A stretch of DNA of 64,000 bases from Hyphomicrobiales bacterium (GTDB lineage: Bacteria > Pseudomonadota > Alphaproteobacteria > Rhizobiales > MH13), in the NCBI GenBank assembly GCA_017642935.1, contig JAEPOK010000002.1, positions 124,001 through 188,000 of the forward strand. Direction: 5' to 3'. The notes beneath the pieces were generated by a model. The model did no database searches, was not told where the DNA came from, and saw only the letters and a list, made by a program, of their open reading frames with translations. Made by a program: the position numbers and the translations under genes. This document shows positions 1 to 64,000 of the stretch, one piece after another (positions within the stretch are counted from its first letter, which is position 1; each line of letters opens with the position of its first letter).

Positions 1-1
1 C

Positions 2-1768
2 TACGCCTTCCCAGAGGTCTTGCAGGCCATCGCCAAGCACCAAACGACCTTGGTTTTTGTCAACACGCGGGCGCAAGCCGAACTGGTGTTTCGCGAGCTT
101 TGGTCTATCAACGAGGACTCGTTGCCCATCGCTTTGCACCACGGCTCGCTGGATGTCGGTCAGCGTCGCAAAGTCGAAGAGGCGATGGCGAAAAACGCCC
201 TTCGGGCCGTCGTGGCAACATCCACGCTCGATCTCGGGATCGACTGGGGCGATGTGGACCTTGTGGTCCATGTTGGTGCGCCGAAAGGCGCCAGCCGTCT
301 GGCGCAACGGATTGGGCGCTCCAATCACCGCATGGATGAACCGTCCAAAGCCATTCTGGTTCCGGCCAATCGGTTCGAGGTGCTGGAGTGTCGGGCGGCA
401 CTGAAAGCTAATTATGACCGCGCCCAAGACACCGCAACCATCCGCGATGGGGCGCTCGATGTGCTTTCCCAACATGTCCTTGGCATGGCCTGCTCGGATG
501 CCTTTGCCAGCGATGATCTTTTTGCCGAGATTCGTTCGGCCTACCCGTACCGTTTGCTGACGCGTGAAAGCTTCGGCCGCGTCGTGCAGTTCGTCGCCAC
601 TGGAGGCTATGCGCTCAAGAGCTATGAGCGGTACGCTCGCATTCGCCAGCGCAAGGACGGTTTGTGGCGCGTGGCCAATCCCGATGTCGCGCAGCAGTAC
701 CGGCTGAATGTCGGCACCATCATCGAAATGCCCGTTCTGACGGTACGGTTGGTTTCGGCCAAACAGGCGGCGCAGCGTTCATCCGGCGCGCTTCGTGGTG
801 GACGCATTCTTGGCCAGGTCGAGGAGTATTTCCTGGAAACGTTGGTGCCAGGCGACAGCTTCTTGTTCGGCGGCGAGGTGGTGAAGTTCGAAGGCATTCG
901 CGAGCAAGACGCGCTCGTCTCGCGCACCGAATCCGGTGAACCCAAAATCCCCTCCTATGCCGGCGGCAAGTTTCCTCTTTCGACCTATCTGGCCGATGGC
1001 GTGCGCGCGATGCTTGCCGATCCGGAGAGCTGGGGTGAACTGCCTGATCAGGTGAGCGATTGGCTGCGCATGCAGCGCGACAAGTCCGCCCTGCCAGGCC
1101 GCGATGGTTTGCTGGTCGAGACATTCCCGCGCGGCAATCGCCATTACATGATTTGCTACCCCTTCGAGGGCCGGCTTGCGCATCAAACCCTTGGCATGCT
1201 GCTGACCCGCCGCATGGAACGGGCGCGCGCTAAGCCGCTCGGCTTCGTCGCGACCGATTATGTTCTCGGCGTTTGGGGTCTGGCGGATTTCGGCCAGAAG
1301 ATCACCGACGGCTCAATGCCGCTGGATGATCTCTTCGCGCAGTCCATGTTGGGTGATGATTTGGAAGAATGGATGGGCGAGAGCTATCTTCTCAAGCGCA
1401 CGTTTCGCGCTTGCGCCCTCATTTCCGGGCTGATCGAACGGCGGCATCCTGGACAAGAAAAATCCGGACGGCAAATGACCGTTTCCTCAGACCTCATCTA
1501 CGACGTCCTGCGTCAGCACGAGCCCGACCATATTCTGATGCAATCGACCTGGGCCGATGCGGCATCCGGGCTGCTCGACATCGCTCGCATCGGCTCTATG
1601 CTGGCGCGGATTGAAGGGCGAATCACCCATCAAAGGCTCGATCGCATTTCACCTCTCGCCGTGCCCATCATGTTGGAAGTCGGCAAGGAGCCAGTGTTCG
1701 GCGAGGCGCGCGATCAGGTTTTGGAAGATGCCGAAAGCCTGCTCGAAGAAGCGATGGGCGGTTCCTAA
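2..1768 (+). CDS. Ligase-associated Lhr-type DEXH-box helicase, 3' part (5' end outside window)
   Basis: This is the C-terminal ~588 residues of a superfamily 2 helicase; the reading frame is open to the left edge, so the Walker A/DEXH half lies outside the window. Visible are helicase motif IV (LVFVNTRAQAE), motif V (VATSTLDLGIDWGDVDLVV) and motif VI (RLAQRIGRSNHR), followed by the winged-helix and long Lhr-type C-terminal region. Full-length family members are about 800 residues. The next gene, pdeM, starts 28 bases downstream on the same strand; that pairing identifies the ligase-associated subgroup rather than Lhr-core of other bacteria. The family is thought to act in DNA damage response with a dedicated ATP-dependent ligase and an MBL-fold exonuclease, both found at 12512-15189. 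An internal TTG at 20 is not a real start. Confidence 0.93.
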   Translation, partial: YAFPEVLQAIAKHQTTLVFVNTRAQAELVFRELWSINEDSLPIALHHGSLDVGQRRKVEEAMAKNALRAVVATSTLDLGIDWGDVDLVVHVGAPKGASRLAQRIGRSNHRMDEPSKAILVPANRFEVLECRAALKANYDRAQDTATIRDGALDVLSQHVLGMACSDAFASDDLFAEIRSAYPYRLLTRESFGRVVQFVATGGYALKSYERYARIRQRKDGLWRVANPDVAQQYRLNVGTIIEMPVLTVRLVSAKQAAQRSSGALRGGRILGQVEEYFLETLVPGDSFLFGGEVVKFEGIREQDALVSRTESGEPKIPSYAGGKFPLSTYLADGVRAMLADPESWGELPDQVSDWLRMQRDKSALPGRDGLLVETFPRGNRHYMICYPFEGRLAHQTLGMLLTRRMERARAKPLGFVATDYVLGVWGLADFGQKITDGSMPLDDLFAQSMLGDDLEEWMGESYLLKRTFRACALISGLIERRHPGQEKSGRQMTVSSDLIYDVLRQHEPDHILMQSTWADAASGLLDIARIGSMLARIEGRITHQRLDRISPLAVPIMLEVGKEPVFGEARDQVLEDAESLLEEAMGGS

Positions 1769-1796
1769 GCCCCGATCTGAGGACTGAAAACGAACC

Positions 1797-2534
1797 GTGT
1801 CTGCCTGGCTTAGCCAAACCGCCCCAGCGAACGAAGAAGCCACCAGCGCGACCATAACCTTGGCCGGCGAAACGCTGGTTGCTGACCGCTGCGGCGCGCT
1901 CTATTGGCCGGACGAAGCGACACTTGTTGTTGCCGACCTGCACCTTGAAAAAGGTTCGTCTTTCGCGCGTTTCCGCAATCATTTGCCGCCCTACGATACG
2001 GCCGCGACGCTGCGCCAACTGGCCGCGATGGTTGATGCCTATCGGCCGACGCGACTGATCGCGCTCGGCGACAGCGTGCATGATCGCAGCGCCTGGGAAC
2101 GCCTATCGGACTCTGATCGCCACAGCCTCAGCGGCCTTTGTCATCGGGTTGAGGACTGGATTTGGATCGCAGGCAACCATGACCCCAAACCGCCAGTCGG
2201 CGTTCCCGGACGGAGCGCCCAAGAACTGGTGATTGGATCTTTGGTATTTCGCCATGAGCCGGGCGGCGAGGTCGGTGCAAAGCAGGCCGAGGTCGCAGGT
2301 CATCTGCACCCAGCCGCGCGAGTGATTGGCAAGGGTGGATCGGCGCGCCGTCCGGCCTTTGCCCATGATGGCAAACGGCTCATCTTGCCGGCCTTCGGCG
2401 CCTATGCCGGCGGGCTTTGTCTTTCCGCTGAGCCTTTTCGGCACTTGCTCATCAAAGCAAGCATGCGGGCGTCGGTCTGTGGACGCACACGCATGTTCAC
2501 CGTGCCTAGTAGCCGTATCTTGGGCTGGCGCTGA
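1797..2534 (+). CDS. pdeM: Ligase-associated DNA damage response endonuclease PdeM
   Basis: A 245-residue calcineurin-type metallophosphoesterase. The metal-binding motifs are in the usual order: DLHLEKGSSFA near residue 45, a GDSVHD block near 92, GNHD near 126 and GHLHP near 167. This arrangement and the position directly after the Lhr-type helicase match PdeM, the nuclease of the ligase-associated repair set. The start is a GTG at 1797 preceded by GAGGAC-like purines; no ATG lies nearby in frame. The C-terminal tail of about 30 residues after the core is rather basic and may be an extension specific to this lineage. It probably forms an operon with the helicase. Convergent with the DUF3429 gene, leaving only 9 bases between the stops. 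Confidence 0.9.
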   Translation: MSAWLSQTAPANEEATSATITLAGETLVADRCGALYWPDEATLVVADLHLEKGSSFARFRNHLPPYDTAATLRQLAAMVDAYRPTRLIALGDSVHDRSAWERLSDSDRHSLSGLCHRVEDWIWIAGNHDPKPPVGVPGRSAQELVIGSLVFRHEPGGEVGAKQAEVAGHLHPAARVIGKGGSARRPAFAHDGKRLILPAFGAYAGGLCLSAEPFRHLLIKASMRASVCGRTRMFTVPSSRILGWR

Positions 2535-2543
2535 ATATCTGAT

Positions 2544-3008
2544 TTAGACGATCGTCAGCACCGCCATGACGCTGAGCAGCGAGCAGACGAGTGCCGTCAG
2601 CATCGTGCGCAAATGGCCAAACCAAGGCGGGGCACCATCATCTTCAGCGTCGCCGACATCCCACGCGCCTTGCGCGGCGAATGACACAGCCAACATGACC
2701 AGTGCGGGAAACGCCGGCAGAAGGACTGCGATCCAGCCGATCAGCGACGGGATCACCGACAGCGTGAAACGTGCGTCGCGCGTTTCCGGGTTAGACAGCA
2801 GCAAGCCCATGCCCCACCGAACACCGCCAAGAAAGGACAGGATGACCGCGCCATAAACGACCGTCGAGCGCAGCGCCAAGTCGGCGCTCACAAGCCAGAG
2901 GCCACCAAGCGCGAAGATAATCACGCCGGCAACAAACGGTATGGCGCCGGTCAGACCGAGCCAGAGCGGCGCTTTGGGTACGGTTTGGAGGGCAGTGAAA
3001 ACGCGCAT
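2544..3008 (-). CDS. DUF3429 family small membrane protein
   Basis: A 154-residue protein with about five predicted membrane segments (roughly residues 17-40, 46-66, 84-105, 106-118 and 135-153). The GGVRWGMGL motif after the second helix is characteristic of the DUF3429 family, whose members in alphaproteobacteria and mitochondria (TMEM69-like) have no known biochemical function. It is the last gene of a minus-strand run with the TIGR02186 and TauE/SafE genes; its ATG is 20 bases after the TIGR02186 stop. Family assignment is from the motif and topology; function is unknown. Confidence 0.82.
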   Translation of the reverse strand: MRVFTALQTVPKAPLWLGLTGAIPFVAGVIIFALGGLWLVSADLALRSTVVYGAVILSFLGGVRWGMGLLLSNPETRDARFTLSVIPSLIGWIAVLLPAFPALVMLAVSFAAQGAWDVGDAEDDGAPPWFGHLRTMLTALVCSLLSVMAVLTIV

Positions 3009-3028
3009 TGGCCGTCCTTAATTTGTGG

Positions 3029-3856
3029 TCACGATCGGCGGAAGACCACGGATCCCAACCATCCGGTGAACAGGGCCAGGACCACAGCAAGACCGCCATA
3101 CATCAGTTGATCACGCTGGGACATGCGGAAGATGAACTGTTCGAACCCCGTCTTGCGCACCAGAATGCCCACACGCTCCTCGGCGAGCAAGACGCCACCG
3201 GAAAACAGGTAGACATTCACGTCAAAAAGGCCAAGCGGCACGTCGGCGGGAAAGGTGGCGCGGGCACGGAACAGCGTGTTGTCGATGACGGCGACCGCGT
3301 TGGGATCTTCCTGATAGACGCGCGCTTCGCGTTGCAGCCGCAAAAACGCCCGCTCGAAAACCCGTGGATCGATCCCTTCGGTTTCCGGCGCGTCTGCCTG
3401 GCTGTCATTTTCGCCTTGGCTGTCATTATCGGTGGACACGGCATTGTCGTCCTCCTCTTCGGGCGACAAAACCTGCTCGATACCGATCTGAAACCGGCGG
3501 AGCAGCGAGGAATGCGCGATCTCCGAAACCGGCCGATTGGAAAGCACCGTGTAGGCGCTGGGCACGCCCTCAAAGGTGCGCGCGCGGGTGTTCACCCAAA
3601 CACCCAAAACCCGTTCCTTCAGACGCGTCACACGATCTGATTGCGGGCCGGTGACCGTCACAACGACATCATAGTCGGACGCCCGGGGCACAGTCGCCGC
3701 GTCACGGCGCACCGCGCCAAACACGGTGATCGCTGAGCCGGTGAAGTTGGAGGTGATATCGACCGTGCGCTCCGACAGCGTCACGATGAGCGATTCTGCC
3801 CGCACTGGTAGAGCGACCAGAAATGTCAGCAGGAGGATCAGAGCTATCCGCATCAT
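3029..3856 (-). CDS. TIGR02186 family periplasmic/membrane-anchored protein
   Basis: A 275-residue protein with an N-terminal signal peptide (residues 1-20, ending ALPVRA), an extracytoplasmic beta-rich body beginning with the family-typical stretch around ITVFGAVRRDA, and one C-terminal membrane segment (about 248-268) followed by a short RRS tail. A very acidic insert lies near residues 126-155. The family (Alph_Pro_TM) is restricted to alphaproteobacteria and typically sits beside a TauE/SafE anion permease, as here: its ATG overlaps the permease stop by four bases (ATGA), so the two are probably translationally coupled. An accessory role in export of sulfite or another organosulfur product is a context inference only. 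Confidence 0.87.
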   Translation of the reverse strand: MMRIALILLLTFLVALPVRAESLIVTLSERTVDITSNFTGSAITVFGAVRRDAATVPRASDYDVVVTVTGPQSDRVTRLKERVLGVWVNTRARTFEGVPSAYTVLSNRPVSEIAHSSLLRRFQIGIEQVLSPEEEDDNAVSTDNDSQGENDSQADAPETEGIDPRVFERAFLRLQREARVYQEDPNAVAVIDNTLFRARATFPADVPLGLFDVNVYLFSGGVLLAEERVGILVRKTGFEQFIFRMSQRDQLMYGGLAVVLALFTGWLGSVVFRRS

Positions 3857-4773
3857 CCGCCGATCTCCGTCACGGAGAAGAGTTCTGCCGGTTCGATGGC
3901 CAGATCAAACAGGAACCTCGCGCCGACTGACAGGATCAGCAGCGCCAGCAGCAAACGCAATTGTTCGCCTTTCAGCTTTTGCCCCGCCGAGGCACCGAAC
4001 TGCGCGCCAAGCACCCCACCAACCATCAAGATCAATCCCAGGATGATATCGACGGACCCGGTGGTCAATGCGTGCAGCACGGTGGCGACTGCCATCGTCA
4101 CCAGAATCTGCACCAGCGAGGTGCCGATCACCACATTGCCAGGAACCCGCAGGAGATAAATCAGCGCTGGCACCATGATAAAGCCACCGCCAATGCCAAG
4201 AATGGCGCCCGCGAAACCAATCAGCAGCCCCAGCGTGACAACTGGAATGACAGAGATATAGAGACGAGATTTCTTGAAAGCCGTCTTCAGCGGCAGCCCG
4301 TGCACCCAGGTATGCTGACCGGGTTTGCGGTTCGACACCGCCCGACCGCGTGCGCCGCGCCAGACCGAGCGCGCGCTTTCGAAAAACATCATGCCGCCAA
4401 TCGTGCCCAAAAACAGCATGTAGGAGACGGAAATAATGAGATCGAGCTGGCCGAGGGCGCGCAAAATCGAAAACAGCCAAACGCCGAGTGAAGAGCCGAT
4501 GACGCCGCCGCATAAGAGGACGCCGGCCAATTTGAAATCGACGCCGCCTTTGCGCCAATAGCTCAACACACCGGAGGTTGAGGAGGCAACAACCTGGCTG
4601 GTCACTGTGGCCACAGCAACGGACGGCGGAATGCCGGAAAAAATGAGAAGCGGCGTCAGCAAGAACCCGCCGCCCACTCCAAAAAGACCCGAGACGAAAC
4701 CCACCGCGCCGCCCATGCCCAGAATGAGGAACACGTTGACGGCCAATTCGGCAATGGGCAGATAAATCTGCAT
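3853..4773 (-). CDS. Sulfite exporter TauE/SafE family permease
   Basis: A 306-residue inner membrane permease with the internal duplication of the TauE/SafE family: the glycine-rich signature appears twice, as GLFGVGGGFLLTP near residue 29 and as AILGIGGGFIMVP near residue 191, each followed by several hydrophobic helices (about eight or nine in total). A charged cytoplasmic loop of about 30 residues (near 135-165) separates the halves. Family members export sulfite, sulfoacetate or related anions; the substrate here cannot be read from the sequence. It heads the operon with the TIGR02186 and DUF3429 genes. A 7-bp inverted repeat lies 74-98 bases upstream of the ATG. Confidence 0.88.
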   Translation of the reverse strand: MQIYLPIAELAVNVFLILGMGGAVGFVSGLFGVGGGFLLTPLLIFSGIPPSVAVATVTSQVVASSTSGVLSYWRKGGVDFKLAGVLLCGGVIGSSLGVWLFSILRALGQLDLIISVSYMLFLGTIGGMMFFESARSVWRGARGRAVSNRKPGQHTWVHGLPLKTAFKKSRLYISVIPVVTLGLLIGFAGAILGIGGGFIMVPALIYLLRVPGNVVIGTSLVQILVTMAVATVLHALTTGSVDIILGLILMVGGVLGAQFGASAGQKLKGEQLRLLLALLILSVGARFLFDLAIEPAELFSVTEIGG

Positions 4774-4846
4774 GGGGTGGGCTGACTTTCGGGCAGGCTA
4801 CAAAATGCCGGACGGCGCGAACAAACACGGTCTGGCTGATCGTGTA

Positions 4847-4871
4847 TGACCCCGGCATTGGTCGGGGGTCA
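4847..4871. repeat. 7-bp inverted repeat upstream of the TauE/SafE gene
   Basis: TGACCCC at 4847-4853 and GGGGTCA at 4865-4871 form a perfect 7-bp stem with an 11-base loop. There is no T-run on either side, so it is not a standard terminator. It lies between the TauE/SafE start and the end of the PodJ-like frame, which both read on the minus strand. It might be an operator for the permease operon or an end-of-transcript hairpin for the upstream gene. Confidence 0.4.
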
Positions 4872-4953
4872 ATCAACGCAGGGCGTGTTGTCGCCTGCCT
4901 ACGACTAAAGGTGTGTGCGTTCGCGCCCTACCGGCGAGTTTCGCCGTCAATGA

Positions 4954-5607
4954 CTAAAGGCTACGGCCCTGTCGCAGGGCATCCAAGAGCGCCTGGTCGA
5001 TGGTATCAGAGTCACCAAGCCCGACCGATTGGCGGAAGGCACGCACCGCTTCGTTGGTTCTCGGACCGAGCAAACCGTCTGCTGGACCTGGATTATAGCC
5101 GCGTTCAGCCAGCAGCGCCTGTGCTTCTGCGATGAGGCGCTGCGTCGGTGTCGCGCTGGCGCTTTCGGCTGAATCATCCCAGCCACCGGCTGGACCTTGA
5201 ACGGCAACTGCCGCGGTTTCCACCGGAACGGGCCGCCAATTATCGACCCGGGCACGCGCGAGCGCCAATGCTTGCTCGCCCAACACGCCGGCAACCTCAT
5301 CACGGCGCGCGACGGCTTCATTGTCGCCGGCGTTGGCGGCAAGGGCGAACCATTTGTAGGACTCCATCAGATCGCGTTCGACCCCCATGCCGCGCGCATA
5401 AAGAACGGCAAGGTTGAACTGGCTATCAGCTAGGCCGCGATTGGCGGCGGGAATGAACCAACCGGCGGCGCGGGCGAAGTCAGGCGCTTGTCCGCCACCT
5501 TCGGCGGCCATGACCGCCAGATTGTGCATCGCGCGAGGATTACCGCCAAGTGCCGCGCGCTCGTACCAAGCGATGGCGCCGTTGCGATCTCGATCGACGC
5601 CGCGACC
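4954..5607 (-). pseudogene. Detached C-terminal part of the PodJ-like protein (Sel1 repeats and peptidoglycan-binding domain after an in-frame TAG)
   Basis: This stretch is in exactly the same frame as the gene that ends with TAG at 5608-5610 and has no other stop until 4954. It begins in the middle of a Sel1 repeat (GRGVDRDRNGAIAWYERAA), continues with two further Sel1-type repeats (AMHNLAVM..., SQFNLAVLYARGMGVERD), and ends with a PG_binding_1 domain (motif RGYNPGPADGLLGPRTNEA) that is a natural C-terminus for this family. Without readthrough it would not be exported, because the membrane anchor is in the upstream part; an internal ATG at 5529 could only give a cytosolic fragment of 191 residues. 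It could be a decayed end, a strain-level mutation or a base-call error. Confidence 0.75.
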
Positions 5608-8600
5608 CTATTCGTAGAAGCTTCCTAGACGATAAGCCGCCGGGATGACGCCCTGGTCTGCAGCGCGGCCATACCAATGGGCGGCAGCGCCTAGATCCTG
5701 CGACACGAAGCGGCCTTCCATGAACCGCGTAGCTATTTCGAACGCAGCGGTAGGGTCACCGCTGGCAGCAGCGACACGCAGTCGAGGCGAGCCAATCGCT
5801 TCAGGCAATGCATCAGCGGTTGCCGCCGGTAGCGATGGCGTCGGGAGGTTGAGTAGAGGCCCGAGATCGTTGGCTGGTGGGGGTAGCGCTGACTCCTGCG
5901 ACGCGATTTGCGGCGCCGTTGGCTCCGGACCATCTTGAATGGCGGCGAGCTCGTCTGTTGCAGCTTCGGCCAATTGGGGTGTTTCGGCCATAACAGGGCC
6001 ACGATCGCGCTCAAAGCCGCTGCCGACGACGCCGTCGCGCGCCAGGCTGTCTTCTGAGACACGTGGTGAATCGGCAGCCAGTTCAGACCCGGCTAGCGTG
6101 CTTGCGTCCGCAGCGCTATCGGCGTCTTCAGTTTGTGACGGCTCTGCCGGCAGGACATCATCGCTGGTCGCTAAGCTTGCGCCCTCACCCACGGCGCGCA
6201 CTGATTCTTCCGGCGCGGCGCTCACATCAGCGTCCGAGCCATCGGAGACGGGTGCTTCAGCGGGTGCGATCGGCGCGATCACCGTGTCGGCAGCGCGGTC
6301 GCCCGGCATGATCAGATTGACGACAAAAAGACCAAGGCCAAGGGTGAAGAGCACCAGGGCAAACAGCATAGCGCGGGAAAGCACGCGCTGGCGTTTCTCA
6401 TCCTTTGCCTTGCGCTCGGTTTGCTGCTTGCGCGCGGTTTTAGCTGCACCACCCAGGGCGTTCATCGGATTGTCTGTTGGGTCGGCGGCGGGGGTGGTCG
6501 GTGAGGATGCCGGCTCGTTCAACGCTGGTTTGTCTAGCCCAGGCTCAATCCGAGCGTCGTCCTGCTGACGACCTCTCGAGCCTGCCAGGTTGGGGCCCGA
6601 CATGGTGTCTGCGCCGCCGGATCCCTGCGGTGCAGCACCCACTGATGATCCGCCGCCAGCTTGCAGGGCTGCAGCCTGCGCAGCGCGGCGCGCGGCGGCG
6701 ATGAAGCTTGCACGCTGATTGGCGGTGTCACCTTGGGCGTTGGCGTCCTGGGATCCCGTAGCTGCCGACTTGGCGCGACGCGACGTGCGGGCCGGACGTT
6801 GCGGGGCCGCATTGATGGCGCCTGAAAGCTGACGCAGCAGCGTTTGCGCATCGCCGGGCGCCGGGATCACGTCGGGCGCGTCAGCCTCTTCAGCCTTGTC
6901 GTCTGCGAACTCATCGTTCGACGCGTCGCTGCTCGCGGCCATCGAGGATAGGTCAAGCGGCGGAAGCTCATCTTTTTCCGGAAGGCTTCCCTTTGGCAGG
7001 AGATCATCAAGTGGCGAAACTGTCTGAGCGGGTCGCGCGTCAGCTTCAGTCTCTACCGGTTGCGGCTCTTGTGCCGACTCCGACGGCCGGTCGAAGGCAT
7101 GCGCCATCTCTTCCAATGATGGCTGAGGCTTGGGTGCTGGCGTTTCAACCGTCGCCTTTTCGGCAAGGTGGCGCGCGGCCAGATCGTCCGTCTCCAACGC
7201 ATCGATACGGCCGATGACCGTTTCCAACGCGCCTTGAACGCTTTCCAGCGTGTCCAGCATGCGCTGGTCCTGGTCGCTGGCGTGTTCGCGCAGGGCAACC
7301 AGTTCGCCTTGCAGCGCCTGCATACCCAACGCGTCTTGCGTTTCAGCCTGCGGGTCGAACAAGCCCAACGACTGAACGCGGTTGGCAAGATCGTTTATCT
7401 CGCTCTCGATCTCTGGCAGGATCCCGGCATCGCCGGTGGACCGCGCGGTGTCGAAGCGGGCCGCCAGATGCCGGACCTGATCAACAATGGCGCGCTGCAA
7501 ATCGCGATTGGAGCCCAGTTCGACGCTGGCGCGGGCGCGGGCAAGTTCTGCGTGCAAACGGTTCACATCATCGCGGGAGATGATGCCGGCCTCTGAATGG
7601 CGCTTGTTAAGCTCAACCAACTGGCTTTCCAGCGAGGCCAGAGCAACATCAGCCAGCGGCGTTGGCATTGCCTGGATAAGACCTTCCAGGCGGTTGGACA
7701 TATGATCGATCAACGGTGCATCGGCGGCTGAAATCGCACGCTGAATGCCGTCCAAGCGCTCATCAACGGTATCAAGACGGGAAGCCAGGGGGTCGATGGT
7801 GCTCGACAGACGGCTGTCGATCTTCGCTTCGACCGCCTCGATAATCGCCTCGGTCTTGGGAATGGATTTCAGGCAGGACTCGACCCGCTCGCCAAGCTCG
7901 CGCACGGCCATGCCAAGCCGCGCTGTGCCATCATCTTCCTGCAAGGCGGTGACGCGGCCGGTCAAGTCGAGCAAGGCATGCTCAATCTCGCGCACCGGCA
8001 TCGTCGAGCTGAAGCTATCCATCTGGCGCGAGAGCGCAGCAACCTCACGCGCCATATCCGATTGATTGGCAAGACGATCATCGAGCGCGTTCAGCCGTTC
8101 CGACAGGCCAGCAACCTGCGCGGCATAGCTCCCGGTCATCTCTTCAATGCGATCGAGCGCGGAGAAGCGTTGATCGATGCCGGCTATATCAATGGCAGGT
8201 GCGGCGTTGCGCATCTCTTCGCGGATCGTATCCAGCGCGCTCGTCAAACCACGGGCTTCGTCCTGGAAGGTGGAAAGACGCGCCATCTCCGTTTGGATGG
8301 CATCCAGACGCTGGGTGACCGCGCTGTCGTCGGCGCCGCTCGCCAAGGCTTCGATGCGCGCTTCGAGCGCGACCAGGCGCTCAACAACCGCACCGATCGC
8401 TTCGTTGACGACGTTCGGCTCCTGCGCCGCGTTTGCTGCCATCGCCTTGACGCTTTCCAGCGCCTCGGTGATGCGATCGGCACCATTGTGGGGGTCGTTT
8501 TCCAATTGCGCGATCATTGAGCGCATTTCGCCGACCAACGCGCCGGTGTTGTTCTCGCTAAGGTTGTCCAGCACCTCACGCAAGCTGGTGACCTCGCCAT

Positions 8601-9546
8601 AAAGCGCGTCGATTTTTTCATCATGCGCGCCGACATCTTTCAACGTGTCGAGGCGGGAGAGAACGTGGCGATAGCCGTCTTCCAGAGACTGGATCGCCTC
8701 GGGTTTCGGCATTGCCGCAATTGTATCCTGAACAGCGCGGATCTGATCGCTGAGCTGCGCCAGATCGGGTCCAGTGACCACTTGCGGTGTGTCAGTGGCG
8801 GTTGCGGACGATGAACCATTGTCAACGCGCGCCTGGAGTGCGGCCACCTGTTGATGGAGCCCGGCTTGTTCGGCAGCGCTCGATTCGGCGATGGATCGAA
8901 CGTCAACGACTGCGTCGGTCAAACGGGAAAACTGTTCATCCAGTCGGCTGATGAGTTGGTCCAATCCCGACGACTCGGCAGGTGGGGCAGGTTCTGGCGA
9001 CGTCGCGCTGGGCTCTGGAACATGGACCGGATGCTCTGGCACTGCAGGCGGGGCGGCGGGTTCGGGCGCAGCCTGCGGGGGTGCGGCGGGGGGTTCCATC
9101 GGTGCAGGAGCCGCATCGGGCACATGCCCGTGCTCGAGCTCATGTTTGCGGCGGCGCAAAGCCTCCAATGGATCAAAGGCCCGCTGCGGGCTTGGCACTG
9201 AGGCTTGTTTAGCGGTCGTAGCCGCCACGGGTGCAGGCGCAGCCGATCCACCCGAAACTTTAGATTCAAGCGTCTCGATATTCTTGGCGATGGCGGCAAG
9301 GCGCGACTGGAGATCGTGAGCGGGCTCGGCTGCTCGCGCTCGGCTCTGCGGTTGCTGGGGCGATGCGGCGGCGGGCGCCAGCGATGCCTGGGGATCTGGT
9401 GCCTGCTGTCCAAGCACGTTTTGCATCCATTCACCGACAGTTGGCTGTGCGGCGTGAACTGCTGCGCCATGCGAGGTCGTCTGACCTGTGCCATGGTCGG
9501 TTCGATGAGTGGGTTGTTGCCACGTGTTTTGGGACTGTTGAGCCAT
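5608..9546 (-). CDS. PodJ-like polarity/peptidoglycan-associated protein, truncated by TAG within a Sel1 repeat
   Basis: A 1312-residue protein. Residues 1-200 are rich in Pro, Ala and Gln and look disordered; about 200-850 is a long series of heptad-like coiled-coil blocks with recurring ALDDRL/RLDTVDERL-type segments; 850-1055 is acidic then basic low-complexity; one membrane segment spans about 1060-1080 after a basic RKAKDEKRQR stretch; the rest is periplasmic, ending in Sel1 repeats from about 1250. This is the layout of PodJ of Caulobacter and rhizobia: cytoplasmic coiled coil for polar protein recruitment, one membrane pass, periplasmic Sel1 plus peptidoglycan-binding end. The reading frame stops at a TAG where the repeat expects a K/Q residue (YE-stop-GRGV); the intact form would be about 1530 residues. 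The start ATG has only a weak ribosome-binding site. Confidence 0.85.
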   Translation of the reverse strand: MAQQSQNTWQQPTHRTDHGTGQTTSHGAAVHAAQPTVGEWMQNVLGQQAPDPQASLAPAAASPQQPQSRARAAEPAHDLQSRLAAIAKNIETLESKVSGGSAAPAPVAATTAKQASVPSPQRAFDPLEALRRRKHELEHGHVPDAAPAPMEPPAAPPQAAPEPAAPPAVPEHPVHVPEPSATSPEPAPPAESSGLDQLISRLDEQFSRLTDAVVDVRSIAESSAAEQAGLHQQVAALQARVDNGSSSATATDTPQVVTGPDLAQLSDQIRAVQDTIAAMPKPEAIQSLEDGYRHVLSRLDTLKDVGAHDEKIDALYGEVTSLREVLDNLSENNTGALVGEMRSMIAQLENDPHNGADRITEALESVKAMAANAAQEPNVVNEAIGAVVERLVALEARIEALASGADDSAVTQRLDAIQTEMARLSTFQDEARGLTSALDTIREEMRNAAPAIDIAGIDQRFSALDRIEEMTGSYAAQVAGLSERLNALDDRLANQSDMAREVAALSRQMDSFSSTMPVREIEHALLDLTGRVTALQEDDGTARLGMAVRELGERVESCLKSIPKTEAIIEAVEAKIDSRLSSTIDPLASRLDTVDERLDGIQRAISAADAPLIDHMSNRLEGLIQAMPTPLADVALASLESQLVELNKRHSEAGIISRDDVNRLHAELARARASVELGSNRDLQRAIVDQVRHLAARFDTARSTGDAGILPEIESEINDLANRVQSLGLFDPQAETQDALGMQALQGELVALREHASDQDQRMLDTLESVQGALETVIGRIDALETDDLAARHLAEKATVETPAPKPQPSLEEMAHAFDRPSESAQEPQPVETEADARPAQTVSPLDDLLPKGSLPEKDELPPLDLSSMAASSDASNDEFADDKAEEADAPDVIPAPGDAQTLLRQLSGAINAAPQRPARTSRRAKSAATGSQDANAQGDTANQRASFIAAARRAAQAAALQAGGGSSVGAAPQGSGGADTMSGPNLAGSRGRQQDDARIEPGLDKPALNEPASSPTTPAADPTDNPMNALGGAAKTARKQQTERKAKDEKRQRVLSRAMLFALVLFTLGLGLFVVNLIMPGDRAADTVIAPIAPAEAPVSDGSDADVSAAPEESVRAVGEGASLATSDDVLPAEPSQTEDADSAADASTLAGSELAADSPRVSEDSLARDGVVGSGFERDRGPVMAETPQLAEAATDELAAIQDGPEPTAPQIASQESALPPPANDLGPLLNLPTPSLPAATADALPEAIGSPRLRVAAASGDPTAAFEIATRFMEGRFVSQDLGAAAHWYGRAADQGVIPAAYRLGSFYE

Positions 9547-9873
9547 CCCGACCCCGATTACTCTATGGTGCGTACGCTCAAGGCACGGCGCACCCCGGCC
9601 CTTTTCGCTTTGCGCTACAGTGAACCCAACATGGTAAACGAGCCGTAAAGATAACCGGTTTGTAAATGCCCCGACTTGGCATCGCCTGGATCTGAGACAG
9701 CAGCCGGAGGCCTTGACGAACCGGTGAACAAGACACGTTTTGGATAGCGCCTGACGTTAATACAACCATAAGTTGCTAAGCGCTTGCACTTGCGATAGAT
9801 TTGTTGGCAATCGTGATGGAAAAACGATTCGTCATACAGTGTAATGGCGCGGCGCTAACCGGCAGAGGTACTG
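9547..9873. other. Divergent intergenic region between the PodJ-like gene and merR
   Basis: 327 bases without a credible gene. It must hold the promoters of both divergent genes. Bases 9740-9870 are distinctly more AT-rich than the surroundings. One GANTC site (GATTC, 9826-9830), the CcrM methylation/GcrA-type sequence of alphaproteobacteria, lies about 45 bases before the merR ATG. No clear -35/-10 pair with standard spacing could be assigned by eye. Confidence 0.4.
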
Positions 9874-10326
9874 ATGGATACTGCAACTCGAGAGACCGAA
9901 TACAGCATTGGCGAACTGGCCCGCGAGTATGGTTTGACGTTGCGAACACTGCGTTTTTACGAAGACCGAGGGCTGTTGCGGCCGCGCCGGGTGGGCATGC
10001 AGCGCATCTATTCGCGCCGCGACAAAGCGCGGCTCAAACTCATCGTGATGGGCAAACGGGTTGGTTTCTCACTGCAAGAAATCGGCGAGATGCTCGACCT
10101 TTACGATTTAAAAGACGGTCAGGCCGGTCAGTTGAAGGTCGCCCGCAGCCGGTTTTTGGAGCAGATTGCGGTGCTCAATCAGCAAAAAACCGACATTGAG
10201 CAGGCCATCGTCGAGCTTGAGCGGACGGTGGAAGTTGTCACCGGCATGCTGAAGGAAAAGCAGCAGGACTTGGACGGTGGCGGCGAGGCCGAAACGCCAC
10301 CTTTGGCCGCCACCGGTAGCGATTGA
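9874..10326 (+). CDS. MerR family transcriptional regulator
   Basis: A 150-residue regulator. Residues 9-45 give the winged helix-turn-helix of MerR proteins (YSIGELAREYGLTLRTLRFY followed by EDRGLLRPRR), and residues 50-80 the second helix pair (ARLKLIVMGKRVGFSLQEIGEML). Residues 95-135 form the antiparallel coiled-coil dimer helix. There is no C-terminal cysteine cluster of the metal-sensing MerR, CueR or ZntR types, so metal sensing is unlikely. In related bacteria, close homologues sit beside acyl-CoA or isovaleryl-CoA dehydrogenase genes; that target is not in this window. It is divergent from the PodJ-like gene. Confidence 0.88.
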   Translation: MDTATRETEYSIGELAREYGLTLRTLRFYEDRGLLRPRRVGMQRIYSRRDKARLKLIVMGKRVGFSLQEIGEMLDLYDLKDGQAGQLKVARSRFLEQIAVLNQQKTDIEQAIVELERTVEVVTGMLKEKQQDLDGGGEAETPPLAATGSD

Positions 10327-10465
10327 ACGGCGCCTCGAGCGTCTCACGCCCACTCACGAACACGCGATAGACCGTGTCCAGCGCTTGCGCGGCACGGCCT
10401 AGCAGCCTAGATCGGGTTCCTTTGATGCCTTGGGCAGTCGTGCCCACACGCAAAGGATGCTGCCG

Positions 10466-11086
10466 ATGGCGCCGACGATCGATTATTACTTCACTCTGAT
10501 TTCGCCTTTCTCCTACCTGGGTCACAAGGCGTTCTTGGATGTTGCCGCCAAGCATGGGGCGGCGGTTCGCTACAAGCCGATGAACCTTGCCGGCGTCTTT
10601 GCGACTTCCGGTGCGGTGCCCATTCCCGAGCGACCGGTGTCGCGCCAGAACTACCGATTGATCGAACTTCAGCGTATCGCCGACATCCGCCAACTGCCGC
10701 TAACCCTGCGGCCGGCGCATTTCCCAACCAACCCTGCTCTTGCCAATGGTGCGGTCGCGGCGATTGCGGCCTCAGGCGGCTACCCCGCGACCTTCATGTT
10801 TGCCGCGTTCCAGGCCTGCTGGACGGAGGACCGCGACATCAGCCAACCCGAAACGGTGCGTGAACTGCTGGAAGCGACAGGACACGATGCAGCGGCCATC
10901 ATGGTTGCAGCAACCTCCGATGAAATCATTGCCGCAATGGCACAGAACACCGAAGCAGCCATCGCTGCAGGCGCGGTTGGCGCTCCGGTTTACGTTTTGA
11001 ACGGCGAGCCATTCTGGGGCCAGGACCGCGTGGACTATTTGGACCATGCGCTCACCTCAGGCCGCGGCCCGTACACACCCGACTAG
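10466..11086 (+). CDS. 2-hydroxychromene-2-carboxylate isomerase family protein (DsbA/GST-kappa fold)
   Basis: A 206-residue thioredoxin-fold protein of the HCCA isomerase family. The N-terminal IDYYFTLISPFSYLGH segment carries the serine at the position that binds glutathione in GST-kappa enzymes instead of a CxxC pair, and the conserved GAPVYVLNGEPFWGQDR block occurs near the C-terminus. The family isomerises 2-hydroxychromene-2-carboxylate in naphthalene degradation, but most members in genomes without that pathway are glutathione-dependent proteins of unknown substrate; there is no naphthalene gene nearby. I chose the ATG at 10466 because AAAGG at 10452-10456 stands nine bases before it; an ATG at 10457 and a TTG at 10430 are also in frame. 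Confidence 0.88.
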   Translation: MAPTIDYYFTLISPFSYLGHKAFLDVAAKHGAAVRYKPMNLAGVFATSGAVPIPERPVSRQNYRLIELQRIADIRQLPLTLRPAHFPTNPALANGAVAAIAASGGYPATFMFAAFQACWTEDRDISQPETVRELLEATGHDAAAIMVAATSDEIIAAMAQNTEAAIAAGAVGAPVYVLNGEPFWGQDRVDYLDHALTSGRGPYTPD

Positions 11087-11156
11087 GCCCTCGCCCCGCC
11101 CAATTGGGCAGGTTTTACGCGCAACCGGTTTTTGAGCCACCGAACGGAAGCCCCCC

Positions 11157-12473
11157 ATGTTCCATTCATTCTTTCCCAAACCGAAGCTGTTTTTCCTGTC
11201 CTTTGCGATCTACGCCATCGTGATGGTAGTGCTTTGGCAGGTCGCCGGCGACAGGCTGCAATTCCTGTCACTTGGACCGGTCTTTGGCGTGGAAAACGCG
11301 GCTACGGTTGAACCTGGTATTGCGCCGGACGTCGAACTGCCCGGCAGCGAAGCGGTCGCCACGCAAGAGGCGGACGCAGGGTGGGCCGACCCACAGACCT
11401 TCTGGTTCTACCAGTATATGCTCACATCCATCGCGCTGTTTGTCGGCTTTTGGATGTGGTACGCGCCGCATCCCTGGCAGCTGTGGTCGGTCGCCGGCTC
11501 GGCGCTCATCTTCTTCACCAACTGGTTCCTGGTGCAACTGGATGTGATGATCAATGAGTGGTTCGGGGGATTTTACGACCTGATCCAGCAGGCCTTGGCC
11601 GAACCCGGATCGATTGACGGGCGCGACTATTATCTCGGCATCGCCACCTTCCTTCAAATCGCACTGGTCTACGTTTTTGTGGCGGTGATGTTCCGCTTTT
11701 TCGTCAGCCACTATGTGTTCCGCTGGCGCACAGCGATGAACAATTACTACACCAGCATGTGGAAGCGGGTGCGCAAGATCGAAGGTGCATCGCAACGGGT
11801 GCAGGAAGACACGATGCGCTTTGCGTCGATCACCGAGAGCCTTGGTGTCGCGCTGCTTGACTCGGTGATGACGTTGATCGCCTTCCTGCCGTTGCTGTGG
11901 GGTCTCTCAGCGGCGGTGACCGAACTGCCACTCATTGGCGAAGTGAGCCAAGGGCTGGTGTTTGTGGCGATCGTCTGGTCGATCTTGGGAACGGCTCTGC
12001 TGGCGGTGGTGGGCATCAGACTGCCCGGCCTGGAGTTCAACAATCAGAAGGTGGAAGCCGCCTACCGAAAAGAACTCGTCATGGGCGAGGATTTTGTTGA
12101 ACGTGCGCAGCCGCAGTCGCTGACTGAGTTGTTTTCCGATGTGCGGCGCAATTATTTCCGGCTCTATTTCAACTACATGTACTTCAATGTGGTGCGGATT
12201 TTCTATCTCCAGATCGGCAATCTGGTGCCATTCATTGCGCTGGGTCCGACCATCATTGCGGGCACCATCACTCTTGGCACCATGCAGCAGATCATGCGCG
12301 CATTTAACCGGGTTGAAGGCTCGTTCCAGTACCTGGTGAACTCCTGGACCACGATTGTGGAACTGATGTCGGTCTACAAGCGCCTCAACGCCTTTGAGAA
12401 GGCCGCGCTGGCTACACCAGAATCCGGCCCAGAGACAGGAAGCGGCACCAAGGTTCCCTCGCCCGCCGAGTAG
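11157..12473 (+). CDS. bacA: SbmA/BacA-like peptide transporter
   Basis: A 438-residue inner membrane protein of the SbmA/BacA family, homologous to the membrane half of ABC exporters but without an ATPase. It imports antimicrobial peptides, microcins and bleomycin driven by the proton gradient, and in rhizobia and brucellae BacA is needed for chronic host infection. The family pattern is visible: FWMWYAPHPWQLW, the helix with FVSHYVFRWRTAMNNYY, the motif ASQRVQEDTMRF near residue 215, and the C-terminal helix GTMQQIMRAFNRVEGSF. About seven to eight membrane segments. At residues 45-75 there is a periplasmic insert rich in Glu and Ala. The 32-residue tail after the last helix is Pro/Ser-rich. 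It precedes the ligase-associated exonuclease. Confidence 0.92.
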   Translation: MFHSFFPKPKLFFLSFAIYAIVMVVLWQVAGDRLQFLSLGPVFGVENAATVEPGIAPDVELPGSEAVATQEADAGWADPQTFWFYQYMLTSIALFVGFWMWYAPHPWQLWSVAGSALIFFTNWFLVQLDVMINEWFGGFYDLIQQALAEPGSIDGRDYYLGIATFLQIALVYVFVAVMFRFFVSHYVFRWRTAMNNYYTSMWKRVRKIEGASQRVQEDTMRFASITESLGVALLDSVMTLIAFLPLLWGLSAAVTELPLIGEVSQGLVFVAIVWSILGTALLAVVGIRLPGLEFNNQKVEAAYRKELVMGEDFVERAQPQSLTELFSDVRRNYFRLYFNYMYFNVVRIFYLQIGNLVPFIALGPTIIAGTITLGTMQQIMRAFNRVEGSFQYLVNSWTTIVELMSVYKRLNAFEKAALATPESGPETGSGTKVPSPAE

Positions 12474-12511
12474 GCGCTTGGAATAGGCCAATCTTGACCC
12501 ACATTGTGGGC

Positions 12512-13549
12512 ATGATCACCCGCGCTGACCAGTTCATGACCATTCGCCCGGAAGGCCTCTATTGCATTCCGGGCGATTTCTATGTCGATCCAGTGCGCCC
12601 CGTGCACCGCGCCGTTATCACCCACGGACATGCCGACCATGCACGCCCTGGCCATGGGTCGGTATTGGCAACAGCCGAAACCCTGATGATCATGGCGGTG
12701 CGCTATGGCGCCGATTTCGCCGGACGAACGCAAAGCGCAGACCTTGGTGACGTGATCACGCTTGGCGATACACGGGTGAGCCTTCATCCGGCCGGCCATG
12801 TGCTTGGTTCAGCGCAGATACTGGTAGAGCATGGTGGCCATAGGCTGGTGGCCTCGGGTGACTACAAACGTCATGCCGACCCCACTGTGATGCCGTTTGA
12901 AGTGGTGCCTTGCGACACCTTCATCACAGAAGCGACGTTTGGGCTGCCGGTGTTCCGCCATCCGCCCGGCGCGGATGAAGTGGCAAAGCTTCTCACCTCG
13001 CTCGCGACGTTTCCGGACACGCCGCATCTGGTTGGCGCCTATTCACTGGGCAAAGCCCAACGGGTGATCGCCGAGGTCCGCGCGGCGGGCTATGATGCAC
13101 CGATCTACCTGCACGGCGCGATGGAAAAGCTCTGCGCATTTTACCAAAGCCAAGGCATCGACCTTGGCGACCTGACGCCTGTTGCGGGCTTGAAGGCGAA
13201 AGATATGGCCGGGAAGATCGTGCTTTGCCCACCCGGCTCCATGGCCGATCGCTGGTCGCAAAAATTCGGCGAGACAATCACCTGTTTCGCTTCGGGTTGG
13301 ATGCGGGTGCGTGCCCGTGCCCGGCAACGCGGCGTGGAACTTCCACTCGTGATGTCGGACCATGCCGACTGGGATGATCTCTGCGCGACAATCCTCGACA
13401 CCGGAGCGTCGGAAATCTGGGTGACGCACGGCCAAGAAGACGGACTGGTGCATTGGTGCGGAACGCAAGGCATCGACGCCCGCCCGCTCAACATGATCGG
13501 CTATGGCGACGAAGGCGATGAGGCCGCTGTGCAGGAGAGCGCGGCGTGA
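12512..13549 (+). CDS. Ligase-associated DNA exonuclease (metallo-beta-lactamase/beta-CASP fold)
   Basis: A 345-residue metallo-beta-lactamase-fold nuclease. The metal-binding motif THGHADHARPGH lies near residue 38, followed by HPAGHVLGSAQI, the ASGDYKRHADPT block that supplies the next aspartate, and late conserved blocks GWMRVRARAR and MSDHADWDDL. It is the exonuclease partner of the ATP-dependent ligase whose GTG start overlaps its stop by four bases (GTGA). The usual family N-terminus has about 15 residues before GLYC; the ATG at 12512 fits that, while a TTG at 12494 would add six residues and an ATG at 12536 would remove eight. No good ribosome-binding site decides between them. Confidence 0.9.
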   Translation: MITRADQFMTIRPEGLYCIPGDFYVDPVRPVHRAVITHGHADHARPGHGSVLATAETLMIMAVRYGADFAGRTQSADLGDVITLGDTRVSLHPAGHVLGSAQILVEHGGHRLVASGDYKRHADPTVMPFEVVPCDTFITEATFGLPVFRHPPGADEVAKLLTSLATFPDTPHLVGAYSLGKAQRVIAEVRAAGYDAPIYLHGAMEKLCAFYQSQGIDLGDLTPVAGLKAKDMAGKIVLCPPGSMADRWSQKFGETITCFASGWMRVRARARQRGVELPLVMSDHADWDDLCATILDTGASEIWVTHGQEDGLVHWCGTQGIDARPLNMIGYGDEGDEAAVQESAA

Positions 13550-15189
13550 AAGCCTTCGCCGAGCTTCTCGACCGCCTGGCCTATGAGCCGCGCCGCAATG
13601 GCAAACTGCGGATGTTGGTGCAGTATTTCAGCGCAACGCCCGATCCCGAACGCGGCCTTGCGCTTGCGGCCATCACCGGTGGACTTGACTTCAAGAACGC
13701 CAAACCAGCGCTCATTCGCGGGCTGGTGGAAGCGCGCACCGACCCGGTGCTCTTCCGACTTTCCTACGATTATGTGGGCGATATGTCGGAGACCGTGGCT
13801 CTCCTCTGGCCTGCTGATCACGGGATAAACAGCCCGCCTCCAACTCTAGAAGATGTCGTTGATGCGCTGGCAACAACGGGCAAAGCAGAGATGCCGGCGC
13901 TGATCACTCGCTGGCTCGACACGCTGGACGAAACGGGCCGCTGGGCGCTGTTGAAGCTGATCACCGGCGGTCTTCGCATCGGGGTGTCGGCTCGCCTGGC
14001 CAAGACGGCCGTCGCTGGCCTCGGCGACCTGAAACCCAATGACGTTGAAGAAGTCTGGCACGGCCTGTTGCCGCCCTACCAAAGCTTGTTTGCTTGGGCG
14101 GAAGGCAAGGGCGAGCGCCCAGAGAATGACGACCCTGCGCCGTTTGCACCCGCAATGCTTGCGCATCCTATTGAGGATGGTGATTTCGAAAAGCTGGAAG
14201 CCAGCGAGTTTCTGGCCGAATGGAAATGGGATGGCATCCGTGTGCAGGCAGCCAGCGGGATGGGCAAAGATGGCCAGCTGGTCCGACGGCTTTATTCGCG
14301 CACTGGTGATGATATCTCGCGTGCCTTTCCCGATCTCGTGGAGGCTCTACCCGAGAACGCGACTCTGGATGGTGAGTTGCTGGTGCTGATCGATGGCCGC
14401 GTTCAGACCTTCAACACGCTGCAACAACGCCTCAACCGCAAGACCGTGTCAAAGAAGCTATTAGAGAGTCATCCGGCCCATATGCGGGTCTATGACGTGC
14501 TGAGACTTGGTGGCCAAGACCTTCGGCCTCTGCCATTTGTTGAAAGGCGCTCGCGCCTTCAGGCGCTTGTTGATGAGCATGATCATCCGCGCCTCGATCT
14601 CTCTCCGATGGTAGCATTCGAGGATTGGCACACCCTTGAGGACGCGCGCGCTGACCCTGCCAGTCATGGGGCAGAGGGCGATGCCGATGCTGTCGAAGGG
14701 GTGATGATCAAACGCATCGACAGCGCCTATGTGCCCGGACGTCCGAAGGGCCCTTGGTGGAAATGGAAACGCGATCCGATGTTGATCGACGCTGTGCTGA
14801 TGTACGCGCAGCGCGGTCACGGCAAGCGCTCAAGCCTTTATTCCGACTACACGTTCGGTGTCTGGAAACCTGGCGAGGATGGCAGGATGCTCGTGCCGGT
14901 CGGCAAAGCTTATTTTGGCTTCACCGATGAGGAGTTGAAGAAGATCGACAGTTTCGTGCGCAAGTACACCGTCAACCGGTTCGGGCCGGTGCGTGAGGTG
15001 ATCCATGGCGAGGATGCCGGCATGGTGTTCGAGGTCGCCTTTGAAGGGCTGCAACGCTCCACCCGGCACAAGAGCGGTGTGGCCATGCGCTTCCCGCGCA
15101 TCTCTCGGCTTCGCTGGGACAAGCCACCGCGCGAAGCCGACACGCTGGAAACGGTGATGGCGCTGCTGCCGGAAAGCGAACGGAGCTGA
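13546..15189 (+). CDS. ATP-dependent DNA ligase (ligase-associated repair set)
   Basis: A 547-residue ATP-dependent DNA ligase of the bacterial LigB/ligase-C-unrelated type that travels with exonuclease, Lhr-type helicase and PdeM. Order: N-terminal DNA-binding domain (1-200), adenylation domain with catalytic lysine in EWKWDGIRVQ near residue 227, motif III LDGELLV near 280, motif IV EGVMIKR near 387, motif V GPWWKWKRDP near 405, then an OB-fold domain (about 420-540). It seals nicks with ATP as adenylate donor and is an addition to the essential NAD-dependent LigA. The gene starts with GTG and overlaps the exonuclease by four bases, so the two are translationally coupled. Confidence 0.93.
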   Translation: MKAFAELLDRLAYEPRRNGKLRMLVQYFSATPDPERGLALAAITGGLDFKNAKPALIRGLVEARTDPVLFRLSYDYVGDMSETVALLWPADHGINSPPPTLEDVVDALATTGKAEMPALITRWLDTLDETGRWALLKLITGGLRIGVSARLAKTAVAGLGDLKPNDVEEVWHGLLPPYQSLFAWAEGKGERPENDDPAPFAPAMLAHPIEDGDFEKLEASEFLAEWKWDGIRVQAASGMGKDGQLVRRLYSRTGDDISRAFPDLVEALPENATLDGELLVLIDGRVQTFNTLQQRLNRKTVSKKLLESHPAHMRVYDVLRLGGQDLRPLPFVERRSRLQALVDEHDHPRLDLSPMVAFEDWHTLEDARADPASHGAEGDADAVEGVMIKRIDSAYVPGRPKGPWWKWKRDPMLIDAVLMYAQRGHGKRSSLYSDYTFGVWKPGEDGRMLVPVGKAYFGFTDEELKKIDSFVRKYTVNRFGPVREVIHGEDAGMVFEVAFEGLQRSTRHKSGVAMRFPRISRLRWDKPPREADTLETVMALLPESERS

Positions 15190-15265
15190 ATGTAGGTGTT
15201 GTCAGCCTAAACTGGTCGCGTATCACAGCCTCGCCTCCCGCCACATTCAAACCCAGCCATTGTCT

Positions 15266-15745
15266 ATGCCCATCATCACCCGACCTGCCCGCCGAACCGA
15301 TGCACCCGGTATGTGCGACCTTCTCAACGCTATCATTCGTGAAGGCGGAACGACCGCGCATCGTGAACCGTTCTCCGGAGACAAGATGATTTCCCTCTAC
15401 GTTGAAGCGCCGCTTGGCATCGCCTGTGCCGTGGCTGCGGAGGGTGAGAGCATATTGGGGTTTCAGTCGCTGGAATGGTGCGATCCGAACTGGACCGGTG
15501 ATCATGCCCTGCCCGCCGACTGGACGGTTATTGCCACCTATGTGGCACAAGCTGCCCATGGCCGGGGCATCGGTCGACTGCTATTTGGCGAAACAATCAA
15601 GGCCGCCAAAGCTGCGGGTGTGAAAACGATCGATGCCACTATTCGCCACGAGAACACAGGCGGCCTCGCCTACTACAGCCGCATGGGATTTGTGGACTAC
15701 CGGCAGTACGATGAAGCGTGTGCGAAGCGGTTTGATCTGACTTGA
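15266..15745 (+). CDS. GNAT family N-acetyltransferase (phosphinothricin-type)
   Basis: A 159-residue GNAT acyltransferase. The acetyl-CoA binding signature is seen as VAQAAHGRGIGRLLF near residue 95, followed by the helix of motif A and the typical RHENTGGLAYYSRMGFVDY block of motif B. The N-terminus (ITRPARRTDAPGMCDLLNAI) is that of small metabolite acetyltransferases of the PAT/YncA group, but the substrate cannot be told. The ATG at 15266 is preferred over a TTG two codons upstream. It stands alone between the ligase gene and the convergent surf1. Confidence 0.85.
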   Translation: MPIITRPARRTDAPGMCDLLNAIIREGGTTAHREPFSGDKMISLYVEAPLGIACAVAAEGESILGFQSLEWCDPNWTGDHALPADWTVIATYVAQAAHGRGIGRLLFGETIKAAKAAGVKTIDATIRHENTGGLAYYSRMGFVDYRQYDEACAKRFDLT

Positions 15746-15758
15746 TGCAAGGTCCGTT

Positions 15759-16466
15759 TTAACCTCGGCGACGTTGCACCAAGATGGTTCCAACGACAGC
15801 CAGCAAGACCGCCGCTAGCCCGTACCATGTGAGCATGTATTCAAAGTGCCGGTTGGAGAAGGTGAACTTTGTTTCGCCAGCCTGGGGCAAACCACCCGCG
15901 GCACTCGCTGGCATATCGACGGTGATGGGCAGGGCGTCGCTCACACCAGCGGCTTGCATCAATTGGTCCACGCTGCGTCGATAGAGAATGCCTTCCTCGA
16001 GATCGGGATCCGGCGTGAAATAGTCCGGCGGATCATCGGGCCGGACTAGCCCTTCAAAGCGCACGGTGCCGCTAGGCGCCGGACGCACAATGGCGTCTGG
16101 CAACAGGTCGAAGGGAATAAACCCACGATTGATGAAGACGGTTATATTATCCGCCGCGAGCACAAAGGGCTGCATCAGCCAATAGCCAGGCCCTTCATAG
16201 GGACCATTGGGGTCAGAAAGCGTGGTGAACACACGCACCGGCTCTCCGATGAACCGACCGACCAAAAGCGCACGGCGATAGGCAAGATCCTCGGTTCCCT
16301 GATCGACAAGCTCCGGCAAGGGTACCGCTGGGAGGGAGGGCCGGGTCTCCGCCTCGGCGATCAAGCCTTCTTTCCAGGCCAGGCGCTGCATCTGCCACGT
16401 TCCAAGGCCCAGCAGCGTGATGAAGGCGCCAAAGATAAGGGCAATCGCAAAGATGCGCTTCATCAC
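15759..16466 (-). CDS. SURF1 family cytochrome oxidase assembly protein
   Basis: A 235-residue SURF1 protein with the family topology: a short N-terminal membrane helix (about 4-24), a large periplasmic domain and a C-terminal helix (about 210-230). Conserved points are LGTWQMQRLAWKEGLI after the first helix, YEGPGYWLMQPF and the block INRGFIPFD in the middle, and SNRHFEYMLTWYGLA before the last helix. SURF1 aids heme a insertion into subunit I of aa3 oxidases. It ends the minus-strand oxidase cluster, with 3 bases between it and the DUF983 gene. Confidence 0.92.
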   Translation of the reverse strand: MMKRIFAIALIFGAFITLLGLGTWQMQRLAWKEGLIAEAETRPSLPAVPLPELVDQGTEDLAYRRALLVGRFIGEPVRVFTTLSDPNGPYEGPGYWLMQPFVLAADNITVFINRGFIPFDLLPDAIVRPAPSGTVRFEGLVRPDDPPDYFTPDPDLEEGILYRRSVDQLMQAAGVSDALPITVDMPASAAGGLPQAGETKFTFSNRHFEYMLTWYGLAAVLLAVVGTILVQRRRG

Positions 16467-16469
16467 AGT

Positions 16470-16862
16470 TTACTCTTGGTAGCCGCCGGAGACATCATCG
16501 TTGCGCACTTCGGTAGCATCCATCTGAAACTGCCGGGCGATCAACCACCCCTTCAGCGGGCGCAGCGGCACCAGGCAGGTGACCAGGATGATGGGTAGCG
16601 AAACCAGCCCATGGATCCAGAAGGACGGCTGGTAGGCGATCTCCAGCCACAGGGCCGCACCCACTGCGATGAAGCCAGCAAAGAAGGTGATGAAGACCGC
16701 TGGGCCGTCTCCGGAATCAGCAAAACCATAGTCCAGATCGCAGACGTCGCAGGACTCGCGCAGCGTGATCCAACCGTTGAACAGCTTGCCCTGACCGCAG
16801 CGTGGGCAGCGTCCATGAAAGCCGGCGTGCAAGGGTTCGGAGGTTTGGGGAACGACGCTCAT
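16470..16862 (-). CDS. DUF983 family membrane protein with two N-terminal CxxC motifs
   Basis: A 130-residue protein. Near its N-terminus it has a rubredoxin-like pair of cysteine motifs, GRCPRCGQG and ESCDVCDLDYGF, that could bind one metal ion, followed by two membrane helices (about 52-75 and 79-98). This is the DUF983 family, regularly found between ctaE and surf1 in alphaproteobacteria; its role in oxidase biogenesis is inferred from that context only. I prefer the ATG at 16862; an upstream ATG at 16922 would add 20 residues but would place the start inside the stem and T-tract of the terminator after ctaE. Confidence 0.83.
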   Translation of the reverse strand: MSVVPQTSEPLHAGFHGRCPRCGQGKLFNGWITLRESCDVCDLDYGFADSGDGPAVFITFFAGFIAVGAALWLEIAYQPSFWIHGLVSLPIILVTCLVPLRPLKGWLIARQFQMDATEVRNDDVSGGYQE

Positions 16863-16877
16863 GGCGATGGCTTTCTT

Positions 16878-16912
16878 AAAAAGAGAAACGGGCGATCCTA
16901 CCGGACCGCCCG
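16878..16912 (-). terminator. Rho-independent terminator after ctaE
   Basis: On the minus strand, 28 bases after the ctaE stop, CGGGCG (16912-16907) pairs with CGCCCG (16894-16889) over a 12-base loop and is followed by TTTCTCTTTTT (16888-16878). It separates ctaE from the DUF983-surf1 pair, which therefore depends on readthrough or on its own promoter. Confidence 0.7.
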
Positions 16913-16940
16913 CTGATGGCATTGCGGCAAGGCAGCCGGC

Positions 16941-17774
16941 TTAGAAATTGCCGCCGCCGCCATAACCCCAGACATAGATGGCGGCGAACAGGAACAGCCA
17001 AACCACGTCAACAAAGTGCCAGTACCAAGCGGCGGCTTCGAAGCCGAAATGCTTCTCCTTGGTGAACTGCCCTTGCAAGGCGCGGAACAGGCAGACAGCG
17101 AGGAACACGGTTCCAACGAACACATGGAAACCATGGAAGCCGGTCGCCATGAAGAAGGTCGCGCCGTAAATGTGGCCGGAGAAGTCAAAGTGCGCGTGGC
17201 TGTACTCGTAAATCTGGAAGCCGGTGAACAGGATGCCCAGGAGGACGGTCAGAATGAGGCCGTTCTTAAAGCCTTCCCGGTCGCCATGGATGATCGCATG
17301 GTGCGCCCAGGTGACCGTCGTGCCCGACGTCAGCAGGATCAGCGTGTTGATCAGCGGCAGGTGCCAAGGGTCGAAAGTCTCGATGCCCTGCGGTGGCCAG
17401 ACGCCGCCCAGAAGCTCGGCGCGCATCGGCTGCTCGGCTGGACCTGGGAAAAAACCGGCGTCGAAATAGGCCCAGAACCAGGCAACGAAGAACATAACCT
17501 CCGAAGCGATGAACAAGATCATGCCATATCGCAGGTGCAGAGAGACCACTGGCGTGTGATCACCGGCGATGCTCTCGCGGATGACATCGCGCCACCACAT
17601 GACCATGGTGTAGAGCACCCCAAGAAGGCCGAGGCCGAACCAAACCCAAGCGCCTCCGTGAAACCAAGTGACGGCGCCAATTGCCATAACCAAAGCCGAG
17701 ATCGAGCCGATCAGCGGCCACGGGCTTGGCGGGATAATATGATAATCGTGATCTGTTGCGTGACCTGAGGCCAT
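16941..17774 (-). CDS. ctaE: Cytochrome c oxidase subunit III
   Basis: A 277-residue subunit III of an aa3-type oxidase with seven membrane helices. Diagnostic stretches are [13 protein letters not shown] near residue 98, [18 protein letters not shown] near 128, and [16 protein letters not shown] near 211 followed by [17 protein letters not shown]. It begins [20 protein letters not shown], the usual alphaproteobacterial N-terminus. Subunit III stabilises the catalytic core and proton uptake. It follows ctaG by 55 bases and precedes a terminator. Confidence 0.96.
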
Positions 17775-17829
17775 CGTTGATCTCCTGAAATGCGATGCAC
17801 CAGCGTCTGCCGATGCGTCCCCCTAAAGT

Positions 17830-18417
17830 CTAGTTCGTAGTGTTTGCCGCAACTTCTGCCTCGGCGGGCGCGTCAGCAGCAAACATGGTGTAGCTCAGCG
17901 TAATCGTACCGATGCGTGCACTGTCGGGATCGTCGAGAATGTCCGGATCGACAAAAAAGACGACACCCATATCGACGCCCTGGTTCGGTTCCAGGTGCTG
18001 CATCTCAAAACAGAAGCAGTGCATCTTATGGAAATAGATGCCGGCCTGTGGCGGTGAGACATTGAACGTCGCCGTGCCATAGGTATCAGCGTCGGTCAGA
18101 TTGTCAGCGCGATAGAAGACTTCGGTGACCTGGCCAATCGCCACTTCGATCTCGTTGACACCTGGCTCAAGGTCCCAGCCAAGACCGGCAGCAACATTGC
18201 CATCGAACCGCACTTTGATCGTCTGGTCGGAGACTGTGTCCGGCGCCACATCGGCGACCTGTGTCGTGCCGCCAAAACCGGTGACGCGGCAGAAGAGTTC
18301 ATAAAGCGGCACGGCAGCGTAGGCGACGCCAACCATGCAGCCGACGAAGACGCCCAGCGCCATCGCGGTCTTCACAGGCCTTGAGAAGGTGCGTGTCTTT
18401 TGCGCGTCGTGCTGCAT
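17830..18417 (-). CDS. ctaG: Cytochrome c oxidase assembly protein CtaG/Cox11
   Basis: A 195-residue copper chaperone that delivers copper to the CuB site of subunit I. One N-terminal membrane helix (about 16-37, ending in YAAVPLYELFCRVTGFGG), then a periplasmic immunoglobulin-like domain with the copper-binding motif HKMHCFCFEMQ near residue 126. The Ala-rich C-terminal tail is short. Its ATG overlaps the stop of the small CoxF-like gene by one base (TGATG). The order ctaB-coxF-ctaG-ctaE is that of rhizobial oxidase clusters. Confidence 0.95.
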   Translation of the reverse strand: MQHDAQKTRTFSRPVKTAMALGVFVGCMVGVAYAAVPLYELFCRVTGFGGTTQVADVAPDTVSDQTIKVRFDGNVAAGLGWDLEPGVNEIEVAIGQVTEVFYRADNLTDADTYGTATFNVSPPQAGIYFHKMHCFCFEMQHLEPNQGVDMGVVFFVDPDILDDPDSARIGTITLSYTMFAADAPAEAEVAANTTN

Positions 18418-18620
18418 CAGTAGGGCCTTGAGAGGATGCCGGGGCCTTGGATAAGGCTGACCACATAAAACACGACTACGACTGCTCCGAGAGCCAGCGC
18501 CAGCGCGATGGAACGTGACCGACGCTGTTTGGAATAGAAGTCGCGATCTTCAGCCGACATCTTCACCTCTTCGGTGTTGGTCGGGACGGGCTTGGGCGCT
18601 TCCGGCGCGGATCGAGCCAT
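18417..18620 (-). CDS. CoxF-like small membrane protein of the oxidase cluster
   Basis: A 67-residue protein that is easily missed because it lies at the end of a longer shadow frame. Residues 22-34 (SAEDRDFYSKQRR) are followed by one membrane helix (about 37-57) and GPGILSRPY. Small proteins with this charged stretch plus single helix lie between ctaB and ctaG in many alphaproteobacteria and are annotated as CoxF or hypothetical oxidase assembly proteins. Its ATG at 18620 is two bases after the ctaB stop and its TGA overlaps the ctaG ATG by one base, so it is embedded in a coupled operon. Function is unknown; assembly or stability of the oxidase is inferred. Confidence 0.85.
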   Translation of the reverse strand: MARSAPEAPKPVPTNTEEVKMSAEDRDFYSKQRRSRSIALALALGAVVVVFYVVSLIQGPGILSRPY

Positions 18621-18622
18621 CG

Positions 18623-19618
18623 CTAGCCTCCAACCGCAAATGTCAGAGCCTGCGGCATCGCGAGGGCAAGGCCGGTCGAGCGCTCGACGATGTCCTCGCC
18701 AAGCATCACCGCGAAGACGGCAAACAGGTAGAGGATGGAAAAGCCGAACAGTTTGCCAGCAGCTTTGTTGCGGGCCGGCAAGTCGCCAGCGCGCGACAAG
18801 CGCAACGCATTCTGGATGAAGCCGAGGCCACCGACGATGGAGACCAGCGCGTAGAGCACACCAGCATAGCCAAGGAAAGCTGGCAGCACGGCGAGCGGCG
18901 CGAGCAGGACTGAATAGAGCAAGATCTGCTGGCGGGTGGTTTTGTCGCCGGCCACATTGGGCAGCATCGGCACACCGGCGCGGCCATAATCTTCTTCTTT
19001 GAGGATTGCCAGAGCCCAGAAATGCGGCGGCGTCCACATGAAGATAATAAGAACCATCAGAATCGGTTCAAGCGTCAGCGAGCCCGTCACCGCGAGCCAG
19101 CCGATGGCCGGTGGGAAGGCGCCCGCAAGGCCACCAATGACGATGTTTTGCGGCGTCGAGCGCTTCAGCCACATCGTATAGATGACGGCGTAGAAGAAGA
19201 TCGTGAAGGCGAGCAGCGAGGCCGATTGCCAGTTGACCAAAAGCCCGAGCGCGCCGACTGAACCAACCGACAAAAGGATGCCGAAACCAAGCGCTTCACG
19301 CGGGGTGACCGCACCGGAGGGAATCGGACGCAGCGCCGTGCGACCCATGACGGCGTCGATATCGGCGTCGTACCACATGTTGAGTGCGCCTGAGGCACCA
19401 GCCCCGATGGCGATGCAGAGCACGGCGGTGAGCGCCACGAACGGATGGATGGCACCGGGCGCGGCGATGAGGCCGGCTAGCGCCGTGAACACCACCAACG
19501 ACATGACCCGCGGTTTCAGCAGGTTGATGTAGTCGCGCGCCGACGCGGTCGACAGTCCAGCCTCGCGCAGGGAAGCGCTTGGGTTGGTTACGTCGGTCGT
19601 GGCGTCGCTAAGGCTCAT
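18623..19618 (-). CDS. ctaB: Protoheme IX farnesyltransferase (heme O synthase)
   Basis: A 331-residue UbiA-superfamily prenyltransferase that attaches the farnesyl group to heme b to make heme O, the precursor of heme A for the aa3 oxidase. The first aspartate-rich motif is [15 protein letters not shown] near residue 90 with [10 protein letters not shown] following; the second polar block is [20 protein letters not shown] near residue 208. About nine membrane helices. The N-terminus before LLKPRVMSL (residue 34) is a polar 30-residue leader. It lies 55 bases after ctaD, from which it is separated by a GC-rich hairpin. Confidence 0.96.
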
Positions 19619-19642
19619 CAGATGTCCGTTGGCAAGTTGAAG

Positions 19643-19666
19643 GGCGCGGCGAACATCCGCCGCGCC
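19643..19666. repeat. GC-rich hairpin between ctaD and ctaB
   Basis: GGCGCGGCG (19643-19651) and CGCCGCGCC (19658-19666) form a perfect 9-bp stem with a 6-base loop, about 8 bases after the ctaD stop on the minus strand. The following minus-strand sequence is only slightly T-rich (CCTTCAACTT), so this is more likely an mRNA-stabilising or attenuating hairpin than a strong terminator. Confidence 0.6.
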
Positions 19667-19673
19667 TTATCTG

Positions 19674-21290
<1,617 letters not shown>

Positions 21291-21317
21291 TCAATTCCTC
21301 ACGTGAAAATCACCAAT

Positions 21318-21337
21318 GGCCGCGGCGCACCGCGACC
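21318..21337. repeat. GC-rich hairpin between ctaC and ctaD
   Basis: GGCCGCGG (21318-21325) and CCGCGACC (21330-21337) form an 8-bp stem with a single G-U type wobble and a 4-base loop, in the 63-base gap between the two genes. On the minus strand it is followed by ATTGGTGATTTTC, not a clean T-tract. Probably an intercistronic processing or stability element. Confidence 0.5.
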
Positions 21338-21347
21338 GAAATCTGTC

Positions 21348-22238
21348 TTAGTTCTGCGCCAATTCGGTGCTGCCCGCATCGTCGCGGATCATCTGTGCCA
21401 GCATGTCATTGGCAGCGCCAAGATCGTTGGCGGCCATTTCCACCCAGGCATCGAACTGGTCCTGACTGACAACGCGAATGGCGATCGGCATGAATGCATG
21501 GTCGGTGCCGCAAAGCTCCGAACACTGGCCGTAGAAGATGCCTTCACGCTCGGCGCGGAACCAAGTTTCGTTGAGGCGACCGGGAACGGCATCCATTTTT
21601 ACGCCAAAGGCTGGCATTGCGAACGCGTGCAACACGTCAGCGGCCGTGACTTGCAGGCGGACCGTGGCGTTAATCGGCACAACCAAATCATTGTCGACGG
21701 CCAGAAGGCGCGGGAAGTCCTCTTCGCCACCACCTGTCGCCTCCATCCGTTCAAGACGCTCGTCGTCCTGAAGCATGATCTGAAGAATGTCGAAATTGCC
21801 ATGGTCTGGGTACTCATAGCCCCAATACCACTGATAGCCGGTGGCTTTGATGGTGATGTCGGAGGGCGGAACCACGGCCTCTTCGTAGAGGAGGCGGAAG
21901 GACGGCACCGCAATCACGACCAAAATGATGATTGGTACGACCGTCCAGGCCACTTCGAGCATTGCGTGGTGGGTCGTCTTTGACGGTGTCGGATTGTTCT
22001 TTTCCGAAAAACGCCAGCAGACATAGACCATCAGCGCCAGCACAAAAATCACGATGGCCGTGATAATGATCAAAGTAAAAGTTTCAAACCACTGTATGTG
22101 CTCCATCACCACCGTGGCGGCGTCCTGGAAGCCTACAGCCCAAGGGGTCGGCTGAGCGGCCGACGCAGGGGTCACGAACGCGACCAATGCGGCTGCCATC
22201 GCGGTGAAAAGTGCGGCGATGCGTGGTGCTATCGTCAT
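21348..22238 (-). CDS. ctaC: Cytochrome c oxidase subunit II
   Basis: A 296-residue CuA subunit. It starts with a signal peptide (residues 1-27, ending TPASA), then two membrane helices (about 49-73 and 94-113) and the periplasmic cupredoxin domain. The aromatic stretch GYQWYWGYEYPDH lies before the domain and the CuA site is GQCSELCGTDHAFMPI near residue 233. There is no C-terminal cytochrome c domain, so it is a plain aa3-type subunit. I chose the ATG at 22238; an upstream in-frame ATG at 22334 would add 32 basic residues before the signal peptide and is unlikely. It heads the oxidase cluster. Confidence 0.96.
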   Translation of the reverse strand: MTIAPRIAALFTAMAAALVAFVTPASAAQPTPWAVGFQDAATVVMEHIQWFETFTLIIITAIVIFVLALMVYVCWRFSEKNNPTPSKTTHHAMLEVAWTVVPIIILVVIAVPSFRLLYEEAVVPPSDITIKATGYQWYWGYEYPDHGNFDILQIMLQDDERLERMEATGGGEEDFPRLLAVDNDLVVPINATVRLQVTAADVLHAFAMPAFGVKMDAVPGRLNETWFRAEREGIFYGQCSELCGTDHAFMPIAIRVVSQDQFDAWVEMAANDLGAANDMLAQMIRDDAGSTELAQN

Positions 22239-22617
22239 GCTAAGTCTGGTCTCCGAGCGATCAGGGCATGATGTGTGCGGGCGCGCTTTAAAGCAGCGGT
22301 GGCGCGACCGGGTTCCGGCCGAGCGCGGGCGCACGTATGCCCTCCTCCTAATCGAAGCTCTACCTATCCGACTGGCCTTGGGATGGGAAGAGCACAGTCT
22401 TGCCTGAAATGCGTCATATTAGCGCCGCCGATCTTATCCCTTTGTCTAGGGCGAGCGCTTTGCCCGCCGGTGACGCTAGGACACAGGCAGTGTTTTGGTT
22501 TTTCGCACGCGACTTAGCACACACGGTCTATGCGCCCAGACTCAGCCTCGTCATACCGCCGCCCCATTGCTAGAGTTTGGCCATCGCACCCCGCGAATCA
22601 CCGAACCGCTCGTGCCC
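22239..22617. other. Divergent intergenic region between ctaC and the IalB-like gene
   Basis: About 380 bases with no credible gene; the frames that cross it lack ribosome-binding sites and family features. It should hold the promoter of the oxidase cluster (minus strand) and of the IalB-like gene (plus strand). I could not assign promoter boxes with confidence. Confidence 0.4.
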
Positions 22618-23124
22618 ATGATCCAGTTTCTGCGCTTTTCTCCGCTTTTCCTCCTGCTGGCGGCTGCCTTCATTCTGCCAACCAGTACCTCCGCCCAGCC
22701 TGTGGTGCGCGAGAGCTTTCAGGCCTGGCAGATCCAATGCGAAACGCCGACCGGCTCGCCAACCGAGCTTTGCGCCCTGGTGCAGAACGTTGCCGCCGTT
22801 GATCGACCGAACGTCGAATTGCGGGTGACCATCGTCAAAACGCTGGATGGCGGTGCACACATTTTGCGCGTCGCCGTTCCACTCGGCGTGTTGCTTGATG
22901 GCGGTCTTGGCTTGCGCATTGACGATACGGACATCGGCACCGCTGATTTTGCACGCTGCCTGCCATCGGGCTGTTATGTGGAAATGATCATGGATCAAGA
23001 CCTGGTGAACACCTTGTCGAGCGGGCAAACGGCTTGGTTCGTGATCTTTCAGACGCCGGACGAAGGCATTGGCATTCCCATCGAATTGCCCGGCTTTGCC
23101 GAAGGCTTTGCTGAGCTGAACTGA
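22618..23124 (+). CDS. Invasion-associated locus B (IalB) family secreted protein
   Basis: A 168-residue secreted protein. Signal peptide at 1-26 (LLLAAAFILPTSTSAQP), then the IalB-type domain: FQAWQIQCETP with the first conserved cysteine, LCALVQNV with the second, and a later pair in FARCLPSGCYVEMIMDQDLV. The four cysteines probably form two disulfides. In Bartonella the founding member was linked to erythrocyte entry, but homologues are common in free-living alphaproteobacteria and have no known biochemical function. The ATG at 22618 puts the signal peptide at the N-terminus; a GTG two codons earlier is possible. Confidence 0.85.
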   Translation: MIQFLRFSPLFLLLAAAFILPTSTSAQPVVRESFQAWQIQCETPTGSPTELCALVQNVAAVDRPNVELRVTIVKTLDGGAHILRVAVPLGVLLDGGLGLRIDDTDIGTADFARCLPSGCYVEMIMDQDLVNTLSSGQTAWFVIFQTPDEGIGIPIELPGFAEGFAELN

Positions 23125-23202
23125 TCCTCGATTAATGGTGCAAACCCCGCAAGCACTGTTCCGCAGTTGACGGACAGGCAGTGAAGGTCCACTTGCGCGG
23201 GC

Positions 23203-25077
23203 ATGGACGACATGCCCGCCTCGCTTGAATCCCTCGCCGACAGCGTCGCTTACGCCTCCGATCCGATTGTTCTGGTGCTTGTGCTGTTGGCCGCCGGGAT
23301 CGTCGCGGTGCCGATCTTTCAGCGCTTCAAACTGGGCGCTGTGCTTGGTTATTTGGCTGCCGGCGTTGCCATCGGCCCGGCAACCGGCCTGGTATCGGAT
23401 ATCGACTCCGTCGCCACCGTCGCTGAATTTGGCGTGGTCCTCTTCCTCTTCATCATCGGTCTAGAACTTAAACCGACCACGCTTTGGAGCCTGCGCCGCT
23501 CAATCTTCGGGTCGGGCAGTGGCCAAATGCTTGGCTCGACGCTGCTCCTATCCGGCGCTGCCATGCTGATGGGCTTTTCCTGGCAAAGCGCGCTCATCAT
23601 CGGCTGGGCTTTGGCGCTTTCCTCGACCGCCATCGCGCTGGCCATTCTTGATGAGCGCCGCGAACGCGAGACGCCGCACGGCAAGGCGACCTTCGGCATT
23701 CTGCTCTTCCAAGACCTCACGGTTGTCCCGCTGCTTGCTCTGGCATCGATCCTTGCGCCACGCGGCGGTGGCGGGATGGGGCTGGTGGAAGTTGGTATAG
23801 CGCTGGGCGCCGTCGCAGCCTTGGTGGTTATCGGACGGTTCGCGCTCAATCCGCTGTTTCACTTCCTTGCCAAAACAGGTGTGCGCGAAGTGATGACGGC
23901 CGGCGCCCTAATGATTGTGCTCGGATCAGCCTTTGTGATGGAGCAAGCCAACCTTTCCACAGCGCTAGGCGCGTTGATCGCTGGCGTGATGCTGTCGGAG
24001 AGCGATTTTCGCCATCAGCTGGAAGCCGATATCGAGCCGTTTCGCGGCCTTCTCATGGGTCTCTTCTTCCTAGCGGTTGGGCTTTCCATCGATCTCGGTG
24101 TGCTCACCGATCAATTCGTCCTGATCGTCGCGATCACCGTCATTGGCCTCATCATCAAGCTTGCTGTGACCTATGGTGTGGCGCGGATGATGGGTGAAGA
24201 TCATCCGGCCAGCATCAAGACGACGGCCTATGTTTGCCAGTTCGGCGAGTTTGGATTTGTCGTGTTCGGCGTGGCGTTGGCCGGCGGGCTCTTGGATGGC
24301 CCCACGCAAAGTGTGCTCGCCTGTGCCGTGGCGCTTTCCATGGCCATGACGCCGGTTCTGATCAACGTCGCCTACGCGCTGACCAGCGGCAAGAAGGCCG
24401 AAACGATGGACGAAGACTATTCGTCTGCTCAGGCTCGGGTCTTAATCATCGGGTTCGGCCGATTCGGCCAGTTTGTCTCACAGACCATGCAGGCTGGCGG
24501 TGAACGCGTCACGGTGATCGACACCGATGCGGATCGTATCCGCGACGCTAAACGGTTCAAGGCACGCATTTATTATGGGGACGGGACGCGGCTCGACATT
24601 CTGGCTGCCGCGGGTCTCGCCCGTGCCGATGTTCTGGCCGTTTGCACCGACGGTCGCGCGACGACGACCCGCATCGTGGAAGCCGTGCGCGAGGCGTATC
24701 CCAATCTGCCGATCTACGCCCGCGCCTATGATCGTGGCCATGCGCTGGAGCTGCTCAAGATCGGCGCCACGCAAGCGATGCGTGAAACGTTTCATTCCTC
24801 GATCGAGATGGGCCGGCAGATGTTGATGGAAATCGGCATTCCCGAAGAAGAGGCCGATTTCCGCGTTGCCGACGTGCGGGCGCGCGATGAACGGCGGTTC
24901 GCCATGCAGGCCGAGGATGGCATTCTGGCAGGCGTTGACCTGGTCTACCCGACTGGCCAGGCGGTACCCAAGCCTAAGCCGATGTTCGAGCCGATTCCCG
25001 AGCCGCTGACCGAGACCGAAGGTGAGGCCGAACCCCTGTCTCCGGAAACCGAAGCTATCACCAAGGACGAAAACTGA
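23203..25077 (+). CDS. KefB-type monovalent cation:proton antiporter (CPA2) with TrkA-N domain
   Basis: A 624-residue CPA2 family transporter. Residues 15-395 form the Na/H exchanger domain with about 12 helices, including EFGVVLFLFIIGLELKP near residue 76 and FFLAVGLSIDLG near 290. Residues 408-525 form a Rossmann-type TrkA-N regulatory domain (VLIIGFGRFGQFVSQ, then VIDTDADRI and YYGDGTRLD). The last 40 residues are Pro/Glu-rich. Members are glutathione- or nucleotide-gated potassium/proton antiporters protecting against electrophiles or pH stress. There is no KefF/KefG ancillary gene nearby. Its TGA overlaps the ATG of the MATE exporter by one base, so both are made from one message. Confidence 0.93.
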   Translation: MDDMPASLESLADSVAYASDPIVLVLVLLAAGIVAVPIFQRFKLGAVLGYLAAGVAIGPATGLVSDIDSVATVAEFGVVLFLFIIGLELKPTTLWSLRRSIFGSGSGQMLGSTLLLSGAAMLMGFSWQSALIIGWALALSSTAIALAILDERRERETPHGKATFGILLFQDLTVVPLLALASILAPRGGGGMGLVEVGIALGAVAALVVIGRFALNPLFHFLAKTGVREVMTAGALMIVLGSAFVMEQANLSTALGALIAGVMLSESDFRHQLEADIEPFRGLLMGLFFLAVGLSIDLGVLTDQFVLIVAITVIGLIIKLAVTYGVARMMGEDHPASIKTTAYVCQFGEFGFVVFGVALAGGLLDGPTQSVLACAVALSMAMTPVLINVAYALTSGKKAETMDEDYSSAQARVLIIGFGRFGQFVSQTMQAGGERVTVIDTDADRIRDAKRFKARIYYGDGTRLDILAAAGLARADVLAVCTDGRATTTRIVEAVREAYPNLPIYARAYDRGHALELLKIGATQAMRETFHSSIEMGRQMLMEIGIPEEEADFRVADVRARDERRFAMQAEDGILAGVDLVYPTGQAVPKPKPMFEPIPEPLTETEGEAEPLSPETEAITKDEN

Positions 25078-26507
25078 TGGCGACCGCCAAGCAAGAGGAC
25101 GACACGACACCGCGGTTCGTCACTGGCCCGACCATGCGCCACACCGTCGTCATGACGGCGACCGGCTCCATCGGTCTGGTCGCGATCTTCATCGTTGATT
25201 TCGCCAACCTATTTTACATCGCCCAGCTCGGAGAAACCGAACTGGCTGCCGCCATCGGTTATGCCGGGACGCTGATGTTCTTCATCACCTCAGCTGCCAT
25301 CGGCACAACGATCGGAATCACGGCCTTGGTTTCACGCGCGCTTGGCGCGGGCGACAAGGAGCGCGCCAAGCAGGTGGCAGGGACCGGGCTGGTGTTCATT
25401 TTTGCCCTGATCAGTCTGCTTTCGATTCTCAGCCTTGTCTTCCTGGACGGCCTGCTGACCGGTCTTGGCGCCACCGGTCTGACGCTTGATGTCGCTATTG
25501 GCTTCCTACAGATCGTGTTGCCGTCCATGCCTCTGCTGGCGCTTGGCATGGCGATGTCTGGCCTGCTGCGCGCGGTCGGCGATGCCAAACGGGCCATGTA
25601 TGTGACGCTCGGCGCGGGAATCGCCGCGGCAATCATGGACCCGATTTTCATCTTTGCGCTCGACATGGGCGTCAACGGCGCTGCGGTCTCCACAACCCTG
25701 TCGCGCTTCGCCCTGCTTGCCATGGGAATCTATGGCGCGATGAAGGTGCACGACCTTGTCTCGCTTCCAAGCCGCGAGGCGATGCGTACGCACTTTTCGG
25801 CGCTGGTCGCCATCGCCATTCCAGCGATCCTCACCAATGTCGCGACGCCTGTCGGCAACGCCATCGTCACCCGCGCCATTGCGCCTTATGGCGATGATGC
25901 GGTGGCCGGGTGGGCGATTGTCGGGCGGATCATCCCCGTGGCGTTCGGAGCGATATTCGCGTTGTCAGGTGCCGTCGGTCCGATCCTCGGCCAAAATTAT
26001 GGGGCGGGGCGGATCGACCGTGTGCAGCGCGCCTTCATGGACGCCCTGATCCTGATCCTTGGCTACACGACGTTGGTCTGGGCGATCCTGTTCGTTGCCC
26101 GTGACCCGATCGTCGCCCTGTTCGATGCGGACGGCGATGCGGCCGGCTTGGTGATCCTGTTCTGCACCTATGTCGCGGCAAGCTTCATCTTCAATGGCGC
26201 GCTGTTCGTCGCCAATGCATCGTTCAACAATCTCGGCTTTGCGACCTATTCCACAGTGTTCAACTGGGGCAAGGCGACCATTGGCACGCTGCCGTTCGTT
26301 TGGATTGGGGCGCAAATGGAATGGGGTGGCGGCGGCGCGCAAGGTGTTCTGATCGGACAGGCGCTTGGCTCAGTCGTCTTCGGACTTGCAGCCGGTGTCA
26401 CTGCTTATCTCGTCATGCAAAAGCTCGAACCGCCGGACGCTGACACGCATGTCGTCCCACACCGCCCCGAGCCTGCTCCTTTTGCCTCAGGTAAGGCCGC
26501 GACTTAG
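25077..26507 (+). CDS. MATE family multidrug/Na+ (or H+) antiporter
   Basis: A 476-residue MATE exporter with twelve membrane helices in two similar halves; the second begins near residue 240 with AIPAILTNVATPVGNAI. Seen family features are a GTTIGITALVSRALGAGD block near residue 80 and its counterpart GAVGPILGQNYGAG near residue 297. MATE proteins export cationic drugs and toxic compounds using sodium or proton gradients. It is coupled to the cation antiporter upstream by a one-base overlap, an uncommon pairing that suggests a shared stress response. The polar C-terminus after residue 450 is not conserved in the family. Confidence 0.92.
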   Translation: MATAKQEDDTTPRFVTGPTMRHTVVMTATGSIGLVAIFIVDFANLFYIAQLGETELAAAIGYAGTLMFFITSAAIGTTIGITALVSRALGAGDKERAKQVAGTGLVFIFALISLLSILSLVFLDGLLTGLGATGLTLDVAIGFLQIVLPSMPLLALGMAMSGLLRAVGDAKRAMYVTLGAGIAAAIMDPIFIFALDMGVNGAAVSTTLSRFALLAMGIYGAMKVHDLVSLPSREAMRTHFSALVAIAIPAILTNVATPVGNAIVTRAIAPYGDDAVAGWAIVGRIIPVAFGAIFALSGAVGPILGQNYGAGRIDRVQRAFMDALILILGYTTLVWAILFVARDPIVALFDADGDAAGLVILFCTYVAASFIFNGALFVANASFNNLGFATYSTVFNWGKATIGTLPFVWIGAQMEWGGGGAQGVLIGQALGSVVFGLAAGVTAYLVMQKLEPPDADTHVVPHRPEPAPFASGKAAT

Positions 26508-26516
26508 GCGCGGGCT

Positions 26517-27503
26517 TCAGGCGCCCTTGTTGACCGGCTGGCGTTTGCCGCCGCCGAGCACCAGGACATTGCCGCAAAGCGCGAAGACCACACCGATGGC
26601 GGCAAAAACCGTCCACTGGTAGCCCTCAAACAGTGTCGAGGAGGCCAGCGCAATCAGCGGGAAGATGACGGTCGCATAAGATGCACGCGCGCCACCGATC
26701 CGGCCTAGCAGTGTCAGATAACTCCAAAAGGCGATCACCGAGGAAAAAACAGCAAGCCAGACGAGCGAGCCGATATAACCAGCGGTTGGCTCAATGGCGA
26801 AGGTGTGGCCTTGCGCCATAGCCAGAACGAGCAACCAGATCACACCGTAGAGCATGCCCCAGGCATTTGTTGCCAAGATGGGTAGCCCGCGCTTTTGCGC
26901 CCGTGCCGACAACACATTTCCGGTGCAGAAGAAGAGCGTGCCGCAAATGCACAGCGCCAAACCGATCAGGACGTCGCGGTTGAGCGTTGTGCCGGCGATC
27001 TCCGGCCAAAACAGAAAGCCGATACCCAGCGCGCCGAGACCAGCACCGGCCAAGCGCCGCGGCTCAGCTTTTTGGCCCATAAAGGTGATGCCGATCAGAA
27101 AGTTGATGATCGAGGCGAGCGAGAACACGACCGCCAGGAGGCCAGCGGTGATCTCGATGCCGCCATAGTAGAAGAACAGAAAATTGGTGGAGAAAATGAA
27201 GAACCCCATTGCCGCAAACAGCGCGTGATCGCGCAGCTCAAAGCGCATCCTTTGGCGCGCCCACCAAGCCCATGCAAACACCAAAACGCCGGCAAGCGCG
27301 AAGCGCCAAACCAAGGACACTTCCGGCGCGATCGTGCCCAATTGCATGCGCAGGGCCAACCAACTTGTGCCCCAAACGAAGCAAGTGATCGCGTACAGGC
27401 TGTAGTCGTAGCGCTCCATAGCCGCGTCGCCAGGCGCGATGGCGGGCGTGGCCGTTGGTGAAGCAGACGAGGTGGATTGCGTTGTCACAAAAAGAGACCA
27501 CAT
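26517..27503 (-). CDS. EamA/DMT family transporter
   Basis: A 328-residue drug/metabolite transporter with ten membrane helices in two EamA repeats (about 40-165 and 180-318 in this numbering). The first helix has the typical TCFVWGTSWLALR, and FSSVIAFWSYLTLLGRIG lies in the second repeat. The substrate is unknown. I chose the ATG at 27503 because an AGAAGGAGGG stretch stands about 15 bases upstream; the ATG at 27419 would give a 300-residue protein of standard family length but has a poor ribosome-binding site. The extra 28 residues are Ser/Thr/Ala/Pro-rich. It is convergent with the MATE gene and divergent from the patatin gene. Confidence 0.88.
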   Translation of the reverse strand: MWSLFVTTQSTSSASPTATPAIAPGDAAMERYDYSLYAITCFVWGTSWLALRMQLGTIAPEVSLVWRFALAGVLVFAWAWWARQRMRFELRDHALFAAMGFFIFSTNFLFFYYGGIEITAGLLAVVFSLASIINFLIGITFMGQKAEPRRLAGAGLGALGIGFLFWPEIAGTTLNRDVLIGLALCICGTLFFCTGNVLSARAQKRGLPILATNAWGMLYGVIWLLVLAMAQGHTFAIEPTAGYIGSLVWLAVFSSVIAFWSYLTLLGRIGGARASYATVIFPLIALASSTLFEGYQWTVFAAIGVVFALCGNVLVLGGGKRQPVNKGA

Positions 27504-27542
27504 TGAGGGAGAATTGGCCCTCCTTCTCATGAAAGCGCCAGC

Positions 27543-28403
27543 ATGACCACCCGATCCTCAACCTCCGACCTTCCCCAAATTGGCCTGGCCTTGGGCGGAG
27601 GTGGCGCGCGCGGTTTGGCGCATATCACGGTACTCGAAGTGATAGAGGAACTCGGCCTGCCCATCGCCTGCCTTGCCGGCACGTCGATCGGCGCGATCAT
27701 GGGTTGGGGCGTGGCGTCGGGACTGTCGGGTCGGCAGATGCGAGAGATCGCGCTGGAAACGTTTCTCGACACTCGCGAGGTTGCCGCGCGTGTATGGAAG
27801 ATGCGGCCGAAGAATTGGCGCAACTGGCGAAGCTTCGGCGTTCAACTGGACTCGCAGGCGGTTCTAGCCGCCTTCATGCCCGACGGGCTTGCGCGCACCT
27901 TCGATGCGGTCACGGTCCCGCTGACGGTCGTGACGACGGACTATTATGGCTGGCGCTCGCATGCCGTCCGCAAAGGGCTGATCCAGCCGGCCGTCGCGGC
28001 GAGCATTGCCATTCCCTTTGTGTTCAAACCGGTGCTGTTTGACGGCCGCGTCCATGTCGATGGCGGCGTGGTCAATCCCTTGCCGACAGGGGCCCTTGGC
28101 GACTGCGATTTGGTGATCGGCGTGGACGTCATGGGAGGGCCGGAACCAGAAAACAGAGAACAAACCGCACAAGCGCCAGCGCAGATGGAAAGCATTCTTG
28201 GCGCGACTCAGCTTTGTATGCAGACCATCACCAAGGCGCATCTGGCGCAACATCCGCCAGACGTTCTTATCCGACCACCCATCGCCAATTTCCAAGCGCT
28301 CAATTTCTTGAAAGCGCGAGAGGTTCTGTCGGCGACCGATGGCGAGCGTGACGCGATCAAGCGCCAGCTGTCAGAGGGTGTCGAGGCATTCCTGCGTCGC
28401 TAG
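27543..28403 (+). CDS. Patatin-like phospholipase family protein
   Basis: A 286-residue patatin-fold esterase. All catalytic elements are present: the oxyanion glycine stretch ALGGGGARGLAHI near residue 15, the nucleophile elbow GTSIGAIMG near residue 45, and the catalytic aspartate in DGGVVNPLP near residue 171. It has no signal peptide or membrane helix, so it is probably cytoplasmic or membrane-associated. Bacterial members of this RssA-like group hydrolyse lysophospholipids or acyl esters; the substrate is not known. Only about 40 bases separate it from the divergent EamA gene. Confidence 0.9.
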   Translation: MTTRSSTSDLPQIGLALGGGGARGLAHITVLEVIEELGLPIACLAGTSIGAIMGWGVASGLSGRQMREIALETFLDTREVAARVWKMRPKNWRNWRSFGVQLDSQAVLAAFMPDGLARTFDAVTVPLTVVTTDYYGWRSHAVRKGLIQPAVAASIAIPFVFKPVLFDGRVHVDGGVVNPLPTGALGDCDLVIGVDVMGGPEPENREQTAQAPAQMESILGATQLCMQTITKAHLAQHPPDVLIRPPIANFQALNFLKAREVLSATDGERDAIKRQLSEGVEAFLRR

Positions 28404-28438
28404 CTGTGGCGACTAGCGCACACGAACTTTGCGAACGC

Positions 28439-29095
28439 TTACTTTTGAAGCGACTTTTCCCCAATCGGCGTTAAGCTATAGACGCCGCGCTCAACCCGTT
28501 CGAACCAACCATAGTAATCGTCAGCCATCATCCGCGTTGCTCGCGCAACACCGGTTGCTTTGGCAACGTCGGTGCCACGGCATGGGCCATGGGCCTGCAA
28601 ATGTTGAGCGCAGCGTATCGCATCCTGCCGATAAGCCGTGACGAGCGTGGTCCGTGTCGATCCGCCGGTATTAGGATCACCTTTGCGGCGCGCAAACTCG
28701 CGCAAAAGCTGATCCCGGCGCGTCTTGGATTGCCTTGGCTTGTAGGGCGCCGGGTCGAGATGCGGCTCGACGAAACCATCCGAAAGCCGAACCGTCAGCA
28801 GACCCAGACCAAGCCGTCGGGCGAGCGCGATATTGCTCTTCAAGGTCAGCAAAAACCGACGGCCCGATCCACGCGGCACGGAGATGTAAACAGCATCCGT
28901 GATCGATTGTCGTGCAATCGCCTGGTGAAAAAGGGTCAGCGAGAACGCCGCTTTGAGTTCGACAATGACGGGCTCTTCATCGCCGCGACAGGCGACGATA
29001 TCGGCTGCGCCCACCTCCGCCTTAACCTCATAGCCCTGGGCAACGAGAAACTCTTTGACTGGCTCATAGAGTTCGGTTTCCAGGACCCGCGTCAC
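28439..29095 (-). CDS. DUF2161 family protein with PD-(D/E)XK phosphodiesterase fold
   Basis: A 218-residue protein of the DUF2161 family. The predicted nuclease core is in the first 100 residues: an N-terminal helix (LYEPVKEFLVAQGYEV), the aspartate in GAADIVAC near residue 32 and the EXK element in IVELKAAFS near residue 45. The C-terminal third looks like a winged helix (HGPCRGTDVAKATGVARA). Whether it cuts DNA or RNA is unknown. It lies 20 bases after upp at the end of the nucleoside operon and reads the same way, so it may be cotranscribed. Stop codons of this gene and the convergent patatin gene are 35 bases apart. Confidence 0.82.
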   Translation of the reverse strand: MTRVLETELYEPVKEFLVAQGYEVKAEVGAADIVACRGDEEPVIVELKAAFSLTLFHQAIARQSITDAVYISVPRGSGRRFLLTLKSNIALARRLGLGLLTVRLSDGFVEPHLDPAPYKPRQSKTRRDQLLREFARRKGDPNTGGSTRTTLVTAYRQDAIRCAQHLQAHGPCRGTDVAKATGVARATRMMADDYYGWFERVERGVYSLTPIGEKSLQK

Positions 29096-29115
29096 GGCCG
29101 GCTACACTGCCAGGA

Positions 29116-29745
29116 TCACTTCGTCCCGAACATGCGGTCGCCGGCATCGCCGAGACCCGGAACGATGTAGCCATGATCGTTGAGGCGCTCATCGATGGCG
29201 GCAGTCACGACTGGCACATCGGGATGGTTTTTCGTGAAACGTTCAACGCCTTCTGGCGCGGCGAGCAGGCACACAAAACGAATGTTGTGCGCACCGCGTT
29301 CTTTCAGTTTCGTCACCGCCGCTGACACAGAATTGGATGTGGCGAGCATGGGGTCGAGGACGATCACCAAACGGTCTGATAGGTCTTCCGGTGCCTTGAA
29401 GTAGTATTCAACCGGCTGAAGCGTTTCCGGGTCGCGATAAAGGCCTATATGGGCAACGCGGGCTGCCGGCACCAAATCGAGCATGCCTTCCAGAAGCCCG
29501 TCACCCGCACGAAGAACAGACGCAAACACCAGTTTCTTGCCGGAAAGCTTAGGTGCCATCATCGGCTGGATAGGCGTTTCGATCTCGACCTCTTCGGTCT
29601 CCAGATCGCGTGTCGTCTCGTAGCAAAGTAGGTGGGAGATTTCGAACAACAACCGGCGGAAGGAGGCGGTGGAGGTGTTCTTGTCCCGCATCAAAGTGAG
29701 CTTGTGCTGGATCAGCGGGTGATCGACAACGGTGACGCCTTGCAT
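29116..29745 (-). CDS. upp: Uracil phosphoribosyltransferase
   Basis: A 209-residue enzyme that makes UMP from uracil and PRPP. The PRPP-binding loop is [14 protein letters not shown] near residue 128, and the uracil-binding C-terminal motif is [17 protein letters not shown]. Length and start ([20 protein letters not shown]) match the family exactly. It is the last salvage enzyme of the nucleoside operon and captures the uracil released by thymidine/uridine phosphorolysis. An AGGAG ribosome-binding site stands before the ATG in the 45-base gap after add. Confidence 0.96.
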
Positions 29746-29790
29746 GCGGGGCTCCTTTCGCTCTGCGCGGCCCTGTTCATGCCCAACCGG

Positions 29791-30786
29791 TCAGGCGCTG
29801 GCAAGCGCGCTATCAAGTTTGCCCAAGAGTTTTTGCCGCGTCGGTTCATCGACGAAGGCCGCCTCCAACGCGTTGCGTGTCAGCATGGCGCGCATCTGGC
29901 GTTCATCGCCGCCAAGCAACTCGACCATGACGTCCGTGTCCTTGGCGAGGTTGGTGTGGAAATGCGGCGGATCATCGGAACTGGCGGTCAGTTTGATACC
30001 GGCATCATAGAGCGTCTTGGCTGGGTGCGCGGCCTGGCTTTTCACCGCCTGCAAGACGATGTTGGACACCGGACACACTTCCAACGTGATGCCTTTCTGA
30101 GCCAACTCTGCCATCAGCGGCTCATCCTCAGCGGCACGGATACCATGGCCGACGCGGGTGACACCCAATTTCAAGGCGTCGCGGATGGTTGGCGGGCCGG
30201 TCCATTCGCCGGCATGGGCGGTGAGACCCAGACCTGCATCCCCGCAGCGTTCGAACGCGGCTTTGGCATCAAGAAGCGAACCTGCCACTTCGCTGCCTGC
30301 AATCCCAAAGCCTGTGATGAACGAGTTGTCCCTGGCAGCCTCAATCGCGATGACAGCGGCGCGGTTGATCGCCTCCGTACCGAAATGTCGAACACCGGTC
30401 GGGATGAGGCGGCTGATGATGCCATGGTCCGCTTCGGCTCGCTTGATGCCATCGGTGAGCGCAGCCAGATAGGCCATCGGATCGACGCCAGCGCGTTCGG
30501 CATGGTCCGTCGATGCGAAGGTTTCTGAATAGATCGCGCCCTTAGACGCCAAATAGGCCGCGTAGGTGTAAGCGAGCGCGCTGTAATCCTCAGGGCGCGT
30601 GAAGACGCTGGCTGCCTTGTCGTACGCGCTCAAAAAATCGTCAAAATCCGTCCAGACGTAACCGCCATCCTCATCGATCAAGCCGGTGATGTCCTGATCG
30701 TTGCGGTGGGCCAGTTCGCGGACAAGCTCCGGTAGAGCGGCTCCTTCGATATGGCAGTGCAGTTCGGCGAGTGGGATTGCGGTCAC
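29791..30786 (-). CDS. add: Adenosine deaminase
   Basis: A 331-residue amidohydrolase that deaminates (deoxy)adenosine to (deoxy)inosine. Zinc ligands and catalytic residues are seen in AELHCHIEG near residue 7, LTAHAGEW near residue 189, GHGIRAAED near residue 212 and [10 protein letters not shown] near residue 268. The GTG at 30786 overlaps the deoB stop by four bases (GTGA) and places the HCHIEG motif at the usual distance from the N-terminus; an ATG at 30828 inside deoB would add 14 residues and is less likely. Its product inosine is then cleaved by the PNP of the same operon. Confidence 0.94.
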
Positions 30787-32024
30787 AAGATCGACGTTCC
30801 GTGTTTGCCCGATGGCAAGCCGAGCCATTTGGCGGCTGTTTCGCCGATATCGGCGAAGGTGGTGCGCACGCCGGCCGAGCCCGCTTCCAAGCCTTTCGCC
30901 GTCATCAGCACCGGCACCCGCTCGCGGGTGTGGTCCGTGCCGATCCAGCTTGGATCATTGCCGTGGTCGGCTGTGAGGATCAGGAGATCACCTTCCTTCA
31001 TTGCGTCTGTGAAACGAGGAAGTTGGCGGTCGAACCGTTCCAGCGCATCGGCATAGCCTGGGATGTTGCGACGGTGACCAAACTCGGAGTCAAATTCCAC
31101 GAAGTTGGCAAATACAAGATCGCCATCCTGTGCGGCCTTATCGCCCTCCAACGTGCCCATCAGCACATCGAACAAGGCCTCGATGCCCGGCACTTTGCGC
31201 ACCTCATCGATGCCATGCATGGCAAAGATATCGCCCAGTTTGCCGAGCGCGATGACGCGGTTCCCTGCATCCTGCACGCGATTGAGTACCGTCGGCTCAG
31301 GCGGCGGAACGGCATAGTCCTTGCGGTTGGCCGTGCGCTTGAAGGTCTCGACCGTTTCGCCAACAAAGGGGCGTGCAATCACGCGGCCAATGTTCAGCGG
31401 ATCGATCAGTTTTCGGGCGACCTTACAGATCTCATAGAGCCGTTCGAGACCAAAATGTTCCTCATGCGCAGCGATCTGAAACACCGAATCCGCCGAGGTG
31501 TAGACGATCGGTTTGCCGCTCGCGATATGCTCAAGACCATACTCAGCGATGACCACCGTGCCCGATCCGTGTTCGTTGCACAGCGTGCCGGGCAGACTCG
31601 CTTGGCTGATGAAGGCCTTCATCAAATCGTCAGGAAAGGCCGGCTTGGAGTCGGGGAAATAACCCCAATCAAAAGGCACGGGAACACCGGCGATCTCCCA
31701 ATGGCCCGACGGTGTGTCCTTGCCGTTGGAGACTTCGGTCGCCGCTGCGTAGCGCCCGGTTATGGTGTCTGATTCTAGATTTGGCAGTACGGCGTCAGAT
31801 GCCAGTTCGACCGCCTTGCCAAGACCCAAACGTGCAAGGTTTGGCAAGTGGAGCGGGCCAGAGCGCAGGCCGTCTTGATCGCCATCGCCACGCGCGCAGG
31901 CTTCGGCGATGTGGCCAACCGTGTTGGCTCCGGTGTCTGGCGTGTCATGGTTGAAAAACAGATGCGCGTCGGGTGCGCCGCCAATGCCGACGCTATCAAG
32001 CACCACAAGAAACACGCGGGGCAT
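30783..32024 (-). CDS. deoB: Phosphopentomutase
   Basis: A 413-residue alkaline-phosphatase-superfamily mutase converting (deoxy)ribose-1-phosphate to the 5-phosphate. Motifs: the N-terminal [15 protein letters not shown] with metal-binding aspartate, [12 protein letters not shown] with the phosphorylated threonine near residue 100, [14 protein letters not shown] near 177 and [19 protein letters not shown] near 352. It takes the sugar phosphates made by DeoA and PNP. The ATG overlaps the deoA stop by one base (TGATG). No deoC aldolase for deoxyribose-5-phosphate lies in the window. Confidence 0.96.
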
Positions 32025-33364
32025 CAGGCGTCTCCAGCAGACAGGGCAAGCGTGGGCGCCAGCCGCCGGTAGATGTTAGCGCGCGGTTCTGGTGCGTCAC
32101 CCAAGGTGATGGCAGCGGTGACCCTTCGGGAGGCCTCCTGGGCGGTGGCTTCGTCGCGAGCGCGCACGCGCGCCAAAGGATCGCCCTTGGAAAGCGTGGT
32201 GCCGACATCGATGATATGCGTGAGGCCAACCGCGTGGTCGATTGGGTCCGCCGGGTTGGTGCGTCCACCACCCAGAGCGACGACGGCGTTACCGATGGCG
32301 CGTGTGTCCATAGCGTTCACCGTTCCGCTGGCGGGTGCTGGGACATCGATGGTGATGGGCGCATCAGGCAGATGGTCCTGATAGCGCTCAACGAAATCAG
32401 ATGGCCCACCGAGCAGCGTCACCATCTCGCTAAACTTGTCCGCCGCTTTTCCGGAATCGAGCGCATTAGCAACCTTTGCCAAGCTCTCGTTTTCGCTTGC
32501 CAAACCACCGAGCACCAGCATGTCGGCGCACAGAGCCAGTGTGATCTCACGGACCCTGGGGTCTTGAGCTGCCCCGGTTAGGAACTCCACCGCCGTTGCG
32601 ACTTCCACGGCATTGCCCGCAGCGTGGCCGAGCACTTCGTTCATGTCGGTTAGCAGGGCCGATGTCTTGGTGCCTGCGCCATTGGCAACCGCAACCAGGC
32701 TTTCGGCCAATGCTTCAGATTGCTCGTGGCTAGGCATGAACGCGCCGGAGCCAGATTTTACGTCGAGAACCAGGCCATCAAGACCGGCGGCCAGCTTTTT
32801 GGACAAGATCGATGCGGTGATGAGGTCAATGCTCTCCACCGTCGCGGTGACATCGCGGATGCCATAAAAGCGCTTGTCGGCAGGCGCCAGCGATGCCGTC
32901 TGGCCGATGATCGCGCAGCCACAGGCTTCGGTTACCTTGCGAAAGGTCTCATTGTCCGGTTGCGTCGTGTAGCCAGGAATGGAATCCATCTTGTCCAGCG
33001 TGCCGCCGGTATGGCCGAGACCCCGTCCAGAGATCATCGGCACATAGCCTCCGCAGGCGGCGACAATAGGTGCCAGCATCAGCGAGAGATTGTCGCCAAC
33101 ACCGCCGGTGGAGTGTTTGTCGAGTGCCGGACCGTCCAGATGCGACCAATCAAGCACGTCGCCAGAGTCGCGCATGGCAAGCGTCAACGCTACACGCTCA
33201 TCCATCTCCATGCCTTTGAAAAAGACCGCCATAGCAAACGACGAAATCTGCGCGTCGGTAACGTCGCCGGTCGTCATGCCGTCAACAAGGAAGGCGATTT
33301 CTTCGGCTGTCAGTGTGCCGCCATCGCGTTTCTTGGCGATGAGTTCCTGCGGAAGAAAGGCCAT
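32024..33364 (-). CDS. deoA: Thymidine phosphorylase
   Basis: A 446-residue pyrimidine nucleoside phosphorylase of the NP-II family. The family signature appears near residue 115 as [31 protein letters not shown] (phosphate site) is near residue 83 and [13 protein letters not shown] near residue 200. It splits thymidine or deoxyuridine into base and deoxyribose-1-phosphate; related members also accept uridine. It lies between the PNP gene (2-base gap) and deoB (one-base overlap). Confidence 0.95.
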
Positions 33365-33366
33365 GC

Positions 33367-34170
33367 CTAAGCCTCGGCCAAATCGGCGACGAGCGCACGC
33401 AGAAGCGTTGTTAATTTGGGCACGATGGTCGCGCCGACATCCTTGGTCTCGTGATGTGACAAGGCCTCGCCGGTCATACCGGCGCCGAGATTGGTAATCG
33501 AAGAGATCGCCAGCACCTTCATGCCGTGGAAGCGGGCCAAGATGGTCTCCGGCACCGTCGACATGCCGACGGCGTCCATGCCAAGCGTGCGCGCCATGCG
33601 GATTTCGGCCGGGGTTTCGAAACTTGGTCCCAGGAACCAGCCGTAAACACCTTCGTGCAGTTCCACGCCTTCCCGATCGGCGAGCGATTTGGCCCGAGTG
33701 CGCAACGCTGGATCGTAGGCATCAACCATATTGGCAAATCGCGCATCGCCATCGACGCCAATTAGAGGATTGCGACCGGACAAATTGATGTGGTCGGTGA
33801 TCAACATCAGAGCGCCAGGTGCCATCTCCTCGTGCAGACTGCCGGCAGCGTTGGTGAGGATCAAGCTTTCCACGCCAAGGCCTTTGAGCGTCGCGACCGG
33901 TACTGACATGGCATCGGCTTCGCCGGTCTCATAGGCGTGCACCCGCCCGGCGAGCACCGCGACCTCAACGCCCGCCAGCTTTCCGATCACCAAATCGGCG
34001 GCATGGCTGGACACCGTGGAATGCGGGAAGTGCGGCAGGTCGGTATAGGAAATCCGCACGGCATCTTCGATTTCGTCCACCAGCCCGCCCAGACCGGACC
34101 CCAAAACCAAACCGAGTTTGGGCGCAGCGTTTGGCAAGCGTGCACGAATGACGGAAACGGCGTCGGACAT
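33367..34170 (-). CDS. Purine-nucleoside phosphorylase (trimeric type)
   Basis: A 267-residue phosphorylase of the low-molecular-mass, trimeric PNP family (PunA/DeoD-II type). The phosphate-binding [10 protein letters not shown] is at residue 18, with [15 protein letters not shown] and [10 protein letters not shown] in the middle, [13 protein letters not shown] near 190 with the base-site glutamate, and [17 protein letters not shown] near 234. It cleaves inosine and guanosine (and deoxy forms) to base and pentose-1-phosphate. One base separates it from cdd. The exact base preference cannot be fixed by eye. Confidence 0.93.
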
Positions 34171-34171
34171 G

Positions 34172-34603
34172 CTAATCGTCTTTCAGATTGAAGGCGTGCG
34201 GCAGGAGATCGCCAATGGTCGTTTCCAGCATGACGTCGTGCGGCGTCGCGATGATAACCGGCACAGCTGCGTTGGCCGCAAACTCGGCAAGGCGCTGGCG
34301 ACAGCCGCCGCAAGGGGATGCCAGTCCCCAGGGTTCGCTCTCGGCCTGCTTGTCAGTCTTGCCGCCAACCACAGCAACCGCCTTGATGGTTCTTCCGCCA
34401 GCAAGAGCCATGGCGGAAACGGCGCCCGCTTCGGCGCAACTGCCCAGCGGGTAAGCCGCGTTCTCGACGTTGCAGCCGGGATAGATCGCCCCTTCCTCGG
34501 TCAGTACCGCTGCACCAACACGATAGTTGGAATAGGTGGCATAGGCGGTTTCGCGCGCTTGGCGTGCCGCCTCGATGAGCGCTGATTTTTGACTAACATC
34601 CAT
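34172..34603 (-). CDS. cdd: Cytidine deaminase
   Basis: A 143-residue zinc deaminase converting (deoxy)cytidine to (deoxy)uridine. The substrate-binding YSNYRVGAAVLTEEG is near residue 22, the catalytic motif GCNVENAAYPLGSCAEAGAV near residue 43 gives the first cysteine and glutamate, and ASPCGGCRQRLAEF near residue 93 the zinc-binding cysteine pair. Short homotetrameric type. It follows the second permease gene by two bases, at the boundary between the transport and enzyme parts of the operon. Confidence 0.95.
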   Translation of the reverse strand: MDVSQKSALIEAARQARETAYATYSNYRVGAAVLTEEGAIYPGCNVENAAYPLGSCAEAGAVSAMALAGGRTIKAVAVVGGKTDKQAESEPWGLASPCGGCRQRLAEFAANAAVPVIIATPHDVMLETTIGDLLPHAFNLKDD

Positions 34604-34605
34604 AA

Positions 34606-35577
34606 CTAGCGCTCTTTCACATAGGGCACGCCGCCTGCCTTGGGCGGATCAGCGCGGCCGATGAACCCGGCGAGCAAAACCACGGTCAGGATGTACGGCA
34701 GCGCCTGAACAATCTGTACGGGCACTTCCCCGATGAGCGGCAGGTCGCGGCCTTGCAGCACAATGCCCAAGGCTTCCAGGAAGCCGAAGAGCAAGCAGGC
34801 ATATAGCACCGGTATTGGCTTCCACTTGGCAAAGATCAACGCGGCCAGCGCAATGAAGCCTTTACCGGCCGACATGTTGGGCACAAAGCTTGCGGACTGT
34901 GCGGTGGAGAGATAGGCGCCCGCCAAGCCGCAAAGCAGCCCGCAAATGATCACCGCCTGGTAGCGCATCAAGGTGACGGAGATGCCTGCGGTATCGACAG
35001 CGGCGGGGTTTTCTCCAACCGCGCGCAGCCGCAAGCCGAACCGTGTGCGGAAGACGACGAACCATGTGACCGCAACGGCCAGAAACCCGACATAGACCAG
35101 AAGATTGTGACCTGAGACCAGATCGAAATAGATCGGCCCGATGATCGGTACATCCTGCAGCGCTTCCGCCGCCGGCCAGACGATCGGTGTGAAACGCGCT
35201 TCATCATCCAGCCCAGGTGTGCGCCCGCCGCGCTGGAAATAAGCGTGGCCAATAAGGGCCGTGAGACCAGCGGCGAGAAAGTTAATGGCCACGCCCGACA
35301 CGATTTGATTGCCGCGCGCCGTGATGCAGGCAAAGCCATGCACCAGCGCCAAGAGGATCGACACGGCAATCGCCGACATTAGGCCCAACCAGACATTTCC
35401 GGTTACGGCTCCGATGGCTGCGGCAGCGAAGGCGGCGGCGAGCATCTTGCCCTCAAGGCCGATGTCAAAAATGCCGGAGCGCTCCGAGTAGAGGCCAGCC
35501 AGTGCCGCAAACAGCAATGGCATGGACAGTCGCACCGTGGAGTCGAGGAGCAAGATGAAGCTCTGAAAACTCTCCAT
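34606..35577 (-). CDS. Nucleoside ABC transporter permease (second)
   Basis: A 323-residue permease of the BPD_transp_2 family with about nine helices. Early motifs are SMPLLFAALAGLYSERSG and FDIGLEGKMLAAAFAAA, then the cytoplasmic coupling region RAVGENPAAVDTAGISV near residue 200, which matches the RbsC/NupQ-type permeases. It probably forms a heterodimer with the permease encoded just upstream (4-base gap). The ATG at 35577 is right for the family; a longer frame upstream would add a basic stretch within the other permease gene. Inner membrane component of a nucleoside importer. Confidence 0.93.
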   Translation of the reverse strand: MESFQSFILLLDSTVRLSMPLLFAALAGLYSERSGIFDIGLEGKMLAAAFAAAAIGAVTGNVWLGLMSAIAVSILLALVHGFACITARGNQIVSGVAINFLAAGLTALIGHAYFQRGGRTPGLDDEARFTPIVWPAAEALQDVPIIGPIYFDLVSGHNLLVYVGFLAVAVTWFVVFRTRFGLRLRAVGENPAAVDTAGISVTLMRYQAVIICGLLCGLAGAYLSTAQSASFVPNMSAGKGFIALAALIFAKWKPIPVLYACLLFGFLEALGIVLQGRDLPLIGEVPVQIVQALPYILTVVLLAGFIGRADPPKAGGVPYVKER

Positions 35578-35581
35578 GTCC

Positions 35582-36718
35582 CTACTCCGCCGCCTGCATG
35601 CGCTCACGCGCCTTGCGGCGATCGTAAAGCGCGTTGAAAAAGCCGACGATGGCGGGGCGGAACAGCCCTTCCAACGCTCCCGCAAACAAGATCACCAGAC
35701 CTTGGATCGCGATGATCATGTCGCGGGTGATGGATGGCATAGAGAAAGCAAGCTCGGCGCCGCCCTGATAGAGTGCTCCGAAGAGAAGCGCCGCCAACAC
35801 AATGCCGATTGGATGGGCCCGGCCCATCAGCGCTACGGCAATGCCGACAAAGCCTGCACCACCGGCAAACTCCAAAATCAGGCGGCCATGCACGCCCATG
35901 ATCTCATTGACCGCCATCATGCCGGCCAGACCGCCGGAGATGGCCATGGCGATCATGATGAGGCGCGGCGGGCGCATGCCAGCATAAACGGCGGCGGTCG
36001 GGTTCTGCCCAAGCGTGCGCATACGGTAGCCAAGGCGCGTACGCCAGATGAGCATCCAGACCAGAAAGGCCATGATGAGCGCCAGGAACAGCGAGATGTT
36101 GGTCTGCGCACCGCCGAGATTCATGCCGAACCAATCGAACAGCCAGTCGATGCGCGGAATGCGGCCACCTTCTTCAAAAGTGCGCGATTCCGGCGCCATC
36201 GAGCCGGGCTGGCGGAAGACGTTGACCAGCATGTAGGTCATCAGCGCGGCGGCGATGAAGTTGAACATGATCGTGGTGATAACGATATGGCTGCCGCGCT
36301 TGGCCTGCAGATAACCCGGAACAAAGGCCCAAAAGGCTCCAAACGCTGCGCCTGCCATCACGGCAAAAGGCGCGGTTATCCACCAGGGCACCAGGCGGTC
36401 GAGCGTCAGGCAGACAAGTGCGACGCCAAGGCCAGCGACATAGGCCTGCCCCTCGCCACCGATGTTGAACAAGCCAGCGTGGAAAGCGACGGCGACGGCA
36501 AGGCCGGTGAAGATGAAATTGGTGGCGTAGTAGAGCGTGAAGCCGAGGCCCTCGCCGTACCCAAACGCGCCGAAGAGCATAAGTTCAACGGCTTCCAGCG
36601 GGTTCTCGCCAACCGCGATCACAACCAATCCGGCGACCAAAAAGGCGGCCGCCAGATTCAACAACGGGATCAACCCATACTCGACCCAGCGTGGAAGTTC
36701 GCCGCGCGACAGGCTCAT
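35582..36718 (-). CDS. Nucleoside ABC transporter permease (first)
   Basis: A 378-residue permease of the BPD_transp_2 family, longer than its partner because of an N-terminal extension and a periplasmic loop near residues 180-215. Seen are NFIFTGLAVAVAFHAGLFNIGGEGQ near the first third (core given here as FHAGLFNIGGEGQ), the coupling motif RTLGQNPTAAVYAGM near residue 235 and GFVGIAVALMGRAHPIG near residue 300. Its ATG overlaps the stop of the unknown secreted protein gene by four bases. With the second permease it forms the membrane channel of the importer. Confidence 0.93.
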   Translation of the reverse strand: MSLSRGELPRWVEYGLIPLLNLAAAFLVAGLVVIAVGENPLEAVELMLFGAFGYGEGLGFTLYYATNFIFTGLAVAVAFHAGLFNIGGEGQAYVAGLGVALVCLTLDRLVPWWITAPFAVMAGAAFGAFWAFVPGYLQAKRGSHIVITTIMFNFIAAALMTYMLVNVFRQPGSMAPESRTFEEGGRIPRIDWLFDWFGMNLGGAQTNISLFLALIMAFLVWMLIWRTRLGYRMRTLGQNPTAAVYAGMRPPRLIMIAMAISGGLAGMMAVNEIMGVHGRLILEFAGGAGFVGIAVALMGRAHPIGIVLAALLFGALYQGGAELAFSMPSITRDMIIAIQGLVILFAGALEGLFRPAIVGFFNALYDRRKARERMQAAE

Positions 36719-37635
36719 CCTTTGCCTCCGCCGTTGGTGGTTTCAGGCAAATAGCCTTGGCGGACAAGGTGACTGCGCAGGAATGCCACAAATCCGACCT
36801 CGCGTTTGTCGGCGTCGGCGCATTCCCAGACCGAGCCACCGTCGGTGCAGATCTCATAAAGTGAGTCGCTGGCGGCGTTCATCTGCTCCAGTGTGGCCAG
36901 CGCTTCCTCGCCGCGCCCCAGGCGCGCCTCGATCCCAGCCCATCCAGCGAGGCGCCCCGGCTCGTCGATCATTGCCGAGGGGCTATCAAAGCGCTGAAGT
37001 TGGCTTTGATAGGTGGGGTAGAGGTCGGGATTGTCGGAGATGTCCACAGGCTCCCCGTCGCGCAGCGTGAAAAACCGTGGCGGCGGGGCGGAGCATGCAT
37101 AGCAATCGAAGGTGTAAAGGAAGCTTTGATCGGCGACCTCGATCTCTCCAAAACCATCCTCATCGGCATCCCAAAGCGTGTAGCCACCATCAAACAGGCC
37201 AAGTTCTTGCACCTGCCAGGTGCCATCCGGCGAAAGCGCTGCGATCTGTATCCGATCGCAGCAGTGCGCGCCGCCGGTGTAGCTGGAGGCAATCAACTCC
37301 GGCTCCGGTGTGGAGCGGTCTATGTTTGCCAATCGCATCGATGCAGGAAGAAACGAATAGAAACTCGGCTCGCCTTCAAAGCGGAGCACTTCCCCGCTCG
37401 CGTCTTCGATCACAAAGACAGGCGTTGTTGTGTCGTCATTGTTGGCCTGCGCTTCGATGCGGGCGGTGACGCCGCCAAGGGTCAGTGTGTTGGGGCCGGC
37501 TTCGCTGAACTCATCAAGCGTGACGCCGCGCACGGGATCAGGCCCGCTGTTAGGGTCTGCGCTCGGCCATTTTTGCGCAAGCGCCGGTGTTGCGATCACA
37601 CAGACAGCGCCAGCAAGCAGAAACGCACGGATCAT
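36715..37635 (-). CDS. Secreted protein of unknown function coupled to the nucleoside ABC transporter genes
   Basis: I do not recognise a named family. The 306-residue product has a clear signal peptide (1-20, ending ATPALA) and no later membrane helix, so it should be periplasmic. Features: SSYTGGAHCCDRIQIA at about 118-132 with an adjacent cysteine pair, an acidic loop WDADEDGFGEIE near 155-166 that resembles calcium-binding FG-GAP/dockerin loops, a second cysteine pair in FDCYACSAPP at 177-185, and a third in EICTDGGSVWEC at 261-272. The gene overlaps the ATPase gene upstream and the permease gene downstream by ATGA on both sides. Such tight coupling inside an importer operon suggests a role in nucleoside capture or processing outside the membrane, but that is inference. 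Confidence 0.85.
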   Translation of the reverse strand: MIRAFLLAGAVCVIATPALAQKWPSADPNSGPDPVRGVTLDEFSEAGPNTLTLGGVTARIEAQANNDDTTTPVFVIEDASGEVLRFEGEPSFYSFLPASMRLANIDRSTPEPELIASSYTGGAHCCDRIQIAALSPDGTWQVQELGLFDGGYTLWDADEDGFGEIEVADQSFLYTFDCYACSAPPPRFFTLRDGEPVDISDNPDLYPTYQSQLQRFDSPSAMIDEPGRLAGWAGIEARLGRGEEALATLEQMNAASDSLYEICTDGGSVWECADADKREVGFVAFLRSHLVRQGYLPETTNGGGKG

Positions 37636-39248
37636 TGTGCAGCCTCCACGGCGACTTGATCCTGATTGGCGGCGCCATCGATACCGGCCATCATCAAGCC
37701 AATCTCGTTTTCATCGGTCTCATGCGGCAGGCGCTCACCGACGATTTCACCACCGCACATGACCAAGATACGGTCAGAAAGCCCAAAAATTTCGTCCAAC
37801 TCCACCGACACCAGAAGCACGGCTTTGCCAGCATCGCGCATGGCGATCAGCTGTTTGTGGATGAACTCGATCGCGCCAATGTCCACACCGCGCGTTGGTT
37901 GTCCGACAAGCAACACGTCGGGGTCCTGCTCCATCTCGCGGGCAATCACGATTTTTTGCTGATTGCCGCCGGAAAAGTTGGCCGTCTTCAACCGGCAATT
38001 GGGCGGGCGAATATCGTACTTTTCAATCTGCGCTTTGGCGTGATTACGAACCGCATCGACATCGAGAACGACCTTGCCGCCAATATCATCATGATCATGG
38101 TAGCCAAGAACGGAGTTCTCGTTTTCCTCAAAGCTTTTCACCAGCCCCATGCGCAAACGGTCTTCGGGTACATGGCCCATGCCGAGATGGCGCGCTTCGG
38201 CTGGGTCGCCGGTGTGAGAAAGCGTGGTGCCATTGATCACCACCGAACCGGAAGCCGGCGGCACGATGCCTGAAACAGCCTCCAGCAATTCCGACTGACC
38301 GTTGCCGGAGACGCCGGCGATGCCGACGATCTCACCGCGCCGCACAATGAAGGAGACGTTTTTCACACGGTCGACGCCGAACTTGTCGGTGACGGTGAGG
38401 TCCTTCACCTCCAGCGCCGCGTCGCTGGGCTTGGGCTCGCCCTTATCGACTTCCAGCAAAACACGGCGGCCGACCATCTGCTCGGCGATTTCCGCCGGAC
38501 TGGTGTTCGCGGTTTGCAATGTCGCGACCATCGCGCCGCGTCGCATTACGGAGACCTCATCGGTGACGGCCATGATCTCGCGCAGCTTGTGGGTGATGAG
38601 CAGGATGGTTTTGCCTTGATCGCGCAGCTGGCGCAGGATCCGGAACAAATTGTCGGCCTCTTCGGGCGTCAGCACGCCGGTCGGCTCATCCAGGATCAGA
38701 ATATCGGCGCCACGATAGAGCGCTTTCAGGATCTCCACGCGCTGCTGCAGCCCAACGGAAAGCTCGGAGACGATGGCGTCCGGATCAACGGTCAAGCCGT
38801 ACGTCTCGCTGAGATGCTTCAGGTCCTTGCGAACCTTCTCGCGGCCCGCTTGCAGGAGGGCTGCGCCCTCCGCGCCGAGCATGACATTCTCGATGACGGT
38901 GAAGTTATCAACCAGCATGAAATGCTGGTGGACCATGCCGATGCCGTGGGCGATGGCATCGTTGGACGAGCGGATGGAGACTTTCTTGCCGCCAACGAAA
39001 ATGTCGCCCTCATCGGCTTCGTAGAAGCCATAAAGGATGGACATCAACGTCGATTTTCCAGCGCCGTTTTCACCGACGATCCCGTGGATCGATTGGCGGG
39101 CGACCTTCAGATCGATGTGCTTGTTGGCGTGGACAGCGCCAAAGCGTTTGTCGATGCCGCGCAACTCGATGGCGAGCGCATCTGCCCTGGCCGGCGACGC
39201 ATGGTCGGTCGGCGTTTCGTCGTGCGCAGCAGTTACTGTTTCCGTCAC
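37632..39248 (-). CDS. Nucleoside ABC transporter ATP-binding protein (two ABC domains)
   Basis: A 538-residue protein with two fused ABC ATPase domains, as in RbsA, XylG and NupA. First domain: Walker A GENGAGKSTLM near residue 60, signature LSVGLQQRVEI and Walker B ILILDEPTG near 182. Second domain: the Walker A position near 318 is the altered GVSGNGQSELL, lacking the lysine, with signature FSGGNQQKIVIARE near 428 and VLLVGQPTRGVD, where the usual glutamate after Walker B is replaced. One active and one degenerate site are normal for this family. It energises the two permeases. The stop overlaps the unknown secreted protein gene (ATGA). Confidence 0.94.
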   Translation of the reverse strand: MTETVTAAHDETPTDHASPARADALAIELRGIDKRFGAVHANKHIDLKVARQSIHGIVGENGAGKSTLMSILYGFYEADEGDIFVGGKKVSIRSSNDAIAHGIGMVHQHFMLVDNFTVIENVMLGAEGAALLQAGREKVRKDLKHLSETYGLTVDPDAIVSELSVGLQQRVEILKALYRGADILILDEPTGVLTPEEADNLFRILRQLRDQGKTILLITHKLREIMAVTDEVSVMRRGAMVATLQTANTSPAEIAEQMVGRRVLLEVDKGEPKPSDAALEVKDLTVTDKFGVDRVKNVSFIVRRGEIVGIAGVSGNGQSELLEAVSGIVPPASGSVVINGTTLSHTGDPAEARHLGMGHVPEDRLRMGLVKSFEENENSVLGYHDHDDIGGKVVLDVDAVRNHAKAQIEKYDIRPPNCRLKTANFSGGNQQKIVIAREMEQDPDVLLVGQPTRGVDIGAIEFIHKQLIAMRDAGKAVLLVSVELDEIFGLSDRILVMCGGEIVGERLPHETDENEIGLMMAGIDGAANQDQVAVEAAQ

Positions 39249-39270
39249 GGCTTATTACCCTGCCGATTAC

Positions 39271-39305
39271 AAAAATAATGGCCGGCCCCGGATGCGGGAC
39301 CGGCC
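39271..39305 (-). terminator. Terminator/attenuator between the binding-protein gene and the ATPase gene
   Basis: On the minus strand, about 14 bases after the BMP stop, GGCCGGTCCCG (39305-39295) pairs with CGGGGCCGGCC (39290-39280) in an 11-bp stem with one wobble and a 4-base loop, followed by ATTATTTTT (39279-39271). This is a good rho-independent terminator inside the operon; partial readthrough would give more binding protein than transporter. Confidence 0.75.
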
Positions 39306-39319
39306 TTGATTTCTAGACC

Positions 39320-40324
39320 TTAGTTGTCGGTCGCTGGGCAGGTGTTGTCGGCCATATAGTCATGGACAACAACTTCGCCGGAGATGATGGCCTGTTTGGC
39401 TTCTTCAACGATGGCGCGCATCTCGTCGGTGATGAGGCCTTCATTGTTTTCATCCAAAGCCCAATCAACGCCGCCTTCGGCAAGACCGAGGACTTCAAAG
39501 CCATTGGTCCATTCATCATTCTGTGCGTCGGTGAACGCATCAGCGACGGCAACATCCACACGCTTGAGCATGGAGGTCAGGACGGAGCCCGGCTGCAAGC
39601 CGTTCTGGTTGGAGTCCACGCCGATGCCCAAAATGCCAGCGTCGGCAGCTGCTTGGAGCACACCGATGCCGGTGCCGCCGGCGGCATGGAAGACGACGTC
39701 AGCGCCAGCCGACACATGGCTTTGGGTGATTTCGCCGCCACGCACGGGATCATTCCAAGCCGCGCCGGTGGTGCCTGTCATCGCGGTCAAAACTTCCGCG
39801 TCCGGCTCGACCGACAGCACGCCTTCGGCATAACCACAGGCAAAGCGGCGAATGAGCGGAATGTCCATGCCACCCACGAAGCCAACGGTGTCGGATTCTG
39901 AGGCCATCGCAGCCAGCACGCCAACCAAGTAGGAGCCTTCATGCTCCTTGAAAACGATGGAGCGCACGTTCGGCTGATCAACAACCATGTCGACGATGGC
40001 AAAACGCGTGTCAGGGAATTCCTGGCTTACCGCTTCAACAGCCGACCCATGAGAAAAACCGATGGCAATGATCGGATCATGTCCGCGGCGGGCAAAGTTG
40101 CGCAGCGCCTGTTCGCGCTGGCTGTCGTTCTGGATTTCGAAATCGACGAACTCGATGCCGGTTTCTTCCTGAAACGCCTGAGCGCCGGTGTACGCGGCTT
40201 GGTTGAAGCTTTCATCGAACCGGCCACCCAAATCGTAGACGACAGCTGGGTTGATGTCGTCGGCAAAGGCAGTGCCGGTCAGAAGAGCGCCAAGCGCAGC
40301 TGTGGCGAGCAGTTGTTTGATCAT
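39320..40324 (-). CDS. BMP family nucleoside-binding protein
   Basis: A 334-residue periplasmic binding protein of the basic membrane protein (Bmp/PnrA, Med) family. Signal peptide 1-21 (LLTGTAFA), then AVVYDLGGRFDESFNQAAYTG, the classical start of the domain, and GFVGGMDIPLIRRFACGY plus HAAGGTGIGVLQAA and GVDSNQNGLQPGSVLTSM, all family hallmarks. There is no lipobox cysteine at the cleavage site, so it is soluble. PnrA-type proteins bind purine and pyrimidine nucleosides, which agrees with the salvage genes that follow. A GGAGGTG ribosome-binding site precedes the ATG. It heads the 11-kb operon. Confidence 0.94.
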   Translation of the reverse strand: MIKQLLATAALGALLTGTAFADDINPAVVYDLGGRFDESFNQAAYTGAQAFQEETGIEFVDFEIQNDSQREQALRNFARRGHDPIIAIGFSHGSAVEAVSQEFPDTRFAIVDMVVDQPNVRSIVFKEHEGSYLVGVLAAMASESDTVGFVGGMDIPLIRRFACGYAEGVLSVEPDAEVLTAMTGTTGAAWNDPVRGGEITQSHVSAGADVVFHAAGGTGIGVLQAAADAGILGIGVDSNQNGLQPGSVLTSMLKRVDVAVADAFTDAQNDEWTNGFEVLGLAEGGVDWALDENNEGLITDEMRAIVEEAKQAIISGEVVVHDYMADNTCPATDN

Positions 40325-40362
40325 GTATTCACCTCCGTTGAGACCCGTATGGGCCTGCCCTT

Positions 40363-40395
40363 GCCGGTGGTTTTGTTGATTTTTGCAACACCGGC
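40363..40395. promoter_or_regulatory. Inverted repeat in the leader of the nucleoside operon
   Basis: GCCGGTG (40363-40369) and CACCGGC (40389-40395) are perfect 7-bp arms around a T-rich centre on the plus strand, 39-71 bases before the BMP ATG. Within the loop GTTG/CAAC can also pair. It may be an operator for a nucleoside-responsive repressor or a leader RNA hairpin. Confidence 0.45.
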
Positions 40396-40790
40396 CGAGC
40401 GTTAAGCTGATTAGCTTTGAAAGCCGCCCTTCAGGCTGACTTCCAAGAAGCTGGCAGCGACCCTAAGCCATTGGGCGAAGAGAGCAAGAGTTTCCGACAT
40501 GTGACGCGAGGTGATGGCGCCGACAATCTGCGGGCTAAGTATGGGTCCCGACCCTCGGTTTCAGTGGCGGGGATGAAGGCTGGCGCCAGACTCAGCTGCC
40601 AGGGTCAAAGCACCGCGGGTCGAATGGCAGATCGCCCAACTGCCGCTGATCCATGGCCCGGAGCGCGGGATGGGAGAGCGGATCAGCACGATAGTCTTGC
40701 GACTCTGAACGGTTATGTTGGCAAGGCTTCTGTTCGGAGGGCGTCGATGCCGACGTTGTGGCGTGCCCCAAGATGTTTTGAATGAGTTTT

Positions 40791-40818
40791 AGCATAGCTA
40801 TAAAGCTACGCTCTTTTT
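40791..40818. promoter_or_regulatory. Imperfect dyad followed by T-run before the LysR gene
   Basis: AGCATAGCT (40791-40799) and AGCTACGCT (40804-40812) pair with one mismatch over a 4-base loop and are followed by CTTTTT. It ends 47 bases before the LysR ATG. It has the look of either a LysR-type operator (an AT-rich interrupted dyad in the regulator's own leader) or a weak terminator/attenuator. Confidence 0.4.
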
Positions 40819-40865
40819 CTCCTATTCCAATGGATTTCTTCAGGCCATTGTTTTAGATTTTCTAT

Positions 40866-41765
40866 ATGAAAATCCTGAACACGATCCACCTGAACGGCCT
40901 GCGCGCAGTTGAAGCGGTCGGACGACACGGCAACCTTTCCGCCGCTGCCGAGGAGCTTGGTGTCACGCCGGGTGCGGTCAGTCAGCAGATTCTCAAGGTT
41001 GAGAAACAGTTGGGCCGTCCGTTCTTCGACCGCAACGCTCGTGGCCTGGAACCCACAATTTTGGGTGCGAGGGCGTTGCCGCATCTAACCTCTGGGCTGC
41101 GCGACCTTGCCGCAGGCGCGGCGATGATGCGCGAGGCAGACGATGACCGGCTCATCCTCTCCGTACCACCGGTCTTTGCGGCCAAATGGCTGGTCTGGCG
41201 GTTGGGACGGTTTCACGACGCCCACCCCGACATCACCGTGCGCGTGGACGCGACCATGAAACTGGTGGATATGCCCACCTCCGATGTCGATCTTTGTATC
41301 CGGGTCAGCAACCGCAGATGGCCGCGATTGAAGGCGACACATCTGCTGCGACAGCGGGTTTTTCCGGTCTGCAGCCCCGCAATGGCGCAGCACTTGAAAA
41401 GCCCGCAGGACATCACGCGCTTTTCCGTGGTGCGCGACCGGCTTTCCATGTTCGATTGGGATCTCTGGTTCAGAGACGGAGAGCCGCGCGATGCCGACTT
41501 ACACGATGGACCGACTTTCTCCGATGCCTCGCTTTGCCTGGATGCGACGATAGCAGGCCAGGGTGTTTTCTTGGCCTGGGACACGGTGGCCTCCGACGCC
41601 TTGGCCGCAGGCTCATTGGTAGCGCCCTTTGACCGCAAAGTTGCGACGGAGTTCACCTACACTTTGCTGGAACGCCCTGGTGCGTCGAAAGGCAGAGCGA
41701 TTCAACAGTTCAAGGCTTGGTTGGTGGATGAGCTGCGGCAATCGCTCGGCGATCCCTTGCCCTAG
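40866..41765 (+). CDS. LysR family transcriptional regulator (GcvA-like)
   Basis: A 299-residue LysR regulator. Helix-turn-helix at residues 9-65 (LNGLRAVEAVGRHGNLSAAA followed by EELGVTPGAVSQQI), then a substrate-binding domain starting LILSVPPVFAAKWLVWRLGRF, which matches the GcvA/AmpR-type subgroup (PBP2_GcdR_TrpI-like). It is divergent from the nucleoside operon across 541 bases, so it could control it, itself, or a distant target; nothing in the sequence decides this. The next gene on the same strand, mgsA, is 64 bases away. Confidence 0.91.
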   Translation: MKILNTIHLNGLRAVEAVGRHGNLSAAAEELGVTPGAVSQQILKVEKQLGRPFFDRNARGLEPTILGARALPHLTSGLRDLAAGAAMMREADDDRLILSVPPVFAAKWLVWRLGRFHDAHPDITVRVDATMKLVDMPTSDVDLCIRVSNRRWPRLKATHLLRQRVFPVCSPAMAQHLKSPQDITRFSVVRDRLSMFDWDLWFRDGEPRDADLHDGPTFSDASLCLDATIAGQGVFLAWDTVASDALAAGSLVAPFDRKVATEFTYTLLERPGASKGRAIQQFKAWLVDELRQSLGDPLP

Positions 41766-41829
41766 CGATCTACACCCAAAAACTACTTCTGCGCTTTGGT
41801 CCTTGCCCGGAACCTGCTAAGGCGCGGCG

Positions 41830-42237
41830 ATGAAAAGCCCGTCCGACCCCGTCCTCACCCTCGCATTTGTGGCGCATGACGCCAAAAAAGAGCAGATGGT
41901 GGATTTTGCCAAACGCCATGCCGAGCGGCTGCGCGGCCACAGGATCGTCGCCACCGGCACCACAGGTGGGCGCGTCAAGGACGCGGCGCCACATTTACCG
42001 GTTCAACTTCTCAAAAGTGGCCCGCTGGGTGGGGATCAGCAGATTGGCGCACTGATCGCTGAAAGCGGAATTGATGCGCTTTTCTTCTTCGTTGATCCCT
42101 TGTCCCCCATGCCGCACGATGTGGATGTCAAAGCCTTGATGCGATTGGCGCTTGTCTACAATGTCCCCATGGCGCTCAACCTGGCGACGGCGGAAGCGCT
42201 TTTGACGGACCTTGTCGCCACTGTCCCTGACCGTTAA
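41830..42237 (+). CDS. mgsA: Methylglyoxal synthase
   Basis: A 135-residue enzyme converting dihydroxyacetone phosphate to methylglyoxal and phosphate, a bypass of lower glycolysis under phosphate limitation or sugar-phosphate excess. The family motifs are all present: [12 protein letters not shown] at residue 10, TGTTGG near 44, [13 protein letters not shown] near 62 with the catalytic aspartate, [19 protein letters not shown] near 85 and [12 protein letters not shown] near the end. It lies 72 bases before glk on the same strand, a sensible pairing because both act on the upper part of glycolysis. Confidence 0.95.
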
Positions 42238-42309
42238 AGCGGTTTCAAATGCGGCGCTCTGCCGCCCTCTTCGCTGCTTCCTGCTGGTATTCTTTTCAAG
42301 GCCCATGCC

Positions 42310-43350
42310 ATGGCTGAACGTCGTCGCCCAGAACTCGTTACCCCTTTCCCCGTCTTGATTGCGGACCTTGGGGGCACTCATGCCCGCTTTGCGCTGGTCA
42401 GCGATGCTCATGCCAAGGAACAGGGCTTCGCGCAGGTTCGCACGCGCGAGTTCAGCGATGTGGAGTCGGCCATTCAGGCTGGCGTTCTCGATCAGACGTC
42501 GCTGATCCCAAGGTCGGCGATCCTGGCCGTGGCCGGCCCGACCATTGGCGATACGTTCAAGTTGACGAATGCCGATTGGGAAATCGATCCCAAGCGTATC
42601 ATTGATCGACTTGGCTTCGACTGCGTGATTGCGATCAATGATTTCGAAGCCCAGGCGTTAGCCCTGCCCGACCTGCAGCCTGATGATTGGCATGTGATTG
42701 GCACCAAAACACCGTCGCGGCGCGGCACCAAACTGGTACTCGGTCCTGGCACGGGTCTTGGCGCATCGACCTTGGTCGACTCCATGGGGATGTGGATCAC
42801 GGTCCCAGGAGAAGGCGGTCATGTCGCGATCACGCCAGAAAACGAAGAAGATGACCGCCTCTTTGCGCATCTGACACAGGGTGGCCAGCGCCGTCTTGGT
42901 GGTGAGCAACTGGTTTCCGGCGAAGGTTTGGAACGGCTTTACCATGGCCTTGGCGCCATTGATGGTGTGGATGCGCCGCTCGTGAAAGCCGCAGATATCA
43001 CCGAAGCCGCCAATGCCGGTGATAAACTGGCCACCAAAGCGGTCGAGCATTTCGTTGTTTATCTGGCCCGCGTTGCCCGCGAGCTGGCGCTTGCAGTCAT
43101 GCCAACCGGCGGCGTATTCATCGCTGGCGGCATACCGCCACGCATCCTGCCGTTTATCGACCGCTCCGATTTCCGCGCGGTTTTCGAGGCGGGTTATCCA
43201 CACGAGAAAAACCTGCACGAGTTTGCCACCGTGGTCGTAACCCATGAGCGCCCGGCGTTGGCGGGTCTTGGCAGTTTCGCCCGAACACCGACCCGCTTCA
43301 TGGTGGATGTCGGTGACCGCATGTGGGTTCGTGAGGGCGCCGAGGTCTAA
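42310..43350 (+). CDS. glk: Glucokinase
   Basis: A 346-residue bacterial glucokinase (Glk/PF02685 type, not ROK). The phosphate-binding motif is LIADLGGTHARFALV near residue 15, the catalytic aspartate is in INDFEAQALALP near 105, GPGTGLGAS lies near 138 and the family block ETVPGEGGH-like ITVPGEGGHVAI near 160. It forms glucose-6-phosphate from glucose and ATP. The TAA stop overlaps the TAG of the convergent hrpB gene (four-base tail-to-tail overlap), leaving no room for a terminator between them. Confidence 0.94.
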   Translation: MAERRRPELVTPFPVLIADLGGTHARFALVSDAHAKEQGFAQVRTREFSDVESAIQAGVLDQTSLIPRSAILAVAGPTIGDTFKLTNADWEIDPKRIIDRLGFDCVIAINDFEAQALALPDLQPDDWHVIGTKTPSRRGTKLVLGPGTGLGASTLVDSMGMWITVPGEGGHVAITPENEEDDRLFAHLTQGGQRRLGGEQLVSGEGLERLYHGLGAIDGVDAPLVKAADITEAANAGDKLATKAVEHFVVYLARVARELALAVMPTGGVFIAGGIPPRILPFIDRSDFRAVFEAGYPHEKNLHEFATVVVTHERPALAGLGSFARTPTRFMVDVGDRMWVREGAEV

Positions 43351-45809
43351 CTGCCTCTGTTTTTGGATTGCTTTGTCGGTCCCTTCCAGGGTTCTTCCGG
43401 CCAATCGTGTTTGGGATGGCGGGCGCGCATATCCTTGCGCACATCTTTCCAACCCTTGCGCCAGAAGGCTGGCAGATCGGCAGTCAGCGCGATCGGACGT
43501 TGCGCGGGTGAAAGCAATTCAATGAGCACCGGCTGTTGGTCGGCGCCGAGCGTTGGATGATCATCGCGGCCGTAAAGCATCTGCGGGCGCACGGATATCG
43601 TCGGGCCAGCGGGATGATCGTAGGCAATGCGCGCGCGCTGATCACTGCCAAGCGCAACAGATGCCGGCCATTGCTTGTCGAACGCCTGCGCTTCCTCCCA
43701 ATCGAGTGCCGCGCGCCAGGCCTTTTCCAAAACGTTGTCGGGAAAGGGCGGCGCTTCGCCACTTTCCAGCAGGGTCGGCAACCAGGCTTCGAGCCGCGTA
43801 AGCAGCGCGTCGGACTCACCGCGCGATGCATGAAAGGCTTGGTGGCGGGATAGGAGCGCGCCAGCAGCCTTGTCCCGTGCGGTGAGGCTTTCCAAGTCCT
43901 TGCTCCGTAGATGGCTTGCGATCTCAGACAAAGCGTTGAGCCCGGTGCGCCTTGGCCGTGCATCCGCCGCAAGCATCAGAGCACCGATCCGGGTTTCGTC
44001 ACGCACGCGCACCGACCAGGTAGCATGATCGAACGTCCTGGTTTCAACCCTTGTGATCAGATGGCCGAGCCCGTCGCGCAGTTGGTCTTCGGACAAGGGC
44101 AACGCCAGACGGATGTCTGGCACGCGGGCGGCCCCGCTCTTTCGCCCGCCACCCAGATCCAGGACCAACAAGAATGGTTCGCTGGCCAAAGGATGATGGG
44201 TTTCCATCCCAGCCTGCATGCCTTGCGCCAGTTTGTAGATGGCGCGTTGGCCGTCATCCTTATCGCGTTTGGCGATGAGGTCGGGATAGGCGTGCAGCAG
44301 ATGGTGGACCAGCACCGCATCATTGGGCGGTGGCTTCGCTTCAGAGCGACCAAGAAGCCGCGTATGCAGTGTTTTCAGCGCCTTGGCTTGTCGCCGGTCT
44401 TGTAGGGCCGCCCGCAATCGTTCCGCACCATCCAATGGTCCACGCTCATTGAGCTCCCCGGCAAGCAACGCCGCCCAGGCCGCATCGCTTTTCCCACCTG
44501 CGTTCGCCCGCTCCAGCAGCGCGGCCAGGCGTGGATGTGTCGGAAGCTTGGCCATCCGCGCACCGAACGCTGTTGCCGCCCCTTTGGCATCCAAGGCACC
44601 CAAGCTTTTGAGCAATGCTCCGGCTTGCTCCCAGGCGCTTTCCGGCGGTGGATCGAGAAAAGGAAGGCTGGTTCGCTCAAGCGCGCCCCATAGCGCCATA
44701 TCAAGGCGCAGCTTTGCCAAATCGGCATCGAGAATTTCCGGCCGATCCTCGGCAGGCCGACCGCCCTCTTCCTCGCGCCGCCAGAGCCGGATGCAATCGC
44801 CAGGCGCCGTGCGTCCAGCCCGCCCGCGTCGTTGATCGATTGATGCGCGGCTGGCCGGTTTGGTTTCCAGCCGCGTGATGCCACGTACTGGATCGTAGAT
44901 CGGGCGTCGAGCAAGGCCGGAGTCTACCACGAACTGCACACCAGGAATGGTGATGCTGGTCTCCGCAATCGCACTGGCGACAACGAGCTTGCGGCGGCCG
45001 CTTGGGTCAGGCCGCAGCGCCTCATCCTGGGCGCTGCGCGTAACCGCGCCGTAAAGCGCATGGATAGCGACTTGGTTCCCTAACGCCTCACGCAACAGAC
45101 CGCAGGCGGTCTCAATCTCGCGCTGGCCGGGCAAGAAGATGAGGCCATCGCCGTCAAACCGACGCAGCGCATCCAATGCGACTTCGGTGACAGCCTGAGG
45201 CGCAGGCAGGCCGGAGGGTTCGTGGTGCGTTGCGACAGGAAACATCGAACCGTCGCTCTCGATTCTCTGGCACCCGCCGTGCGGCTCGAGCAACACTTGA
45301 AATTTTGCGCCATCTACCGTCGCCGACATCGCCGTCAGCCGCAGGTCGGGTCGCAATGCGCTCTGCGCTTCGAGCGCAAACGCCAATCCAAGATCGGCAG
45401 CCAGCGCGCGTTCATGCACCTCATCGAACATCACACAGCCAATGCCAGCGAGTTCCGGGTCATCGGCAATCATCCTGGTGAACACCCCGTCGGTGACCAC
45501 TTCGAGCCGGGTTGCCTGGCCCACCTTGGTGTCGAAACGAACCCGGTGGCCGACAGTCTCGCCAACGCCCTCACCCAGTTCGTTTGCCATCCGACGTGCC
45601 GCACCAAGCGCGGCGAGGCGCCGGGGTAAAACCAACACGATCTTTTTCCCTGCAAGCCAAGGCTCATCGACCAACGCCAGCGGCAAGCGCGTGGACTTGC
45701 CGGCGCCCGGTGGCGCGATCAGCACCACATGGCCGCCTGCCGCCAGCGCTTTGCGAACAGCCTGGATACTGGCGTCGATGGGCAAGGGAGAATGAGGCGG
45801 TGTCGTCAT
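43347..45809 (-). CDS. hrpB: ATP-dependent helicase HrpB
   Basis: An 820-residue DEAH-type RNA-helicase-like protein. Motif I is IAPPGAGKSTRLP near residue 32, motif II FDEVHERAL near 128, motif III AMSATVDG near 160, motif VI DQRRGRAGRTAPG near 327; then the helicase-associated and the HrpB C-terminal domain ending with LPAFWRKGWKDVRKDMRARH, typical for the family. Despite its name it has no link to type III secretion; the precise role in this group is not known. Ends with a polar basic tail. Divergent from the small membrane protein gene. Confidence 0.95.
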   Translation of the reverse strand: MTTPPHSPLPIDASIQAVRKALAAGGHVVLIAPPGAGKSTRLPLALVDEPWLAGKKIVLVLPRRLAALGAARRMANELGEGVGETVGHRVRFDTKVGQATRLEVVTDGVFTRMIADDPELAGIGCVMFDEVHERALAADLGLAFALEAQSALRPDLRLTAMSATVDGAKFQVLLEPHGGCQRIESDGSMFPVATHHEPSGLPAPQAVTEVALDALRRFDGDGLIFLPGQREIETACGLLREALGNQVAIHALYGAVTRSAQDEALRPDPSGRRKLVVASAIAETSITIPGVQFVVDSGLARRPIYDPVRGITRLETKPASRASIDQRRGRAGRTAPGDCIRLWRREEEGGRPAEDRPEILDADLAKLRLDMALWGALERTSLPFLDPPPESAWEQAGALLKSLGALDAKGAATAFGARMAKLPTHPRLAALLERANAGGKSDAAWAALLAGELNERGPLDGAERLRAALQDRRQAKALKTLHTRLLGRSEAKPPPNDAVLVHHLLHAYPDLIAKRDKDDGQRAIYKLAQGMQAGMETHHPLASEPFLLVLDLGGGRKSGAARVPDIRLALPLSEDQLRDGLGHLITRVETRTFDHATWSVRVRDETRIGALMLAADARPRRTGLNALSEIASHLRSKDLESLTARDKAAGALLSRHQAFHASRGESDALLTRLEAWLPTLLESGEAPPFPDNVLEKAWRAALDWEEAQAFDKQWPASVALGSDQRARIAYDHPAGPTISVRPQMLYGRDDHPTLGADQQPVLIELLSPAQRPIALTADLPAFWRKGWKDVRKDMRARHPKHDWPEEPWKGPTKQSKNRGS

Positions 45810-45946
45810 ACGTAGCGTGCCATTCGCGCCAGATCAGGCTTTGTCAACCTTAACCCAGCGTTAAACGGCAAGCGCTAAACCGGTCCGACCCATGCGTTCA
45901 GTTGGGTGTGTTGCTTTGAGTAAGTTTTCTTGTGGGAGTTGAAGCT

Positions 45947-46222
45947 ATGGCCCGTCGCGATGAAACGCTTTCCATGCGCGCGCGCCTGCTACTCGCTCGC
46001 CCCATGCTCCTGCGTGCAGGGTTGCTTGGCCTGTGTATTGGGCTGGTCGTTATCGGCTTGATGGAGAACGTTACGCGTTTTGGATCGCCGGAGGCCTTGC
46101 GCTCTGATGCGCGCGTCTCCCCCACAGATCCCAGCGAACTTAGCGATTCGCAACCCTTGCGCGAAGACCGGCTCGACGTGGCCATTCGCATCGATGACGC
46201 CAACTACATTACGCTACGGTAG
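45947..46222 (+). CDS. Small single-pass membrane protein of unknown function
   Basis: A 91-residue protein that I do not recognise. It has a basic N-terminus (MARRDETLSMRARLLLARP), one hydrophobic helix at about 20-40 and an acidic, polar extracytoplasmic tail (about 45-91). A GGGAG ribosome-binding site at 45934-45938 sits eight bases before the ATG at 45947, which supports translation; an in-frame GTG at 45932 would leave no such site. It lies alone between the divergent hrpB and the lacI-type gene. Could be a small envelope protein; no function is suggested by neighbours. Confidence 0.6.
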   Translation: MARRDETLSMRARLLLARPMLLRAGLLGLCIGLVVIGLMENVTRFGSPEALRSDARVSPTDPSELSDSQPLREDRLDVAIRIDDANYITLR

Positions 46223-46277
46223 ACAAATCCCGTCGGCCGCTAGCGGTCTGGAAACGCACCGTAGTACCCCTATTGGG

Positions 46278-46288
46278 CAATAATATTG
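46278..46288. promoter_or_regulatory. Perfect AT-rich palindrome before the LacI-type gene
   Basis: CAATAATATTG is an 11-base perfect palindrome 47 bases before the regulator's ATG, embedded in an unusually AT-rich stretch. It could be an autoregulatory operator or part of the promoter. LacI operators usually have a central CG, which this lacks. Confidence 0.3.
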
Positions 46289-46334
46289 TAGTTTATTTCC
46301 AAAAATGCGCTAAGTTGGGGCTAGGAGCTCCATC

Positions 46335-47486
46335 ATGTCGCGCATTCTAGACCAACCGACACCGCCTTTGCCCAATCGCCGAAACGCTTCCAGCAACGCC
46401 AGCGAACCTGGATCGCACGCGGTTGATTTGAAAGCGCTTGCGCAGCATTTGGGCCTGTCAAAGGGCACCATCTCGCGGGCGCTCAATGGCTATCCCGAGA
46501 TCGCCGACCGCACCCGTGCCCGCGTTTTGCAGGCTGCCGCCGAGCTTGGCTACAAGCCGAACCGGGCCGCAAGACGATTGGCGACCGGGCGCAATGATAT
46601 GGTCTCCTACATTGGAGTTGGCTCCGATTGGATGACGGTCGAGCGGACTTTTCTTGGCGCATTGTCGACCACGCTCGCCTCGCGTGGCTATGGATTGATG
46701 GTGTCGCTCGCCGACCGGATGGATCACGCCGAAGACACGATGCGCCAACTCATCGAAGACCGGCGTACTGATGGCTTCGTTTTGAGCGCCGCCTTTCCAG
46801 CCGATGCCAGGATATCGTTGGCGCTGGAGCATGGCGTTCCCGCAGCCGTGATTGGGGGAACGTCTGTGCGATCCTCCCACACCGGCGCGCTGCCGACCAT
46901 TGGGATCAATGACAGCGCGGTGCTCGACGGCCTGGTCGATTATCTCAATTCGCTCGGCCATATGAGCTTTGCCTATTTCGGTTGCGATGCACCTCAGGCG
47001 ATCCAAGCGCTGCACAGCGAAACGCTGGCAGCGTCCTGTGGTAACCGCAACGCGCACTTCATCAGTAGCACGCGCATAGGATCGGAAACCGATTCCGTGG
47101 GAGGGCTACCCCTCTATGACACGGAGACGGCAATCTCGTTGACCGAGCGTGCAACGCGCATTCTCGATAGCAAGCCCCAAGGCCCGACCGCTGTCTTCTG
47201 CGGCTGTGAGCGGACTGTCGTCGCGCTCTACATGGCTGCGCGCGATCGCGGGCTTTCTGTGCCGGAAGAACTATCGATCATCGGCATTGGCTCAAGCCAA
47301 CTCGCCTCGTGGCTTTCCGGCGGGCTATCAACCGTCAGTTGGTCGCTGAGCGAAGCCGGACGTCTTGCCGCTGACTGCGTTCTTGCGCAGGTCGAAGGCA
47401 CGGACTCGCCGGACCTCAATGCCGGGATCGAGGCAGAATTTGTGGCTCGTTCAAGCCATGGCCCAGCACCGCGGCCAGTGCTCTAA
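46335..47486 (+). CDS. LacI family transcriptional regulator
   Basis: A 383-residue repressor. The DNA-binding domain begins only at residue 34 (VDLKALAQHLGLSKGTISRA, then NGYPEIADRTRARVLQAAAELGYKPN with the hinge helix ARRLATG), after a polar 30-residue leader that is longer than usual. Residues 92-375 are the periplasmic-binding-protein-like sensor domain (YIGVGSDWMTVERTFLGAL; FVLSAAFPAD; FCGCERTVVALYMAARDRGL). LacI members normally sense sugars or nucleosides. It precedes the YnjBCD-type transporter genes on the same strand, its most likely local target. Ligand not known. Confidence 0.92.
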   Translation: MSRILDQPTPPLPNRRNASSNASEPGSHAVDLKALAQHLGLSKGTISRALNGYPEIADRTRARVLQAAAELGYKPNRAARRLATGRNDMVSYIGVGSDWMTVERTFLGALSTTLASRGYGLMVSLADRMDHAEDTMRQLIEDRRTDGFVLSAAFPADARISLALEHGVPAAVIGGTSVRSSHTGALPTIGINDSAVLDGLVDYLNSLGHMSFAYFGCDAPQAIQALHSETLAASCGNRNAHFISSTRIGSETDSVGGLPLYDTETAISLTERATRILDSKPQGPTAVFCGCERTVVALYMAARDRGLSVPEELSIIGIGSSQLASWLSGGLSTVSWSLSEAGRLAADCVLAQVEGTDSPDLNAGIEAEFVARSSHGPAPRPVL

Positions 47487-47575
47487 CCCGACACGCACGT
47501 GGCAGCCTTTGCGCCGCGCCAACCTCTCCTATCTATCTCAACCATTTGTGATGTGCATGTGTGCGTGTCGCCGGG
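47487..47575 (+). repeat. Long-range inverted repeat between the LacI-type gene and the transporter
   Basis: CCCGACACGCAC (47487-47498) starts right after the regulator's stop codon and pairs with GTGCGTGTCG..GGG (47561-47575): ten perfect pairs, then a 2-base bulge and three more GC pairs. The arms are 62 bases apart and the second ends 60 bases before the ynjB-like ATG. There is no T-run after it, so it is not an ordinary terminator; a structured leader or transcription-end structure is possible. The thiamine riboswitch motifs were not seen. Confidence 0.55.
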
Positions 47576-47635
47576 CATGAGTGCGTTCTCGCCCGCCCCG
47601 TCTTACGGCTCACCGTTCAATGAAGGCCCAATGTC

Positions 47636-48862
47636 ATGACCGGATCAACCGCTCTTCGCTCTCTTGTTCTCTCCGCCGCACTTCTCGGCGCTGCACCGGC
47701 ATCTGCCGACAGTCTGGCCGATTTTGACGCCTTGGCAGATGCCGCACGCGGCGAGACCGTGTTCTTCCATGCCTGGTCGGGCGACCCGACGATCAACGCC
47801 TATATCGAATGGGCGGGCGATGAGATTGAGGCCCGCTTCGGCATAGAGGTTGAGCATGTGCGGGTGACCGATACGGCCGACGTGGTCGGCATCGTGCTCG
47901 CGGAAACCGCAGCAGGCCGCGACAGTGGCGGTTCGGTCGATCTGGTGTGGATCAACGGGGAAAACTTCATTGCGCTCAAAGATGCGGGCCTGCTCTACGC
48001 CCCGGATGACGAAGGCTGGGCGCATCGCCTGCCGAACTGGGAGCTTGTTGATGTGGCCGGCAACCCGTCGCTGACCACCGATTTCACCGTTCCGGTCGAG
48101 GGCTTTCAAGCACCCTGGGGCACAGTTCAGTTCTCCTTTTATTATGATAGCGAAGCGATCGACGAAACGCCGTCGAACCTGGACGAGTTGCTCACCTGGG
48201 CAGAGGCCAATCCAGGCCGTTTCACCTATCCGCAACCGCCAAACTTTCTCGGCTCGACCTTCTTAAAACTTCTGCTTGCCTACACCATCGACGACCGTGA
48301 TCGTCTTGGTGCGCCTCTACCTGAGCAGGAAGCCGAAGAAGCGTTGGCGCCGCTTTTCGCTTATCTCGATGAGTTGCACCCGCACCTCTGGCGCTCCGGG
48401 CGAACCTTTCCTGCGAACCAGGCCGCGCTGCGCCAGCTCTTCGGCGACGGTGAGATCGTCATCGGCTTTGCCAACAATCCAGCCGAGGCTTCCGGCGCGA
48501 TTGCTCGCGATGAGTTTCCAGCCTCGACGCGATCCTTCGTCCTGGATGATGGCATGATCGCCAATTCCCATTTCGTGGCGATCCCGTCCAATGCCAACGC
48601 GCCGCAAGCGGCTTTGGTGGTTGCCAACTTCCTGATGTCGCCGATTGCCCAGTTGCGCAAACAGGATCCGGCGGTCTGGGGCGATTTCACCGTCCTCGAC
48701 ATTGCAGCGCTTGATCAAAACATCCAAGACGGTTTCGCCGCGCTTGATCTAGGTCCGGCGACACTAACGCCTAGCGAGCTTGGCCCAGCAATTTCCGAGC
48801 CACACACCAGCTGGTTGACAGCCATCGAAGCCATGTGGGCGGCTCGTTACCAGGGCGGTTAG
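47636..48862 (+). CDS. ABC transporter substrate-binding protein, YnjB type
   Basis: A 408-residue periplasmic binding protein. Signal peptide 1-24 (SAALLGAAPASA), followed by the YnjB-like domain: VFFHAWSGDPTINAYIEWAG near 42, a block LVWINGENFIALKDAGLLY near 103 and QAPWGTVQFSFYYDSEAID near 161. It belongs to the extracellular solute-binding family 1. YnjB of E. coli has no proven substrate; thiamine or a derivative has been suggested in annotations, but no TPP riboswitch is seen here. The gene is followed after 23 bases by the permease. Confidence 0.9.
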   Translation: MTGSTALRSLVLSAALLGAAPASADSLADFDALADAARGETVFFHAWSGDPTINAYIEWAGDEIEARFGIEVEHVRVTDTADVVGIVLAETAAGRDSGGSVDLVWINGENFIALKDAGLLYAPDDEGWAHRLPNWELVDVAGNPSLTTDFTVPVEGFQAPWGTVQFSFYYDSEAIDETPSNLDELLTWAEANPGRFTYPQPPNFLGSTFLKLLLAYTIDDRDRLGAPLPEQEAEEALAPLFAYLDELHPHLWRSGRTFPANQAALRQLFGDGEIVIGFANNPAEASGAIARDEFPASTRSFVLDDGMIANSHFVAIPSNANAPQAALVVANFLMSPIAQLRKQDPAVWGDFTVLDIAALDQNIQDGFAALDLGPATLTPSELGPAISEPHTSWLTAIEAMWAARYQGG

Positions 48863-48885
48863 GCGTCTAGGCTGAGGCTGACTGG

Positions 48886-50574
48886 GTGCCGAACTGGCTA
48901 CGCCTTGCGCCGGGCCTGACGATTGCTCTGTTGATCGTGCCGGTGGCCGCCGGGCTGATAGCAGCCCTCCTGCCAGCCTTCGGTTACTTTCCTCCGCTGG
49001 GCGGTATGGGCCTGTCGCTCGACCCGCTACGCGACGTGCTGTCGGCGCCTGGCATCTGGCGGTCGATCGGCCTTGCCGCGCTAGTTGGCCTGCTTTCTCC
49101 GCTGATCGCCCTAGCTCTTACTTTTCTGCTGCTTGCCTGCGTGTGGGATACCAAAGGCCTGTCGGCCGTCCGCCGTATGGTCGCGCCGCTTTTGTCCGTG
49201 CCGCACGCCGCAGCTGCCGTCGGCCTTGCCTTTCTCATCGCCCCCTCGGGTTTTCTATTCCGGCTGATCTCGCCAGAGTTCACCGGCTGGGAGCGACCAC
49301 CCGATCTCTTGATCGTCAACGATCTTTGGGGCCTCTCCATGGTCGCGGGGCTGGTCGCTAAGGAGATGCCGTTTCTCCTGCTCATGGCGCTCGCGGCCTT
49401 GCCAGCGCTGGACGGTTCGCGGCGACGCATGGTGATGGCTTCCCTCGGTTATGGTCGCGGCACCGGCTTTTTTATCGCCATTGCGCCGCAGCTTTACCAA
49501 CTGATCCGACTGCCGCTGTTCGCTGTGATCGCTTACGCTTCCTCTGTTGCCGACGTGGCCATCGTGCTCGGACCGACAACGCCGGCGCCCTTGCCGGTGC
49601 GCATTTTGGAATGGGCGTCCGACCCTGAGCTTGCTACCCGCTTCACAGCTGCCGCGGCCGCGCTGATCCAAATCCTTTTGACCTTGTCCTTGCTCGGCTT
49701 TTGGATGCTCGGCGAGCGGGTAGCGGCCCGATTATGGATGCGGGTCACGGCGTCTGGCATTCGCTCCGGTGGTGGCGCAGTGCCAAGGGCCGTCGGCTTG
49801 GTGGTTTCCTTGCTGCCGATGCTCGCTATCGCGCTTGGCCTGGTACTTCTCATCCTCTGGTCCTTCGCCGGCCGGTGGCGCTTCCCCGACACCTTTCCCG
49901 CATCATGGACATTGCGCGTCTGGGATCAGCTCGGCGGCGGCGCTATGGAGCTCGCTACCACGTCGCTGGTCGTTGCCGTGGTGCCGACTCTGATCGCGGC
50001 CATCCTGATCGTCGGCTGCTTGGAAGTAGAGCACGCGACCGGGCGCACCGGCGGCAACCGCTCGCTTCTAATCCTCTATGTGCCCCTGCTGGTGCCGCAG
50101 GTGACTTTTCTATTTGGCTTGCAGTTTCTTGGCGTCGTGCTTCGCGCTGATGGGTTGATGGTCTCGGTGATGTTCGCCCATTTGGTCTTCATCCTGCCCT
50201 ACATGTTTCTCTCGCTCGCCGATCCCTATCGCCGATTCGATCGGCGCATGCTGCAGGTGGCGGCGGGACTTGGCATGGGATACTGGCGGCGCCTGTTTCA
50301 GGTTCGGCTGCCCATGATGGTCGGGCCTTTGCTAACGGCGCTGGCGATCGGCATCGCAGTTTCCATCGGTCAGTATCTGCCGACCCTGCTGATCGGTGCG
50401 GGACGTGTGCCGACGCTGACAACCGAGGCCGTTGCTCTCTCCGCGGGGGGTGATCGGCGGGCCTTGGCTGTGGCGGCTAGTCTGCAAGCGCTGCTGCCGT
50501 TCGTTGCGTTCTGGATCGCGCTTGCCGTGCCGGCCTTCCTTGCGCGCAGCCGCCGCGGCATGCAAACCCGATGA
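48886..50574 (+). CDS. ABC transporter permease, YnjC type (two fused permease domains)
   Basis: A 562-residue inner membrane protein with two BPD_transp_1 permease domains fused, about twelve helices in all. The coupling EAA loops are ASLGYGRGTGFFIAIAPQ near residue 186 in the first half and VAAGLGMGYWRRLFQVRLP near residue 459 in the second. Such a fused permease is typical of iron, thiamine and YnjC-type importers. It starts with GTG at 48886 (weak GAGGCTG upstream) and its TGA overlaps the ATPase ATG by four bases. Confidence 0.91.
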   Translation: MPNWLRLAPGLTIALLIVPVAAGLIAALLPAFGYFPPLGGMGLSLDPLRDVLSAPGIWRSIGLAALVGLLSPLIALALTFLLLACVWDTKGLSAVRRMVAPLLSVPHAAAAVGLAFLIAPSGFLFRLISPEFTGWERPPDLLIVNDLWGLSMVAGLVAKEMPFLLLMALAALPALDGSRRRMVMASLGYGRGTGFFIAIAPQLYQLIRLPLFAVIAYASSVADVAIVLGPTTPAPLPVRILEWASDPELATRFTAAAAALIQILLTLSLLGFWMLGERVAARLWMRVTASGIRSGGGAVPRAVGLVVSLLPMLAIALGLVLLILWSFAGRWRFPDTFPASWTLRVWDQLGGGAMELATTSLVVAVVPTLIAAILIVGCLEVEHATGRTGGNRSLLILYVPLLVPQVTFLFGLQFLGVVLRADGLMVSVMFAHLVFILPYMFLSLADPYRRFDRRMLQVAAGLGMGYWRRLFQVRLPMMVGPLLTALAIGIAVSIGQYLPTLLIGAGRVPTLTTEAVALSAGGDRRALAVAASLQALLPFVAFWIALAVPAFLARSRRGMQTR

Positions 50575-51227
50575 GAATGAAAACGCCGACCACCGACACA
50601 CTGCGCCTAGATGCAGTGACCATCACGCTTGAGGGTCACACGCTGATCGAAATCAGCGCCGAGGTCGCGCCCGGCGATGTGCTGACCGTGATGGGGCCGT
50701 CCGGCTCCGGCAAATCGACGCTCTTGCACGCCTTGGCAGGCTCGTTGTCACCGGTGTTCGAGCTTTCCGGCTCGGTCTTCCTTGGCGACATTGATGTGCT
50801 CGCCCTGCCCGCCGAGACGCGGCGCATGGGGCTATTGTTCCAGGACCCGCTGCTCTTTCCGCACCTTTCGGTTTGCGGCAACGTTATGATCGCCATTCCG
50901 CGTGCGGTCTCCAAGGCGCGTGGCGAGCGTCAAAACCTTGCCGAGGAGGCGCTGACAGCGATCGGGCTGGAAGGCTATGGCCCGCGCGACCCGGCGACCT
51001 TGTCGGGCGGGCAAGCGGCGCGGGTGGCTCTGCAACGCACGCTGCTCTCACAGCCGCGCGCACTGCTGCTCGACGAACCTTTCTCCAAGCTCGACGCGGC
51101 GCTGCGCCAAGAGATGCGCCAACTGGTTTTCGATCACGCAAAGGCGCGCAACTTGCCAGTGGTTTTGGTCACCCATGATCCGGCGGACGCTGAGGCGGCT
51201 GGTGGCGAAGTCTTCGTCCTAAAGTAA
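50571..51227 (+). CDS. ABC transporter ATP-binding protein, YnjD type
   Basis: A 218-residue ABC ATPase. Walker A GPSGSGKSTLLH near residue 40, Q-loop in LLFQDPLLFPHLSV near 86, signature TLSGGQAARVALQR near 143, Walker B ALLLDEPFSKLD near 166 and the switch histidine in VLVTHDPADAEAAGG near 200. Short, single-domain type without a regulatory tail. It energises the YnjC-like permease. The ATG overlaps the permease stop (ATGA) and its last nine bases overlap the convergent hydrolase gene. Confidence 0.92.
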   Translation: MRMKTPTTDTLRLDAVTITLEGHTLIEISAEVAPGDVLTVMGPSGSGKSTLLHALAGSLSPVFELSGSVFLGDIDVLALPAETRRMGLLFQDPLLFPHLSVCGNVMIAIPRAVSKARGERQNLAEEALTAIGLEGYGPRDPATLSGGQAARVALQRTLLSQPRALLLDEPFSKLDAALRQEMRQLVFDHAKARNLPVVLVTHDPADAEAAGGEVFVLK

Positions 51228-52007
51228 GGCCCCGCGCGCCTGGCTCGGCAGCGCATCGAGCACACGGACAAGTGTGGCCAAGTCCTCATCGCGCGACAGC
51301 CTGTGATCGCCATCCTTGATCAGTGTCATCACCACATCCTCGCCGGCCAACACATCCATCAGTTTTAGCGCGTGGGTGTGCGGGACATCGGGATCGGCAA
51401 CGCCTTGCAGGATGCGCACCGGACAGGCCGTTTCGATCATGCCGTCGAGAATCAGATGGTTCTTGCCGTCCTCGATCAGGGCGCGCGTGATGATGGTGGG
51501 TTCAGGGTCATAAGGGCTGGGCTCGACCAGTTGCCCTTCATTCATAATGATCTGCTGCTGGGTTTCTGAAAATTTCGGCCACATTAGCTTTTGCGTGAAA
51601 TCAGGCGCAGGCGCGATCAGGACGAGCGCCTTGATGCGGCTAGCACGCCCTTCGGCTTTGGCTTTTTTGGCTTCCTCAATGGCCAGCAACAGCGCGATCC
51701 ATCCACCCATGGAGGAACCGACCAGAATCGTTTCGTCGGACGCTTCGGCCTCGATCATGGCTGCCGCATCCTCGCGCCAGGATCCGATTGTCCCGTCGGT
51801 GAACGCACCGGAAGATTGGCCGTGCCCGCCATAGTCGAACCGCAGGCAGGCCTGGCCGCGCTCCTTGGCGTACTCTTCAACCTTCATGGCTTTGGAGCCC
51901 GTCATGTCGGAGCGGAAACCGCCGAGCCAAACAAGTGTTGGCGCGTTACCATCGGTTTTCTCAAAGGCAAGCCTGTGCGAGCCACGGTCGAAGAAGGAAG
52001 GGGACAT
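51219..52007 (-). CDS. Alpha/beta hydrolase, ABHD10-like
   Basis: A 262-residue serine hydrolase. The oxyanion region is VWLGGFRSDMTGSKA near residue 26, the nucleophile elbow is GSSMGGW near residue 97, the acid is in GVADPDVPHTHA near 207 and the histidine in DGDHRLSR near 236. The N-terminal pattern (LGGFRSDMTGSKA, RFDYGGHGQSSG) is that of the ABHD10 group, carboxylesterases that include mitochondrial depalmitoylating and acyl-glucuronide-cleaving enzymes. Substrate here is unknown. It overlaps the 3' end of the ynjD-like gene by nine bases and is divergent from the glycosyltransferase. Confidence 0.88.
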   Translation of the reverse strand: MSPSFFDRGSHRLAFEKTDGNAPTLVWLGGFRSDMTGSKAMKVEEYAKERGQACLRFDYGGHGQSSGAFTDGTIGSWREDAAAMIEAEASDETILVGSSMGGWIALLLAIEEAKKAKAEGRASRIKALVLIAPAPDFTQKLMWPKFSETQQQIIMNEGQLVEPSPYDPEPTIITRALIEDGKNHLILDGMIETACPVRILQGVADPDVPHTHALKLMDVLAGEDVVMTLIKDGDHRLSRDEDLATLVRVLDALPSQARGALL

Positions 52008-52110
52008 GGGATTGGACGCTCCGCGTTTGCATTTTGCGTTTCGTTAATCGGCGGTATAGCAAGCGCCCATCGCTTCGCCAGCCCTGCTGGCCGTTAGAAA
52101 GCTCTATGCC

Positions 52111-53220
52111 TTGCGTGTCCTGCAAATTGTTCCAGAACTTGAAACCGGCGGAGCGGAGCTGACCACCGTCGATATTGCCCATGCACTGGTCGATGCAGGA
52201 CATGAGGCGTTTGTTGTGAGTGAAGGTGGGCGCATGGTCGCCGACCTGCCAGGCGCCGCTCGGCACATCACTTTACCCGTCGCGTCCAAAAACCCACTGA
52301 CGATTGTCGCCAACGCCCGGCGGGTTGGTGCGCTCTGCAAACGCGAGAAGATCGATCTCATCCACGTTCGCAGTCGCGCGCCGGCCTGGTCAGGTTTAAT
52401 GGCGGCGCGCTCTGCCAAAATCCCGTTTGTCACGACATACCACGGGGCCTACCAGGCCTCGAACGGTCTCAAGCGTTGGTACAACTCGGTAATGGCACGC
52501 GGTGATGTGGTAATCGCCAATTCGCAGTTCACCGCCGACAGCATTGCCGCGCGCTATCCATTTGCGAAGGATGAACTGACAGTCATCCATCGCGGCACCG
52601 ATCTGACCCTCTATGACGGTTCTGCTGAACCCTATGATTGGAGCCTGCCCCAAAACGCTCACGTAGTGGTGCAGATCGCCCGCCTCACCGAATGGAAAGG
52701 GCAAAGCGTTGCCATTGGCGCGCTGGCTGGTCTGCCGGAAGACGTGCATTTGGTTCTGGCCGGTGATGATCAGGGCCGCACCGACTATCGTGACAGTCTG
52801 ATCCGCCTCGCCGATCGGGCCGAAGTCGCCCACCGCGTTCACCTGGTAGGCCATGTCGATGCGCCACGCGCGCTCGCCTCGGCCGATGTCTGCATTGTAC
52901 CGTCAACACAGCCGGAAGCCTTTGGGCGCGCCGCGGTCGAAGCGCAAGCTGCTGCGGTGCCGGTGGTCGTGTCAAAACTCGGCGCTGTGCCTGAAACCGT
53001 GCTCGCGCCACCACTTGTCGCCGACGAGGCGCGCACCGGTTGGCATGTGAAGCCGGGCGACCCGATGGCGCTCTGCAACGGTATTCGTGAAGCCCTTGCC
53101 CTTGAAGGGGCAGCGCGCGATGCCCATGTCGGGCGGGCAAGAGAGCATGTTCATGCTCGCTTTTCGCTGGACGCCATGTGCCAGGCAACCCTTGCCGTTT
53201 ACCGCCGATTGGTGCCTTGA
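52111..53220 (+). CDS. Glycosyltransferase family 4 protein
   Basis: A 369-residue GT-B fold glycosyltransferase. The N-terminal acceptor domain opens with LQIVPELETGGAELTTVDIA, a common GT4 start, and the nucleotide-sugar site is in the second half: QIARLTEWKGQ near residue 190 and the EX7E block CIVPSTQPEAFGRAAVEAQA near 264-285. Probably adds a sugar to a lipopolysaccharide core or another cell-surface glycan; the acceptor cannot be told. The frame begins at a TTG (52111) with AGAAAG 10 bases upstream; no in-frame ATG precedes the conserved LQIVPELE. Confidence 0.9.
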   Translation: MRVLQIVPELETGGAELTTVDIAHALVDAGHEAFVVSEGGRMVADLPGAARHITLPVASKNPLTIVANARRVGALCKREKIDLIHVRSRAPAWSGLMAARSAKIPFVTTYHGAYQASNGLKRWYNSVMARGDVVIANSQFTADSIAARYPFAKDELTVIHRGTDLTLYDGSAEPYDWSLPQNAHVVVQIARLTEWKGQSVAIGALAGLPEDVHLVLAGDDQGRTDYRDSLIRLADRAEVAHRVHLVGHVDAPRALASADVCIVPSTQPEAFGRAAVEAQAAAVPVVVSKLGAVPETVLAPPLVADEARTGWHVKPGDPMALCNGIREALALEGAARDAHVGRAREHVHARFSLDAMCQATLAVYRRLVP

Positions 53221-53351
53221 GCATCCGATCAGCGGTAAAAAGCGTCCATTCACCCGGAAACCACGATCAAACCCGCTAACTTTGCCCTGTGCAATCTTGC
53301 CACAGGCGCGCGCTTGCGGCACAACTCCTCACCCCAAAAGATCAACGTCCT

Positions 53352-53367
53352 AGGAGACATCACCATT
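53352..53367 (+). promoter_or_regulatory. Ribosome-binding site and ATT start codon of infC
   Basis: AGGAG at 53352-53356 is followed after eight bases by ATT at 53365-53367, which opens the sequence [20 protein letters not shown], the usual N-terminus of IF-3. No ATG, GTG or TTG lies at this distance. AUU is the rare start codon through which IF-3 represses its own synthesis in E. coli. Confidence 0.8.
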
Positions 53368-53976
53368 CGCCGTCCACACCGTTCACAAGCCGTTGTCAAA
53401 GAAGGCCCGCGCATCAATGACAAAATCCGCTCATCATCCGTTCAGCTGATCGACGCTGAAGGAGACAATCGCGGAGAAACCGATACCCGCGAGGCTCTGG
53501 AACTTGCCCAATCCGCCGGGCTCGACCTGGTGGAAATTTCGCCCAACGCCAATCCTCCGGTCTGCAAGATCATGGATTATGGGCGCTTCAAGTATCAGCA
53601 GCAAAAGAAGGCCGCTGAAGCGAAGAAGAAGCAGAAGACGGTTGAGGTGAAAGAGGTCAAGATGCGGCCGAACATCGACACGCATGATTACGACGTGAAG
53701 ATGCGCAACGCCCGCCGCTTTTTTAACTCCGGCGACAAGGTGAAGTTCACGCTGCGCTTCCGTGGCCGCGAAATGGCGCACCAAAACCTCGGCATGGATG
53801 TCTTGATGAAGGTGAAGGCGGAAACCGAGGAGTACGCTAAGGTCGAAGCCCATCCGAAGATGGAAGGCCGCCAGATGATGATGGTTTTGGCCCCGATACC
53901 GGCCATGGTCGGCAAGATCGACGTCAAAGGCGAACACGAGCCTGAAAATGACGGGCCGGATGACGGCGAGGATTAG
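53365..53976 (+). CDS. infC: Translation initiation factor IF-3
   Basis: A 203-residue IF-3. N-domain at about 17-85 ([40 protein letters not shown], then [10 protein letters not shown]), lysine-rich linker at about 85-100, C-domain 100-185 ([34 protein letters not shown]). The C-terminal tail is acidic ([15 protein letters not shown]), as in many alphaproteobacteria. It keeps the small subunit free and checks the start codon. I use the ATT start; a TTG further upstream (53314) would add 17 unrelated residues and lacks a ribosome-binding site. A strong terminator follows, so infC is not joined to rpmI. Confidence 0.96.
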
Positions 53977-53988
53977 AGATTGGAAAAG

Positions 53989-54010
53989 CCCCGCTTCGGC
54001 GGGGTTTTTT
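53989..54010 (+). terminator. Rho-independent terminator after infC
   Basis: CCCCGC (53989-53994), TTCG loop, GCGGGG (53999-54004), then six T (54005-54010). A textbook UUCG tetraloop terminator 12 bases after the infC stop. Confidence 0.93.
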
Positions 54011-54030
54011 GATGACCAGTCGATGAAGGC

Positions 54031-54522
54031 ATGATCAACACCGACCGACTTGTCCTACGCCGTGCGCGTCTTGAGGATGCGCCCGCGCTTTTCGAGGTCT
54101 TCGGCGATCCACAAGCCATGGCTTATTGGGACACGCTTCCGCATGCGGACATCACGATTACGGAACGTTTTGTACGGTGGATGGCGACCTCGGACGGCGT
54201 CACGAGTGATGATTTCGTCGTCGAACTTGAAGGCACGGTCATCGGTAAGGCCGGCTTTTGGCGCAAACCGGAAATTGGCTACATCCTGCACCGCAATCAC
54301 TGGGGTAAGGGTCTGGCGAAAGAGGCTTTGACCGTGCTGATCGCCCGCGCTTTCCAACATCATGGCTGGGACCACATCACGGCGGAAATTGATCCACGCA
54401 ACGAACGCTCACGCAGACTTTTGTTAGGCCTTGGGTTTGCCGAAACGGGTTTTGCGGAAAAGACAATAAAGGTGGGTGATCAGTGGGTCGATAGCGCCGA
54501 TTTTCACCTCGATCGGCCTTAA
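54031..54522 (+). CDS. GNAT family N-acetyltransferase (RimJ/RimL type)
   Basis: A 163-residue acetyltransferase of the Acetyltransf_3 group. It opens TDRLVLRRARLEDAPALFEV, the standard start of RimJ-like enzymes, and the acetyl-CoA site is ILHRNHWGKGLAKEAL near residue 88 with the following ITAEIDPRNERSRRLLLGLGF block. Enzymes of this group acetylate protein N-termini, including those of ribosomal proteins, or small metabolites. Its position between infC and rpmI-rplT is suggestive of a ribosomal target but could be coincidence. It starts 21 bases after the infC terminator. Confidence 0.87.
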   Translation: MINTDRLVLRRARLEDAPALFEVFGDPQAMAYWDTLPHADITITERFVRWMATSDGVTSDDFVVELEGTVIGKAGFWRKPEIGYILHRNHWGKGLAKEALTVLIARAFQHHGWDHITAEIDPRNERSRRLLLGLGFAETGFAEKTIKVGDQWVDSADFHLDRP

Positions 54523-54714
54523 GAACCGTAACGCGCCATTCTGCTGCCCAACCCCTTGCCCCCTTGGTTCTTTGGCGGTATAGCACCGCCTTCATCAGCG
54601 GGCCGGCCAGTGTTGGGCTGCCGTGTTTGCTGAACCGCTCACGCCAGATTTTATCAGGCTGCGTAACCTTCGCCCGCGCATCTCTTTCGCTCGGGCCAAC
54701 ATGAGACGAGCAAA

Positions 54715-54915
54715 ATGCCCAAGATGAAGACCAATTCGGGCGCGAAGAAGCGCTTCAAACTGACTGCCTCCGGCAAGGTCAAAGTTGCCCAGGCCGGCAA
54801 GCAACACGGCATGATCAAGCGGAGTAACAAGTTCATCCGCCAAGCCCGTGGCACCATGGTGATGGCCGAACCCGATGCACGGGTTGTGCGCAAGCACTTC
54901 CTGCCGAACGGCTGA
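54715..54915 (+). CDS. rpmI: 50S ribosomal protein L35
   Basis: A 66-residue ribosomal protein beginning [20 protein letters not shown], the invariant L35 N-terminus, with a basic middle ([18 protein letters not shown]) and the C-terminus HFLPNG. It is followed after 38 bases by rplT. In the 190-base stretch before it there is a 6-bp hairpin (GGCGGT/ACCGCC, 54574-54590) without a T-run. In enterobacteria L20 represses this operon through leader RNA; whether that holds here cannot be seen. Confidence 0.98.
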
Positions 54916-54953
54916 TCGCCCTTTCTTTCAAAATTCAGTTTGGAGCCTGACCC

Positions 54954-55310
54954 ATGTCACGCGTTTCTCGCGGCGTCACAAACCACGCCCGCCACAAAAA
55001 AGTAATCAAGCAAGCCAAAGGCTATTATGGCCGCCGGAAGAACACGATCCGCGTTGCGATGCAGGCCGTGGAAAAGGCGAACCAGTACGCCTACCGCGAC
55101 CGCCGCAACAAAAAGCGCGCCTTCCGCTCGCTCTGGATCCAGCGCATCAACGCTGCGGTTCGTGAGCAGGGCATGACCTACGGCACGTTCATCAACGGCC
55201 TGACCAAGGCTGGTGTTGAAGTGGACCGCAAAGTGTTGTCGGACCTTGCCGTACATGAGCCGGCAGCATTTACAGCGCTGGTCGACCAGGCCAAAGGTGC
55301 GCTGGCTTAG
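54954..55310 (+). CDS. rplT: 50S ribosomal protein L20
   Basis: A 118-residue ribosomal protein with the L20 signature [16 protein letters not shown]-type segment (here [20 protein letters not shown]) at about 20-40, the [20 protein letters not shown] block and the C-terminal [21 protein letters not shown]20 binds 23S rRNA early in 50S assembly. It is cotranscribed with rpmI and followed by a terminator. Confidence 0.98.
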
Positions 55311-55361
55311 GGGCAGGTGGGCTTAAGGGCATTTGGGCCTAAGCCAACCTGGCATTCGATC

Positions 55362-55397
55362 AAAAGCCCCGCCAGCGCATCGTTGGTGGGGCTTTTT
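55362..55397 (+). terminator. Rho-independent terminator after rplT
   Basis: AGCCCCGCCA (55365-55374) pairs with TGGTGGGGCT (55384-55393) with one wobble over a 9-base loop and is followed by TTTTT. It ends the rpmI-rplT transcript and separates it from pheS. Confidence 0.85.
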
Positions 55398-55475
55398 CGT
55401 CTCGTCGTGCATCTTGCCAATTTCCACCCCAGCGCTACAACGCCCGCAACCTCCAATCCGTCGGACATCTGACCC

Positions 55476-56576
55476 ATGAGCGAAGCCGCCACCCTTTCCG
55501 CCATCGACACGTTGGAAGCCGACGTCATGGGCGCGATCCAATCGGCCGAAGATGAAGCCGCGCTCGAAGCCGTGCGTGTCGGCGCTTTGGGTAAAAAGGG
55601 CTCGGTGTCCGAGCAAATGAAAACCCTCGGCAAAATGACGCCGGACGAACGCCAGGTGATGGGCCCTGCGCTCAACGGGCTGAAGGTGAAGCTGACCGAC
55701 GCGATCAATGCCCGTAAGGCTGCGCTGGAAGACGCCGCGCTTGATGCCCGTCTTGCCGCTGAGACGCTGGATGTCACCAAGCCGGTTCTGGTCGGCCCAA
55801 CAGCGGAAGGCCGCATTCATCCGGTGACCCAAGTGATTGATGAGATCACGGCGATTTTCGGAGATATGGGTTTTGCGGTGGCCGAAGGGCCAGACATTGA
55901 AACCGATGAGCTCAACTTCACCGCGCTCAATTTCCCCGAAGGCCATCCGGCTCGGGACATGCACGACACGTTCTTCTTCAATCCAAAGGAAGACGGCGAA
56001 CGGCTGCTACTGCGCACGCACACCTCACCGGTGCAAATCCGCACCATGCGCAGCCAAGAACCACCGATCCGCGTGATCATTCCCGGGCGCACCTATCGCC
56101 AAGACAGCGATCAAACCCATACGCCTATGTTCCATCAGGTCGAAGGCCTGGTGATCGACAAGGAAAGCCATATCGGCCACCTGAAATGGATTCTCGAAGA
56201 GTTCTGCAAGAGCTTTTTCGAACTTCCCTCGGTCACCATGCGCTTTCGCCCGTCCTACTTTCCGTTCACCGAACCGTCGATGGAAGTTGACATCGGCTGC
56301 GACCGGTCCGGCAATGAAGTCAAGCTCGGAGAGGGCGACGACTGGCTGGAGATTTTGGGCTGCGGCATGGTGCACCCCAATGTGCTGCGCAATTGCGGGC
56401 TCGACCCCGATGTCTATCAAGGCTTTGCCTGGGGCATGGGCATCGACCGCCTTGCCATGCTGAAATACGGCATGCCGGATCTCCGCGCCTTCTTTGAGGC
56501 CGATGTGCGCTGGCTAAAACATTACGGCTTTCGCCCGCTCGACATGCCGAGTCTGGTCGGCGGCCTGAGCCGGTAG
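55476..56576 (+). CDS. pheS: Phenylalanine--tRNA ligase alpha subunit
   Basis: A 366-residue class II synthetase alpha subunit. N-terminal coiled coil (1-90) that binds tRNA, motif 1 region [19 protein letters not shown] near residue 111, motif 2 [14 protein letters not shown] near 178 and [17 protein letters not shown] near 200, then [11 protein letters not shown] and motif 3 [18 protein letters not shown] near 325. Activates phenylalanine together with PheT in a heterotetramer. Normally pheT follows directly; here the next genes are a retropepsin-like protease and a phosphomannomutase, and pheT is not in the window. Confidence 0.97.
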
Positions 56577-56686
56577 AGACGGTTGACGAAACCTTTCTGT
56601 CCTGTGGCGCATTGTTCAGGGCAGATTGGCAGAGGTTCAAGCCCTTCGCATTAAACTTCCCCTTCAGTTTTCTCGGAGGGACGGGC

Positions 56687-57208
56687 ATGCATTTGGTGAT
56701 CATGGTGGTTGTGGCGTTTGTCACCGGATACGGTGTAGCGCTCTTCAATGTATCCGAGCACGACCAACGCACTGAACACCTGGTCAGCGAGTTGGCACAG
56801 CCGGCGCCGCAAGCAACCCAGGATACGACACGATTTGCGCCCGATGAAGTGCTCCGGCTAGACCACAATGGCCATGCCTTCGCCGACGTCGAAATCAATG
56901 GACGGACTATGTCGGTTCTCGTCGACACCGGTGCCACGACCGTGGCCATTCGCGAAAGCGATGCGCGCCGGGCCGGCTATCGGCTGCAAGAGTCTGACTT
57001 CACCGTCGCCGTGCGCACCGCCAATGGCATCAAGTACGCTGCGCCGATCATCCTGAGAGACGTGGAACTCGGCTCCATTCGCGTGCGCGATGTTCCGGCA
57101 CTCGTCAGCCGCGACGACGCGCTTGGCACAAATCTTCTTGGCATGACGTTCCTGAGCCGTGTTGACGGTGTTCGACTGGAAGAAGGCCGTTTGATCCTGG
57201 AAAACTGA
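56687..57208 (+). CDS. TIGR02281 family retropepsin-like aspartic protease, membrane-anchored
   Basis: A 173-residue clan AA aspartic protease. One N-terminal membrane helix (about 1-21), a periplasmic linker rich in Gln/Pro, and the retropepsin-like domain (about 55-170) with catalytic motif SVLVDTGATTVAI near residue 85 and the flap-side sequence GTNLLGMTFLSRVDGVRLEE near the end. A GGAGGG ribosome-binding site lies six bases before the ATG at 56687, so the longer TTG frame from 56612 is rejected. Function of this alphaproteobacterial family is unknown. Starts 110 bases after pheS. Confidence 0.88.
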   Translation: MHLVIMVVVAFVTGYGVALFNVSEHDQRTEHLVSELAQPAPQATQDTTRFAPDEVLRLDHNGHAFADVEINGRTMSVLVDTGATTVAIRESDARRAGYRLQESDFTVAVRTANGIKYAAPIILRDVELGSIRVRDVPALVSRDDALGTNLLGMTFLSRVDGVRLEEGRLILEN

Positions 57209-57299
57209 TACACACCGGATCAACCATAACCGCGCTTGGAACCGTCATGCTCGCGGGCTATTGAGTAAACGTTCCGTTTCCTCCCAATCGCGAGTGCCT

Positions 57300-58823
57300 A
57301 TGCTTTTCCCAACGCCAGTGCCCGACCTTGAGCCGAACACCGACGCGTTCGAAACCACGCCTTTGGTGAAGCCGACCGGGTTTCGCGAGTACGACGCGCG
57401 CTGGTGGTTCGGCCATTCCGCATCCGACGTTCCCGCTGAGCTGAATTTGATGGGCGTGCAGGCGCTTGGCGCTGGGCTCGGCACGTTGATGCACGAGCAG
57501 GGCACGCGGCCTGAGATCGTGGTCGGCCATGATTTTCGAAGCTACTCCGCGTCGATCAAGTACGCGCTCATTACCGGCCTGATGGCCTCCGGTATCAAGG
57601 TTCACGACATCGGCATGGCTCTGTCGCCAATGGCCTATTTCGCCCAGTTTGAACTGGATGTGCCGGCGGTCGCGATGGTCACCGCCTCGCATAACGACAA
57701 TGGCTGGACCGGCGTGAAAATGGGCACCAATCCGCCCGTCACCTTTGGACCGGACGAAATGGGGCGTCTGCGCGACATCGTGCTCGGCAACCTCTCTCAA
57801 GGGCGGGACGGTGGCGGTTACACGTTCGTGCCGCAGTTCGCCGAGGTCTATCTGGACGACCTGTCACGCGGGGTGATGCTGCAGCGGAAGCTGAAGGTTG
57901 TTTGCGCCTGCGGCAACGGCACGGCTGGCGCCTTTGCGCCGCATCTTTTGAGGCGGATCGGCTGCGAGGTTATCCCGCTTGACGTTGAGCTCGACCACAC
58001 CTTCCCGCGTTACAATCCCAATCCGGAAGACATGGAAATGCTGCACGCCATGGCTGATGCGGTGAAAGAGCATGGCGCCGACGTTGCGCTGGGCTTCGAC
58101 GGCGATGGTGACCGCTGCGGTGTGGTGGACAATGGAGGCAATGAGATTTTTGCCGACAAGATCGGCGTGATGCTCGCCCGCGACCTTTCCACGCAGCACC
58201 CGAACGCGACCTTCGTGGCTGACGTTAAATCCACCGGCCTTTTCCTCACCGACCCTGTGCTTCAGGCCAATGGCGCGCGCGCCGATTATTGGAAGACCGG
58301 GCACAGCTATATCAAGCGCCGCGTTGCCGAGACCGGTGCGCTTGCCGGATTTGAAAAGTCGGGCCATTTCTTTTTCAACGAGCCGATCGGGCGCGGTTAT
58401 GACGATGGCCTGGTGACGGCAATCGCTGTCTGCCGGATGTTGGAGAACAACCCTGAGCGCTCGATGGCCGAGCTCTATCGCGATCTGCCCAAAACCTGGG
58501 GCTCGCCGACGATGAGCCCTAAATGCCCCGACGAGACCAAATATGGTGTCGTCGAAAAGGTGGTGGCACGCTTTAAAGCAATGGACGCCAATAGCGAGCA
58601 GGTTGCCGGACAAGCGATCCGCGAACTCATAACTGTGAACGGCGTGCGTGTCGTTAGCGAAGATGGCACCTGGGGTCTGATCCGCGCATCCTCCAACAAG
58701 CCGGAACTGGTCGTGGTGGTCGAAAGCCCGGTTTCAGAAGCGCGCATGCGCGACATGTTCAAGGCGATGGATGACGTCCTGCGGGAGAATCCCGAGGTCG
58801 GCGCGTACAACCAGACCATCTAG
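57300..58823 (+). CDS. manB: Phosphomannomutase/phosphoglucomutase
   Basis: A 507-residue alpha-D-phosphohexomutase with the four-domain layout of the family. The phosphoserine loop is VTASHNDNGWTGVK near residue 138, the metal-binding loop GFDGDGDRCGVVDN near 265, the sugar-binding loop FEKSGHFFFNE near 358 and the phosphate-binding loop with IRASSNKPELVVVVE near 460. It makes mannose-1-phosphate or glucose-1-phosphate for surface polysaccharide. The ATG at 57300 fits; a TTG at 57261 would add 13 residues. It is followed after 14 bases by the deacetylase-like gene. Confidence 0.92.
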   Translation: MLFPTPVPDLEPNTDAFETTPLVKPTGFREYDARWWFGHSASDVPAELNLMGVQALGAGLGTLMHEQGTRPEIVVGHDFRSYSASIKYALITGLMASGIKVHDIGMALSPMAYFAQFELDVPAVAMVTASHNDNGWTGVKMGTNPPVTFGPDEMGRLRDIVLGNLSQGRDGGGYTFVPQFAEVYLDDLSRGVMLQRKLKVVCACGNGTAGAFAPHLLRRIGCEVIPLDVELDHTFPRYNPNPEDMEMLHAMADAVKEHGADVALGFDGDGDRCGVVDNGGNEIFADKIGVMLARDLSTQHPNATFVADVKSTGLFLTDPVLQANGARADYWKTGHSYIKRRVAETGALAGFEKSGHFFFNEPIGRGYDDGLVTAIAVCRMLENNPERSMAELYRDLPKTWGSPTMSPKCPDETKYGVVEKVVARFKAMDANSEQVAGQAIRELITVNGVRVVSEDGTWGLIRASSNKPELVVVVESPVSEARMRDMFKAMDDVLRENPEVGAYNQTI

Positions 58824-58837
58824 GCGGAGCAGGCACA

Positions 58838-59887
58838 ATGCTGACTGTCTTCTCGCCCGATCATGCGCGTCACGACCCGCAAAAGGAGATGGCCGATGGC
58901 AAGCTCGTACCCGCGGTGGAAATTCCGCGACGCGCTGAGATGGTGCACTTTGCCGTCACTGAAGCTGAGCTTGGCGAGATCATTGCGCCAGACCCGCTCG
59001 ACCGGGCGCTCGTCGAGCGCGTCCATGACCCGGCCTATGTGCAGTTCCTTGAGAGCTTTTGGCAGCGCTGGCTTGATGATGGGCGCGACTCGGAGACGAC
59101 CGATGCTTTTCCCTTCATCTGGCCTGTGCCCGGCCTTCGAAAACTGGAGACCCGGCATCTGGATGGCCTGATGGGTCACTATTCTTTCGATGCCGGCACG
59201 CCGATGGGTCCAGGCACTTGGGCAGCGGCCTCCGCCAGCGCAGCCACGGCCCAGACAGCTGCGTCCCGCGTCTCAGGCGGTCTATCCCATGCGTTCGCGC
59301 TTTGCCGACCCCCCGGCCATCACGCGATGCCTAATGCCTATGGCGGCTATTGCTTTTTGAACAATGCGGCCATCGCGGCCGAAGTTCTGCGCAAAGGCGG
59401 AGCCGGCAAGGTCGCCGTACTCGATGTCGACTATCATCATGGGAATGGTACGCAGGCGATCTTCTACGGCCACCCCGATGTGTTCTTCGCCTCCATCCAC
59501 GCCGATCCGATGGACGAGTACCCCTACTTTCTCGGTCACGCCGACGAGATCGGCCAGGGCGAGGGGGAAGGGGCAAACCTCAACATGCCGCTGCCCATCG
59601 GCACCTTGTGGCCGGACTACGCCAATGTGCTATCCCATGTCTTGGCGCAAATCGAAGCGTTCAGGCCCGACGCTGTGGTCATTTCGCTCGGTCTCGATAC
59701 GTTCGAGCGCGACCCGATTTCGCAGTTCCGCCTGCGCAACGAAGACTTCTTCACGCTTGGTGCCGCCCTGGGTGGCGTGACCGTTCCAACGGTGATTGTG
59801 TTTGAAGGCGGCTATGCCGTAGAGGATCTGGCCGTTAATGCCATCAACACGCTGACGGGCTTTTTAGACCGTCACACCACCGGGTAG
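58838..59887 (+). CDS. Histone deacetylase superfamily protein, acetylpolyamine amidohydrolase-like
   Basis: A 349-residue zinc amidohydrolase. Motifs: LCRPPGHHAMPNAYGGYCF near residue 155 with the catalytic histidine pair, AVLDVDYHHGNGTQ near 197 with the zinc ligands and SLGLDTFERDP near 286 with the third zinc ligand. The start (LTVFSPDHARHDPQKEM) and the AFPFIWPVPG insert near 90 are those of bacterial acetylpolyamine amidohydrolases rather than acetoin-type proteins. It would remove acetyl groups from acetylated putrescine, spermidine or similar amines. It probably shares a transcript with manB; the last 24 bases overlap the convergent HAD gene. Confidence 0.9.
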   Translation: MLTVFSPDHARHDPQKEMADGKLVPAVEIPRRAEMVHFAVTEAELGEIIAPDPLDRALVERVHDPAYVQFLESFWQRWLDDGRDSETTDAFPFIWPVPGLRKLETRHLDGLMGHYSFDAGTPMGPGTWAAASASAATAQTAASRVSGGLSHAFALCRPPGHHAMPNAYGGYCFLNNAAIAAEVLRKGGAGKVAVLDVDYHHGNGTQAIFYGHPDVFFASIHADPMDEYPYFLGHADEIGQGEGEGANLNMPLPIGTLWPDYANVLSHVLAQIEAFRPDAVVISLGLDTFERDPISQFRLRNEDFFTLGAALGGVTVPTVIVFEGGYAVEDLAVNAINTLTGFLDRHTTG

Positions 59888-60493
59888 GGCAAAGCCCCTC
59901 AGCGCCTCGCGCAAGTCCGACGGGGTGGTGAAAAGGATGGCATGCATGCCGACGGCACGCGCACCCTCCACATTCTTTGGACTGTCATCAATGAAGACCG
60001 TGCGATCGGCGGGCAGTCCAGCGCGCTCCAAAAGCAGGTGATAGATGGCAGGATCGGGTTTAATGATCCTCTCTTCACCAGAGACCACCGTCACGCCGAA
60101 CTGGTTGAGAAACGCAAAGCGCTCGCGCTCCCCTGAAAACTTCTCGGCGGAGAAATTCGTGATCGCGTGAACAGGCACGTTCTCGTCCACCAGGCGCTGA
60201 AGGATTCCGACCGAGCCATTGATCGGACCTGAAATAGAATCGATCCAGTGGGTGTGATACCGCTCGATCAGTGCGCGATCGTCCGGGAATTGCTTGGCCA
60301 GTGCCTCAACGCCTTCCGCAAAAGGGCGCCCGCGGTCCTGCTCCAAATTCCAGGCGTCGAAATCTACGCGCTCAAAAAACGCCGCAATCTCATCGTCACT
60401 CATGCCCAAAGGGCGGTAGACCCGGCGCGCATCCCAATCGAGGAGAACGTTGCCGATGTCGAAAACGACAGCATCTATCTGAGGTTCGGCCAT
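59864..60493 (-). CDS. HAD family hydrolase (haloacid dehalogenase-like phosphatase)
   Basis: A 209-residue HAD phosphatase with C1-type helical cap. Motif I AVVFDIGNVLLDWD (nucleophile aspartate near residue 11), motif II HAITNFSAE near 115, motif III lysine in ERIIKPDPAIY near 142 and motif IV TVFIDDSPKNVEGARAVGM near 165. This YihX-like type dephosphorylates hexose phosphates or similar small molecules; substrate not known. Its final bases overlap the 3' end of the amidohydrolase gene. Confidence 0.9.
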   Translation of the reverse strand: MAEPQIDAVVFDIGNVLLDWDARRVYRPLGMSDDEIAAFFERVDFDAWNLEQDRGRPFAEGVEALAKQFPDDRALIERYHTHWIDSISGPINGSVGILQRLVDENVPVHAITNFSAEKFSGERERFAFLNQFGVTVVSGEERIIKPDPAIYHLLLERAGLPADRTVFIDDSPKNVEGARAVGMHAILFTTPSDLREALRGFALPGGVTV

Positions 60494-60598
60494 GGAAATC
60501 TCTCTCCCTTTTGCTAGGCTGGCGCATGTGTTGCGGTGCAGGTTGAACCCGGCGTCTTGCCCGCGACAGATGGGTAGACCAAACCGGATGGCAGTTTC

Positions 60599-61606
60599 GT
60601 GACGATGGCTCAGAAGCCTTTGAAAAATCTGGCCTTTGGCGTTGTCTTGGTGGCTTTTGTATCTTTCTTGGGATCGGAACTTGCTGTTGCGCAGAGCGCG
60701 GACAACAGCGTGACCACCCGTCCGCTCGGCCCACCACCGGCCAGTATCACCTTAGACGTTGACCGACCCTCGGCGCCAGGGGGCGAGGTGTTTCGCGCGG
60801 GCTTTTTGGCCGATGCGGCTCCCGGCCATCAACGACAGCTTTATCGTCCGTTTCGCGATCATATGGAGGCGGTTCTGCAGCGCCCGGTCGAATTGGTTCC
60901 CTTCCGCGATGCGCGCTCATTGATGATGGCCATGCAGCGCGAAGACATTGGTTATGCGATGGCACCGGCCAGCATCTTCGTCGCCACGCATCGCTTGTGC
61001 GGCTGCGTGAGGCCGCTTGGCAGCCAACCCAATCGCGATGGGTCCGATGGTGTTTTTGCAGTCATACTCGTTGCTGAAAATGCGGAAGTTGGCGATCTCG
61101 GCGACCTTGCCAACAAACGCCTCACACTTGTTGGCGACGGCAGTGTGGTCGCGCATCGCGTGGGGCTCGCGGAGCTTGACCGCGCCGAGCTTGGCTTCGA
61201 ACCCGATCAGATCACCTTTGCGGCGACATTGGTGGAGGCTGTCGGACGTCTTGAAACGGGTGACGCCGACGCGATCCTGAGCTGGACGCGCCAAGCCGAT
61301 GGCGCGATCCTCTTCGACCGCGAGCCAGCCAGTGCGCTTTCCGATGAAGCCCGTGCGGACCTACGGATTCTCTGGCGCTCGCGGCCGATGCCAGGGTCAA
61401 CGCACTTCATCCACACCGGTCTACAGGAGCCAGTGGCCGAAACGCTTCAAGCGATGCTGATCGGGCTGACAGGCACCGATGGCGACGCCTTCGACGCCAT
61501 CGACCAGGGCAGCGGCCGAGGTTTTGTCGCGCGCCAGATGGTGGACTATGCACCGCTTCTCGACGCGTTCGACTATTGGGATCGCCTGGAGCAAGCCGCC
61601 AGATAA
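60599..61606 (+). CDS. PhnD-like periplasmic binding protein without transporter genes
   Basis: A 335-residue protein. Signal peptide 1-30 (FVSFLGSELAVAQ), a Pro/Ser-rich linker, and a PhnD-like domain (phosphate/phosphonate-binding superfamily) from about residue 63: FRAGFLADAAPGHQRQLYRP, FRDHMEAVLQRPVELVPF, GYAMAPASIFVA near 119 and LVGDGSVVAHRVG near 177. Such domains serve in phosphonate import or as sensory input to histidine kinases. No permease or ATPase gene is near; instead the convergent neighbour, 10 bases away, is a degenerate sensor kinase. A sensory role is therefore more likely than transport, by inference. It starts with GTG. Confidence 0.84.
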   Translation: MTMAQKPLKNLAFGVVLVAFVSFLGSELAVAQSADNSVTTRPLGPPPASITLDVDRPSAPGGEVFRAGFLADAAPGHQRQLYRPFRDHMEAVLQRPVELVPFRDARSLMMAMQREDIGYAMAPASIFVATHRLCGCVRPLGSQPNRDGSDGVFAVILVAENAEVGDLGDLANKRLTLVGDGSVVAHRVGLAELDRAELGFEPDQITFAATLVEAVGRLETGDADAILSWTRQADGAILFDREPASALSDEARADLRILWRSRPMPGSTHFIHTGLQEPVAETLQAMLIGLTGTDGDAFDAIDQGSGRGFVARQMVDYAPLLDAFDYWDRLEQAAR

Positions 61607-61616
61607 GTCTTTTCGG

Positions 61617-63326
61617 TCAGGCTGAGTGCGCCAGTTTGAAATCGGCCTCAGTCATGCCGATCGGCTTGGCACCTTTGAGGGAAAAGGTCACCTTCACCGC
61701 GCCATCGCTTGTTTCCATACCGACGAATGCACCGCCGGCCTTCTTCAAAGCACTCTGCAGGGCTGCACGCGGTAGGGTTGGATCAACGTTCTTTGGACGT
61801 TTGGTGACACCTACATTGTCACGCTCCGCCGACACATCGCTAATCGTGAAGCGGACGGACCCGTCGGACGGCTTGCCGGCATCGACTTTCAAGACTGGTT
61901 TTTCAGCCTCGGTCTGCGAATAGGCGAGCAGCATCGCCTGCCGCAAGACATTGCGAATGGCCATGCGGTCGCCAGACAGAGGCGGCAAAAACCCGTGCTC
62001 AAGATTGCCGGCCACCAACTCGTCGTTCGAGGCTTCCTGGTACCAGCCATTGAGAATGCGATCCGGCAGAAAGCTGAACTCGAACGTGTCGTCGCCGCCC
62101 GATGGCGGCTCCATGAGGCAAAGGCAGGATTCCAGCAGGCGGCGCATTTCCTGCGCTTCGACCTTGGCCAGACGCAGGGCATTTTTCGCCTTTTGCGTAT
62201 CGGTTATCGCGCGCCGCGATTTGTCCAAAATGTCGTCCATCGGCATGATCGCAACAAACCGGTGATAGACTGTCCCATCAGGTCGTTTGACGTTGGCACA
62301 GTAGGACATGGAGGTGAAAAAACCGGTGTCAGTGTGTAGCGTGAGCAGCATCGGTTCTCGGGTTTCACCCAGCAGATCGACAATCGGCTGCGGGCGCTGA
62401 CCGCGCGTGCCAAGTGCCTGGGCGCAGTTGCGGTTCATCCGGCGAAGGCCATCAAAATCATCCTGTTTGAACAGCTCAATGGCCATCGCGTTTGCTGCGA
62501 TTAACCGGTCCTCGTGGTCATATTGCAAGATGCCGAAACCGAAGTCGGCGATAGCCTTCTTCAGCGAAGAGAGTTCGTCCTGAAAAACCACGGAAACGGA
62601 GGTCAGGAGCATGTTCAGCGAACCTGAAATCTGGCCGATTTCATCACGGCGCATCATGTGCAGTTGGTAGGCGTCGGCCCGGTCGGGGTTTTCCACCGCC
62701 TGCCGCAGTGCCTTGTTGATCGCGCGAAGTGGTCGGATCACCAGCAGCATCGACGCAAAGATGAAAAGAACCGCCGTCAGACCGGCGATGAACAAAACGC
62801 TGAGCCCGAAATTGCGCAACTGGTTGAAGGTCGCCGCTTCGATCGGTTCGGTCGGCAGCCGAACAATCATGTGATGGGCAAGGCCGGTGTCTTCCGGCGA
62901 GAGATGCACATCGATCGCTGGCGCATTGGGGCTGGCTTGCACGCCAACGCCAGACAATCGAGCGATGTTAAGATCGAGCGCCGGTCGCTCACCAAAAACC
63001 GAGAGCGGCCCCCCGGCGCTGTCGTAAACCACACCGCCCAACAGCAGACCGTCACGGATCATGCGTTCGCCAAGCCGTGTCTTGTGTTCAGCGGTCAGAA
63101 AGGCGGCAGGATCCGATGCGTGATACCAGGCCATCCGCACGGTTTCGACGGCACGACCTTCGTTGGCTTTGTGCCAGAAATAGGCGGCAGGGATGAGGAA
63201 GATGATCTCGGTGATAAGTACGGCTGTGCAGACAGCGACACCGAACCCCAGCGTCAACCGTTTTGGCCACAATCTTGCAAGCCAGGAGACTTTGCTACGC
63301 TTGGCAGCAGTCACAGGCGTCCTCAC
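61617..63326 (-). CDS. Membrane sensor protein with HAMP, PAS and degenerate histidine-kinase domain
   Basis: A 569-residue protein. First membrane helix about 26-52, periplasmic sensor domain about 53-170, second helix about 173-197, HAMP about 195-250, PAS-like domain about 255-365, coiled coil 370-400, and a region 448-555 that has the fold pattern of a HATPase domain. Yet the dimerisation helix (KNALRLAKVEAQEMRRLLES) has no phospho-accepting histidine, the N-box (GDRMAIRNVLRQAMLLAYSQ) lacks its asparagine cluster and the G1 box DxGxG reads DVSAERD. It is thus probably not an active kinase but a pseudokinase or scaffold. No response regulator lies nearby. It faces the PhnD-like gene. Confidence 0.82.
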   Translation of the reverse strand: MRTPVTAAKRSKVSWLARLWPKRLTLGFGVAVCTAVLITEIIFLIPAAYFWHKANEGRAVETVRMAWYHASDPAAFLTAEHKTRLGERMIRDGLLLGGVVYDSAGGPLSVFGERPALDLNIARLSGVGVQASPNAPAIDVHLSPEDTGLAHHMIVRLPTEPIEAATFNQLRNFGLSVLFIAGLTAVLFIFASMLLVIRPLRAINKALRQAVENPDRADAYQLHMMRRDEIGQISGSLNMLLTSVSVVFQDELSSLKKAIADFGFGILQYDHEDRLIAANAMAIELFKQDDFDGLRRMNRNCAQALGTRGQRPQPIVDLLGETREPMLLTLHTDTGFFTSMSYCANVKRPDGTVYHRFVAIMPMDDILDKSRRAITDTQKAKNALRLAKVEAQEMRRLLESCLCLMEPPSGGDDTFEFSFLPDRILNGWYQEASNDELVAGNLEHGFLPPLSGDRMAIRNVLRQAMLLAYSQTEAEKPVLKVDAGKPSDGSVRFTISDVSAERDNVGVTKRPKNVDPTLPRAALQSALKKAGGAFVGMETSDGAVKVTFSLKGAKPIGMTEADFKLAHSA

Positions 63327-63469
63327 GAACCATTATCACGCCGTACTCTTACGCGCGATTGGTTAAGGAACGCTTGTAGGCATTCGTCGTGACGACCTAA
63401 ACACCATGAAATTCAGATGCTTAGGGATGCAACACAAAGACAATGATGATCAACCCAGGTGCCGCTTGA

Positions 63470-64000
63470 CTAGGGCGTGTAGGTGATGGTTTCAGAGCGA
63501 CGCGGGCGCAGGTAAAAATCATCACTGAGTTCGATGGTTCCGGTGATGGTGTGAGAAGTTGCCGGCCTATGGCTGTAAGTGAGATTGGCCACCACGAGGA
63601 AGCTGTCTGGGATCAAGAGAGGCCCGGGAATGGTGTAGGAACCACCAACTGATGGCGCTGCGCCGTTGCGCGATTCTGACCACATGACCTCGGTCGCACC
63701 CTGATCGTCGATCTGAACGCCAGCCACCTGAATGGACAGGTTGGCCACATCAAACGGCGCCAGAATCGCTTGTGTGGCATCCATGATGTCATCCATCTCA
63801 GCGCCGGTCAGGTTGGTCTGTTGGGTCACAAGATCGGCCAGGGCACTGGCTGCATGCGAAACCTTACGATCAGCGCTCACGCCTTGGCTCAACTCCAACG
63901 ACCCCAACCATAGCGCGATCATGAAAGGCGCAATCATCGCAAATTCGATGGCCGCCACGCCGCGTTTTTCGCGGCGAAATGATCGGATCCGCCTTGCTAC
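63470..64000 (-). CDS. TadE/TadG-like pilus assembly protein, 5' end outside window
   Basis: At least 176 residues. The frame is open to the right edge of the window: the 14 codons before the GTG at 63958 read VARRIRSFRREKRG, which joins VAAIEFAMIAPFMIALWLG, together the classical basic N-terminus plus prepilin-like helix with the conserved glutamate of TadE-like pseudopilins. So the GTG is not the true start and the gene continues past 64000. The remaining domain is extracytoplasmic, ending RRSETITYTP. TadE proteins are minor pseudopilins of the Flp/Tad pilus; other tad genes probably lie beyond the edge. Confidence 0.85.
   Translation of the reverse strand, partial: VARRIRSFRREKRGVAAIEFAMIAPFMIALWLGSLELSQGVSADRKVSHAASALADLVTQQTNLTGAEMDDIMDATQAILAPFDVANLSIQVAGVQIDDQGATEVMWSESRNGAAPSVGGSYTIPGPLLIPDSFLVVANLTYSHRPATSHTITGTIELSDDFYLRPRRSETITYTP

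Follow-up and report, generated by a model that had tools for sequence, protein, structure and literature searches.

An in-frame TAG codon within a periplasmic Sel1 repeat of a podJ-like gene from a Hyphomicrobiales bacterium, probably a recent nonsense mutation

The closest described system is PodJ of Caulobacter, which exists as a long form, PodJL (residues 1-974), and a proteolytic short form, PodJS (residues 1-702 of 974) (PMC8980812). Pilus biogenesis in Caulobacter is modulated by the periplasmic region of the protein, which is not needed for polar localisation (PMC9684454); when this region is lost the CtrA pathway is lowered, and the short form does not stimulate PleC (PMC8980812). A second point of comparison is provided by conserved bacterial in-frame stops under downstream constraint, which are common to at least two species (Belinky et al., 2021; PMC7918605).

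The window analysed here, a stretch of 64,000 nucleotides (positions 124,001 to 188,000 of contig JAEPOK010000002.1, assembly GCA_017642935.1), carries a podJ-like gene on the minus strand which, read through an internal TAG, occupies 9546-4954 (-). Its predicted product resembles Caulobacter PodJ in the order of its parts, with a long cytoplasmic N-terminal part, one membrane segment, a linker, four periplasmic Sel1/TPR-like repeats and a C-terminal peptidoglycan-binding domain (PG_binding_1), and in that a tail-less form is possible. The region preceding the membrane segment is charged and helix-like and draws coiled-coil Pfam models, these matches standing in place of a dedicated coiled-coil prediction. 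The name PodJ-like was assigned from this architecture and from orthology within the order rather than from alignment to the named Caulobacter protein, and on that footing the identity proposed in the first-pass annotation is sound. Both Sel1 and PG_binding_1 exceed their Pfam cut-offs when the gene is translated through the stop, as they do in the congener G002. Coordinates of all features are collected in Table 1.

Table 1. Features of the podJ-like gene, in coordinates of the window
Feature	Coordinates	Strand	Basis or remark
PodJ-like coding sequence before the internal stop, residues 1-1312	5611..9546	-	
Single predicted membrane segment, approximately residues 1058-1080, preceded by KRQR	6307..6375	-	Strongly hydrophobic; inferred from hydropathy
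Sel1 repeat 1, residues 1266-1299	5650..5751	-	Pfam PF08238
Sel1 repeat 2, residues 1302-1336, with the stop inside	5539..5643	-	Pfam PF08238
Internal TAG, codon 1313	5608..5610	-	CAG in both congeners covering the site
Open continuation, 217 codons	4957..5607	-	Conserved among relatives
Sel1 repeat 3, approximate limits	5431..5535	-	Inferred from spacing; the downstream piece contains three stretches matching Sel1
Sel1 repeat 4, residues 1373-1408	5323..5430	-	Pfam PF08238
PG_binding_1 domain, residues 1472-1521	4984..5133	-	Pfam PF01471
Terminal TAG	4954..4956	-	podJ of G002 and of G003 likewise ends in TAG

The open reading frame 9546-5608 (-) comprises 1312 codons and is terminated by TAG at 5610-5608, such that codon 1313 breaks off the second of the four Sel1 repeats at YE-stop-GRGV. 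Beyond it the same frame runs on for 217 sense codons until the TAG at 4956-4954 and, searched alone, this downstream piece matches Sel1 in three stretches as well as PG_binding_1. Codon usage of the downstream frame is that of the podJ-like gene itself (log-odds of +0.34 per codon versus at most +0.12 in the other five frames) and the continuation aligns residue by residue with relatives, which excludes an open frame arisen by chance. The first-pass annotation had described an in-frame TAG inside a Sel1 repeat, followed by 217 open codons that complete repeat 2 and add two more repeats and a peptidoglycan-binding domain; the open reading frame and the Pfam matches bear out its coordinates as well as its domain reading. 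No further stops or frameshifts were found in the 217 downstream codons and this, with the constraint described below, rules out a decaying pseudogene. Translational restart past the stop was also considered and rejected: the first ATG lies 26 codons on (5529), and its product would be without a membrane or export segment.

Of the order's 297 genomes, 243 carry an orthologue of the gene. CAG occupies the codon in question in both congeners whose sequence spans it, G002 (83% identical across the final 300 residues; its contig is the same as that of the MAG Cohaesibacteraceae bacterium PL25a_bin.105) and G003 (71% over the same span), in agreement with the single CAG to TAG substitution suggested at first pass. 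In a further 28 orthologous genomes the codon mostly specifies lysine or arginine, with one histidine and one methionine, and thus the comparison with close relatives that the first-pass annotation had proposed returned a sense codon in 30 of 30 aligned genomes and a stop in none. Since the relatives carry a sense codon, the stop is, on this alignment, a derived state found in the present genome only. The podJ of a third congener, G001, might be mistaken for a tail-less gene; it simply runs off the end of a contig and gives no reading of the codon. Stops were also flagged in orthologues from other families and, where these could be placed, they are natural ends near query position 231-246, before PG_binding. 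The orthologues concerned (L036, L034, L147-L151 and L153-L155) keep the whole Sel1 block and end at approximately 231-246. To judge from these proteins, some families of the order have lost, or never acquired, the wall-binding end.

Constraint on the tail was assessed using a codon alignment of the present genome with G002, G003 and G004. Downstream of the stop the present branch has seven amino-acid changes of its own versus 12 on that of G002, with a low omega and no relaxation, and letting the final 2% of the branch evolve neutrally cost the model 4.9 lnL units; with synonymous sites close to saturated and one branch length at its bound, absolute branch lengths are unreliable. A bound independent of branch lengths comes from the 68 downstream columns that are invariant in six relatives, none of which has changed in the present genome, giving a neutral divergence since the stop of at most ~0.02 per site (95%). 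Among 109 columns invariant in three relatives there was one change (E to Q). If real, the stop is by this measure younger than ~2% neutral divergence, which is the scale of differences between strains. The same observations bear on whether the truncation could be old and established, the species having long made do with a short protein whose tail is a relic. In several families of the order the orthologues naturally have no PG_binding domain, as such a history would allow; those proteins nevertheless keep their Sel1 block, and neither the unchanged 68 columns nor the cost of even 2% neutral evolution fits a relic. Barring expression of the tail by some other route, the constraint on it refutes an old truncation as far as these alignments go, and we regard that explanation as highly improbable.

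An intact tail is expected equally from a sequence error, in which a wrong base call, a fault in consensus or assembly, or a minority allele carried into the consensus of a mixed population has placed a stop in a gene that is in reality whole. The tail shows no decay whatever, the predicted periplasmic domain is conserved throughout and, among the orthologues listed for the order, the sole stop shown inside the Sel1 block is that of the present window, all of which count in favour of such an error. Against it, we compared the surrounding 444 kb (~12% of the genome) with 460 kb of the congener G003, using a local-identity filter that recovered podJ as a positive control, and in those 444 kb podJ was the only genuine gene with an internal in-frame stop. 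Inspection of a further 12 genes flagged at first as interrupted placed their stops upstream of the real start codon, at the gene end or in shadow ORFs, such as those antisense to frames that we read as permease-like and methylglyoxal-synthase-like. Since no other genuine gene is interrupted in this region the assembly is not generally error-ridden, and its 17 contigs and 0.01% contamination likewise speak against poor assembly in general. A single wrong base at the stop is compatible with a generally sound assembly, and we therefore keep sequence error as the main rival, a possible if rather doubtful account.

Whether TAG could be read as sense was assessed from the terminators of 120 reciprocal full-length orthologues, which were TAG in 44, TAA in 39 and TGA in 37. 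TAG is hence the commonest terminator here (44/120 versus 31/120 in G003) despite a region of ~60% G+C. The one indication of genome-wide amber reassignment or of a dedicated suppressor tRNA is the in-frame TAG itself. Set against this, TAG ends podJ as well as those 44 genes, RF1 is present over its curated cut-off, no other genuine gene in the 444 kb is interrupted by TAG, and a genome-wide search for the amber suppressor tRNA raised in the first-pass annotation returned none with anticodon CTA among the 41 tRNA genes over the cut-off, an unassembled tRNA gene being a formal gap. On these counts the genome does not recode TAG, and reassignment or dedicated suppression is barely credible. The tRNA-Ile (GAT) and tRNA-Ala (TGC) were not found in the tRNA set of the genome, and probably lie in rRNA operons absent from the assembly.

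Selected readthrough, in which near-cognate tRNAs would decode UAG at some rate so that truncated and full-length PodJ are both made, could draw on the retained downstream constraint and on the UAG being followed by G, a comparatively leaky context in E. coli, where mean UAG readthrough in minimal medium is nevertheless <1% (PMC11126739). The case also resembles the in-frame stops of Belinky et al. (2021) (PMC7918605) in having TAG in place of CAG and purifying selection downstream. Those stops, however, are shared between species, whilst a conserved readthrough stop, looked for as a stop at the same site in the 30 aligned genomes, was absent; here the stop is in a single genome and the constraint needs no explanation beyond the youth of the stop. 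The RNA that follows it has no unusual structure (z -0.46), and no suppressor tRNA was among the tRNA genes found. With nothing specific speaking for it, selected readthrough appears distinctly improbable, and somewhat less probable again is that a leaky UAG, with a selection-kept ratio of truncated to full-length PodJ, does at translation what Caulobacter does by proteolysis in making its short and long forms.

We favour, with a probability of roughly 0.6, a nonsense mutation of very recent date, a C-to-T change that turned CAG into TAG in a single lineage of the species, possibly only in the sequenced strain or population, and truncates the periplasmic tail. It is consistent with CAG in both covering congeners and a sense codon in all aligned genomes, with a tail that is intact and constrained up to the present, with TAG as an ordinary terminator in a genome that has RF1 and in which no CTA anticodon was found, and with the rarity of errors in the scanned assembly; moreover, tail-less PodJ is tolerated in Caulobacter and is still polar (PMC9684454, PMC8980812). 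Weighing against a nonsense mutation are that sequence error predicts the same full constraint, that the stop is known from one genome of the species and from its assembly only, and that among the orthologues listed no other has a stop in the Sel1 block, such alleles seeming not to persist. The options listed in the first-pass annotation (a true loss, a strain polymorphism, amber readthrough or a sequencing error) were sound and are narrowed by the comparison to a derived stop and a tail that is not decaying, with neither a suppressor tRNA nor reassignment; simple decay, which it had also named, does not agree with the 68 retained columns and unrelaxed omega.

As regards expression, stability and phenotype, the consequences of a nonsense mutation are predictions. 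Ribosomes would halt at codon 1313, and the product would keep the cytoplasmic part, the membrane segment, the periplasmic linker and the first Sel1 repeat, and lose the remainder of repeat 2, repeats 3-4 and the domain that binds the wall; what is left of repeat 2 would probably be trimmed in the periplasm. If Caulobacter is a guide, the cytoplasmic part would still localise to the pole, such that the truncated protein may mark it, and functions dependent on the tail (PleC/CtrA signalling and pili) would drop. The likeness to PodJS drawn at first pass is weak, since PodJS is a cell-cycle product of proteolytic cleavage close to the membrane, shortly after the membrane segment, whereas here the second Sel1 repeat is broken by a stop codon in one genome and the product would retain ~230 periplasmic residues that include all of Sel1 repeat 1 and part of repeat 2. 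Nor is there support for a short form inherited as a settled trait, given that nothing in the missing part points to its having been dispensable. If real, the stop gives a naturally truncated polarity scaffold and with it a probe of the periplasmic Sel1/wall-binding tail outside Caulobacter, and if an error, a caution for gene annotation; in either event the case is an ordinary one and introduces no new mechanism.

Several neighbouring genes were also noted. Directly downstream of podJ, at 3029-4773 (-), lie a TIGR02186-family gene and a permease-like gene, the latter adjoining podJ also in G002, G003 and G004. A gene of the SbmA/BacA peptide-transporter type, above the NCBIfam cut-off, is found at 11157-12473 (+). 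Four 'ligase-associated DNA damage response' genes at 20-2534 and 12494-15189 (+) form two pairs ~10 kb apart, a DEXH helicase with PdeM and an exonuclease with an ATP-dependent ligase, between which are situated the podJ region and other genes.
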